Of a stretch of DNA of 36,222 nt, positions 1 through 36,222 are shown piece after piece. Both the position numbers and the translations under genes were made by a program. Each line of letters opens with the position of its first letter. The stretch's first letter is position 1. The notes below the pieces were generated by a model. The model saw only the letters and a program-made list of their open reading frames with translations, had not been told where the DNA came from and did not search any database. The stretch is from a virus. The DNA lies in the IMG/VR virus record IMGVR_UViG_3300042453_001040, positions 1 to 36,222 of that record. One strand, 5' to 3'.

Positions 1-1171
1 CGATGAAGGAGTCCGGCTGCCAATCCTTGTACTCCTCAAGCACCCGCTGCTTCAGCTCCGGGAACTCAAGGCGCTCCTTGACCGCGTTCAGCAGGATGAT
101 GTTGTAGTTGTTGGTCTCCTCGTTGAAGAAGACGCCCCAAGTCAGGAGGGCATTAAAGTCCGACCGGTTTGACTTCTCCTGAGCGGCGTCGAGCGACATG
201 ATGATGTGCTCGCACTGGGGTGGGGTCTCCTTGTCCCAGACCTGCCACCACTCCCGCTTGATAAGGGCACCTTCCTCCGATGTCGGCTGCTGCATGTACT
301 GAGCCTGCCAGTACCGCACGTCCATCGAGGCCTTCTTGGCCATCAACTCATCGATGCCCCAGAACTCAGGCCAGAGCGGTTTTTCGTTCAGGATCGCAGG
401 GAACTCGACCACTTCCCACTGATCGGCGTCCTCGTTTTTCGTCATGTGGTCAACGATCTTGCCCGTCAGGTCCATCTTTGACCACCGGGTCATCACCACG
501 ATGATCGCACCGCCCGGCATCAACCGCTGAACCGGGCCCGACTGGAACCACTCCCACGCGGGCTCGAATACGTCCGCACGACCCTGCTTAGCTTCCTGTT
601 CAGAATGAGGGTCGTCAATAATAAAGAGATCGGCACCACGACCAGCCAAGGCGCCGCCAACACCAATAGCAAAATACTCGCCGTTAAAATTAGTGCCCCA
701 GCGTGAAGCACTTTTACTATCAGCTTGAAGCTCGACGTTAGAAAAGATGTCACGGTAAGACTCCGATCCGACGAGATTACGCACCCGACGACCGAAGTTC
801 ACTGCGAGATCTGCAGTGTGGGACGCCATGATGACCTTCTTCTGGGGGTAGCGCCCCAAAAACCACGCAGGCGCTAGGTACGAGATCATCTCCGACTTGC
901 CGTGACGCGGCGCGATGTTGACGATGACACGCTTTTTCTTGCCATCTGCGATGTCTTCGAAGATCTGGGCAAGTTTTCGGTGGTGCGGGCCCACCTTGTA
1001 GCCGGGATAGACGTGCTGGATGAAGTCCAAGAACGAAGTTTTGCCCAATTTCTGCGTAACTTGGCTTTGGTACTGCTTCAAGAGCTCGGCCACGCGCCGT
1101 TTTTCCTTCTCCGGCATCGTCGGCAGGGCGCTTTTCAGCTTTTCGAGGCTTTCAGGCGTCAGTTGTAGCAC
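1..1171 (-). CDS. terL: Phage terminase large subunit (partial, C-terminus beyond left edge)
   Basis: The ATPase-nuclease motor that packages DNA into the prohead. The reverse strand reads open from a GTG at 1171 to the window edge, about 390 residues. Visible are a Walker A-like APRHGKSEM (about residues 87-95), a Walker B LFIIDDPHSE, the coupling-type VMTRW segment, and MSLDAA, which fits the first acidic residue of the RNase H-like nuclease. The GTG start overlaps the small-subunit gene by 20 nt and is the first start after an in-frame stop; an ATG at 1117 (residue 19) is the alternative. Neither has a strong Shine-Dalgarno site, so coupling to the upstream gene is likely. The end of the nuclease domain is missing. 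Family assignment is very secure. Confidence 0.95.
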   Translation of the reverse strand, partial: MLQLTPESLEKLKSALPTMPEKEKRRVAELLKQYQSQVTQKLGKTSFLDFIQHVYPGYKVGPHHRKLAQIFEDIADGKKKRVIVNIAPRHGKSEMISYLAPAWFLGRYPQKKVIMASHTADLAVNFGRRVRNLVGSESYRDIFSNVELQADSKSASRWGTNFNGEYFAIGVGGALAGRGADLFIIDDPHSEQEAKQGRADVFEPAWEWFQSGPVQRLMPGGAIIVVMTRWSKMDLTGKIVDHMTKNEDADQWEVVEFPAILNEKPLWPEFWGIDELMAKKASMDVRYWQAQYMQQPTSEEGALIKREWWQVWDKETPPQCEHIIMSLDAAQEKSNRSDFNALLTWGVFFNEETNNYNIILLNAVKERLEFPELKQRVLEEYKDWQPDSFI

Positions 1172-1697
1172 TTTTCTCGCCTAAAACCTTGTACTCGATG
1201 CCCTCAAGCACCGACATGAGCTCCTTCTCGACCTCTTCGATGGGCTTGATGATGTGCGTGGTCTCGGTCCGCTTCTTGAACGCGTCGATCCCGTCCACTT
1301 CGCCGAGCTTGGTCACGGCTTGGATGCGCGACCGGCTGTCCTTTGCATGCTCGATCTCATAAACGAGCTTGTTGATCACGTACATCTTGAGCTCAGACAG
1401 GTCATCCACGAGTGCGCAGTTGGTCTGAGCGACCATACCAGCGAGGTACGCCATCATTTCGTTCGGGTACTTGCTGTAATCGATCCGCTTTTGCGGGTCA
1501 GACATCATCTGCGTGGCCAATTGCTTGGCCTCTTCGATGTCGTTCTGGTTCGGGACGATGGGAGTCCCAGTGATGTCCGAGAGGAACTTGATCGTCCGTG
1601 CTCGGGCGTTGAGCTCTTCTTGCGGAGACAGGTCCGGCAACGCCTCAGCCGCGTTTGCGGGGAGCGGTATGTTTTCGTCGATTTCAGGAAAAAGCAT
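1152..1697 (-). CDS. terS: Probable phage terminase small subunit
   Basis: A 181-residue protein directly upstream of, and overlapping, the large terminase gene; this is where phages usually encode the DNA-recognition subunit. The sequence is acidic and helical, with a Pro-rich N-terminus and a core containing KLGEVDGIDAFKKRTETTH. I do not see a textbook helix-turn-helix, so the call rests on position and general resemblance to small subunits of environmental phages. The ATG at 1697 has an in-frame stop two codons upstream and no clear Shine-Dalgarno sequence. A candidate minus-strand promoter lies at 1738-1766, which would give a short leader of about 33 nt. Confidence 0.7.
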   Translation of the reverse strand: MLFPEIDENIPLPANAAEALPDLSPQEELNARARTIKFLSDITGTPIVPNQNDIEEAKQLATQMMSDPQKRIDYSKYPNEMMAYLAGMVAQTNCALVDDLSELKMYVINKLVYEIEHAKDSRSRIQAVTKLGEVDGIDAFKKRTETTHIIKPIEEVEKELMSVLEGIEYKVLGEKSATTDA

Positions 1698-1737
1698 GCG
1701 TTAGAAGCCCGGTGTTACCCGCGTCTACGTTGCGTGG

Positions 1738-1766
1738 ACTGTACACAACTCATATATAGCGGTCAA
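1738..1766 (-). promoter_or_regulatory. Candidate sigma-70 promoter for the terminase genes
   Basis: Read on the minus strand: TTGACC at 1766-1761 (5 of 6 to the -35 consensus), a 17-nt spacer, then TACAGT at 1743-1738 (4 of 6 to the -10 consensus). It would start transcription near 1731, upstream of the small-subunit ATG at 1697. Spacing is ideal, but the -10 is weak. Confidence 0.45.
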
Positions 1767-1974
1767 GGAAGTGCTTGGATGGAACCAGATAAAACAACGG
1801 GGGTACTTCTATAACCAAGGGGGTGGGGGTCGAACCGGGAAAAAACGAAGATTATTTGTGTGAATTCGAGAGTGTATGCGGGCGCGGGACTCCTAACTGT
1901 GCGCGAGGGGGGCCGGGTACGGTGGGGTCGGCGAGGGGGGATTTTGAGGGGTCGACGTCGGGCGGAGCGGATAT

Positions 1975-2217
1975 GGCGAGCGTGGCGAGCGTGGCGAGCG
2001 GAGCGGACACGGCGAACGTGGCGAGCGGAGCGGACACGGCGAACGTGGCGAGCGTGGCGAGCGTGGCGAGCGATGCCGACCCGGTGAGCGATGCCGACCC
2101 GGTGAGCGATGCCGACCCGGTGAGCGTGGCGGACACGGCGAGCGTGGCGGACACGGCGAGCGTGGCGGACACGGCGAGCGTGGCGGACACGGCGAGCGTG
2201 GCGGACACGGCGAGCGT
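1975..2217. repeat. 27-unit, 9-bp GC-rich tandem array
   Basis: Exactly 27 consecutive 9-mers without a phase slip. The main units are GGCGAGCGT and GGCGGACAC, with variants GGCGAGCGG, AGCGGACAC, GGCGAACGT, TGCCGACCC and GGTGAGCGA. Higher-order periods are visible: two copies of a 27-bp block (1993-2046), three of an 18-bp block with TGCCGACCC (2074-2127), and five of the 18-bp pair GGCGGACAC-GGCGAGCGT (2128-2217). The array ends 7 bp before the 2225 palindrome. It could be an iteron-like protein-binding array or a slippage-expanded neutral repeat. Any translation is low-complexity (Ala-Ser-Val-Ala-Asp-Thr on plus), so I do not call a gene. Confidence 0.9.
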
Positions 2218-2224
2218 GGCGATT

Positions 2225-2240
2225 CCTAACGGGTGTTAGG
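2225..2240 (+). promoter_or_regulatory. Palindrome copy 1 (CCTAAC-GGGT-GTTAGG)
   Basis: Perfect 6-bp inverted repeat with a 4-nt centre; flanking TT/AA extends the stem to 8 bp, and AAAA follows. Unlike most copies it lies 124 nt before the next ATG (2365). A half-site CCTAAC recurs at 2347, just before that gene's Shine-Dalgarno site. Confidence 0.85.
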
Positions 2241-2284
2241 AAAACCGGGACGGGGCGACGCATCGATTAGGGCGAACGGAATAC

Positions 2285-2313
2285 TTGCATTCCCTACGGG
2301 ACGAGCGTATAGT
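2285..2313 (+). promoter_or_regulatory. Candidate sigma-70 promoter for the first early gene
   Basis: TTGCAT at 2285-2290 (3 of 6), a 17-nt spacer, and TATAGT at 2308-2313 (5 of 6). Predicted start is near 2320, 45 nt before the ATG at 2365. The -10 and spacing are good; the -35 is weak. Confidence 0.4.
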
Positions 2314-2319
2314 TCAACT

Positions 2320-2339
2320 CGTCGGCCACGGAGCCGACG
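2320..2339 (+). other. Leader hairpin, 7-bp stem
   Basis: CGTCGGC at 2320-2326 and GCCGACG at 2333-2339 form a perfect 7-bp stem around a 6-nt loop. It begins about where the candidate promoter at 2285-2313 would start its transcript, so it could be a 5' end structure. No T-run follows, so it is not an intrinsic terminator. Confidence 0.5.
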
Positions 2340-2364
2340 CCAATAACCTAACGGAGACTAGACC

Positions 2365-3099
2365 ATGTCAAAGAATACGAACGACGCCAAGAAGAACGCC
2401 GCCCTCGCCGGTATGGCCGCTGCCGTCGCTGCTACGCCGACGCTGCCGGACACGGGATTCCTGCATGACGTGATGGCGCTGTGCGGACTCGCGAGAGCAG
2501 CGGAGCAGAGTATCGGTGAACACGTTCGGGCGAAGATTCTCCCGGCGTTCCACGCGCTGCCGGGTATCAAGGCCGACGAGCCCATCACGGCGGAGGCGAG
2601 GAAGACGCCGGAATTCAAGTCTCTGCGCGACGCATTCAAGCGCGGCGCGGCGCTCTACTACCAAGCCAACATCAGCGCGGGCGAGGGCGAGGTCGGCGCG
2701 GTGGCGGCGTGGGAGATGGGCAAAACGAGCGCGGCCTACAAGGCCATGAGCGCGGGCGAGCGCGAGGTATACGACCGGGTCGCCGACCGGGTCGCCGGGT
2801 ACGTCGACACCATGTTTAACCGGCATGTGGTCGGCGCGTTCCCGAAGGCCGAGGCTGCGCCTAGCGCGGGCAAGGCGGGCGGTAAGGGTAAGGCCGAGAC
2901 CGGCGAGGGCGGCGAGACCGTCCCGATGACTCCGGAGACCTTAGCGCATGCCGTGTCATGGGCAATGCTGATTCAGACCGTCGAGCGTAAGGCCGCAGGC
3001 GAGGATTGCGCGGAGGCTGCTAACGGTCTGGCGGCGCTCATCAAGGCCGCTCAGGCGGCTACCAAGCGGGTTGCGGCACGCGCCAAGCAAGCGGCGTAA
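2365..3099 (+). CDS. Ala-rich early protein of unknown function
   Basis: 244 residues, not recognised. It starts at an ATG 8 nt after GGAG (2353-2356). The N-terminus is Ala-rich with runs such as GMAAAVAATP; the middle is helical and charged; a Gly/Lys linker near residues 168-180 (GKAGGKGKAETGEGG) separates a C-terminal helical Ala-rich segment ending in a basic tail. I see no membrane segment or catalytic motif. It stands alone between the divergent control region and a strong terminator at 3148-3185, so it is probably its own transcription unit. As the first gene on the early side, a role early in infection is plausible, but that is inference only. Confidence 0.75.
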   Translation: MSKNTNDAKKNAALAGMAAAVAATPTLPDTGFLHDVMALCGLARAAEQSIGEHVRAKILPAFHALPGIKADEPITAEARKTPEFKSLRDAFKRGAALYYQANISAGEGEVGAVAAWEMGKTSAAYKAMSAGEREVYDRVADRVAGYVDTMFNRHVVGAFPKAEAAPSAGKAGGKGKAETGEGGETVPMTPETLAHAVSWAMLIQTVERKAAGEDCAEAANGLAALIKAAQAATKRVAARAKQAA

Positions 3100-3109
3100 C
3101 CTAACGGCG

Positions 3110-3127
3110 GGGCGGCGTGAGCCGCCC
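3110..3127 (+). other. GC hairpin after the first early gene
   Basis: GGGCGGC (3110-3116) pairs with GCCGCCC (3121-3127) around GTGA, a 7-bp stem 10 nt past the stop codon. No T-run follows. It may help transcript end formation together with the stronger hairpin at 3148. Confidence 0.5.
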
Positions 3128-3147
3128 TAGCCTATCCCGTTCCCCCT

Positions 3148-3185
3148 AGCCCCCGCATGGATCGCCATGCGGGGGCTTTGTCGTT
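3148..3185 (+). terminator. Strong intrinsic terminator
   Basis: A perfect 13-bp stem: 3148-3160 pairs with 3165-3177 around ATCG, followed by TTGTCGTTTCT. It ends the unit carrying the 2365-3099 gene and insulates the AT-rich control region downstream. Confidence 0.85.
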
Positions 3186-3527
3186 TCTGCGCTCCGCGTC
3201 GACCTTCTCGCCATGCTCGCGGTGCGACGCCAGTTACGTGATACCAGTTCTACGGAGACCAGTTCCCACGTTAAAAGGTCTACGCCCCACGTCGAATGGC
3301 CTACGCCGACCGTGCATAAAACCATGCATAAACCGACTAACCGCGCTCGAGATGAAACTCGAGGATTATCAATGGGATACGCGATTGTTCTAGAAGTGGG
3401 GTTTTGTTCTACTTTTGGAAGTTATATTGCGGAACAAGATTTCTGGCTTATAACGTAACTTCGAAAAATAAACTCGAGGGTAATCAGGCACTTACAATGG
3501 CCGGTTTTATGCAATATCTAACTTGTT

Positions 3528-3663
3528 CCGTGTTCTTGCGTTTTTGGCAGTGTATGACTCCCCCCGGTGCGGCAGAAAACTCAGAACAAAACTGTTCCAC
3601 GCGCAGTGTTCTAACTTCTGCATTTTAGGTTCCGTATACTATTTGGTTTTCGCAAGAACACGG
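3528..3663. repeat. 13-bp inverted repeat, arms 110 bp apart
   Basis: CCGTGTTCTTGCG at 3528-3540 is the exact reverse complement of CGCAAGAACACGG at 3651-3663. Similarity continues past one mismatch (ACAA on the outer side of each arm). Each arm contains one TGTTC/GAACA pentamer of the cluster in this region. Confidence 0.8.
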
Positions 3664-3818
3664 TACAAACGATATTTTTTTCTGTAACTTTCTTTCTCTA
3701 TCTATAACTAACTAAATAAATAAATAGATAGATAACAAGCACTTACGCCAATTGGCTTTCCACGCCATTTTATAACTAACGACGTTAAATTGCGTTATCA
3801 ATAAAACTTTGATTTTTA

Positions 3819-3845
3819 GAACAAACGGAACAAATAGAACAAAAG
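3819..3845. repeat. Iteron-like triple direct repeat GAACAAANN
   Basis: Three head-to-tail 9-bp units, GAACAAACG, GAACAAATA and GAACAAAAG, identical in their first seven bases. They form the right end of a group of twelve TGTTC/GAACA pentamers between 3386 and 3841. The 9-bp spacing differs from LexA-type boxes. Confidence 0.8.
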
Positions 3846-3857
3846 GGCGAAATAAAA

Positions 3858-3873
3858 CCTAACTTTCGTTAGG
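3858..3873 (+). promoter_or_regulatory. Palindrome copy 2 (CCTAAC-TTTC-GTTAGG)
   Basis: Perfect 6-bp inverted repeat followed by AAAA, as in other copies. No start codon follows at the usual distance; instead the three 27-bp TATACT repeats begin at 3879. It is the only copy not placed before a gene. Confidence 0.8.
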
Positions 3874-3878
3874 AAAAT

Positions 3879-3982
3879 CGTTCTCTATACTCTCGTTTTT
3901 CTACGCTACCCCTATGCCCCGTTCTCTATACTCTCGTTTTTCTACGTCCACGCATCGTCCTCTATACTCCCGAAATTCTACG
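3879..3982 (+). repeat. Three 27-bp direct repeats with a TATACT core
   Basis: Copies at 3879-3905 and 3920-3946 are identical (CGTTCTCTATACTCTCG, then TTTTTCTACG). A third at 3956-3982 is diverged but keeps CTCTATACTC and TTCTACG. Start-to-start distances are 41 and 36 bp. Each has a TATACT like the -10 of the promoter at 4011-4039, yet none has a recognisable -35 at 17 bp. They could be promoters for an alternative polymerase or activator, or protein-binding sites. Confidence 0.8.
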
Positions 3983-4010
3983 CCGCTACACGCCGCACGC
4001 CACGTTCCGC

Positions 4011-4039
4011 TTGACTTAACAGGATACTTTTGCTATACT
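4011..4039 (+). promoter_or_regulatory. Near-consensus sigma-70 promoter, extended -10
   Basis: TTGACT (4011-4016), a 17-nt spacer, and TATACT (4034-4039) preceded by TGC, an extended -10 element. This is the best promoter in the window and should be read by unmodified host RNA polymerase. The start would fall near 4046, about 90 nt before the ATG at 4136, putting the palindrome at 4100-4115 inside the leader RNA. Confidence 0.85.
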
Positions 4040-4099
4040 TGTATTGTGGTGGTACGGCTCGTCCGCGCACCACGCGTGTGGACAAGGCAACCCCGAATT

Positions 4100-4115
4100 C
4101 CTAACAGGTGTTAGG
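4100..4115 (+). promoter_or_regulatory. Palindrome copy 3 (CCTAAC-AGGT-GTTAGG)
   Basis: Perfect 6-bp inverted repeat, extended to 8 bp by flanking TT/AA. It is followed by AAAAACTAGGAGAACAAGGC and the ATG at 4136, 20 nt after the palindrome. It lies downstream of the 4011 promoter, so it is transcribed. Confidence 0.9.
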
Positions 4116-4135
4116 AAAAACTAGGAGAACAAGGC

Positions 4136-4894
4136 ATGGCTAACGGCTACATCATCTACGAGGGTGCGTCACTGCTTGACGGTGCGCCTATCGTGGTCAT
4201 CGCGACAGGGTTCGAGTCACGCAGCACCAATCGCAAGACGGGTGCGATGATTCAGACCTATGTGTTAAGAAGCGATGTTGACCCGGTATCTGCTGTGCGT
4301 GATGGAACCGACGCATCTATATGCGGCGATTGCCCGCATCGTGGTACCACGACGACCATTGACGGCCAACCCAAGAACATCGGGCGCACCTGCTATGTCA
4401 ATGTGGGACAGGGTGCCTTGGCTGTCTGGAAGGCCTACAAGCGTGGGGTGTACCCGCTCTGGGATGGGTACCTTACCGGCACGACGCTACCCTTTGTCCG
4501 ACTTGGCACCTACGGCGACCCTGCCGCAGCCCCGGCTCATGTATGGGAGGCCATCACTCGCGATGCCTCTGGGCATACCGGATACACGCATCAATGGCGA
4601 GACCCTCGTTTCGCCTACCTTAAGACCCTGTGCATGGCATCGGCGGACACGGCAGAGGAGGCGGCTCAAGCCCAAGCGATGGGATGGCGCACTTTCCGAG
4701 TGTCACTTGACGCGGCTAAAGACCCAATGCTCAAGGGCGAATCACTTTGCCCGGCATCAGCCGAAGCAGGCAAGAAGTTGACCTGTGCACAGTGCCTTGC
4801 CTGTGGAGGCGCGGATGGACGGCGTGGGTCGATCTATATCCCGGCTCACGGTGGCTTTGCCGTGATGACCAATGTGCGCCGTCGTGCGGCGTGA
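4136..4894 (+). CDS. Conserved Cys-rich phage protein, probably zinc-binding
   Basis: 252 residues. It resembles a widespread phage and plasmid family of unknown function that begins with GYIIYEGASLLDG-like sequence (possibly DUF7227; I am unsure of the number). Two cysteine groups suggest metal binding: CGDCPHRG (C63, C66) with C86 in GRTCYVNVGQG, and C205, C217, C220, C223 near the C-terminus. No enzyme motif is visible. The start is fixed by AGGAGAACAAGG just upstream. It is the first gene after the consensus promoter at 4011-4039, so it is likely expressed immediately after infection. A DNA-binding or regulatory role would suit the position but is not shown. Confidence 0.8.
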   Translation: MANGYIIYEGASLLDGAPIVVIATGFESRSTNRKTGAMIQTYVLRSDVDPVSAVRDGTDASICGDCPHRGTTTTIDGQPKNIGRTCYVNVGQGALAVWKAYKRGVYPLWDGYLTGTTLPFVRLGTYGDPAAAPAHVWEAITRDASGHTGYTHQWRDPRFAYLKTLCMASADTAEEAAQAQAMGWRTFRVSLDAAKDPMLKGESLCPASAEAGKKLTCAQCLACGGADGRRGSIYIPAHGGFAVMTNVRRRAA

Positions 4895-4896
4895 AA

Positions 4897-4912
4897 TCTG
4901 ACAACTGTTAGG
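4897..4912 (+). promoter_or_regulatory. Palindrome copy 4, diverged (TCTGAC-AACT-GTTAGG)
   Basis: The right half is intact; the left half differs from CCTAAC at two positions. Both differences (C to T at 4897, A to G at 4900) still allow G-U pairs with the right arm, so an RNA hairpin would survive while DNA dyad symmetry is lost. It lies 3-18 nt after the previous stop and 19 nt before the ATG at 4932. Confidence 0.7.
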
Positions 4913-4928
4913 AAAACTAGGAGGACGA

Positions 4929-5008
4929 GAGATGGATAGGAAGGGCATTGTCTTTTTGGTGGAGCGGCGAGATGGATAGGAAGGACATTGTCTTTTTGGT
5001 GGAGCAGC
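4929..5008 (+). repeat. 40-bp tandem duplication at a gene start
   Basis: 4929-4968 and 4969-5008 are identical at 38 of 40 positions. Each copy contains the start ATGGATAGGAAGG and the internal GGTGGAGC. Because 40 is not a multiple of three, the first ATG (4932) reads into a stop, while the second (4972) opens the full gene. Confidence 0.95.
4932..4979 (+). CDS. 15-codon upstream ORF made by the duplication
   Basis: ATG at 4932 behind TAGGAGGACGAG, the standard leader of this region, reads 15 residues to a TAG at 4977-4979, overlapping the start of the next gene. Its first ten residues match the N-terminus of the downstream protein apart from one change. It is probably the displaced original start, which may now act as a leader ORF coupling ribosomes to the ATG at 4972. 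Confidence 0.4.
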   Translation: MDRKGIVFLVERRDG

Positions 5009-5175
5009 GCAATGTGTACGGCAACATCAAGTTCTACCCGGTGAACGACACGGCGCAGCGAGTCGCTGCGTTGATGAGGCAGAAGACGTTCGACGTGCAG
5101 AACCTGCGGGACATCAAGGCCATCGGCTTCGATATCGAAGTCAAGGCAGAACCTAGCGCGTGGGTCTCATTCTGA
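4972..5175 (+). CDS. Small conserved-type phage protein, 67 aa, unknown function
   Basis: 67 residues, mixed alpha/beta in appearance, not recognised. It begins MDRKDIVFLVEQRNVYGN. The chosen ATG lies in the second copy of the 40-bp duplication with GGAG at 4961-4964, 7 nt upstream. A TTG at 4948 in the same frame is less likely because its extra residues come from the duplicated start read out of frame. The gene is followed at once by GAGGAGG for the next gene, so the two are probably translated together. Confidence 0.65.
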   Translation: MDRKDIVFLVEQRNVYGNIKFYPVNDTAQRVAALMRQKTFDVQNLRDIKAIGFDIEVKAEPSAWVSF

Positions 5176-5187
5176 GGAGGATTGACG

Positions 5188-5613
5188 ATGCAAACTTTTC
5201 TACCAGACCCGGACTACAACGCATCCGCACGGTTACTGGACTATCGCAGGCTCGGCAAGCAGCGCGTGGAGACCAAGCAGATTTTGCTTGCCATGGGCAA
5301 GACGAGCGGTGGGTGGGTGAATCACCCGGCGACGAGGATGTGGCGTGGACACAAGATGGAGTTGGCCATCTACGGGCGTGCCATGTGCCGCGAGTGGCAG
5401 CGGCGTGGGTACAACGACTCGATGGAGCCATTCTTTGACCATGTGATAGACCTGTGTGAGAGTGTGGGCGTAGACCCGCGTCCACCTGCATGGTTGGGCG
5501 ATGAGTCCGTGCATGCGTCGCACCGCAGCAACCTGCTGCGCAAAGACCCGGTGTTCTACGGGCAGTATGGGTGGACAGAGACGCCCGACCTGCCGTATGT
5601 GTGGCCAATCTAA
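5188..5613 (+). CDS. Putative pyrimidine-dimer DNA glycosylase/endonuclease V-like protein
   Basis: 141 residues. The N-terminus MQTFLPDPDYNASARLLDYR, with RRLGKQRVE and the later WVNHPATRMWRGH and YGRAMCREW, matches the family of small proteins annotated as MSMEG_6728-like or Pyr_excise-related. The family is named after DNA repair glycosylases that cut at UV-induced pyrimidine dimers, but I cannot confirm activity from sequence. ATG 5188 has GAGGAGG at 5174-5180; the TTG at 5182 is too close to that site. The gene shares a block with 4972-5175. In a phage of sunlit water a repair enzyme would make sense, which is inference. Confidence 0.7.
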   Translation: MQTFLPDPDYNASARLLDYRRLGKQRVETKQILLAMGKTSGGWVNHPATRMWRGHKMELAIYGRAMCREWQRRGYNDSMEPFFDHVIDLCESVGVDPRPPAWLGDESVHASHRSNLLRKDPVFYGQYGWTETPDLPYVWPI

Positions 5614-5615
5614 AA

Positions 5616-5631
5616 CCTAACAGGTGTTAGG
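5616..5631 (+). promoter_or_regulatory. Palindrome copy 5 (CCTAAC-AGGT-GTTAGG)
   Basis: Perfect 6-bp inverted repeat starting 3 nt after the stop at 5613. It is followed by AAAACTAGGAGGACAAGGT and the ATG at 5651, 19 nt away. Same layout as copies 3 and 4. Confidence 0.9.
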
Positions 5632-5650
5632 AAAACTAGGAGGACAAGGT

Positions 5651-5821
5651 ATGAGCGACAAGAAGCGAGTGGTGGTCACCATCAGGGGTGGCATCCCCGA
5701 GATTATCGAGGCACCGGATGGTGTCGATGTGGAAATCTGGGACTACGACACCGAGTGGTACGACAGGGAGGATTTGGTAGAGGACGAGGATGGCGAGAAG
5801 TATTTTTTGAGGGAGGGTTGA
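5651..5821 (+). CDS. Small acidic protein, unknown function
   Basis: 56 residues, not recognised. Begins MSDKKRVVVTIRGG and ends in an acidic stretch (DREDLVEDEDGEKYFLREG). The first half looks like a short beta-rich segment. The start is fixed by AGGAGGA (5638-5644) behind palindrome copy 5. It heads a two-gene block with the membrane peptide at 5824. Confidence 0.65.
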   Translation: MSDKKRVVVTIRGGIPEIIEAPDGVDVEIWDYDTEWYDREDLVEDEDGEKYFLREG

Positions 5822-5823
5822 AC

Positions 5824-5979
5824 ATGACCGACAGAGAGACAGAGTTGTTGGATGCCCTGAAGACGTCTACCGATTTGCTTTTTAAATGTGACCAATACAT
5901 CAGCGCCGAGCCGAGCCGCCTGTTCAAGTGGTTCTGCATCGGATTGTTCGTAGGCTTTTTGATTGGGAGATTTGTATGA
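5824..5979 (+). CDS. Small single-pass membrane protein
   Basis: 51 residues. An acidic helical N-terminus (MTDRETELLDALKTSTDLL) is followed by a hydrophobic C-terminal segment (about residues 33-51, FKWFCIGLFVGFLIGRFV) long enough to cross the membrane once. GGAGG at 5812-5816 supports the ATG. No signal peptidase site is evident, so the C-terminus probably stays embedded. Small early membrane proteins often act on the host envelope or exclude other phages, but nothing specific shows that here. Confidence 0.6.
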   Translation: MTDRETELLDALKTSTDLLFKCDQYISAEPSRLFKWFCIGLFVGFLIGRFV

Positions 5980-6014
5980 CCAAAGAAAACAGGCGCGGAA
6001 TGCATGAGATATAG
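5976..6014 (+). CDS. Possible 12-residue peptide overlapping the membrane gene
   Basis: An ATGA overlap with the preceding stop opens a 12-codon frame (MTKENRRGMHEI). The overlap imitates the gene joins used elsewhere in this region, but the peptide is very short and lacks its own ribosome-binding site. It may be chance or the stub of a deleted gene. Confidence 0.2.
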   Translation: MTKENRRGMHEI

Positions 6015-6024
6015 ACGATACTTC

Positions 6025-6053
6025 TTTACCTGATAGGTAAGTTATGGTATGAT
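6025..6053 (+). promoter_or_regulatory. Candidate promoter overlapped by an inverted repeat
   Basis: TTTACC (6025-6030, 4 of 6), a 17-nt spacer, and TATGAT (6048-6053, 5 of 6). The spacer contains most of TTACC-TGATA-GGTAA (6026-6040), a 5-bp inverted repeat placed where a repressor could block polymerase. It precedes the block of small genes starting at 6145. Confidence 0.45.
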
Positions 6054-6110
6054 TGCATTTCGTTGGGGACTGTTTCGTTTTGTTGGTTGACTTTCATCTT
6101 CATCACTTTT

Positions 6111-6126
6111 CCTAACAGCGGTTAGG
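6111..6126 (+). promoter_or_regulatory. Palindrome copy 6, T-run type (CCTAAC-AGCG-GTTAGG)
   Basis: Perfect 6-bp inverted repeat followed by TTTTTC and GGAGGTAGCAAC, with the ATG at 6145, 18 nt away. The T-run makes it look like a weak intrinsic terminator placed directly against the ribosome-binding site; copy 8 at 10945 has the same arrangement. Confidence 0.9.
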
Positions 6127-6144
6127 TTTTTCGGAGGTAGCAAC

Positions 6145-6555
6145 ATGGCTTACAAGAAATACGCCCGTGAGTGCGACAAGTGCGGCGCGGGTATGAACGA
6201 GGGGTACTACATCGAGTGCGGCGAGTACTACTGCTCCGAGGTCTGCCTGTACAAGGAAATCACGCCGAAGGAGTGGGAGGAGTTGTACGCCGACGGCGAG
6301 GGCGATTCGTACTGGACGACGTGGTACGAAGACCCGGACGAGTACATGGTGGACGAGGATGACCCGGCTCCGAACAAAGTCAGCGTGGAGTTGGCGGATG
6401 CTGTGGACTCAACGGGCAAGGTCGATGAGGAGAAGGTCGCCAAGTTGTTGGCGGAGGAACTGCGCCGACGATGGTTCGTTGACCCCAACAAGTACGAGTT
6501 CATCAACTGGACTGTGACCTGCGACGTGCAGGTCAAAGAGGAGGACAAGGTATGA
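6145..6555 (+). CDS. Acidic zinc-ribbon-like protein
   Basis: 136 residues. The N-terminal 40 residues carry cysteines at 10, 13, 25, 30 and 34 (CDKCG, ECGEYYCSEVC), typical of a small zinc-binding module. The remainder is strongly acidic and Trp/Tyr-rich. Its 3' end is the junction motif GAGGAGGACAAGG followed by an ATGA overlap, so the protein ends in EEDKV. It heads a block of tightly joined genes running to 8522. No specific function is recognised; zinc ribbons of this size often bind nucleic acid or partner proteins. Confidence 0.7.
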   Translation: MAYKKYARECDKCGAGMNEGYYIECGEYYCSEVCLYKEITPKEWEELYADGEGDSYWTTWYEDPDEYMVDEDDPAPNKVSVELADAVDSTGKVDEEKVAKLLAEELRRRWFVDPNKYEFINWTVTCDVQVKEEDKV

Positions 6556-6764
6556 ACGATAAGACTACGAACGACCGGGACACCATCACCATCAAGTGGC
6601 ACATCACGGATGTGCAGGAGGTGCGCCCTGACCTGACCGATGACCAAGCACGGGATGTGCTGTGGCGTGTGCGTGACATCCACGATGCCAACGAGGGCGT
6701 GAATTGGTACGTCATCGAGTGCGTGGCAAGCGAGATGTTCCCCGAAGAGGAGGACAAGGCGTGA
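6552..6764 (+). CDS. Small early protein, unknown function
   Basis: 70 residues, unrecognised. Composition is acidic, with DLTDDQARDVLWRVRDIHDA suggesting a helix, followed by a short NWYVIECVASEMF beta-like stretch. The start overlaps the previous stop (ATGA) and uses the Shine-Dalgarno site encoded inside the preceding gene. The 3' end repeats that motif, so this protein also ends in EEDKA. The pattern of helix then strand recurs in phage small proteins without known function. Confidence 0.65.
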   Translation: MNDKTTNDRDTITIKWHITDVQEVRPDLTDDQARDVLWRVRDIHDANEGVNWYVIECVASEMFPEEEDKA

Positions 6765-6949
6765 CCACCCCGACTGTAGGCCATGTCGTGACTTGCAACA
6801 AAGTGAAGTACGAATTTTTCGCCAAGTGTGCGCCACGCAAGGGGTGGATAGTCATAGAGCATACCGACTACGGCTATTCCATCTACCGCATGTCCGCCAA
6901 AAAAGTGAGGGAGTTGCTCCAATGCAAACAAGAGGAGGACAAGGCATGA
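6761..6949 (+). CDS. Small early protein, GTG start
   Basis: 62 residues, unrecognised, with a beta-rich look (VTCNKVKYEFFAKC, GWIVIEHTDYGYSIYRM) and a short C-terminal helix. The GTG at 6761 overlaps the previous stop as GTGA and follows GAGGAGGACAAGGC. A GTG here rather than ATG may reduce its translation relative to its neighbours. It is the third protein in a row to end in EEDK plus Ala or Val. Confidence 0.65.
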   Translation: MTTPTVGHVVTCNKVKYEFFAKCAPRKGWIVIEHTDYGYSIYRMSAKKVRELLQCKQEEDKA

Positions 6950-7230
6950 CCGTGAACTACATGATCATCAAGCAAGAGGACTTCGACCCCGACAACCTGC
7001 CTGACGAGGGCTGTCTTCGTGAGGTCATCCTCGACTGGGACAACTACGGCAGGAGTGAGGACGACGAGTGGATAGCCAAAGGGGAGTGCAACTATTTCCT
7101 CTGGCGCAATACAGAAGTGTCGGACAAGTTCGTGCTGTGCGTGAATGTCTGGTACCACCCACCCCATGACGATGATGACGATGACTATCCCTATGTGGTG
7201 CAGTATCTGGAAGTGGAGGTGCAATCGTGA
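6946..7230 (+). CDS. Acidic early protein with a poly-Asp stretch
   Basis: 94 residues, unrecognised. Begins MTVNYMIIKQEDFDP; contains HPPHDDDDDDYPYV near residues 72-85, where six aspartates sit between His/Pro and Tyr residues. Joined to the previous gene by an ATGA overlap with the shared junction motif. The acidity recalls phage DNA mimics or metal-binding peptides, but nothing specific supports either. Confidence 0.65.
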   Translation: MTVNYMIIKQEDFDPDNLPDEGCLREVILDWDNYGRSEDDEWIAKGECNYFLWRNTEVSDKFVLCVNVWYHPPHDDDDDDYPYVVQYLEVEVQS

Positions 7231-7415
7231 ACGAGAAGAAGACCTATGCTGTAGTGTTGTACATCCACACAGACGGCGACCCTCATGCATGGGACATGGC
7301 CGAACGTCTGCACTGCGAGGTGTACGACGAGGCTGTCTATGACATGGGCGAGGACTGCAAGCCCATCAATCTCCGGCTGCTGCCGGGTTGGCGATACGGT
7401 ATTCAGGAGGTGTGA
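7227..7415 (+). CDS. Small early protein, unknown function
   Basis: 62 residues, unrecognised. Begins MNEKKTYAVVLYIHTDGDPH. The GTG at 7227 overlaps the preceding stop (GTGA), with GGAGGTG upstream at 7216-7222. The alternating hydrophobic N-terminus (YAVVLYIH) suggests a beta strand, followed by a helix containing AERLHCEVYDEAVYDMGEDC. Its position inside an unbroken run of coupled genes supports expression. Confidence 0.6.
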   Translation: MNEKKTYAVVLYIHTDGDPHAWDMAERLHCEVYDEAVYDMGEDCKPINLRLLPGWRYGIQEV

Positions 7416-7416
7416 G

Positions 7417-7605
7417 ATGACCGAAGAACAGAAGACCGCAATCCGATGCGCGTTCGCAGACCTGTGCGGGGCGATGCAAGCCTACTTGCAGGGCGATGTC
7501 CACGCACATGACTGGAAGGCACATGGGCTGACCATCATGGAGATGAAGGAAGCATTCGACTTTTTACCTGAACTGCCGCCTGATCTGGCGGACGAGGAGG
7601 ACTGA
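7417..7605 (+). CDS. Small helical early protein
   Basis: 62 residues, unrecognised. Mainly helical (MTEEQKTAIRCAFADLCGAM...), ending in acidic DLADEED. AGGAGG lies at 7406-7411 just before the ATG. The 3' end again encodes GAGGAGGAC, here serving as the ribosome-binding site of the DUF3150-like gene 2 nt downstream. That close join ties it to the AAA/VWA system that follows. Confidence 0.6.
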   Translation: MTEEQKTAIRCAFADLCGAMQAYLQGDVHAHDWKAHGLTIMEMKEAFDFLPELPPDLADEED

Positions 7606-7607
7606 AC

Positions 7608-8522
7608 ATGTCTATCATCACATTGGAAAAGCCGGACGCGCTGACGTCGCTGTCCACGGCTGCGATTCTGGTCGCGGTCGAGATTCACTCGCGAACCTTC
7701 ACCAAGAAAGACCGCAAGATTGCGCAGGAGGTGTCGGAAGACCGTGGCGCACGGGCGGTGGCCGGGTCGTGGCAGCATGACCTGTTCGTGGGCGATGCGG
7801 ACTTGACTGCTCTGCTCGACTACCGACCGGTCATCTACAACTGGATCAAGCGGCGCACCTACGACTGGGCAGGCTCGACCCGCATCCTGCCGATGGTGAA
7901 CTACGCCAAGTTCATGGAGGAGTTCAAGGTACACGAGGGCAAGTTCTACGAACTGCGTGACAAGTTCCTCGCCCGCTACGAGGAGCGCGTCAATGCGATG
8001 GCGTTCGTGCGTGGCCCGATGTTCGACCGTACGGACTACCCGTCCGTCGATGAGTTGCGCTACGTCTATTCGGTGCAGTTGCATATCAGCGACGTGCCCG
8101 TCGGTGACTTCCGCGTGAAGATTGCGGAGGACGTGGCTGAAGACTTGCGCACGACGTACCAGAAGCAGGTGAACCAAGACATCGAGCGCATCTTGCAGAC
8201 GCAGACCGACCAGTTGGTCGAGGTGCTTGACTCGCTGTCCCGTGGCTGCAGCACGCAGACGAAGACCGACAAGGATGGCAAGACCAAGGAGGTGCGCGGT
8301 CGCGTGTACGAGACCACCGTCGAGAAGGCGTTGGAGTTGTGCGCTGTGTTCCGCGAGTTCAACACCGCAGGGTGTACCAAGTTGGAGGATGCCCGCGCCC
8401 GGTTGCAGGCTACGCTCACCGACGTGAACGTCGACCAACTGCGTACCAATGAATCGCTGCGCGTGCGTGTGAAGAGCGATGTCGACGACATCCTTGCGAA
8501 ATTTGGTGCGAAGGCTGACTGA
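7608..8522 (+). CDS. DUF3150-like protein, partner of AAA/VWA pair
   Basis: 304 residues. Similar in layout to DUF3150 proteins, which sit beside MoxR/CobS-type ATPases and VWA proteins in phages and mobile elements. An N-terminal segment (AAILVAVEIHSRTFTKKDRK) is followed by LLDYRPVIYNWIKRRTYDWAGSTRILP, a likely conserved region, and long charged helices with Gln-rich stretches (about residues 180-240). No catalytic motif is visible. GAGGAGGAC precedes the ATG. Two genes later come the ATPase (8606) and the VWA protein (9694), so the three probably act as one complex. The DUF assignment is from memory of the family and should be treated as moderate. Confidence 0.6.
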   Translation: MSIITLEKPDALTSLSTAAILVAVEIHSRTFTKKDRKIAQEVSEDRGARAVAGSWQHDLFVGDADLTALLDYRPVIYNWIKRRTYDWAGSTRILPMVNYAKFMEEFKVHEGKFYELRDKFLARYEERVNAMAFVRGPMFDRTDYPSVDELRYVYSVQLHISDVPVGDFRVKIAEDVAEDLRTTYQKQVNQDIERILQTQTDQLVEVLDSLSRGCSTQTKTDKDGKTKEVRGRVYETTVEKALELCAVFREFNTAGCTKLEDARARLQATLTDVNVDQLRTNESLRVRVKSDVDDILAKFGAKAD

Positions 8523-8525
8523 CTG

Positions 8526-8538
8526 GCGCAGACTGCGC
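8526..8538 (+). other. Short GC hairpin before palindrome copy 7
   Basis: GCGCA (8526-8530) pairs with TGCGC (8534-8538) around GAC, followed by AAAA. It gives two hairpins in a row (with 8541-8564) between the DUF3150-like and AAA ATPase genes. There is no T-run on the plus strand. Confidence 0.45.
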
Positions 8539-8544
8539 AAAATT

Positions 8545-8560
8545 CCTGACAGGTGTTAGG
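8545..8560 (+). promoter_or_regulatory. Palindrome copy 7 (CCTGAC-AGGT-GTTAGG), extended arms
   Basis: The flanks AATT on both sides extend this copy to a 10-bp stem (8541-8564). Its single deviation, G at 8548, faces T at 8557, so the RNA stem keeps a G-U pair. The downstream gene starts at 8606, 45 nt away, farther than usual. Confidence 0.85.
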
Positions 8561-8605
8561 AATTCTTGGATTGCTTCAACTCAACTAGAACCTAGGAGTA
8601 ATGTC

Positions 8606-9682
8606 ATGGCGAACATAGACCTCAACCCGACCGTGTCGTTGGCTGACCTGCGACACATCATCCCGGCTATCGGCGAGACCAACACGGTGCTTGTCGTGTC
8701 CACGCCCGGACAGGCCAAGACGAGCATGCTCAACACGTTCAAGGAGGACTTGGGCAAACGGTTCGCAGCCTACGTGTACCTCGACGCGGCCAACCTCGAC
8801 GTGGGTGATATCTCCTCGCGCATCCCGGTGCATGCCGAGAAGAAGATGATGCAGTACGTGACCGACCTCGTGCCCTTCGACAAGGGGCCTGTCATGGTGA
8901 TGATCGATGAGATTGGCAAGGCACCTCGCATCATGCAGCCGATGCTGACCCGGCTGCTGCTCGAACGGTACGTAGGTGATATGGCGCTGCCTGCAGGGTC
9001 TATCGTGTGGGCGACGAGCAACAACGCTAGCGATGGCGTGGGCGATATCTTCCCGGCACACACACTGAACCGTGTCACCGTCGTGACTCTGCGCAACGCC
9101 ACCAACAAGGAGTGGGCTGTGTGGGCGAGCAACAACGGCGTGCATCCGATGCTGCGTACGTGGGCAGTCCTCAACCCGCGAGCGTTCGCACACTATGCGC
9201 AGGGAGGGCAGGACGATAACGTGATGATATTCAACCCGCGTCGTCCGGCGCAGCCGTTCGTGTCACTGCGGTCGCTGACCAAGTGTGATTCGATTGTGCG
9301 GAACAAGGGCACGATTGGCGACACGGCGACGTACGCACTGTTGTCCGGCACGGTCGGGCAGGCGGCGGCGAAGTCCATCATGACGCTGTTCGAGGTGAAC
9401 AACGACGTCGTGGATTGTGCGGACATCTTCAAAGACCCCGATGGGTGCAAGATTCCCGAGAGCCCTGCGGCCATCTACATGATGCTGTTCAACGCGGTCG
9501 ATGCCATCGAGACGCAGGCCGAGATGACGGCGTTCATGAAGTACATCAAGCGCATGAACTCGCGTGAGGTGACGGGCGTGCTGTACACGCAACTGACAGA
9601 GAACAAGCGCACGGCGAAGATTGCCAACAACAACGGCGAGATCAACGAGTGGCTGCAGGCCAACTACAAGGTCTTGGTCTAA
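8606..9682 (+). CDS. MoxR/CobS-like AAA+ ATPase
   Basis: 358 residues. AAA+ proteins of this group use ATP to remodel partner proteins, usually together with a VWA-domain protein (RavA-ViaA, CobS-CobT). Visible: a Walker A variant STPGQAKTS (about residues 32-40), with Ala before the catalytic Lys as in RavA; Walker B MVMIDEIGK (D101, E102); sensor 1 ATSNN (136-140); and a probable Arg finger in HTLNRV (R156). The C-terminal third is helical. AGGAG lies 7 nt before the ATG. The metallopeptidase/VWA gene follows 11 nt downstream, and a DUF3150-like gene precedes it. The substrate in phage infection is unknown. Confidence 0.88.
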   Translation: MANIDLNPTVSLADLRHIIPAIGETNTVLVVSTPGQAKTSMLNTFKEDLGKRFAAYVYLDAANLDVGDISSRIPVHAEKKMMQYVTDLVPFDKGPVMVMIDEIGKAPRIMQPMLTRLLLERYVGDMALPAGSIVWATSNNASDGVGDIFPAHTLNRVTVVTLRNATNKEWAVWASNNGVHPMLRTWAVLNPRAFAHYAQGGQDDNVMIFNPRRPAQPFVSLRSLTKCDSIVRNKGTIGDTATYALLSGTVGQAAAKSIMTLFEVNNDVVDCADIFKDPDGCKIPESPAAIYMMLFNAVDAIETQAEMTAFMKYIKRMNSREVTGVLYTQLTENKRTAKIANNNGEINEWLQANYKVLV

Positions 9683-9693
9683 GAGGTATCACC

Positions 9694-10938
9694 ATGAACG
9701 CTGTTATGAACCCCGCTGTGGATATCTCCGCAGTGTCAGACGCACTCACCCGTGTACATATCCGGCTCATGTCGCACCCTGAGACCCGGCTGTATGCGAG
9801 TGTCATCCTGCTTGGCAAGAGCGAGGTGGTGGACACGCCCGACTGCCCGACGGCTTACACCGACGGCATCAACAAAAAGTACGGCGCGGCCTTCTGCTCG
9901 CAGTTGTCCCTCGCAGAGATGGGTGGGCTTGTGCTGCACGAGAACATCCACGTCATGCTCAAGCACCTGCCACGCCACCGTGACCTGATGAAAGAGGACG
10001 CGGAGTTGGCCAACATCGCCATGGACTACGTGACGAACCTGCTCATCGACGAGGTCAAGGACAAGACTATCGCTGTCCTGCCGGAGGGTGGACTGCTCGA
10101 CCGACAGTACAGGGGATGGTCGGTGCGCGAGGTGTACGAGCACCTGCGCCGTGAGGAGCAGAAGCAGAAGAAAGACGGGCAGGGGCAGGCCGGGGCAGGC
10201 AAGCCCGGCAAGCCGGGTGGTGGCAACGGCAGACCGCAGACGCTCGACAAGCATGACTTCAGCAAGTTGTCTGAGGCCACGCCGGAGGAGGTGAAGAAGA
10301 TTGCCGATGCCGTGGACAGTTGTCTGCACCAAGCGGGCATCCTCGCCGGGCGCACTGGTGCGGAGGTACCACGTGCCATGCAGGAGGTCATGGCACCCGA
10401 GGTTGACTGGCTCAACGAGACCCGCGAGTTCGTGTCCGCACATGCGTGGGGACGGGACGAGGCGACGTGGCGCAGGTACAACCGGCGGTATGTGGCTGAC
10501 GATATCTTCCTGCCCTCCACGTACAGCGAGACCATCGATGAGTTGGTCGTGTCGTGTGACCTGTCGGGGTCTGTGCATGGTGAGGTGGAACGAAAGTTGT
10601 TGAGCGAGGTCGCCAACGTCGCCATGATCTGCAAGCCGAAGCGGCTGCGCGTCCTGTGGTGGGATACCGAGGTTCGCAGTGAGCAGGTGTTCGAGGAGGA
10701 CTACGCGCAGGTCGCAGGTCTGCTGCGCCCGGTGGGTGGCCGTGGTACGCGGGTGGGTTCGGTCAGCGACTACATGCGTGACAAGAACATCAAGGCCAAC
10801 TGCCTCATCGTCCTGACTGACGGGCATGTCGAGCACGGCGTGAAGTGGGAGGTCAACACGCCGACGCTGTGGCTCATCACGGCGAACAACTCCTTCGTGC
10901 CGCCGGGTGGTGGTGTTAAGGTTCGGGTCAATTCTTAA
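9694..10938 (+). CDS. Metallopeptidase-like plus VWA-domain protein (DUF2201 type)
   Basis: 414 residues. The N-terminal half has a zincin-type motif, LHENIH (H82, E83, H86). A Gly/Pro/Lys-rich linker (about 155-182) leads to a VWA-type domain with the metal-ion site DLSGS (289-293), GGRGTRVG containing T342, and LTDGH (374-378). This pairing matches the putative-metallopeptidase plus VWA-like family found beside MoxR ATPases. ATG 9694 is chosen because it follows AAGAGGTATCACC and lies 11 nt past the ATPase stop. The likely role is metal-dependent recognition or cleavage of a target presented by the ATPase; the target is not known. Confidence 0.88.
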   Translation: MNAVMNPAVDISAVSDALTRVHIRLMSHPETRLYASVILLGKSEVVDTPDCPTAYTDGINKKYGAAFCSQLSLAEMGGLVLHENIHVMLKHLPRHRDLMKEDAELANIAMDYVTNLLIDEVKDKTIAVLPEGGLLDRQYRGWSVREVYEHLRREEQKQKKDGQGQAGAGKPGKPGGGNGRPQTLDKHDFSKLSEATPEEVKKIADAVDSCLHQAGILAGRTGAEVPRAMQEVMAPEVDWLNETREFVSAHAWGRDEATWRRYNRRYVADDIFLPSTYSETIDELVVSCDLSGSVHGEVERKLLSEVANVAMICKPKRLRVLWWDTEVRSEQVFEEDYAQVAGLLRPVGGRGTRVGSVSDYMRDKNIKANCLIVLTDGHVEHGVKWEVNTPTLWLITANNSFVPPGGGVKVRVNS

Positions 10939-10944
10939 CAGATT

Positions 10945-10960
10945 CCTAACACGTGTTAGG
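10945..10960 (+). promoter_or_regulatory. Palindrome copy 8, T-run type (CCTAACACGTGTTAGG)
   Basis: A fully self-complementary 16-mer starting 6 nt after the VWA gene. It is followed by TTTTTC, then AAGAGGTAGCAAC and the ATG at 10980, 19 nt away. It shares both T-run and leader with copy 6 (6111). It is the last copy in the window and starts the long block of genes running to 18189. Confidence 0.9.
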
Positions 10961-10979
10961 TTTTTCAAGAGGTAGCAAC

Positions 10980-12023
10980 ATGTCAGACGTGAAGAAGGCG
11001 CGGCTTCCGCGCAACAAGCCCATCGACTACACAATCATGCGGTACGCTCCGTTCTACGACGGCATGCTGACCGATGACGAGCGCAACAAGGTGCGCAACG
11101 ACAAGGAACTGTACGAGTGCGTGAAGACCGCGCACTACACTCGCGGCCTGTACGTTGGAGGCGTGAACCCGGAAGGCACCTACGTCTGTATGGTGACGGC
11201 AGAAGGGTTACCTATGATGGGCATCCGTCGCCGCTCCGACCACTTTGAACTGTCCCATGGCTACTGGCCGGACGATAGATATCCGCACCAGTCAGTAAGC
11301 GGGAAGCACAAGAAACTATCGCAGGCTGTGTCAACCATCGCCCACGGCATACGTCGCCGTAGCGGGACCTCTGACCCGTGGAAGCATGAATTGCCGAGAG
11401 TGGCAGCGATGTTCAGCGACATGTGGTATGGACTGCGCCGTCGGTACAGCATCGAGAGGAACTGGGTGAATCTCAGCGCCGATGCCACGACATGGGCTGC
11501 GCTGTGTGCGACGGGCAGGGTATCGCAGGTCGACGTACCGACGTCGGTTATGAACGAGATTGTCAATGGCGCTGCCAAGTACAACAAGCATGTCGAGGAA
11601 GTGGACAACGTCCTGTCGCAGTTGCGCGAGGGTCTTTGTCGTAAGAAGTGGGTCGTTGGTGCGCGGGTGTTCGACCGTTCTAACATAAGACATACATCGC
11701 TAATCGTCGGGCGGGCCGATATGACGCCGCTCTTCGATGCCGTGCGCGAATCGACATTGCGTGACGTGCCCGTTGGTCACCGAGTCGGTGTCACCTTCGA
11801 TGTCCCGCTGCGTCTGTATCGGTCGTTCGATGCACTGCCGGAGGAGTTCAAGTCGAACATCGCTCCTCGCATGATTGCGCTCAATGTGCATGAAGGCAGG
11901 CCGCAGTCTGAGTGGGCGACATCGCTTTTCCCTCTGGTGGACGGCACCTTCTACCGGGACGAGATCGAGACGTTGACCATGGGCAGTCACCAAAGGATTA
12001 ATTGGTACGTCGTCAATGCTTAA
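10980..12023 (+). CDS. Unknown early protein, 347 aa
   Basis: 347 residues, unrecognised. Basic N-terminus (MSDVKKARLPRNKPIDYTIM), several RRR or RRRS patches (GIRRRSDH, GIRRRSGTS, YGLRRRYS) and a C-terminal part with VGVTFDVPLRLYRSF. No nucleotide-binding or metal motif. The ATG at 10980 follows GAGGTAGCAAC behind palindrome copy 8. It lies directly after the AAA/VWA pair, so it could be an accessory factor, but the palindrome marks it as the head of a new block. The next gene overlaps its end. Confidence 0.7.
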   Translation: MSDVKKARLPRNKPIDYTIMRYAPFYDGMLTDDERNKVRNDKELYECVKTAHYTRGLYVGGVNPEGTYVCMVTAEGLPMMGIRRRSDHFELSHGYWPDDRYPHQSVSGKHKKLSQAVSTIAHGIRRRSGTSDPWKHELPRVAAMFSDMWYGLRRRYSIERNWVNLSADATTWAALCATGRVSQVDVPTSVMNEIVNGAAKYNKHVEEVDNVLSQLREGLCRKKWVVGARVFDRSNIRHTSLIVGRADMTPLFDAVRESTLRDVPVGHRVGVTFDVPLRLYRSFDALPEEFKSNIAPRMIALNVHEGRPQSEWATSLFPLVDGTFYRDEIETLTMGSHQRINWYVVNA

Positions 12024-12441
12024 GCCATTGCTAGAAGTTGTCGGGCAGAAACTGACCAACCCGTTTTCGCCTGATGACCGATGGCTCATGCCGTTGTCCG
12101 TGGACGAGTCCCGAGTCGGTACGCAATACACTGTGCATCTCATAAACAACTGTTGGTATCGATACAGCGACGAGTCACTGCCTGACTTCATCAAGGTCAA
12201 GTTGGGTCGGATCGGGGCCTACACCGGCCCCCGTCTGGCTGACTTGATGGCGAAGAACAATCGGTTCACCGACAGCATCTATGTATTTTCGGAGCAACAC
12301 ATGCCTGCTGAGTTTGAGATTGTGGGGTGGCGTCGAAACCACAATTTGTTTATCTTGTCCCTGTCTACCACAGAGTTGCACAGGGTGTTTGATGACGCCG
12401 GAATCCAAAGTAAAAGCAAAGGTAAAAAAGATACTGGCTGA
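12016..12441 (+). CDS. Unknown protein overlapping the preceding gene
   Basis: 141 residues, unrecognised. Begins MLKPLLEVVGQKLTNPFSP and overlaps the previous stop by 8 nt. The C-terminus, TELHRVFDDAGIQSKSKGKK, is basic. No motif is visible. The next gene (VRR-NUC) starts inside it, with a 50-nt overlap, so the three are likely translated together. Base composition is like its neighbours, giving no sign of recent transfer. Confidence 0.6.
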   Translation: MLKPLLEVVGQKLTNPFSPDDRWLMPLSVDESRVGTQYTVHLINNCWYRYSDESLPDFIKVKLGRIGAYTGPRLADLMAKNNRFTDSIYVFSEQHMPAEFEIVGWRRNHNLFILSLSTTELHRVFDDAGIQSKSKGKKDTG

Positions 12442-12673
12442 GTTTGGCGCATACCAAGCGATGCCAGTGACCGGGGGCTACGGCAACAGCGGCGTGCCGG
12501 ATTTTTTGGTTTGTCACAAGGGGAGGTTCTATGGTATAGAGTGCAAGGCAAACGGTAATAAGCCTACCGCGCTTCAATTGAAGCATCTCGATGACATCCG
12601 CAAAGCAGGTGGCATCGCATTGTTGATTGATGAAACAAACGTAGAGACCCTACGCAAGGAGTTAGAGACATGA
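12392..12673 (+). CDS. VRR-NUC domain nuclease
   Basis: 93 residues, almost entirely one VRR-NUC domain of the PD-(D/E)XK superfamily, which cuts branched or damaged DNA and includes resolvase-like enzymes. Catalytic pattern: E4, then GVPDF with D37, then IECKA with E50 and K52, and a Gln in LQLKHL. ATG 12392 is the likely start; longer readings add sequence overlapping the previous gene in another frame. The ribosome-binding site is weak (CAGGGTG), so coupling to 12016-12441 is probable. In phages such enzymes can resolve replication intermediates before packaging. Confidence 0.88.
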   Translation: MTPESKVKAKVKKILAEFGAYQAMPVTGGYGNSGVPDFLVCHKGRFYGIECKANGNKPTALQLKHLDDIRKAGGIALLIDETNVETLRKELET

Positions 12674-13092
12674 CTATCAGTGCAAAGATTCGCCGTTATC
12701 TGGCAAAGGGTGTGAGTGCGGATGAGATCGCCAAGAAACTTGGCATCAGCAAGAACCGTGTATACACGGTGCGGTGGAAGGAAGCGAAGAAGACGGTCAA
12801 GCCTAAGAAGGCGAAGCCGACCGAGTTGAAGAGAGAAGCGTTGCTGACCGACGATGAAATCATCGCGCTGTTCGACCGTCCCAAGACCGACCTCGTGAAT
12901 CACCCCGAGCACTACAAGGCCGGTGGCATCGAAGTCATCGACTTCATCGAAGCCAAAGACCTCAACTACCGTCTGGGCAACGTCATCAAGTACGTGAGCC
13001 GTGCGGGTAAGAAGGACTCCGACCCTGTGCAGGACTTGGAGAAGGCCGCGTGGTACCTGAAGCGCGAGATCGAAGCGCGGAAGGGTGCGTGA
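12670..13092 (+). CDS. HTH plus DUF3310 (SaV-like) protein
   Basis: 140 residues in two parts. Residues 14-38 (GVSADEIAKKLGISKNRVYT) look like a helix-turn-helix. Residues 75-138 match DUF3310, a common phage domain annotated as SaV-like or nucleotide kinase, with NHPEHYKAGGIEVIDFI and GNVIKYVSRAGKK. Genuine kinase activity is not established from sequence. The start overlaps the VRR-NUC stop (ATGA). The N-terminal HTH is not part of the minimal DUF3310 unit, so this version may also bind DNA or was fused to a regulator. Confidence 0.85.
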   Translation: MTISAKIRRYLAKGVSADEIAKKLGISKNRVYTVRWKEAKKTVKPKKAKPTELKREALLTDDEIIALFDRPKTDLVNHPEHYKAGGIEVIDFIEAKDLNYRLGNVIKYVSRAGKKDSDPVQDLEKAAWYLKREIEARKGA

Positions 13093-13208
13093 TGTTCCGG
13101 GCCATCAGATGGTGGTGGCTTCAACGAAAGGCCGATGCTAAACGGGAGTGGGGGCGAGTCCCCCCTCCCAACTGGGCCTGTCGCAGAGGTGGGAGGGAAT
13201 ATTTGTGA
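13092..13208 (+). CDS. Small basic Trp-rich peptide, 38 aa
   Basis: 38 codons from the ATG in a TGATG overlap with DUF3310. Begins MFRAIRWWWLQRKADAKREW and ends in RRGGREYL; strongly basic with several tryptophans. It is joined to the next gene by a GTGA overlap, and closing this stretch with a coding frame leaves no gap in the operon. GGAAGG lies upstream. No function is recognised. Confidence 0.5.
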   Translation: MFRAIRWWWLQRKADAKREWGRVPPPNWACRRGGREYL

Positions 13209-13456
13209 GCGACGAACGAATCAGCGAATACACGCTTGACCGAAAGAACCAAGAGATAAATAACTTGCGGCGTGATAACGGGTACCTCGCGGACGCGCTC
13301 TTCCGCAAGGACTACGAGTTGCACGAACTGCGCCGTCAGGTAGATGACGCAGACAAGATGAACAGGTTTTTGAGCATCACGATGGGCATAATCCTCTTGG
13401 CGTTCATCGCGTTTGCGTTGTACGCAGTAAGGTTGGCAGCGGGGGCGCAGCCATGA
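13205..13456 (+). CDS. Coiled-coil protein with C-terminal membrane segment
   Basis: 83 residues. Starts at GTG 13205 (GTGA overlap, GGAGGG upstream near 13190). Residues 1-53 are charged and helical (RKNQEINNLRRDN..., ELHELRRQVDDADK), a likely coiled coil. Residues 54-79 (FLSITMGIILLAFIAFALYAV) form one membrane span. The layout resembles small phage membrane proteins such as i-spanin-like or holin-like factors, but it lies in the replication half, away from any lysis gene I can recognise. Function open. Confidence 0.65.
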   Translation: MSDERISEYTLDRKNQEINNLRRDNGYLADALFRKDYELHELRRQVDDADKMNRFLSITMGIILLAFIAFALYAVRLAAGAQP

Positions 13457-13623
13457 CCACGCAATATCAGCCCGACATGTTCGATGATGAGTGGGACAAG
13501 ATGGCACACACCACGACGGAGTATCGCGTCGAGATCCGGCAACTGCGTGAGCGGTGTTGGCGTTATGCCAAAGAGTTGGAAGAACTGCGCGAGAGAGTCA
13601 AGCGACTGGAGGAGCGAGTATGA
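13453..13623 (+). CDS. Small coiled-coil protein, 56 aa
   Basis: 56 residues, joined by ATGA overlaps at both ends. Acidic N-terminus (MTTQYQPDMFDDEWDKMAH) and a long basic/acidic helix (IRQLRERCWRYAKELEELRE) ending in ERV; heptad spacing of Leu suggests a coiled coil. Not recognised. It may pair with the coiled coil of the preceding membrane protein, which is speculative. Confidence 0.6.
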   Translation: MTTQYQPDMFDDEWDKMAHTTTEYRVEIRQLRERCWRYAKELEELRERVKRLEERV

Positions 13624-13838
13624 GCACGATCAACGACGGCGGCCCGGCGTTTCCGTTTGACGGGTATGGCGAGCGAGTTTCCGGCATGACCCTGCGCGAC
13701 TGGTTCGCGGGGCAGGCGTTGGCGGGGGTTACCTCGTCGGTAAATGACGAGATTTCCGTGGGGCAAGTTGAGGGCATCGCGGAAATTGCGTATGCGCTTG
13801 CCGATGCCATGCTCGCGGCGCGGGAGGTGAAGCCATGA
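13620..13838 (+). CDS. Conserved phage small protein (INDGGPAFP type)
   Basis: 72 residues. The start INDGGPAFPFDG, followed by GMTLRDWFAGQALAG, is typical of a small protein found in many temperate and lytic phages. Its function is unknown. ATG at 13620 overlaps the previous stop and has GGAGGAG just upstream. The C-terminal helix (AEIAYALADAMLAARE) is Ala-rich. Confidence 0.7.
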   Translation: MSTINDGGPAFPFDGYGERVSGMTLRDWFAGQALAGVTSSVNDEISVGQVEGIAEIAYALADAMLAAREVKP

Positions 13839-14122
13839 CCGACAACATCACCCTGCGCCGCGCTGTGGTCTGGAGATTGCACGCGGCGTTCAGAGACGCG
13901 GACAAAACGATTAGGCCAAGCGGCGAGAAATCGGATTACAGCGCCGAAATCGCCGCCCTCGACGCCGCGCTCGCGGAGCCGGACGCCAAGCGGAAGCCTG
14001 CGACGGAGAAGCAGGTGGCCGAGGTGTTCAAACTGAGCGGCGCTGTCTATTGGGGTCACTACCGCAACGGATGGCGTGAGGCCGAGCGGTTCCACGGGAT
14101 CAGGAAGGAGGACGGGAAATGA
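13835..14122 (+). CDS. Small phage protein, unknown function
   Basis: 95 residues, unrecognised. Helical throughout; contains GEKSDYSAEIAALDAALAEP and a C-terminal aromatic region (GAVYWGHYRNGWREAERFHG). ATGA overlap with the previous gene and GGAGGTGAAG upstream. The final residues RKEDGK encode the GGAGGACGGG that serves as ribosome-binding site for the following gene, again building translation signals into coding sequence. Confidence 0.6.
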   Translation: MTDNITLRRAVVWRLHAAFRDADKTIRPSGEKSDYSAEIAALDAALAEPDAKRKPATEKQVAEVFKLSGAVYWGHYRNGWREAERFHGIRKEDGK

Positions 14123-14349
14123 CACGCGAGGACATCACCCGCATGGCGCGGGAGGCAGGAGTACGGATGGACTATATATTCGACTCCGGCACGACACGCT
14201 GGATTTTACAGCCGGGGCTTATGCGCTTCGCCGCCCTCGTCGCAGCAGCCGAGCGGGAGGCGATTTGCCCGATTGTTTTCGGGCTTTGCGTGTCGGACAA
14301 CAACGCGCAGGAAATCGTTAACGCAATCCGTGCGAGGGGAGAGAAGTAA
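14119..14349 (+). CDS. Small phage protein, unknown function
   Basis: 76 residues. Begins MTREDITRMAREAGVRMD and includes RFAALVAAAEREAICPIV, a pattern common in small phage proteins of no known function. ATGA overlap with the preceding gene. No metal or nucleotide motif is visible. It lies between two other small overlapping genes, arguing for expression as one polycistronic message. Confidence 0.6.
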   Translation: MTREDITRMAREAGVRMDYIFDSGTTRWILQPGLMRFAALVAAAEREAICPIVFGLCVSDNNAQEIVNAIRARGEK

Positions 14350-14576
14350 TGCACAAGTTAGAACGCACAGACATCGTGCGTATAAAGCGCACGGGAACGA
14401 TAGCCGTGATAACGGAAGTGTTTCATCCAAATCTTTCTAATCGCAACAGGGGCTGGGGTGATACATACTCTTTGACTTTCCGCCACAGATCCAAGCAAAA
14501 ATATGCATGGTATGAACGGGATGAATTGGAGTACATAGGTAGCGTGAAAGATCTGATTGCGAAGAGAAAGACATGA
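14349..14576 (+). CDS. Small basic beta-rich protein
   Basis: 75 residues, unrecognised. Begins MHKLERTDIVRIKRTGTIAVITEV, which alternates like an SH3 or KOW-type strand pattern, and ends with a basic helix (VKDLIAKRKT). The ATG shares an A with the previous stop (TAATG). Base composition is a little AT-richer than the neighbours, a possible sign of separate origin, but the stretch is short. Confidence 0.6.
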   Translation: MHKLERTDIVRIKRTGTIAVITEVFHPNLSNRNRGWGDTYSLTFRHRSKQKYAWYERDELEYIGSVKDLIAKRKT

Positions 14577-14827
14577 CCCACGACGAAGAACCACTTGATC
14601 CGAACACGCTGTACGCTGACGGGTTTGAAAAAGCCTTGATCGGTCTTGGGTGGCAGCACACCAAACTGATTGCCGTGTACGACTACAACAAGTGCGTGGA
14701 GATACTCATCCATGATCAAGAGATGACGCACGAAGAGGCTATCGAGTGGATGGAGTACAACGTGGTCGGCTCGTATGTCGGTGAGTACACGCCGATCTTT
14801 GTGTTAGGGGAAGACAGTGGGCACTGA
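14573..14827 (+). CDS. Conserved phage protein, unknown function
   Basis: 84 residues. The segment VYDYNKCVEILIHDQEMTHE and EAIEWMEYNVVGSYVGEYTP matches a small conserved protein seen in many phages next to replication genes, with no known activity. Joined to the previous gene by an ATGA overlap. Its last 11 nt overlap the next gene, whose GTG start lies inside it. Confidence 0.7.
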   Translation: MTHDEEPLDPNTLYADGFEKALIGLGWQHTKLIAVYDYNKCVEILIHDQEMTHEEAIEWMEYNVVGSYVGEYTPIFVLGEDSGH

Positions 14828-15020
14828 AGAAGACATCCTTGACTTGATCCGTGAGTTACCGGGGGAGATCAACAACTCCGGGACCACGACCGAGTTCAAG
14901 TTCTTGACCGTAGGCAGCGTGCTCTGGGCGTGCCATGACGAGATTGTTTATCTACGTAAACGAGTGAGGGAGTTGGAAAATGGCAAAGGCAGTAAGGCTC
15001 AAAGCAAAGTCCGTCGCTGA
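14817..15020 (+). CDS. Small helical protein, GTG start
   Basis: 67 residues, unrecognised. GTG 14817 follows TTAGGGGAAGACA and overlaps the end of the preceding gene. N-terminal acidic helix (EEDILDLIRELPGEI), then a C-terminal charged helix (EIVYLRKRVRELENGK) that could form a coiled coil and ends in a basic tail. The following gene starts at 14980 inside it. Confidence 0.55.
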   Translation: MGTEEDILDLIRELPGEINNSGTTTEFKFLTVGSVLWACHDEIVYLRKRVRELENGKGSKAQSKVRR

Positions 15021-15267
15021 CTGCGTTGATTACCCGACAGCTGATCCTGACCGGGAGAAGGCGTGGGATAAGCTAATTAAAAGCAGACAGGGTAAAAACC
15101 TGAGAGACCACGGGTTCCCAAAGGACGAACACGGATTCAGGTTCCCTCTTGGCGGGTGCTACTACGAACTGTGGTGCATCGCTTGGGAGTTTGCGTGGGA
15201 TGCAGGGTACAGAAGTCGGATGGAAGTGGAGTCAAAGAGTGAAGCCAAAACCCGCAAGAAGATGTAA
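14980..15267 (+). CDS. Small protein, unknown function
   Basis: 95 residues, unrecognised. Basic N-terminus (MAKAVRLKAKSVAD), a Trp/Cys-rich centre (GGCYYELWCIAWEFAWDAG) and a basic tail. ATG 14980 follows GAGGGAGTTGGAA and overlaps the previous gene by 41 nt in another frame; the downstream gene overlaps it by 29 nt. Such stacked overlaps are typical of this block and indicate compact, coupled translation. Confidence 0.55.
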   Translation: MAKAVRLKAKSVADCVDYPTADPDREKAWDKLIKSRQGKNLRDHGFPKDEHGFRFPLGGCYYELWCIAWEFAWDAGYRSRMEVESKSEAKTRKKM

Positions 15268-15412
15268 AGAGTGCAAGCGGCTGTTCGCTAAAGCAGAGGC
15301 GTTCCGTGTACACAAGTTGATAAGTGGACGATGCCGCACCGAAGAAGAGTTGAAGGCCGCAGGGTATACCCTGACCCCCAAGGGGTGGCTTCACGGCATG
15401 GGCAAGTTGTAA
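15239..15412 (+). CDS. Small C2HC zinc-finger-like protein
   Basis: 57 residues from GTG 15239, which has GGAG at 15228-15231, 7 nt upstream. CKECKRLFAKAEAFRVHKLI with SGRC gives C9, C12, H25 and C32, spaced like a small zinc finger. The rest (EEELKAAGYTLTPKGWLHGM) is a short helix and tail. A longer reading from 15149 is possible but its added part lies in frame shift over the previous gene. It lies just before the DNA polymerase and may bind DNA; that role is inferred from the finger alone. Confidence 0.6.
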   Translation: MKPKPARRCKECKRLFAKAEAFRVHKLISGRCRTEEELKAAGYTLTPKGWLHGMGKL

Positions 15413-15423
15413 GGAGGTATAGG

Positions 15424-17280
15424 GTGAGTTTTATTACGCTAGACTTCGAGACGTATTACTCGAAGGAGTTCAGTCTGTCTCGACTGACGACTGAAGAATA
15501 TGTCCGCGACCCGCAGTTCGAGGTAATCGGCGTCGCGATGAAGGTCGACCAAGACCCCGCTGTATGGTTCAGCGGCACACACGCTGAGATCAAGGCGTGG
15601 CTTAATCAGGTCGATTGGGCGAACTCCGCACTGCTGTGCCACAACACTCAGTTCGATGGAGCGATATTGTCGTGGGTGTTCGACATCGTTCCGGCAATGT
15701 ATTTCGATACGCTGTGCATGGCCCGTGCAGTACACGGCGTGGATGCAGGCGGCTCGCTCGCCGCGTTGGTGGAGCGATATCAACTAGGCCAAAAAGGCAC
15801 CGAGGTAGTCAATGCACTGGGCAAGAAGCGTCTCGACTTTAGTCCTGCGGACCTTGATAGGTACGCTAGTTATTGTATTAATGATGTTGGCCTTACCTAT
15901 TCTCTTTTTAATAGGCTTTCTGAGAAGTTTCCTGATAACGAACTCAGACTGATCGACCTTACGCTACGCATGTATACCCAACCGGTCTTCAGGGTGAACG
16001 ATGCGCTGTTGGTTGAGCGGTTACAGGAAGTGAAGAACGAGAAGTCCCTGCTGCTTGGTGCGCTGAAGGACAAACTCAACTGCGCCGACGAGGAAGAAGT
16101 CCGCAAAAAGTTGTCGAGCAACCCGCAGTTCGCCGAACTACTTAAAGACCTCGGCGTCCCAGCTCCGATGAAGATAAGCCCTACGACGGGTAAAGAAACA
16201 TTTGCTTTGGCCAAGAACGACGAAGGCTTTATCGAGTTATCGGAACACGAGAACCCGCTCATTCAGCAGTTATGCGCCGTAAGGCTCGGCACCAAGTCCA
16301 CCATCGAGGAGTCGCGCATTGATCGTTTTATCGGTATTGGTAGCCGCAATCGTGGTCTCCTTCCTATACCGCTTAAGTACTACGGTGCTCACACGGGTCG
16401 TTGGGCCGGGTCTGACTCGGTTAATTTTCAGAACCTGCCAAGCCGCGACAAGAAAAAGAAGACGCTGAAGAACTCCATCTTGGCCCCGTCGGGACACGTC
16501 GTAATCAACTGCGACAGCAGCCAGATCGAGGCCCGTGTGTTGGCTTGGCTTGCCGGGCAGGACGACGTCACGGCGCAGTTCCGTGCAAATCAGGATGTTT
16601 ACTCCATATTTGCAAGCAAGATTTACGGGCGCGACATCTCCAAGGCCGACCCGGTCGAGCGGTTCGTGGGCAAGACCTGCATCCTTGGACTGGGTTACGG
16701 CACCGGAGCAAAGAAGTTGCAGCACACGCTCAAGACCCAACCGCCCGGTGCTGACCTGAGCGAGGAGGAGTGCAAACGCATTGTCGATGTGTACCGGAGA
16801 CAGAACGACAAGGTCACGCAGTTGTGGCGTGAGTGCGACGCTGCCTTGGACTGTTTAATTGCGTGGCCAGCTGGACGGCGCACTTTTTACTTGGGCGAAC
16901 AGAAGGCTGTTATGGTGGACGCAGAGGGGCTGCGCCTGCCTAACGGGCTGTACATCCGTTATCCGAAACTCAAGGTCAGCGACGGTAAGTACAGTTATAC
17001 GTCACGCCGTGGTCCGGTCGGCATTTGGGGCGGGGCCATGGTTGAGAACGTGGTGCAGGCGCTTGCCCGTATCATCGTCGGCGAGCAGATGTTGATCCTC
17101 AACGAGCGTTACCGTCCGGTACTGACTGTGCACGACGCGGCAGTGATGGTCGTGCCGAAGGACGAGAAAGACGAGGCGCTTGCGTACATTACAAAAGTCA
17201 TGTCAACTCCTCCGTCATGGTGCCCCGATCTTCCGGTTGCCTGCGAGGCTAAATCTGGGGACTCCTACGGAGATTGTTGA
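15424..17280 (+). CDS. polA: Family A DNA polymerase with 3'-5' exonuclease domain
   Basis: 618 residues. Replicates the phage genome. The N-terminal DEDDy proofreading domain shows LDFETYY (D7, E9), HNTQFDGAIL and YCINDVGLTY. The polymerase domain has motif A, CDSSQIEAR (D364 to R371); motif B, RFVGKTCILGLGYG (R413, K417, Y425); and motif C, TVHDAAV (H570, D571, A572), where the usual Glu after Asp is Ala. There is no 5'-3' exonuclease domain. GTG 15424 is preferred over an upstream ATG because AAGGAGGT sits at 15411-15418. The Cas4-like gene follows 1 nt after its stop. Confidence 0.95.
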   Translation: MSFITLDFETYYSKEFSLSRLTTEEYVRDPQFEVIGVAMKVDQDPAVWFSGTHAEIKAWLNQVDWANSALLCHNTQFDGAILSWVFDIVPAMYFDTLCMARAVHGVDAGGSLAALVERYQLGQKGTEVVNALGKKRLDFSPADLDRYASYCINDVGLTYSLFNRLSEKFPDNELRLIDLTLRMYTQPVFRVNDALLVERLQEVKNEKSLLLGALKDKLNCADEEEVRKKLSSNPQFAELLKDLGVPAPMKISPTTGKETFALAKNDEGFIELSEHENPLIQQLCAVRLGTKSTIEESRIDRFIGIGSRNRGLLPIPLKYYGAHTGRWAGSDSVNFQNLPSRDKKKKTLKNSILAPSGHVVINCDSSQIEARVLAWLAGQDDVTAQFRANQDVYSIFASKIYGRDISKADPVERFVGKTCILGLGYGTGAKKLQHTLKTQPPGADLSEEECKRIVDVYRRQNDKVTQLWRECDAALDCLIAWPAGRRTFYLGEQKAVMVDAEGLRLPNGLYIRYPKLKVSDGKYSYTSRRGPVGIWGGAMVENVVQALARIIVGEQMLILNERYRPVLTVHDAAVMVVPKDEKDEALAYITKVMSTPPSWCPDLPVACEAKSGDSYGDC

Positions 17281-17281
17281 A

Positions 17282-17935
17282 ATGATTCAGTGGTCCTACT
17301 CCAGTCTTAAAGACTACCTGACCTGCCCAAAGCAGTACTATGAGGTCAAGGTTGCGCAGAACTATGTCAAGCGCGAAACCGAGCAGATGCTGTATGGCAA
17401 GGAAGTCCACAAGGCTCTTGAGGACTATGTGCGAGACGGCACGCCACTGGCGAAGAACTACGAAAGGTTCAAGCCTGTACTGGACGTACTGCTCGACATA
17501 CCGGGCGAACGATACCCTGAATACCAGATGGCGTTGAAGCCGGACCGGACGCCGTGCGACTTTGAAGACAAAGGCAGGTGGGTGCGTGGCGTCGCTGACT
17601 TGATAATCATTGATGGTGGTACCGCGTACATCATCGACTACAAGACAGGAAGCAACAGGTACCCGGACCCCAAGCAGTTGAAGTTGATGGCGCTGATGGT
17701 CTTCGCCCACTTCCCGGAAGTGCAACGCGCCAAGGCCGGGCTGCTTTTCATCATGCACAGCACGTTCCTGAACGAGGAGTACTGCCGTGCGGACAGCGAG
17801 AAGATGTGGGATGTCTTCCTGCCTGACTTGGCCCGCTTGCAAATTTCTTTCGATAATGCTATATGGCCTATTAAGCCGAGCGGCTTGTGTGGATGGTGTC
17901 CAGTCAGTTCATGCAACTTTCATAGGGTGAGATGA
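17282..17935 (+). CDS. Cas4/RecB-like PD-(D/E)XK nuclease, probable Fe-S protein
   Basis: 217 residues. Nucleases of this type resect or process DNA ends in recombination. N-terminal SYSSLKDYLTCPKQYY carries C15; H43 lies in GKEVHKALEDY; the catalytic core is GVADLI (D106) and IIDYKTG (D119, K121) with QLKL after it. Three cysteines near the end (C203, C206, C211; LCGWCPVSSC) with C15 match the four ligands of the Cas4/AddB-type iron-sulfur cluster. CGGAG precedes the ATG. Position between PolA and the helicase fits a replication-recombination role. It is not linked to any CRISPR array here. Confidence 0.88.
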   Translation: MIQWSYSSLKDYLTCPKQYYEVKVAQNYVKRETEQMLYGKEVHKALEDYVRDGTPLAKNYERFKPVLDVLLDIPGERYPEYQMALKPDRTPCDFEDKGRWVRGVADLIIIDGGTAYIIDYKTGSNRYPDPKQLKLMALMVFAHFPEVQRAKAGLLFIMHSTFLNEEYCRADSEKMWDVFLPDLARLQISFDNAIWPIKPSGLCGWCPVSSCNFHRVR

Positions 17936-18189
17936 TGCCGTACGTAAACAAAGCAAGACCGTACAAGAAAGAGTACAAGCAGCAGGTTGAGCGTGGCGAA
18001 CACGAGAACCGCATGGAGCGCCAACGCGCCCGGCGTAGTTACGATGCCAAGGGCATCAACCGCAAGGGCAAGGACATCGCGCATGTCGTGGCGTTGTCCA
18101 AGGGCGGCAGCAACAAGGATGGTACTCGCCTGCAGGCACCGTCCAAGAACCGGTCGTTCCGTCGCAAGTCGAACGGGGCGATGAAGTGA
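17932..18189 (+). CDS. Small basic HNH-like protein
   Basis: 85 residues, strongly basic. DIAHVVALSKGGSNKDGTRL followed by QAPSKNRSFRRK resembles the short His-containing core of HNH-type nucleases, where the AH-x-LSKGGSN region precedes a loop and a final Asn/Arg helix. The usual second metal ligands are not clear, so nuclease activity is uncertain. Two ATGs (17932 and 17935) share AGGGTGAG upstream. The start overlaps the Cas4-like stop. Confidence 0.6.
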   Translation: MMPYVNKARPYKKEYKQQVERGEHENRMERQRARRSYDAKGINRKGKDIAHVVALSKGGSNKDGTRLQAPSKNRSFRRKSNGAMK

Positions 18190-18327
18190 ATCCACACAAG
18201 GCATGAGTGTGTAAGGATAGGAAGGGCGTTCCTCCCGTTCTTCCCGCGTTCATGACATGACGCTTAACCATGCCTCCTAAGATCGGCCTTGCTACCTAGC
18301 GTTCTCAGGTTGAGTCTTAGGCGACTG

Positions 18328-18342
18328 GCCCCCGTAAGGGGC
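18328..18342 (+). other. GC hairpin in the gap before the SNF2 helicase
   Basis: GCCCC (18328-18332) pairs with GGGGC (18338-18342) around CGTAA. The 173-nt gap 18190-18362 holds nothing else I recognise. Only two Ts follow, so it is at best a weak terminator; it may instead shape the leader of the helicase message, whose Shine-Dalgarno site (AAGAGAG) is weak. Confidence 0.4.
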
Positions 18343-18362
18343 TTAATCAATAAGAGAGATAC

Positions 18363-19955
18363 ATGAACATCATCGACAACGTCGCGTTGAAGGCCACTTT
18401 GCCGACGCAATTTGCAGACCAGATCCTCGGCTCAGTCAGCGAAAGCGAACTGATCAACGACCATGGCGTGCGTAAGGACATCGCCGTCTACTGGGGCTAC
18501 GAAGAAGCCGCAGCCATGGCTGAAATCCTCGATAGTGGGCAGCCTAACCTGACGATACCAAGCGTCCCGTCGCCGATGCTACGTGACTACGAGTGGCCGG
18601 GACTGCGAAAGCCGTTTCAGCACCAGAAGGAGACCGCGTCCTTTCTGTCACTACGCCGCCGGGCGTTCTGCTTCAACGAAGCAGGCACGGGTAAGACCTC
18701 TGCTGCCATCTGGGCTGCGGACTACCTGATGCAGATCGGGCTCGTCAAACGAGTCCTCGTCATATGTCCGTTGTCCATCATGTACTCAGCGTGGCAGGCA
18801 GACCTGTTCGCTACGGCTATGCACAGAACGTGCGGTATCGCACATGGCGACGCACATAAGCGCAAGAAGGTTCTGGCTGAGAACTATGACTTCACCATCA
18901 TTAACTACGATGGCACGCATGTTGTGTTCAATGAGTTGCAGGCGGCCAACTTTGATCTGATTATCGTCGATGAAGCCAATGCATATAAGACGGCGACCAC
19001 ACGTCGATGGAAGACGCTGGCCAAATTGGTAGCGGCTAATACGCGGCTCTGGATGATGACGGGTACGCCTGCCTCGCAGTCGCCTATCGATGCGTTCGGT
19101 CTCGCACGGCTCATCTCGCCCAACCGCCTGCCGAAGTACGTGACCGCATGGCGTGACCGCGTGATGAAACAGATCACCAGATTCAAGTGGATACCGAAGG
19201 ACACCGCCAAAGACGATGTGTTCTATGCGCTACAACCGGCCATCCGGTTCATAAAGCGTGAGTGTCTGGACCTGCCAGACGTTGTATATCAGACACGCGA
19301 TGTACCACTTACGCCACAAGTGGAGAAGTACTACAAAATCCTTAAGGCTCAAATGCTTATCGAGACTGGCGGTGAGCAGATAAGCGCAGTTAACGCAGCG
19401 GCATCGCTTAATAAACTATTACAGATCAGCGGCGGCGCGGTCTATACGGACCAGAACCAAGTCGTTGACTTCGACATCAAGCCGCGTCTGAACGCGATGC
19501 AGGAAGTACTTGACGAGACCTCGAACAAAGTTGTAGTTTTCGTACCGTTCCTGCACACGATTGAGTTGGTGAAGAACTACTTGATCCAGAGCGGGTACAC
19601 GACGGAAGTGATCAACGGTTCGGTAGCAGCAAGAGAACGCTCCGAAATCATCAATCGCTTCCAAACCCAGACTGATCCGAGAATTTTGGTGATTCAGCCT
19701 CAGTCGGCATCGCACGGCATCACTTTGACCGCTGCTGATACGATTGTGTTCTGGTCGCCTGTGATGAGTGTCGAGACTTACTTGCAGTGCGTTGCGCGTA
19801 TCGACCGACATGGTCAGAAGAACACGATGTCTGTCGTGCACCTTCAGAGCACCGAGGTCGAGCGCAAGATGTACAAGATGCTGCAGGGCAAGATCGACTC
19901 GCATCAAAAGTTGGTAGACCTGTATAAACAAGAGATAGAAGGTAGCACCATATGA
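18363..19955 (+). CDS. SNF2-type superfamily 2 helicase/translocase
   Basis: 530 residues. Uses ATP to move on or remodel double-stranded DNA. Motifs: a Q-motif-like FQHQKETASF; Walker A NEAGTGKTSAA (E106 to T112); motif II VDEANAYK (D203 to N206), DEAN in place of the common DEAH; motif III MMTGTPASQSP; and motif VI VARIDRHGQ (477-485). The order and wording (GITLTAAD before IVFW) are those of SNF2-like helicases. It sits between the nuclease and ssDNA-binding genes, so replication fork or recombination work is likely. The next gene overlaps its stop by 4 nt. Confidence 0.92.
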   Translation: MNIIDNVALKATLPTQFADQILGSVSESELINDHGVRKDIAVYWGYEEAAAMAEILDSGQPNLTIPSVPSPMLRDYEWPGLRKPFQHQKETASFLSLRRRAFCFNEAGTGKTSAAIWAADYLMQIGLVKRVLVICPLSIMYSAWQADLFATAMHRTCGIAHGDAHKRKKVLAENYDFTIINYDGTHVVFNELQAANFDLIIVDEANAYKTATTRRWKTLAKLVAANTRLWMMTGTPASQSPIDAFGLARLISPNRLPKYVTAWRDRVMKQITRFKWIPKDTAKDDVFYALQPAIRFIKRECLDLPDVVYQTRDVPLTPQVEKYYKILKAQMLIETGGEQISAVNAAASLNKLLQISGGAVYTDQNQVVDFDIKPRLNAMQEVLDETSNKVVVFVPFLHTIELVKNYLIQSGYTTEVINGSVAARERSEIINRFQTQTDPRILVIQPQSASHGITLTAADTIVFWSPVMSVETYLQCVARIDRHGQKNTMSVVHLQSTEVERKMYKMLQGKIDSHQKLVDLYKQEIEGSTI

Positions 19956-20356
19956 GCAATCTCAATGCAGAAGAACTTGTCAGCGCGTACATGTCAGTAC
20001 GTTCTGAACGAGAAAAGCTTCTTCGTCAATACGAAGACGCAGACAAGGCGCTTAAGTTAGACCTCGCTCAGATCGAAGCCGCAATTCTTGAAGTGTGCAA
20101 CACGATCAACGCTGACAGTATCAAGACCAAGTATGGTACTGCCATGCGTAAGCTGAACGAGCGATTCAGTTGCAACGACTGGGAGAACTTCTACAAGTTC
20201 ATTCTGGACAACGAGGCAACGCACTTGCTTGAGCGCCGTATCCATCAAGGGAACATCAAGAATTTCCTTGCAGAGCATGAAGGAGATGGCCTGCCACCGG
20301 GCGTCAATGTCATGCGTGAGTTCAACATCGTAGTCCGTAAATCTAGTGAGGCTTAA
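19952..20356 (+). CDS. Conserved phage replication-region protein (DUF7173-like)
   Basis: 134 residues. N-terminal coiled coil (VRSEREKLLRQYEDADK, LKLDLAQIEAAIL) followed by SIKTKYGTAMRKLNERFSC, a WENFYKFILDNEATHLLERR segment and the C-terminal PPGVNVMREFNIVVRKS. This layout recalls a phage family often encoded beside ssDNA-binding proteins; the DUF number is from memory. No enzymatic motif. ATGA overlap with the helicase gene, GAAGG upstream. Probably a helper of the replication complex. Confidence 0.65.
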   Translation: MSNLNAEELVSAYMSVRSEREKLLRQYEDADKALKLDLAQIEAAILEVCNTINADSIKTKYGTAMRKLNERFSCNDWENFYKFILDNEATHLLERRIHQGNIKNFLAEHEGDGLPPGVNVMREFNIVVRKSSEA

Positions 20357-20359
20357 GTT

Positions 20360-21208
20360 ATGTCCAATGATCTGCTTACAATTCTCCAGTCCAACCCCGG
20401 TCTTGTCGGCTCTGCCGTAGACGACGACACCCGCGCCGTTGCCGGTGGCGGGAACAACCAGAGCAAGCGCATCTCGATTGAAGGCGGCGTGTTCCGCAAG
20501 GTCGTGGGCGGCAAGGAAGTGGCGAAGATCGTCGACCGTCACATGGAGATCGTGTTCGTCAAGATGGCGCACACGCCTAACCGTCAGTACTACTCCGAGG
20601 CGTACACCAAGGGGCAGAAGATCTCGCCCGCCTGTTGGTCGAGTGACTCGAAGGTTCCTGATGCCGAGGTCAAGAACCCGATCTCGTCGTCGTGCGAGAA
20701 GTGCCCGATGTCCGTCAAGGGCTCAGGTCAGGGCGGCAAGGGTTCTGCTTGCCGCATCTCGTGGCGTACTGCGGTTGTCCTGCCGGGCGATCCGAACGGC
20801 GATATCATGCAGTTGGTCATCCCCGGAGCCTCGTGCTTCGGTGAGTCGAAGGGCAACACGCGACCGTTCCGTCCCTACATCCAGTACTTGGCGAACAACA
20901 ACGTCAGTGCGGGCCGCCTCATCACCAAGATGGAGTTCGACACGGATTCGTCTGCGCCGAAGTTGCTCTTCTCGCCTGCCGGTGCAGTCAAGGAAGAAGA
21001 CTTGGCTACGATCCAGTTGCAGGGTAAGTCCCCCGCTGCCGAGCGTGCGGTCAAGTTGACGGTGTATCAGAACGAGTCGCAGGACGAGGTCACCGAGGCT
21101 GCTCCGGCAGTCGCTGAGCCGAAACTGCGTGAGGCACCGAAGAAGGCGGACGCTACTGCGCCCGCTGCCGATGTCGCCGACGTGGTCAAGAAGTGGTCTA
21201 AAAAGTAA
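20360..21208 (+). CDS. Putative ssDNA-binding/replication protein with Cys cluster
   Basis: 282 residues. It lies in the replication block between the DUF7173-like and HTH genes, where phages often encode an ssDNA-binding protein. The central region is beta-rich (HMEIVFVKMAHTPNRQYY), with a probable metal site SSCEKCPMSVKG plus a later CRISWR. The C-terminus is a low-complexity Ala/Pro/Lys tail ending DVVKKWSKK, unlike the acidic tail of T7 gp2.5-type proteins. So the ssDNA-binding call is inferred from context and general appearance. Confidence 0.6.
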   Translation: MSNDLLTILQSNPGLVGSAVDDDTRAVAGGGNNQSKRISIEGGVFRKVVGGKEVAKIVDRHMEIVFVKMAHTPNRQYYSEAYTKGQKISPACWSSDSKVPDAEVKNPISSSCEKCPMSVKGSGQGGKGSACRISWRTAVVLPGDPNGDIMQLVIPGASCFGESKGNTRPFRPYIQYLANNNVSAGRLITKMEFDTDSSAPKLLFSPAGAVKEEDLATIQLQGKSPAAERAVKLTVYQNESQDEVTEAAPAVAEPKLREAPKKADATAPAADVADVVKKWSKK

Positions 21209-21217
21209 CAGACCGCC

Positions 21218-21532
21218 ATGCCACGTTCGTATAGCGAAAGGTTCCTGCTGGATTTGTACAACGCAAATCAGCCGCAGTCGCTTGGTATTACGCTCGCTAA
21301 ACTTTGCGTGGAGGCCAACATCCCGGCCACTTACATAGCTGTCGCGTTGGAGGTAAGTCCGACGATGGTCTATAAGTGGTTCCGGGGTGCGGGCATCCGC
21401 AAGAAGAAGCAAAAGGTCGTTGAGGTATTCATGGACTTCTTGAAGAAAGACATGGAGAGCGGCGTCCTGCCTGCCAAGACTTCGATTGATGCACGGATCT
21501 ACATCCAGAATCTGGTAGGAGTAAAGATTTGA
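21218..21532 (+). CDS. HTH DNA-binding protein
   Basis: 104 residues. LAKLCVEANIPATYIAVALE followed by VSPTMVYKWFRGAGI has the spacing of a Cro/CI-like helix-turn-helix, with a basic stretch (RKKKQKV) after it. A C-terminal helical part may mediate dimerisation. The start lies 9 nt after the previous stop. A strong terminator follows at 21559-21587, so this is the last gene of its unit. It is the best candidate here for a phage regulator that could recognise the CCTAAC palindromes or the TGTTC sites, which is speculation. Confidence 0.75.
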   Translation: MPRSYSERFLLDLYNANQPQSLGITLAKLCVEANIPATYIAVALEVSPTMVYKWFRGAGIRKKKQKVVEVFMDFLKKDMESGVLPAKTSIDARIYIQNLVGVKI

Positions 21533-21558
21533 TTTGATGGGTTGCTAATCCTCATCTT

Positions 21559-21587
21559 GGCGGGGTGGCCTTCGCCCCGCCTTTTTT
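21559..21587 (+). terminator. Intrinsic terminator
   Basis: GGCGGGG (21559-21565) pairs with CCCCGCC (21575-21581) around TGGCCTTCG, followed by TTTTTT (21582-21587). It ends the unit carrying the HTH gene, yet the next start codon (21600) lies only 13 nt further on, leaving no room for a separate promoter downstream of it. Confidence 0.9.
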
Positions 21588-21599
21588 GTCTGGACGGTC

Positions 21600-24413
21600 A
21601 TGAGAAAACAATTTTACGAGAAAGCATTACCGTCGCAGGGTGTCTATTGTGCGGCTGAGATCAAGCCTAACGCAGGCGTGATCCATCAGTTCTTTGACAC
21701 TCGCGACGAATTGGTAGCGTATCTTGACGATGTAAGTGACGAACCGGTCAACGTGTTCGTCGCCCTCAGTACTTTCAAGAGTTGGACACGCAAGGCTGAT
21801 AACGTAGCCTACACGCGCAGTTTCTTCGTCGATCTCGATGTAGATGCCGAGGACGATAAGAAGTACTCGTCAAAAGATGAAGCGATGGCTGCGCTGCAGG
21901 ACTTCGTGGCTTCCGTGCAGTTGCCTCCCCCGGTCGTGGTCGATTCGGGCGGCGGGGTGCATGCCTATTGGCTGTTCCAACAGGACATCCCGTTGGATGA
22001 ATGGAAGCCCTATGCTGAGAAGTTCAAGACGTTCTGCCGCGAGCACATCAAGATAGACCCAGTAGTCACGGCAGATGCAGCACGCATCATGCGTTCGCCG
22101 GACACGTTGAACTGCAAGTTTGACCCGCCTGTTCGCACACAGGTGGTCGACGGGCCGATGTATGAGTATGACTTCGAGGCGTTCAAGGACTTCTTAGGCC
22201 CGCTCGATGTATCAGAAAATGATCCACTGGCTAACGTTAAGCGTGGCCTAGACGATGACACTCTAAAGATCGCCAAGCTTGACAACTTTGAGAAGGTCTT
22301 TCAGATCATCGCCGAGAAGAGTTTGAATGATGAAGGGTGCGCACAGATCAAGCACATCTTGGTCAACTCCGCGACCCTGCCTGAACCGCTGTGGCATTCG
22401 GGGCTTTCGATTGCGCGGCACTGCTCTGACTGGGAGACCGCAATCCACCTGATGTCGGAGGACTACTCCGGCTATAGCCCTGAACAAACCATAAGGAAGG
22501 CGAATGAAACACTTGGCAAGCCGCATAGTTGCGATACTTTCGCAGACCGAAATCCCGGAGGATGCGACGGCTGCCCCTTCCGAGGCAAAATCACCAACCC
22601 ACTCAACATTGGACGCAGGCTCATCGAAGCCCCCGCTCCCGAGGAAGTTAGTGAGGAGGACGCAGTTCGGCAGAACGAGGATCCCGAAGCGGTTCCAGTA
22701 TTTCCTGCGTTCCTCAAGCCATACGTCCGAGGAGTGAACGGCGGGGTGTACTTCCTGCCTACGCCCAAGCGCGATGAGGAAGGCAAGGTAATCCAAGAAG
22801 ACCCGATATGCCTGAGCCTGAACGATCTGTACCCGGTCAAGCGCATCTATCACAAGTCTATGGGTGAGACGTTGGTGGTACGGTATGTGCTCCCCAAGGA
22901 CCCGCTACGCGAGTTCTTGCTGCCGCTGCGTGCGGTTGCGACACGCGAAGAGATGCTGAAGATCCTCAGCGATGCAGGACTGCTCGTACTGAAAGATGCC
23001 GTGGCCAAGATGCAGGACTACTGGTCGAAGTGGGCTATGTACTTACAGAATAAGGACGGAGCAGAACAGATGCGCATGCAGATGGGATGGACGGAGAACA
23101 TGGATTCGTTCGTTATCGGCACGCAGGAACTCACCAGAGACGGAGAAATACGCAAGGCGGCTGCGAGCCCCATGGTCCGAAACGTTTCGAAACTCCTTGT
23201 GCCTTCGGGCGACTACGGCAAGTGGAAGACCTCAGCCAACTTCCTCAACACGCCCGGCTTCGAACTGCATGCGTTCGGCATGATGTGCGGGTTCGGTTCG
23301 CCGTTCATGTGCTTGACGCCAACGAGCGGTGTCTGCGTGTCGTTTACGAGCAACGGTTCTAGCCATGGCAAGACCTCAGCGATGTACGCCGGGCTCTCTG
23401 TGTGGGGGCATCCGAAAGAACTGTCCGTCTTGGAAGGCAACTCTACGGACAATGCGTACATCGGACGTTATCTGAACCTGAAGAACATCCTGTACGGCAT
23501 CGACGAGGCCGGGTCCATCGAAGGCGAGGACCTGTCGAGGCTCATCCACCGGGTCTCGCAAGGTAAGGCCAAGATGCGCATGCAGTCATCACAGAACTCC
23601 GAGCGCGAGCTGGAGGAGACCGCGTCGCTTATCGCCATCTTCACCAATAACACTCCGCTGTACGACAAGCTTACCCAGTTCAAGGGTAGCCCGGACGGTG
23701 AAGTTGCCCGCTTGGTGGAGTTCGTGTTGCAGAAGCCTGCCGCCCTGACAACTGAAGTCGGTATCGCTATGTTCAATCCGTTCCGTATGAACTACGGGTG
23801 GGCAGGGATCGACCTGATCAAGCACTACTTCAAGGTCGGCGACGAGTACACGAAGTCCGTGCTGCAGAAGTGGGCCCTGCGGTTCCGTAAAGACTTCGGC
23901 GACAACAGCGTCTACCGGTTCTGGGAGAGCCTTATCTCGACCTCGTTCGGTGGCACTGAACTAGCGATTGAGGCAGGCATTGTCGATCTTGACCTTGAGA
24001 GGATATACCTTAGAGTTATTGGAGACATGCTGGCTATACGCGACGGCACGAAGCGGTCTTCGCCTGAAGAATACAAATCCCTGATCGGCGAGTTCTGCGA
24101 CAAGCATGGCCACAACTTCCTGATCCTGAACGACGGCAAGGTCGCCTCCGAGCCGCGCTTTGAGTTGATGGGCAGGACTGAGGTTGACGAGGGGATGCGG
24201 TACATCCCGAAGAGCATCTTCAAGAAATTCCTTGGCGAGAAGCAGATCTCGTTCCGTGAGTTCGAGATGGCTATGCGGGCACAGGGCATCCTGACCTTCG
24301 AGAACAAGAAGCGACTTGGCACCGGGTGGAAGCCCGGTAGAGGTGCGCCGGGCGTTGATGTCTATGGTTTCAAAACAGATCCGAAAGAACTGCTAGATGA
24401 CAGACAGGATTGA
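21600..24413 (+). CDS. Primase-helicase: AEP-like primase plus DUF927-like ATPase
   Basis: 937 residues. Makes primers and unwinds DNA at the phage fork. N-terminal archaeo-eukaryotic primase signature: FFVDLDVD (D78, D80), DSGGGVHAYW (H121) and IDPVVTADAARIMRSPDTLN. A cysteine group follows (C311 and CDGCPFRG). The C-terminal ATPase resembles DUF927: SNGSSHGKTS as Walker A (K591, T592; the usual first Gly is Asn585) and LYGIDEAGS as Walker B (D635, E636), then IFTNNTPLYD. The ATG follows a terminator closely and has only a weak Shine-Dalgarno site (GGACGG). The next gene overlaps its end. Confidence 0.9.
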   Translation: MRKQFYEKALPSQGVYCAAEIKPNAGVIHQFFDTRDELVAYLDDVSDEPVNVFVALSTFKSWTRKADNVAYTRSFFVDLDVDAEDDKKYSSKDEAMAALQDFVASVQLPPPVVVDSGGGVHAYWLFQQDIPLDEWKPYAEKFKTFCREHIKIDPVVTADAARIMRSPDTLNCKFDPPVRTQVVDGPMYEYDFEAFKDFLGPLDVSENDPLANVKRGLDDDTLKIAKLDNFEKVFQIIAEKSLNDEGCAQIKHILVNSATLPEPLWHSGLSIARHCSDWETAIHLMSEDYSGYSPEQTIRKANETLGKPHSCDTFADRNPGGCDGCPFRGKITNPLNIGRRLIEAPAPEEVSEEDAVRQNEDPEAVPVFPAFLKPYVRGVNGGVYFLPTPKRDEEGKVIQEDPICLSLNDLYPVKRIYHKSMGETLVVRYVLPKDPLREFLLPLRAVATREEMLKILSDAGLLVLKDAVAKMQDYWSKWAMYLQNKDGAEQMRMQMGWTENMDSFVIGTQELTRDGEIRKAAASPMVRNVSKLLVPSGDYGKWKTSANFLNTPGFELHAFGMMCGFGSPFMCLTPTSGVCVSFTSNGSSHGKTSAMYAGLSVWGHPKELSVLEGNSTDNAYIGRYLNLKNILYGIDEAGSIEGEDLSRLIHRVSQGKAKMRMQSSQNSERELEETASLIAIFTNNTPLYDKLTQFKGSPDGEVARLVEFVLQKPAALTTEVGIAMFNPFRMNYGWAGIDLIKHYFKVGDEYTKSVLQKWALRFRKDFGDNSVYRFWESLISTSFGGTELAIEAGIVDLDLERIYLRVIGDMLAIRDGTKRSSPEEYKSLIGEFCDKHGHNFLILNDGKVASEPRFELMGRTEVDEGMRYIPKSIFKKFLGEKQISFREFEMAMRAQGILTFENKKRLGTGWKPGRGAPGVDVYGFKTDPKELLDDRQD

Positions 24414-24600
24414 AGAACCAGAGTGGATCCTGCCGTTCGAGGGCATGAGCGTGGGCGATAGTTTCTTTATCCCGACGCTACGTCCTGCCAATCTGCATTA
24501 CGTCATCGACAGCAGGTCCAAGGTAGCCAAGGTGAAGGTCAAGTCCTACACCGTCATGCACGATGGCTACTTGGGCGTCAGGGTGTGGCGGGTCGGTTAG
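24397..24600 (+). CDS. Small conserved phage protein, 67 aa
   Basis: 67 residues. ILPFEGMSVGDSFFIPTLRP and VKVKSYTVMHDGYLGVRVWR match a small beta-rich protein common beside phage replication genes; function unknown. It overlaps the primase-helicase end by 17 nt. Its stop codon TAG (24598-24600) overlaps the stop codon of the convergent minus-strand gene, so the early half ends here without a visible terminator. Confidence 0.75.
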   Translation: MTDRIEEPEWILPFEGMSVGDSFFIPTLRPANLHYVIDSRSKVAKVKVKSYTVMHDGYLGVRVWRVG

Positions 24601-27600
24601 TACCCGCCGTACTCATCCATCAACTTCTGACGCAGACGGGGTGACAGAGATACGCCTTCGACAGCTTCGCGCTCACGGCGACGACGCTCACGGTACGAGG
24701 AAGCGATGCCACTGCCGTCGATCTTGTATGTCGGATTCTTCTGGTTGAACTGCAGGATCTCCTGCATGACTTCCTGAACGCCGTCGAAGTCCCCGTTGAC
24801 GCGGGCCATGTCGAGTTTGTCGTATAGCGAAGCACGGCGGGCAAGGATCTTCTTCTCTGCCGTCTTCATGGCACCCGTGCGGGCACGAGACTCAGCAAGC
24901 TCTGCCGGGTTAAACCCGAGCACCTGCATGAATACGTTGTACTTATCGATGTCTTCTACGATAGGAACGCCGTCTTTAGTACGAGCATCTTCGGTACCGA
25001 GACGCAGTGCTTTCAAGCCGTTACGGATAAAGAGCGGGGTCATCGCCTCAAGTCCACGGTCGTAATAGCCATCCATGAACTGCTCCGCGCCACGACCGAT
25101 GCCTTGGAAAGCCGAGTAAGCCGGACCCGCTATGCGCTCAACCGCATACAGGAACGGCCCGATCTCAGCCAGACGTTGCGGGTCATCTTTCCAGAGTAGA
25201 CCGTTGAAACCTGTGCGCGAAGCTACGTCCACGTTGAATAACTGATTGACCGGGCCTTTGTAGCCGAGGTCGCCGATCAGCTTGCGGATCTCTGCATCGA
25301 AGTCAAACGGCTCGTCTTCCTCGCCCATCTGCGTAAGCGAAGCAAGCAACGCGCCCGCGCCGTACAGCGGCATGCCCTGTACACCGGCAAAGAGGTACGA
25401 CATACCGGCGATGCCGACCAATTGTTTCCGAGCCATGGCCCGGACCTGCGGGTCTTCACCACGGAAGGCGTTGTTAAAGAGCTTAGCCAGCAGGTAGATC
25501 TGGGACTGCGCGAACCGCTTGAAGGTGAAGATCACCTTGCCGATGTCGTTCTGGAAGAAGCGCGGTCCGGTTTCAGCAAGCGAAGCGCCATGCGCGTCGT
25601 TGACCAACTGGATGGCTTCGTCAATCGCCTGTTCGTGCGTCTTGCCACTTTTACGTGACAGGTCGTAGCCTGCGAGCAAAGTTATCTCGCGGTTCATACG
25701 CTCAGAGTTCTGGAAGAAATAGCCGAGACCATGCTCGACACGGGCACGCAGCCCGACGAAATCTTCCGTGCGGACCTTGCGGGCTTCAGCGATCTCGTAC
25801 CCCGTCGAACGACGGATGGCACCCTGATTCACTGCACGGTCGTACAGATCCTTGTACTCAGGCGAAACGTTCTTGCCCTTGCCGAAAGTCCAGTCGCGCA
25901 GGAACTCGTTGTTGTCGTCCCAACCGCCTTGGAAGTACTTGTTCTTGGCGGCGTTCATCGCCGAGAGCGCACGGCCCATACCGTACTTACCGCCAAGCAG
26001 CGGGTAGACCACCATCGGCATCTGGGTCAGGTTGATGGCGGCAGAGGACACGTTACCCGCGATGTAGAACAGATAGCTAAAGTAGCTAAGCTGAGACGCC
26101 CAGTTGGCGTTCTTCGGGTCCCGCATGAAGTCCACTTGGCCCTGCAGGTTTGCCTGCACGTCGAGCAGATCCTTCGATGCCTTCTCGCCTACCTCGCCCC
26201 GGATGTTCTCCATCGTCTTTTCGATTTCGAGCGCATACTGCATGTTGGTAAGCTGGTTCGACATGCGCGATGCCATGTTGGCGTAGACCTGAAGGATGTC
26301 AGGTTCGAAGCCAAGTACCTTCTGGCGCGGGCGGAAGTTCTGCCGGATCGACTCAGACGGCAGGTAGTTCAAGAACAATTCGTAGATCGAGTTGATGGTC
26401 TTGTCGTCGATGCCCTGATTACTCAGGGTCTTGACCACATCGCCCACGAATCCTGACGGCGGCATCTGCCTCCAGTCCGGCTGCATCATGCGCGAATAGA
26501 TTTGGATCGAACGCGGATCAATCGTGTTGTTCCGCGCCCACTGGGCGAGCTTCTTCTGCTCGTTCTCAGTTTCAACCGCGATAGTCACGGTCTCGTTGTT
26601 CTTATCTTGGTACGTGACCCAGTATTCGCCCTGCCGGAAGAGCGGCAGATAGACCTTGAGACGCTTGCTCTCGTACGCAGCTCGCAGCTTGCTCATCTCG
26701 CTAGCCGTCAGGTTCTGTGCAAGCAGGTTCAGGAACTCGTCTGACTTGGCCTTGTAGTCGTTGAGGAGTTCGAAGTACACCTTCTGAAGAGGCTCAGGCA
26801 TGGCTTCGAACCGCCGGGTCAACGGATGGTTCGCGTCGTACTCCGGGTCTGTCTTGTCGAACACGACCTGAAGCCGTGTGGACTCGTTGGCGATATCGAA
26901 GAACTTGGGAAGAAGCTTCTTGTGCTTCGGGTTCTGGGCGATCTTGTACCACTTAAGAAGATTACTATCCATCTGCTCGCGGCGCTGCATGAGCTTAGCG
27001 GCACGGGCGTTCATGGTCTTCTCAAGCGACGAGATCGACGGGATGTACTTGCCGTACACCTCAGCCAACTGGTTCATCGTCATGAAGCCAAGCACACCCT
27101 TGCGCAACCCCGGCGCTACGCGAGACAGAGCGTTGGCTACACGGTCACCAAGCTTCTCATCGAAGCGCGGGAAGTTATTGGCAATGGTGCCGGGCTCGTT
27201 GACCAAGTCAGCCTGTTCAACGCGTATCTCTTGTACAGAAGCATCTCTTAGGCGAGTGCGTCCAAGGTAAGCGTTGATGTAATAATCAATATTAGCCGGT
27301 ACTTCGCGTACGTCAGCATCGAGCAGTCTGTCAGCGGTACGGAGAATTTCAGACAACGCAGATTCGGATCCAGCAGGCAAGCCAAGCAGGTCACGAATCT
27401 TCTCTACGAACTTGGTCCACAGAGACTTCTTCCCTTCGTACGGGATCGTCTCAAGCCAAGCTTGCATGTCGGCGTCGGTCAAGCCCCAAGTAAGTACTTC
27501 ATCTTCGTTCTGAACAGCATTGTTGTATTTATTAACGATGGCGGTTTGGAATTTGTTAAGAGGACGTCCAGTTGCCTTAGCTTCTTTTAGCTTATCAACT

Positions 27601-29927
27601 TCTTTCTTTATGACTTTGAATACGTCTGAAAGCGCTTTGGCATCTTTATAGAGTTTACTATTGCGAGGAGCATCCTTGCCCACGTTAATTGCGCTGGTTG
27701 TAGCTGCGTGAACAAGCTCATGCAGCACAGTTCTATAACTAGCTCCAGAAGTTCCTTTAAATGCAGAAGACCGCACGCGTACAGAGTTAGTGATCTTTTT
27801 AGTTATCTGGTTGACCGAAAATATGTTTGATCCGCGTGCAGAGCCTCGCTCATTACCTGAATCCACTAATTCAAAATCAAAACTTGACGCACCGCTGTCT
27901 TCCATTCGGCGAAGCTGCTCACCAACACGACGAGCGATGGTCCGCATGGCCGGGTGCGGTGCAGTGTCCATGATGAACTTGGCGACTTCATGAATGTTTT
28001 TACCACGCACGCCTTGTTCGATGATGCGGGCTTCTCGTGGCAATGGATCGCCAACTTCATCACGTTCTTGCGGAATCGGGCCTGCACCGACAGGGGGCAA
28101 GCGGTCTAGTGGAGGCTGCTCTGTTCCTTTTCCTGCAGGAGCAGGACTAGCAGGCTCGACAGAAGTGCCCACTGCTGGACCGCGAGGTCCTGTAACACTG
28201 GGCTTGACGGGGGCTCCGCGTTGTACAGGCACCCCAGCGCCTGCTCCAACTGCTCCAATGTCAGGCGGTGCAGTAGGTTCTGCAGTTCTTCCGGGGGTTG
28301 GAGGTTCACTTGGTTTAGCTCCCTCCGGCTTAGCCGGTTCAGGTTTCTTGATGACCTTGCGTAATCCGCCAGCGCCCGGCGCAGAGACGATGCCCTGCTG
28401 CTCAAGGATGCCGATGAGCTTCTTAGCCCGTGCCCAGCCGATGCCAAGGTTGCTCTGCAGTGTGGAGATACCGGCGCGGTTCAGGGTCTGGACGACCTCG
28501 ATGGCCTTGGGCAAGAGCGGGTCGATCTTGGGCTGCTTGACAGGCGGAGTGAACAGCGGGGTTTTGGGCTCAGGCGGAGTCTCTACCGGGGGAGCAGGAA
28601 TGGGGGCGGGCGCAGGTGCTGCCGGGATCGCAGGAACAGGCTCTTGTACCGGAGTGGGCGCAGGTGCTGCCGGGATCGCAGGAACAGGCTCTTGTACCGG
28701 AGTGGGCGCAGGTGCTGCCGGGACCGCCGGAGTCGTCGGGGCTTCGAACGGCAGGCCAAGCTGGGTCGGTTCCGGGGCGGCAGGGGTAGCGGCTGCCGGG
28801 ATCGCCGGAGGCGTCGGGGCTTCGGGTGCAGGTGTCGGGCGTGCTGCGGCCATACCACCTTCGAGTGGCAATTTACCCTGTACCGGAGCACCGGGCTCAA
28901 CCGGAGGCGTAGGCGGGGACGGGGGAAGTTCAGCAGCTCGGGCTGCTTCCTCGCGGGCGTCCAATTCTCCACGTGCCCCAGCCCGCTCCACAACGCGACC
29001 AACACCACCGATAGGCCCAAGCAAACCAGCCTGATAGGCGACTTCGCCGTACTCTTTCAGCGCGTCAGGTGTGGTCAGATCAAGGCCTGCCTGCCACCGC
29101 TCCAGCATCTGCTGCGCGATTTCGGTGGGGACCTCAGCAACAATACCGGTCGCCGTACCCTTAGCTAGTGTCTTGGCCAGTCCTTCGGACGCGAGATTCT
29201 CAAGATCGTCCGCAGCTCCAGCTTTGAACAATTTCTCGCCGGTCTCGCCGAGGATGATGCGAAGGCCCTGCTTGCCAAACGGGATCGCCTGTGCAGCAGT
29301 TTCAAGCGCACCACCGGCAACGCCTGCAGCCCCGGCCTTGGCCAGATCAATATCAGTAGCGCCTTCGGCGGCTTGACGTTCAACGCCCGCGCCAAACTGC
29401 TGCAATACAGACGGCGCAACTGCGCCCAATCCTGCGCCTACGGCAGTACCCACTGGACCGAGTGCAGACCCAGCCATCGCACCAAGTCGTGCACTCGCTG
29501 CAGTCGACGCCAAGTTAGGCAATTGAGCAGCAACAGCTTCCGGGATATCGCTGATAGCCTGACCGGCGGCAGAGAGTAGGCCCTGCTCTTCATAGATCCG
29601 CTTGATCCGATCTAGGCTAGGACCTTCCTCGTACCGCTTGGCGATATCTTCGCCACGCTCAAGGCCACGCTTGGCGGCTTCTTCCTCATCGCCGAACATC
29701 GATTCAAGCGCAGTACGGCCCGAAGAGATAAAGCTCTCCGCGCCTCGCTTAGCCGCAGCGATAACGCCTTCTTCTTTAGTCGGCTCGTAGCCCTCAAGCA
29801 GATCAAGCGGCTTGAGAAGTTCGTCAACGTCATAGCCTTTAGCCTTGAGCTTGCTAAGGATCTGCTCCTTGGTAGTGCCTTTCGGGACCCCACGGATGAT
29901 CATGCCATTAGGCAGGCGTACGTCCAT
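24597..29927 (-). CDS. Giant virion-type polyvalent protein with FtsK-gamma-like and zincin domains
   Basis: 1776 residues. Likely carried in the virion and possibly injected. Order: short N-terminal module (about 1-40); Gly/Ala-rich hydrophobic stretch (140-220); Pro/Ala linker with 16-residue repeats (330-468); a winged helix (470-528) that matches FtsK gamma closely (LQSNLGIGWARAKKLIGILE, then QQGIVSAPG and GLRKV); another Pro-rich linker; a zincin domain with VLHELVHAA (HExxH 736-740) and a possible third ligand in NEDEVLTW (807-814); then a long helical region. IFTFKRFAQSQIYLL recalls the PLxRFG-type C-terminal region of large polyvalent phage proteins. GGAGG precedes the ATG. Confidence 0.85.
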   Translation of the reverse strand: MDVRLPNGMIIRGVPKGTTKEQILSKLKAKGYDVDELLKPLDLLEGYEPTKEEGVIAAAKRGAESFISSGRTALESMFGDEEEAAKRGLERGEDIAKRYEEGPSLDRIKRIYEEQGLLSAAGQAISDIPEAVAAQLPNLASTAASARLGAMAGSALGPVGTAVGAGLGAVAPSVLQQFGAGVERQAAEGATDIDLAKAGAAGVAGGALETAAQAIPFGKQGLRIILGETGEKLFKAGAADDLENLASEGLAKTLAKGTATGIVAEVPTEIAQQMLERWQAGLDLTTPDALKEYGEVAYQAGLLGPIGGVGRVVERAGARGELDAREEAARAAELPPSPPTPPVEPGAPVQGKLPLEGGMAAARPTPAPEAPTPPAIPAAATPAAPEPTQLGLPFEAPTTPAVPAAPAPTPVQEPVPAIPAAPAPTPVQEPVPAIPAAPAPAPIPAPPVETPPEPKTPLFTPPVKQPKIDPLLPKAIEVVQTLNRAGISTLQSNLGIGWARAKKLIGILEQQGIVSAPGAGGLRKVIKKPEPAKPEGAKPSEPPTPGRTAEPTAPPDIGAVGAGAGVPVQRGAPVKPSVTGPRGPAVGTSVEPASPAPAGKGTEQPPLDRLPPVGAGPIPQERDEVGDPLPREARIIEQGVRGKNIHEVAKFIMDTAPHPAMRTIARRVGEQLRRMEDSGASSFDFELVDSGNERGSARGSNIFSVNQITKKITNSVRVRSSAFKGTSGASYRTVLHELVHAATTSAINVGKDAPRNSKLYKDAKALSDVFKVIKKEVDKLKEAKATGRPLNKFQTAIVNKYNNAVQNEDEVLTWGLTDADMQAWLETIPYEGKKSLWTKFVEKIRDLLGLPAGSESALSEILRTADRLLDADVREVPANIDYYINAYLGRTRLRDASVQEIRVEQADLVNEPGTIANNFPRFDEKLGDRVANALSRVAPGLRKGVLGFMTMNQLAEVYGKYIPSISSLEKTMNARAAKLMQRREQMDSNLLKWYKIAQNPKHKKLLPKFFDIANESTRLQVVFDKTDPEYDANHPLTRRFEAMPEPLQKVYFELLNDYKAKSDEFLNLLAQNLTASEMSKLRAAYESKRLKVYLPLFRQGEYWVTYQDKNNETVTIAVETENEQKKLAQWARNNTIDPRSIQIYSRMMQPDWRQMPPSGFVGDVVKTLSNQGIDDKTINSIYELFLNYLPSESIRQNFRPRQKVLGFEPDILQVYANMASRMSNQLTNMQYALEIEKTMENIRGEVGEKASKDLLDVQANLQGQVDFMRDPKNANWASQLSYFSYLFYIAGNVSSAAINLTQMPMVVYPLLGGKYGMGRALSAMNAAKNKYFQGGWDDNNEFLRDWTFGKGKNVSPEYKDLYDRAVNQGAIRRSTGYEIAEARKVRTEDFVGLRARVEHGLGYFFQNSERMNREITLLAGYDLSRKSGKTHEQAIDEAIQLVNDAHGASLAETGPRFFQNDIGKVIFTFKRFAQSQIYLLAKLFNNAFRGEDPQVRAMARKQLVGIAGMSYLFAGVQGMPLYGAGALLASLTQMGEEDEPFDFDAEIRKLIGDLGYKGPVNQLFNVDVASRTGFNGLLWKDDPQRLAEIGPFLYAVERIAGPAYSAFQGIGRGAEQFMDGYYDRGLEAMTPLFIRNGLKALRLGTEDARTKDGVPIVEDIDKYNVFMQVLGFNPAELAESRARTGAMKTAEKKILARRASLYDKLDMARVNGDFDGVQEVMQEILQFNQKNPTYKIDGSGIASSYRERRRREREAVEGVSLSPRLRQKLMDEYGGY
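28609..28727 (-). repeat. 48-bp tandem repeat inside the giant virion gene
   Basis: About two and a half copies of a 48-bp unit, nearly identical, encoding a 16-residue Pro/Ala repeat (PVQEPVPAIPAAPAPT) in the linker before the FtsK-gamma-like domain. The unit preserves reading frame, so copy number can change linker length without breaking the protein. Confidence 0.9.
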
Positions 29928-29939
29928 CTCAGCCTCCGA

Positions 29940-31631
29940 TCAGGTACTGAAGAGGTCGTTCCAATCCACCACGCTACTAGTGGCCCCAGCATCCCCTCCG
30001 CCCATTGCCGACTCAATCGGAGCAAGGTAACTGTCTTGGTAGCTCTGCACGGCTTTCTCAGCCTTCTTGATAGCTGCCTCGTCGCCTCCGTCCCGCGCCT
30101 TCTGAAGGGCGGACTGCAGCATATTGTAGTTCATATCGTTGCCAAGGGCTCTAAGCGCTTCCTGCTTTGCCGTAGCCAACCTTACTCGTGCGGCATTGGC
30201 ATCTTTAGCCCCTTGCGCCTCAAGCACAGCCCGCTGCATATCAAGAGTGGCTCTACTACGACGCTCCTCGCTGGCCAGCTGAGCATAACGGAACTGCATC
30301 GACTCTCTATGCTGCATAGCATCCCTGAGCTGCTTCTCTGCGTCCGAGCGCATCGACATCGCTTCCTTGATACGGCCTGCAGCCTGCGTCTCGTCAGCCT
30401 GAGCAAGACGGAACTGCGCTTCGCGCATGCTACGGTTGTTGGCCTGCTGATCCTTGCGTATGGCCATCATCTGCGAGACGTATTCCTGACCGCCCTCGCC
30501 AATTGCAACGGCTGCGAAAGGCGACGTGGAGGCCATCATGCGGAAGCCCGCCTTGGCAAGGGCGAGTCTAGCATCAACTTTGCCCTGCTCTTTGAGGTTG
30601 TCCCGCTCTTCTTGAAGGTACTTGCGATACTCATCCGTAGCCTTGCCGATGCCACGCTTGGAGTGCAAGTCAAGAAGCTCGCTTTCGTAGTCCTCAATAG
30701 ACTTGACCTTGGGCATCTCGTCTCCGCCAGCGGCGGGACGCGCACCAGAAGCAGCGGGCACGGCAGAACGTGTACCGGGTACTCCAGTTTGACGACGCCC
30801 TCCACGTTCGCCCGTAGCTTCCGGCCTGCCACGCAAGGCCTCCATGGCATCAAGGGCTTGACGCTCAGCTCTCCCTGCCTGCGAGAACGGATTAGTATTT
30901 GTGGGCAGCGCCGAAACAGGAGAAGTCTGGGCCGCAGCGGGGGCAGCGGTAGCTGCCGCATCAGGAACTTCTTCGCGCTTTTTAAGCGGTACGATGCCTT
31001 CCGTGAGCGAGTAAGTCACCGGGCCTCCCATTCCGGGAGTGCGGACGCGCCCTTGCTCATCATACATGTGCGCCGGGAAAGGGCGTTCATCGTATTTGAT
31101 AATCGGGAACCCTTCAAGATTGGCTTTGTGTGCCTGCTTGAATCTATCCCAAAGATCGGCTGGCGCTGTGTACCCGCTACGACGGAGATACTCACGGTAT
31201 GCTGCACGAGCGACATTAAGGTCCGCATCCTTACTAAGGATCTCAAGCTGCTCAGGGTCCATTTTAGTGAAGTCAACGCCCTGCGGACCGCCACCGGCAG
31301 CCAACGCCACGATGCCGCCACCCGCAAACTGAGCCTGCTCCATGACCGGAGCCGGGAGGCCGCCAAGCCCCTGCTGCATCGCCATCTGCTGCTGTTCAGC
31401 CATGTTGAGCTGATCACGGATGGTGGGCGGCGTCTGCGGAGCCTGCACGGGCTGCTGCTTCAAGCGCTGAAACTGATTCATCATGGCGTAGAGGTCCGCC
31501 ATCGGGGCCACGCCCTGCGTAGCCATGCTCTTGACGTACTGAATGGCCTGATCAGGCGGCATACCCTTCTGAATAGCCTGCTGCAGCGAAGCCATCATGG
31601 CACGACCCGTGCCGCTGACTGGACCAAGCAT
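29940..31631 (-). CDS. Virion-type protein with GGG motif and coiled coil
   Basis: 563 residues, not assigned to a named family. N-terminal helical, Gln/Met-rich half (QQQMAMQQGLGGLP), then AGGGIVALAAGGG, a motif seen in structural proteins of environmental phages. The centre is Pro/Ala-rich (about 230-310); the C-terminal 230 residues are a long charged helix (DARLALAKAGFRMM, EAQFRLAQADETQAAG), probably coiled coil. GGAGGTAGCAA precedes the ATG, which overlaps the upstream stop as TAATG. It lies between the giant protein and the Gln-rich protein, so the three may be internal or ejection proteins; inference. Confidence 0.75.
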   Translation of the reverse strand: MLGPVSGTGRAMMASLQQAIQKGMPPDQAIQYVKSMATQGVAPMADLYAMMNQFQRLKQQPVQAPQTPPTIRDQLNMAEQQQMAMQQGLGGLPAPVMEQAQFAGGGIVALAAGGGPQGVDFTKMDPEQLEILSKDADLNVARAAYREYLRRSGYTAPADLWDRFKQAHKANLEGFPIIKYDERPFPAHMYDEQGRVRTPGMGGPVTYSLTEGIVPLKKREEVPDAAATAAPAAAQTSPVSALPTNTNPFSQAGRAERQALDAMEALRGRPEATGERGGRRQTGVPGTRSAVPAASGARPAAGGDEMPKVKSIEDYESELLDLHSKRGIGKATDEYRKYLQEERDNLKEQGKVDARLALAKAGFRMMASTSPFAAVAIGEGGQEYVSQMMAIRKDQQANNRSMREAQFRLAQADETQAAGRIKEAMSMRSDAEKQLRDAMQHRESMQFRYAQLASEERRSRATLDMQRAVLEAQGAKDANAARVRLATAKQEALRALGNDMNYNMLQSALQKARDGGDEAAIKKAEKAVQSYQDSYLAPIESAMGGGDAGATSSVVDWNDLFST

Positions 31632-32938
31632 TACTTGCTACCTCCAAATCCGCCAAAGAGGCTACCAAGCCCGAGACCAATACCTGCAATCTGACCGAAC
31701 AGACTAGGCGGCTGCTGATAAAGCGTACTCGTCTGCCCCGTAGCCGGGATGCCGCGCAAAAGCCCCATGCCGAACTCAGCCTGCTTGTACGGGAACTGCT
31801 GCTGATTCATGAAGTCCTGATACTGCTGGTTAAGCAGCTCCTGCTCCAGAGCCTGACCCTGAGCACCCGCGCCAAGCTGAGCCTGACCGATGCCCATACG
31901 CTGCTGATAGCCCTGCATGCCAAGGCCACCAAGCGACCCCGCCGCAGCCAACTGCTGCTGTAGGCCCTGAAGACCGAGATTAGCACCGAACTGCCGGGAC
32001 TGCTCGCCCAACTGTGCTCCCGAAAGACCATATTGAGCACGCTGAGCCGCGTTCTGGAGGCCAAACTGGTTCTGCTGGGCGAGCTGTGCCAGCCGCTGCT
32101 GCTGCGCCTGAAGCTGCGCCGCTTGGTTCAACTGACCTGCCTGCATGCCGAGATTGGCACCCAGCTGCTGCTGACCGAGCAGAGCCTGAAGGTTGAACTG
32201 CCCCGTTTGCATCCCAGCCTGCTGATTAGCCAAAGCCGCTTGCATTTGAGCCGCACGATCCGCACCAAACTGCTGCGCCGCCTGCTGAAACGCTTGTTGA
32301 CTCCCCGTCGCTTGGATGCCTTGCAGCTGTTGCTGAAGATTTCGATTAGCCTCAGCCTGAAGCAACGCCTCGCGGGTACCCCCACGCGCACCGGCACGGA
32401 TACCCTGCGCCTGAAGTCCCGGCATCTGACGAGCATAGTCCTGAATTGCGCCGCGCTTCTGCTGCTCAACCACGCCGCTCATATAGGGCGACATGTAATC
32501 CTGCATCGCTTGAGAACCAAACCGCTCAGCCCCGACTTGCTGGGGGCCTGTCATCTGATACTGCTGCAACGACGGAGCGCCAACTCGCTCAAAATCGACC
32601 TGCCCCTCACGGAAACTTGGGTCTTGGTAGAACTGCTGGTTCCCCATAGGAGAGTACTGCCCAAATTCACCCGCTCGTCGTCCCGCCAAACTAGCCAGAC
32701 CCGCTGCTTCACCCAATTCGGGGGAGACACCCATCCCCGCGATGCCTTCCATTGCCTGCTGCTGAAGCGGGCTGAACCCTGCGGTGCGCTGCTTGCCGTA
32801 GGGCTGATAACCCTGCCCGATCAGACCGGGTTGCCCCATACCGCCAAACACATTGCCTAGCAAATACTGTGCGTAAGGCTTAGCCCACTCGGGGATGGTG
32901 GAAGTGATCTGTTCGGTTGAAGTCGGTTGAGTAGCCAT
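31631..32938 (-). CDS. Gln-rich virion-type protein
   Basis: 435 residues. From about residue 150 to 390 it is dominated by Gln, Ala, Gly and Leu in degenerate repeats (QLGANLGMQAGQLNQAAQ; SRQFGANLGLQGLQQQ), suggesting long amphipathic helices. The N-terminus (STIPEWAKPYAQYLLGNVFG) and a C-terminal Gly-rich hydrophobic end (GQIAGIGLGLGSLFGGFGG) could touch membrane. AAGGAG precedes the ATG. Ejection proteins of short-tailed phages have similar composition, but no direct homology is recognised. Its stop overlaps the next start. Confidence 0.75.
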   Translation of the reverse strand: MATQPTSTEQITSTIPEWAKPYAQYLLGNVFGGMGQPGLIGQGYQPYGKQRTAGFSPLQQQAMEGIAGMGVSPELGEAAGLASLAGRRAGEFGQYSPMGNQQFYQDPSFREGQVDFERVGAPSLQQYQMTGPQQVGAERFGSQAMQDYMSPYMSGVVEQQKRGAIQDYARQMPGLQAQGIRAGARGGTREALLQAEANRNLQQQLQGIQATGSQQAFQQAAQQFGADRAAQMQAALANQQAGMQTGQFNLQALLGQQQLGANLGMQAGQLNQAAQLQAQQQRLAQLAQQNQFGLQNAAQRAQYGLSGAQLGEQSRQFGANLGLQGLQQQLAAAGSLGGLGMQGYQQRMGIGQAQLGAGAQGQALEQELLNQQYQDFMNQQQFPYKQAEFGMGLLRGIPATGQTSTLYQQPPSLFGQIAGIGLGLGSLFGGFGGSK

Positions 32939-32947
32939 GTTAGCTCC

Positions 32948-35900
32948 TTAAACAGGCAGGAGGCGACCAGTCTTCACAGCGGGGGCTTGCTTAGTCTTCC
33001 CCGTCCGTGCCTGCCGCACTCGCGCCATCATGTCGTAAAGTTTTTTCGCTCCAGCCTTGGTGGAGCCGTTGCCAAGATGCGACACCACGTCAGCCGGGAT
33101 GACGAACTCGCCATCGGCCAAAGCAGCGCGTTGGACACCCTTGCCACGAATCACGGCAGGGATATCGTCGGACATGCCATCACCCGGCCCATCAAGCAGC
33201 TTGCCTCCTGCGGCGTATTCGCCCGGCATACCACCACGAGCGAAGCCGAAGTTGTAATCCTCGCCCACAGCGCCGCCGTAGTTAAAAGGGATCACCCCTT
33301 CGTCCACTTCGGAGAACGGCGACATGAAGTCCAACTCCCTGCGGCGCGGGATGTAAGGCTGCTCCGCTTCAATCGGGACTTCTTCAGTCAGCTGCGGCCT
33401 TGGGATAAATACCTGCTCTTCTTCAACGGGAGGGATGTACGGAGTCTGCTCATACACCGGACTCGGTGAAGCGTAGGGCGATTCATAGACCATTGGCGGA
33501 GTGTAAGCAGGAGGCATGTAAACCGGCTCTTCCTCTTGCCGCCTCGGGATGTAGGCCCGCTCTTCCTCAACAGGGACCAAGGCAGGGAGCCCCGCCATCT
33601 TCGACTGCGCAGGGGGCATCGGAGGCGCAGCCTCTTCCTCGATGATACGAGGCGAGTACGGAGTGGAGACAGGTGCAAGTTCGCGGGGCTCGCTGAACGG
33701 GGTCGGCGGGGGGCCAGCAGTCTGCTGTAGTTGTGCCGCTCTGTACGCCGCGCCCGGTCCCGAATCTTCGGGAGTGACGTTACTGCTGATACGGCTTCCA
33801 CCGTAAGTCAACTCCGGAGCCGTAGTGGCGACGTTGTAAAGCGAGTATTTATTGATCTCAGGCGGCGCACCCGCATAGACAGGCCGCTCGCTCACGATCT
33901 TGAAGTTCTTGTCGCCCTTGACCTGCGCGTTGCTGATCGGCTGTCCATACATAAAGTTGTGGATCAAGTCCGTCATCATGAAGTTCTGGATACGCCGGGC
34001 ATCCTCGTTCTTCGGGCCCTCACCCATCGTGTTGAGCCACGGCTGCACAGCCTTCTCGAATATCGTCGCAGCGTCAGCGCCCTTATCTACCGTGCCATCC
34101 TTGACGGCCTTATTGATGACTTGCGTCATGTCGTAGACGAACTCTTCGTTGCCCTTGCGACCGTACTTGGCCTGACCGGGGAACTCGTTCTTGTTCGTGC
34201 GGTAGAAGTTGATGAAGCCCTGAGCGAGTTCTTCAGGCGGAGCAGAGCCAAAGCCGCGCCCCTGATCGACCGCCTTCCAATAGTTCTCCAGAGCCTTATC
34301 GCCGAATTCCTTCGTGTTGACCAGCGAAGCACCGAGAGCCGCGATAGCAGCGGCAGCAAGCATCCCCGGAGGGCCACCAAGCGCCCCAATGCCAAACAGT
34401 TTGCCAGCAGATGCAGCCGTCATCGCTGCATTGAACGCGGCACGACCTTCCTTGCCCTGTTCGATGGCTTTTCCGGTCTCATACGCACCAAGTACTGTAC
34501 CGACACCGGGAAGAATCTTGTTCTGCATCAGGCTGCCAAGTCCAGCCTGCGTGCCAGTATTGATGCTTGGAATCGCAGTCAGATCAGCGACTGAATTTAC
34601 GCTGCCAGACAAATTACCAAGTCCAGCCACGTCATCTGCTATGGAGAAGCCGTCAACAAGTACTCTACCTGCGCGAGGTATAAGCGAGGATACGCCCGCT
34701 CCAGCGGAAACCGCAGAGGCAAGATTGGTAGCGTTAGAAGAAGGCGGCCTGTAGTCAGGCCGGGACTCCGGAGCGTAGGGATCATTCGGCAGTTCTTCGA
34801 ACGACATATTGCCGCCGGGAAGCGGCGCATCTGGAATAAAAGGCGACACTGCCGCAGGAAGCACTGAAGCGGCAGCAGGAACAAGATCGGTAGAAGTGGG
34901 AGGCTCGCCCACTCTTTTTCCCGTAACCTCGACTTCTTGCAGATCCTCCGGCCCCGTAGTGAACTTGTCCTTCAGGTAGCCAATACCCTTCTCGATGCCT
35001 TTTTGCGCAAGGTACTGCCCGCCAATTCCGGCAATCAAATCCCCTGCAGGGCTGCCCGTAAGCGACCCACCGCCACCGACGCCACCACCACCGCCGGGAG
35101 TGCTAGGAAAATTGCTAGGGTCAAAAGGCGTGCCGTAAAAGCCCCCACCCGTGCCGGGATACGCAGACACAACCGGGTTACGGGCACGGCGGTTCAGATC
35201 CTCAATGTACGCACGAGTCGCCGCGACGTTCGGGTCAACGCCAAGCTGAGCAAACATTGGGTCACGGGGCGGCGCTACACCGACCTCGCCACCATCTGCA
35301 TAACCTTCGATCTCGCCACCCTCTGCGTAGCCCGGAGCCATCGCAAACGGGTTGTAAGGTACAAGGCCCTGCGGGGTCTTCTTGTAGTACTTGCCCGGCA
35401 GCTGATAGGGCTGGTCACGCCCCGTGCCGTAAAGCGGGTTGAACCCGCCGGGGATATAGATGTAATCCTCACCCGCGCCACCTGTAGGCAGCTTCTTAGG
35501 AGCAGGGGTAAGTGCGCCCGCCAGACCGCCGTACGTGGCGGTCTTAGCAATGCTCTGCATAAACGGAGACTGAAACCCACCGCCCATAGCCTGACCAAAG
35601 GCCGTACGCGACTCAGGGGAAGTGAAGAGCCCTTTGATGCCCCCCATGATGGAGGGCTGCGCGGCAGGAGCGACAGGCCCGGTGCCGGTAATGACGTCCA
35701 CAGAGGGCATGTACTTAGAGATTTCAGCAAGCGAAGTAGAACGCGGCGCACTCAGCGAGCCATAGCTAGGTATAACCTCGGATCTCGTCATTGACGGATT
35801 CATAAGGCTTTTTACCTGCAAATCAGCCCCAATCGGCGCACCCTTGGGCATCGCCAACGACACTGAACTCTCCCCCAATCCGGCTAATTCAGCGCGGCTT

Positions 35901-36222
35901 TTTGCTGCCTCGGTCGTTCTACGGAGTTCATCTAGCTGCTCGGGGGCCAATTTACCGGGCGCAGCCGTAGACGCAGCCTGCAACGACTGAGCGATATTTG
36001 CACCGCTATACGCGCCAAGCCCCGCCTGAAGGCCCTTCTTAAGATCGCCCTCGATAAGCCCGTACGCACCGCCGACCACAAGACCCGTGCCGATAGTGCT
36101 AGCAGCGGCCCCGGAAAGCCCAAACAGACTCCCGACTTTGCTCCCGACGCCCGGCGCAAACGTGTTGAGCGTGGCACCGATGATGGTGGGCAGGAGCTTC
36201 TTGAGGAACGACGCCTCGTACA
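32948..36222 (-). CDS. Large virion-type protein (partial, N-terminus beyond right edge)
   Basis: The frame is open to the window edge, so the true start lies outside; a GTG at 36079 is internal. About 1090 residues are visible. The N-terminal part is Gly/Ala-rich and hydrophobic (GATLNTFAPGVGSKVGSLFG); the centre has Gly-rich GGGGGVGGGGS-like runs, GYAEGGEIEGYADGGEVG, and a Pro/Tyr-rich stretch with repeated YIPRR/YIPP units. The C-terminus (AALADGEFVIPADVVSHLGN, then GSTKAGAKKLYDMMARVRQA) matches a conserved tail end of large structural proteins in environmental phages. Tape-measure or ejection roles are possible; I cannot decide. Confidence 0.8.
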   Translation of the reverse strand, partial: YEASFLKKLLPTIIGATLNTFAPGVGSKVGSLFGLSGAAASTIGTGLVVGGAYGLIEGDLKKGLQAGLGAYSGANIAQSLQAASTAAPGKLAPEQLDELRRTTEAAKSRAELAGLGESSVSLAMPKGAPIGADLQVKSLMNPSMTRSEVIPSYGSLSAPRSTSLAEISKYMPSVDVITGTGPVAPAAQPSIMGGIKGLFTSPESRTAFGQAMGGGFQSPFMQSIAKTATYGGLAGALTPAPKKLPTGGAGEDYIYIPGGFNPLYGTGRDQPYQLPGKYYKKTPQGLVPYNPFAMAPGYAEGGEIEGYADGGEVGVAPPRDPMFAQLGVDPNVAATRAYIEDLNRRARNPVVSAYPGTGGGFYGTPFDPSNFPSTPGGGGGVGGGGSLTGSPAGDLIAGIGGQYLAQKGIEKGIGYLKDKFTTGPEDLQEVEVTGKRVGEPPTSTDLVPAAASVLPAAVSPFIPDAPLPGGNMSFEELPNDPYAPESRPDYRPPSSNATNLASAVSAGAGVSSLIPRAGRVLVDGFSIADDVAGLGNLSGSVNSVADLTAIPSINTGTQAGLGSLMQNKILPGVGTVLGAYETGKAIEQGKEGRAAFNAAMTAASAGKLFGIGALGGPPGMLAAAAIAALGASLVNTKEFGDKALENYWKAVDQGRGFGSAPPEELAQGFINFYRTNKNEFPGQAKYGRKGNEEFVYDMTQVINKAVKDGTVDKGADAATIFEKAVQPWLNTMGEGPKNEDARRIQNFMMTDLIHNFMYGQPISNAQVKGDKNFKIVSERPVYAGAPPEINKYSLYNVATTAPELTYGGSRISSNVTPEDSGPGAAYRAAQLQQTAGPPPTPFSEPRELAPVSTPYSPRIIEEEAAPPMPPAQSKMAGLPALVPVEEERAYIPRRQEEEPVYMPPAYTPPMVYESPYASPSPVYEQTPYIPPVEEEQVFIPRPQLTEEVPIEAEQPYIPRRRELDFMSPFSEVDEGVIPFNYGGAVGEDYNFGFARGGMPGEYAAGGKLLDGPGDGMSDDIPAVIRGKGVQRAALADGEFVIPADVVSHLGNGSTKAGAKKLYDMMARVRQARTGKTKQAPAVKTGRLLPV

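Follow-up and report, generated by a model that had tools for sequence, protein, structure and literature searches.

A conserved iteron array as the probable replication origin of a water-borne phage family encoding a DUF927 PrimPol-helicase

Twelve copies of a short motif, clustered in a non-coding gap of a virus contig, most likely mark the site at which DNA replication starts in a family of water-borne phages that is large but little known. The contig, a 36,222-bp fragment of a phage genome that was analysed over its whole length (the window), encodes a family-A DNA polymerase, a RecB-like exonuclease, a SNF2-type helicase and a DUF927 primase-helicase. Late genes run leftward and early genes rightward from the cluster, with the terminase genes on one side and the early operon on the other (Table 1). 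From sequence comparisons and predicted structures we consider it probable (roughly 0.84) that the cluster is an iteron origin, and that the DUF927 PrimPol-helicase encoded at 21600–24413 binds it and starts replication there. This would assign to the phage group an origin and a cognate initiator, neither of which is described in the literature that we searched, and would link initiators of the SaPI/SCC type to autonomous phages.

A cluster of TGTTC(C/T) sites in an AT-rich gap

The initial annotation drew attention to 12 TGTTC/GAACA pentamers, six in each orientation, and all were recovered at the same coordinates within 456 bp. Each reads TGTTC followed by a pyrimidine on its own strand; eight share TTGTTC plus a pyrimidine, as had been described, and the exact 9-bp iteration of three (3819, 3828 and 3837) was also found. 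The earlier estimate of about one pentamer expected by chance agrees with dinucleotide shuffles of this 456-bp stretch, which gave a mean of 0.98 and a maximum of 5, with none of 2000 reaching 12. Some 5-mer, mostly an A/T run, attains 12 copies in 15% of the shuffles of this region; the pentamer count alone is therefore weak, and it is conservation in relatives that decides. The stretch had been called AT-richer than its surroundings, and its GC content is indeed 0.37 compared with 0.57 for the contig. In a comparison that allowed for AT content, pentamer density was not equalled elsewhere, being 26.3 per kb in the array and 0.98 per kb outside; the second-densest 450-bp window of the contig holds 4 pentamers, and its two other AT-rich windows hold none.

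Within the array, the inner left pair (3523–3540) is 94% complementary to 3651–3668, and ACTTAC (3740–3745) follows the AT-rich stretch. A short motif repeated at intervals beside an AT-rich element in non-coding DNA is the arrangement by which iteron origins are recognized, and the array has it.

Table 1. Features of the array, its flanks and the proposed initiator gene
Feature	Position	Strand	Remarks
TerL	2–1171	leftward	
Probable TerS	1152–1697		placed by position; without family match
Intrinsic terminator	3148–3177	+	closes gene left of array
Iteron array, proposed replication origin	3386–3841	.	12 TGTTC(C/T) sites, six per strand; geometry kept in ~50 relatives
Left block	3386–3436	.	sites 3386 (+), 3405 (+) and inverted 3432 (-); fits conserved >..> 23 < block
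Inner left pair	3523–3540	+	TTGTTCCGTGTTCTTGCG; sites 3524 and 3531; inverted repeat I2
Centre sites	3584–3611	.	3584 (-), 3593 (+), 3607 (+); additional in this lineage
Inner right pair	3651–3668	-	CGCAAGAACACGGTACAA; TGTTCT (3656) and degenerate TTGTACC
AT-rich stretch, candidate DNA-unwinding element	3689–3738	.	82% AT; AT maximum similarly placed in all 36 array genomes
Right triple	3819–3841	-	direct iterons 9 bp apart, YRGAACAAA x3
Sigma70-like promoter of early operon	4011–4039	+	TTGACT-17-TATACT; just right of array
Small HTH-like protein p104	21218–21532	+	adjoins initiator; kept in array genomes
Proposed initiator	21600–24413	+	937 aa; PrimPol (AEP primase), DUF927 AAA+ helicase and C-terminal winged helix
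Initiator C-terminal winged-helix domain	24117–24374	+	residues ~840–925; divergence tracks array motif
Predicted recognition helix	24252–24284	+	residues 885–895

Array geometry is maintained while the motif is exchanged

Relatives were gathered with the first early protein, TerL and the primase-helicase as queries; a blastn search of the phage database with the array gap gave no match. A comparable cluster is present in the same gap in ~50 related phages, including some that have lost alignable sequence around it: L008 is one of several in which the flanking genes retain 77–87% DNA identity and the gap is unalignable, yet a cluster with the same orientation order is present. An unbiased search for 6-mer clusters recovered the arrays. 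The motif is TGTTCC in most and otherwise TGTGCC, TGTGTC or TGTACG, the window array belonging to the TGTTCC/T class. Arrays are 350–460 bp long with sites in both orientations, and site density across these genomes is 13–36 per kb within arrays compared with 0.3–1.2 per kb outside. They share the skeleton > (8–12) > 23 < ~42 > 8 > ~115–130 < 8 < ~120–155 < 9 < 9 < (arrowheads giving site orientation and numbers spacing), which has two layout variants, and the AT-rich element falls between the < 8 < pair and the right < 9 < 9 < triple. All 36 of the array genomes have their 50-bp AT maximum between +206 and +324, counted from the start of the array, and ACTTA often comes next. Mixed-motif arrays in G002, G003, G059 and G057 look like intermediates. 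That the motif varies while the spacing stays argues for a co-evolving protein that binds, or reads, the sites.

GC skew, which had been named at the outset as a check, was also examined. The cumulative minimum lay ~0.3–3.3 kb from the array in all 11 of 11 long contigs; divergent transcription also contributes to a minimum at this position.

The proposed initiator resembles SaPI Rep and SCCmec Cch

The primase-helicase, whose gene lies ~18 kb from the array (21600 compared with 3386–3841), matches Pfam DUF927 at 1.3e-16, and its sequence profile reaches Cch (5dgk) at an E-value of 5.5e-12. The predicted N-terminus folds as an AEP PrimPol (6zp9, Z 15.7; RepB', 3h25, Z 12.2), and residues 366–935 of the predicted model resemble SCCmec Cch (5dgk, Z 17.5) and SaPIBov1 Rep (8tch, Z 16.8). 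Confidence in the whole-protein model is moderate (pLDDT 65), and is better for the C domain when modelled by itself from 29 sequences (pLDDT 80). This domain is predicted to be a winged helix, with helices at 871–880 and 885–895 and strands at 898–904 and 919–925; it matches the fold of Cch best (Z 10.2), then those of SaPIBov1 Rep (8.7) and the pCW3 oriT-binding protein (8.0), the next row scoring 4.5.

Divergence of the winged helix follows the array motif

We compared protein divergence with motif difference in a window scan, after regression on whole-protein divergence, for genome pairs up to 25% or up to 40% divergent. Whether 60 or 90 residues long, the best windows in the primase-helicase all fell within its last 100 residues, and the partial r of the C domain (residues 834–930) with motif difference was 0.73–0.76 (nominal p 3e-8, genome pairs being non-independent). 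Because pairs share ancestry, the control that counts is not this nominal p but the behaviour of other windows and proteins on the same tree. For the primase and helicase parts, the DNA polymerase, the SNF2 helicase, p134, p282, p104 and TerS, r was at most 0.31; for the exonuclease it was at most 0.43, with the ratio unshifted. When all pairs were included, even very divergent ones, the winged helix was not at the top: the top windows lay in the primase (137–220), and the helix window ranked 41–81 of ~930. The winged-helix signal appears in pairs up to 40% divergent, where trouble with alignment and saturation is smaller.

Individual pairs were then compared. The primase-helicases of G057 and G059 are 98.8% identical, and six of their 11 differing positions fall at 887–895, within nine residues of the predicted recognition helix (p 4e-11), which reads VSTAEMEQVLTKKG in one protein and VSTDEMVHTLKAKG in the other. 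The left array sites are TGTACG in G057 and TGTTCC in G059, the left triple being TTGTACGCTTGTACGCTTGTACG in one and TTGTTCCGTTGTTCCGTTGTTC in the other, and the right sides are identical. Substitutions between these two arrays show no preference for the sites (Fisher p 0.45); the whole left block has been replaced, so that one recombination together with a helix exchange may account for the difference. In G010 and G055 (TGTGCC and TGTGTC), the C domain shows an excess of change, with 56.8% identity compared with 81.3% for the rest of the protein. The main exception to the coupling is the sister pair G006 and G039: their motifs differ, but the C domain (88.7% identity) is no more diverged than the rest of the protein (84.9%), and only three residues of their recognition helix are changed. 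Residues private to the three TGTGCC genomes are enriched in the primase-helicase (5, compared with a control mean of 0.15), and are probably for the most part clade markers, so that they carry no weight in the argument here.

Of the conserved replication proteins compared, only the putative initiator has a domain, its C-terminal winged helix, that clearly diverges with the array motif. Since motif and winged helix change together, the primase-helicase is indicated as the reader of the array. An origin with initiator sites, as proposed in the initial annotation, is thus supported by the conserved geometry with its AT-rich element, by the nearby GC-skew minimum and by covariation with the DNA-binding domain of the initiator. 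A DnaA/oriC-type origin is not indicated, the window containing 0 DnaA boxes (TTWTNCACA).

Alternative functions of the array

A packaging site (pac/cos) recognized by the terminase small subunit might be expected where this array is found, always near TerL and the probable TerS (the likely TerS gene lies ~1.7 kb to the left), and TerS sites occur clustered in P1 and SPP1. We consider this improbable. TerS is not supported as the binder, in that its divergence does not track the motif (ratio 1.10 compared with 1.02, p 0.56, from only 8 different-motif pairs); moreover, the MRARTIKLISDLTG segment is the same in TGTACG and TGTTCC genomes, and an AT-rich element and coupling to an initiator are unexpected at a pac site. 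That the cluster arose by chance or from the composition of an AT-rich spacer, as the frequency of 12-copy 5-mers in shuffles might suggest, has a negligible probability: orientation and spacing are kept in ~50 genomes with four alternative motifs, site density within arrays far exceeds that outside, and on these comparative data the explanation is already refuted.

The multi-site operator that the initial annotation offered as its other reading would have a phage regulator acting from the array on divergent early and late transcription. The divergence of late and early genes from the array, and a sigma70-like promoter beside it, would suit this, as would retention of the small HTH protein in array genomes. 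Two candidate regulators were rejected as binders, however. The recognition helix of the small HTH protein is identical across TGTTCC, TGTGCC and TGTGTC genomes, and its divergence is unrelated to the motif; the HTH-DUF3310 protein (12670–13092) has the same recognition helix in TGTTCY phages, including the window, and in TGTGTC phages, and its G006 version is without the HTH. Both known LexA (SOS) spacings, GTTCN7GTTC and GAACN4GTTC, are missing from the array. An operator has little likelihood in our view and is not needed, whereas the origin half of the earlier suggestion is strongly supported. A secondary regulatory role of the array is possible, as is a role of the small HTH-like protein as an accessory factor.

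A model for initiation

If the array is an iteron origin, the early-operon DUF927 PrimPol-helicase would bind the TTGTNNC iterons via its C-terminal winged helix, with helix and wing reading the variable iteron bases. Copies on the left blocks, the inner pairs and the right triple would assemble as helicase rings and open the AT-rich stretch at ~3689–3738; the same polypeptide would then unwind the DNA, and its PrimPol domain would prime for the phage family-A polymerase. We conjecture that the two-sided layout of the sites leads to two facing rings and a bidirectional start.

We hold more tentatively, at slightly below even odds, that this large clade of environmental phages has a modular origin, in which the spatial layout of the iterons is fixed and the NNC of TTGTNNC is rewritten together with a few helix and wing residues of the initiator. 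Were origins re-addressable in this way, related phages sharing one cell would have mutually orthogonal replication origins, and address switching may have been selected by competition with co-infecting relatives or initiator-stealing satellites. Natural pairs such as G057 and G059, in which a few changes in the recognition helix accompany a change of array motif, make the specificity code of this proposed winged-helix origin reader directly testable. They also bear on why a phage would switch address at all, one conceivable reason being the exclusion of competitors or satellites.

Relationship to known initiator–origin systems

By analogy, the best explanation of the array and its putative initiator is a mode of working that resembles SaPI Rep-ori and P4 alpha-ori. 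SaPI Rep recognizes iterons through its C-terminal domain, in which specificity resides, and Cch contains DUF927 (PMC7581432). Like SaPIBov1 Rep-ori and SCCmec Cch, the phage system has a DUF927-type AAA+ initiator helicase, a predicted C-terminal winged helix and several short iterons, and here C-terminal divergence tracks the motif. Unlike SaPI/SCC, the phage is an autonomous element, its helicase shares a polypeptide with an N-terminal AEP PrimPol, and its sites form a two-orientation array of 350–460 bp; the SaPI origin lies just downstream of the initiator gene, whereas the phage array lies ~18 kb upstream. The alpha protein of phage P4 uses a winged helix to bind its origin repeats (PMC4234260). 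It likewise unites primase, helicase and winged helix in one polypeptide, a domain layout given here by predicted structure only. The P4 alpha primase is of the TOPRIM (DnaG-like) type, whereas the N-terminus of the phage initiator is an AEP PrimPol by predicted fold. P4 has two cis regions (ori/crr), compared with one array here. With its initiator gene 18 kb from the origin and an AEP rather than a TOPRIM primase, the phage system belongs, on these comparisons, to neither SaPI Rep-ori nor P4 alpha-ori.

ORF904 of the archaeal plasmid pRN1 also combines an AEP primase-polymerase, a helicase and a C-terminal winged helix, but the pRN1 origin is a stem-loop without iterons, whereas the phage candidate is an iteron array. 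Iteron plasmids and lambda O/ori share with it direct iterons adjoining an AT-rich unwinding element; their initiator folds differ from that of the phage protein, and lambda O is without helicase or primase. The AEP primase plus DUF927 architecture is found in the PrimQH/All3500 families of the PrimPol-PV1 supergroup, predicted replication proteins of mobile elements (PMC5862659). No origin was found paired with these families in the text consulted, whereas here an array is paired with the protein. A DUF927 phage primase paired with an origin was not found in the openly licensed literature, most subscription journals lying outside the search, and within that scope the paired origin, the conserved geometry and the address switching appear to be new.

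Distant relatives and additional sequence features

Pseudomonas phage Rollin, a distant cultured phage, encodes a DUF927-type protein (26% identity) and could serve as a laboratory system. Its TTGCATA cluster, at ~261–678 of the record, lies where genes are sparse and includes a < 9 < 9 < triple. Similar clusters in gene-free gaps were seen in the more distant phages 023Pt_psg01 (MW574966, 13575–13784; TGTGCCA) and Planktothrix phage Pag-Yong1 (OL906435, 26210–26558; TGTATGAC). The protein annotated as 'putative integrase' in Rhizobium phage RHph_TM3_14A (MN988472, 42239–45322) is homologous to the primase-helicase. Closer to the window, the early regions of G039 and G031 (L316, oriented coordinates 6061–9763) share a ~3.7 kb block with 97–100% protein identity despite different array motifs, indicating recent exchange.

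Sequences like the early-operon promoter are carried by L008, L026 and L015. Between it and the array, a 27-nt repeat, CGTTCTCTATACTCTCGTTTTTCTACG, occurs three times at 3879–3982 with spacings of 41 and 36; each copy contains TATACT, and these are possibly repeated promoter -10 elements. A repeated leader of the CCTAACNNNNGTTAGGAAAAACTAGGAG type precedes several early genes (2222, 4100, 5616 and 8541), and the Cys-rich phrog_2554 protein encoded at 4136–4894 is common to mycobacteriophages, roseophages and Klebsiella phages. To the left, tandem repeats with an 18-bp unit, such as TGTCCG recurring every 18 bp, occupy 1975–2325, between TerS and the gene at 2365, and their copy number is different in the sister contig G001.
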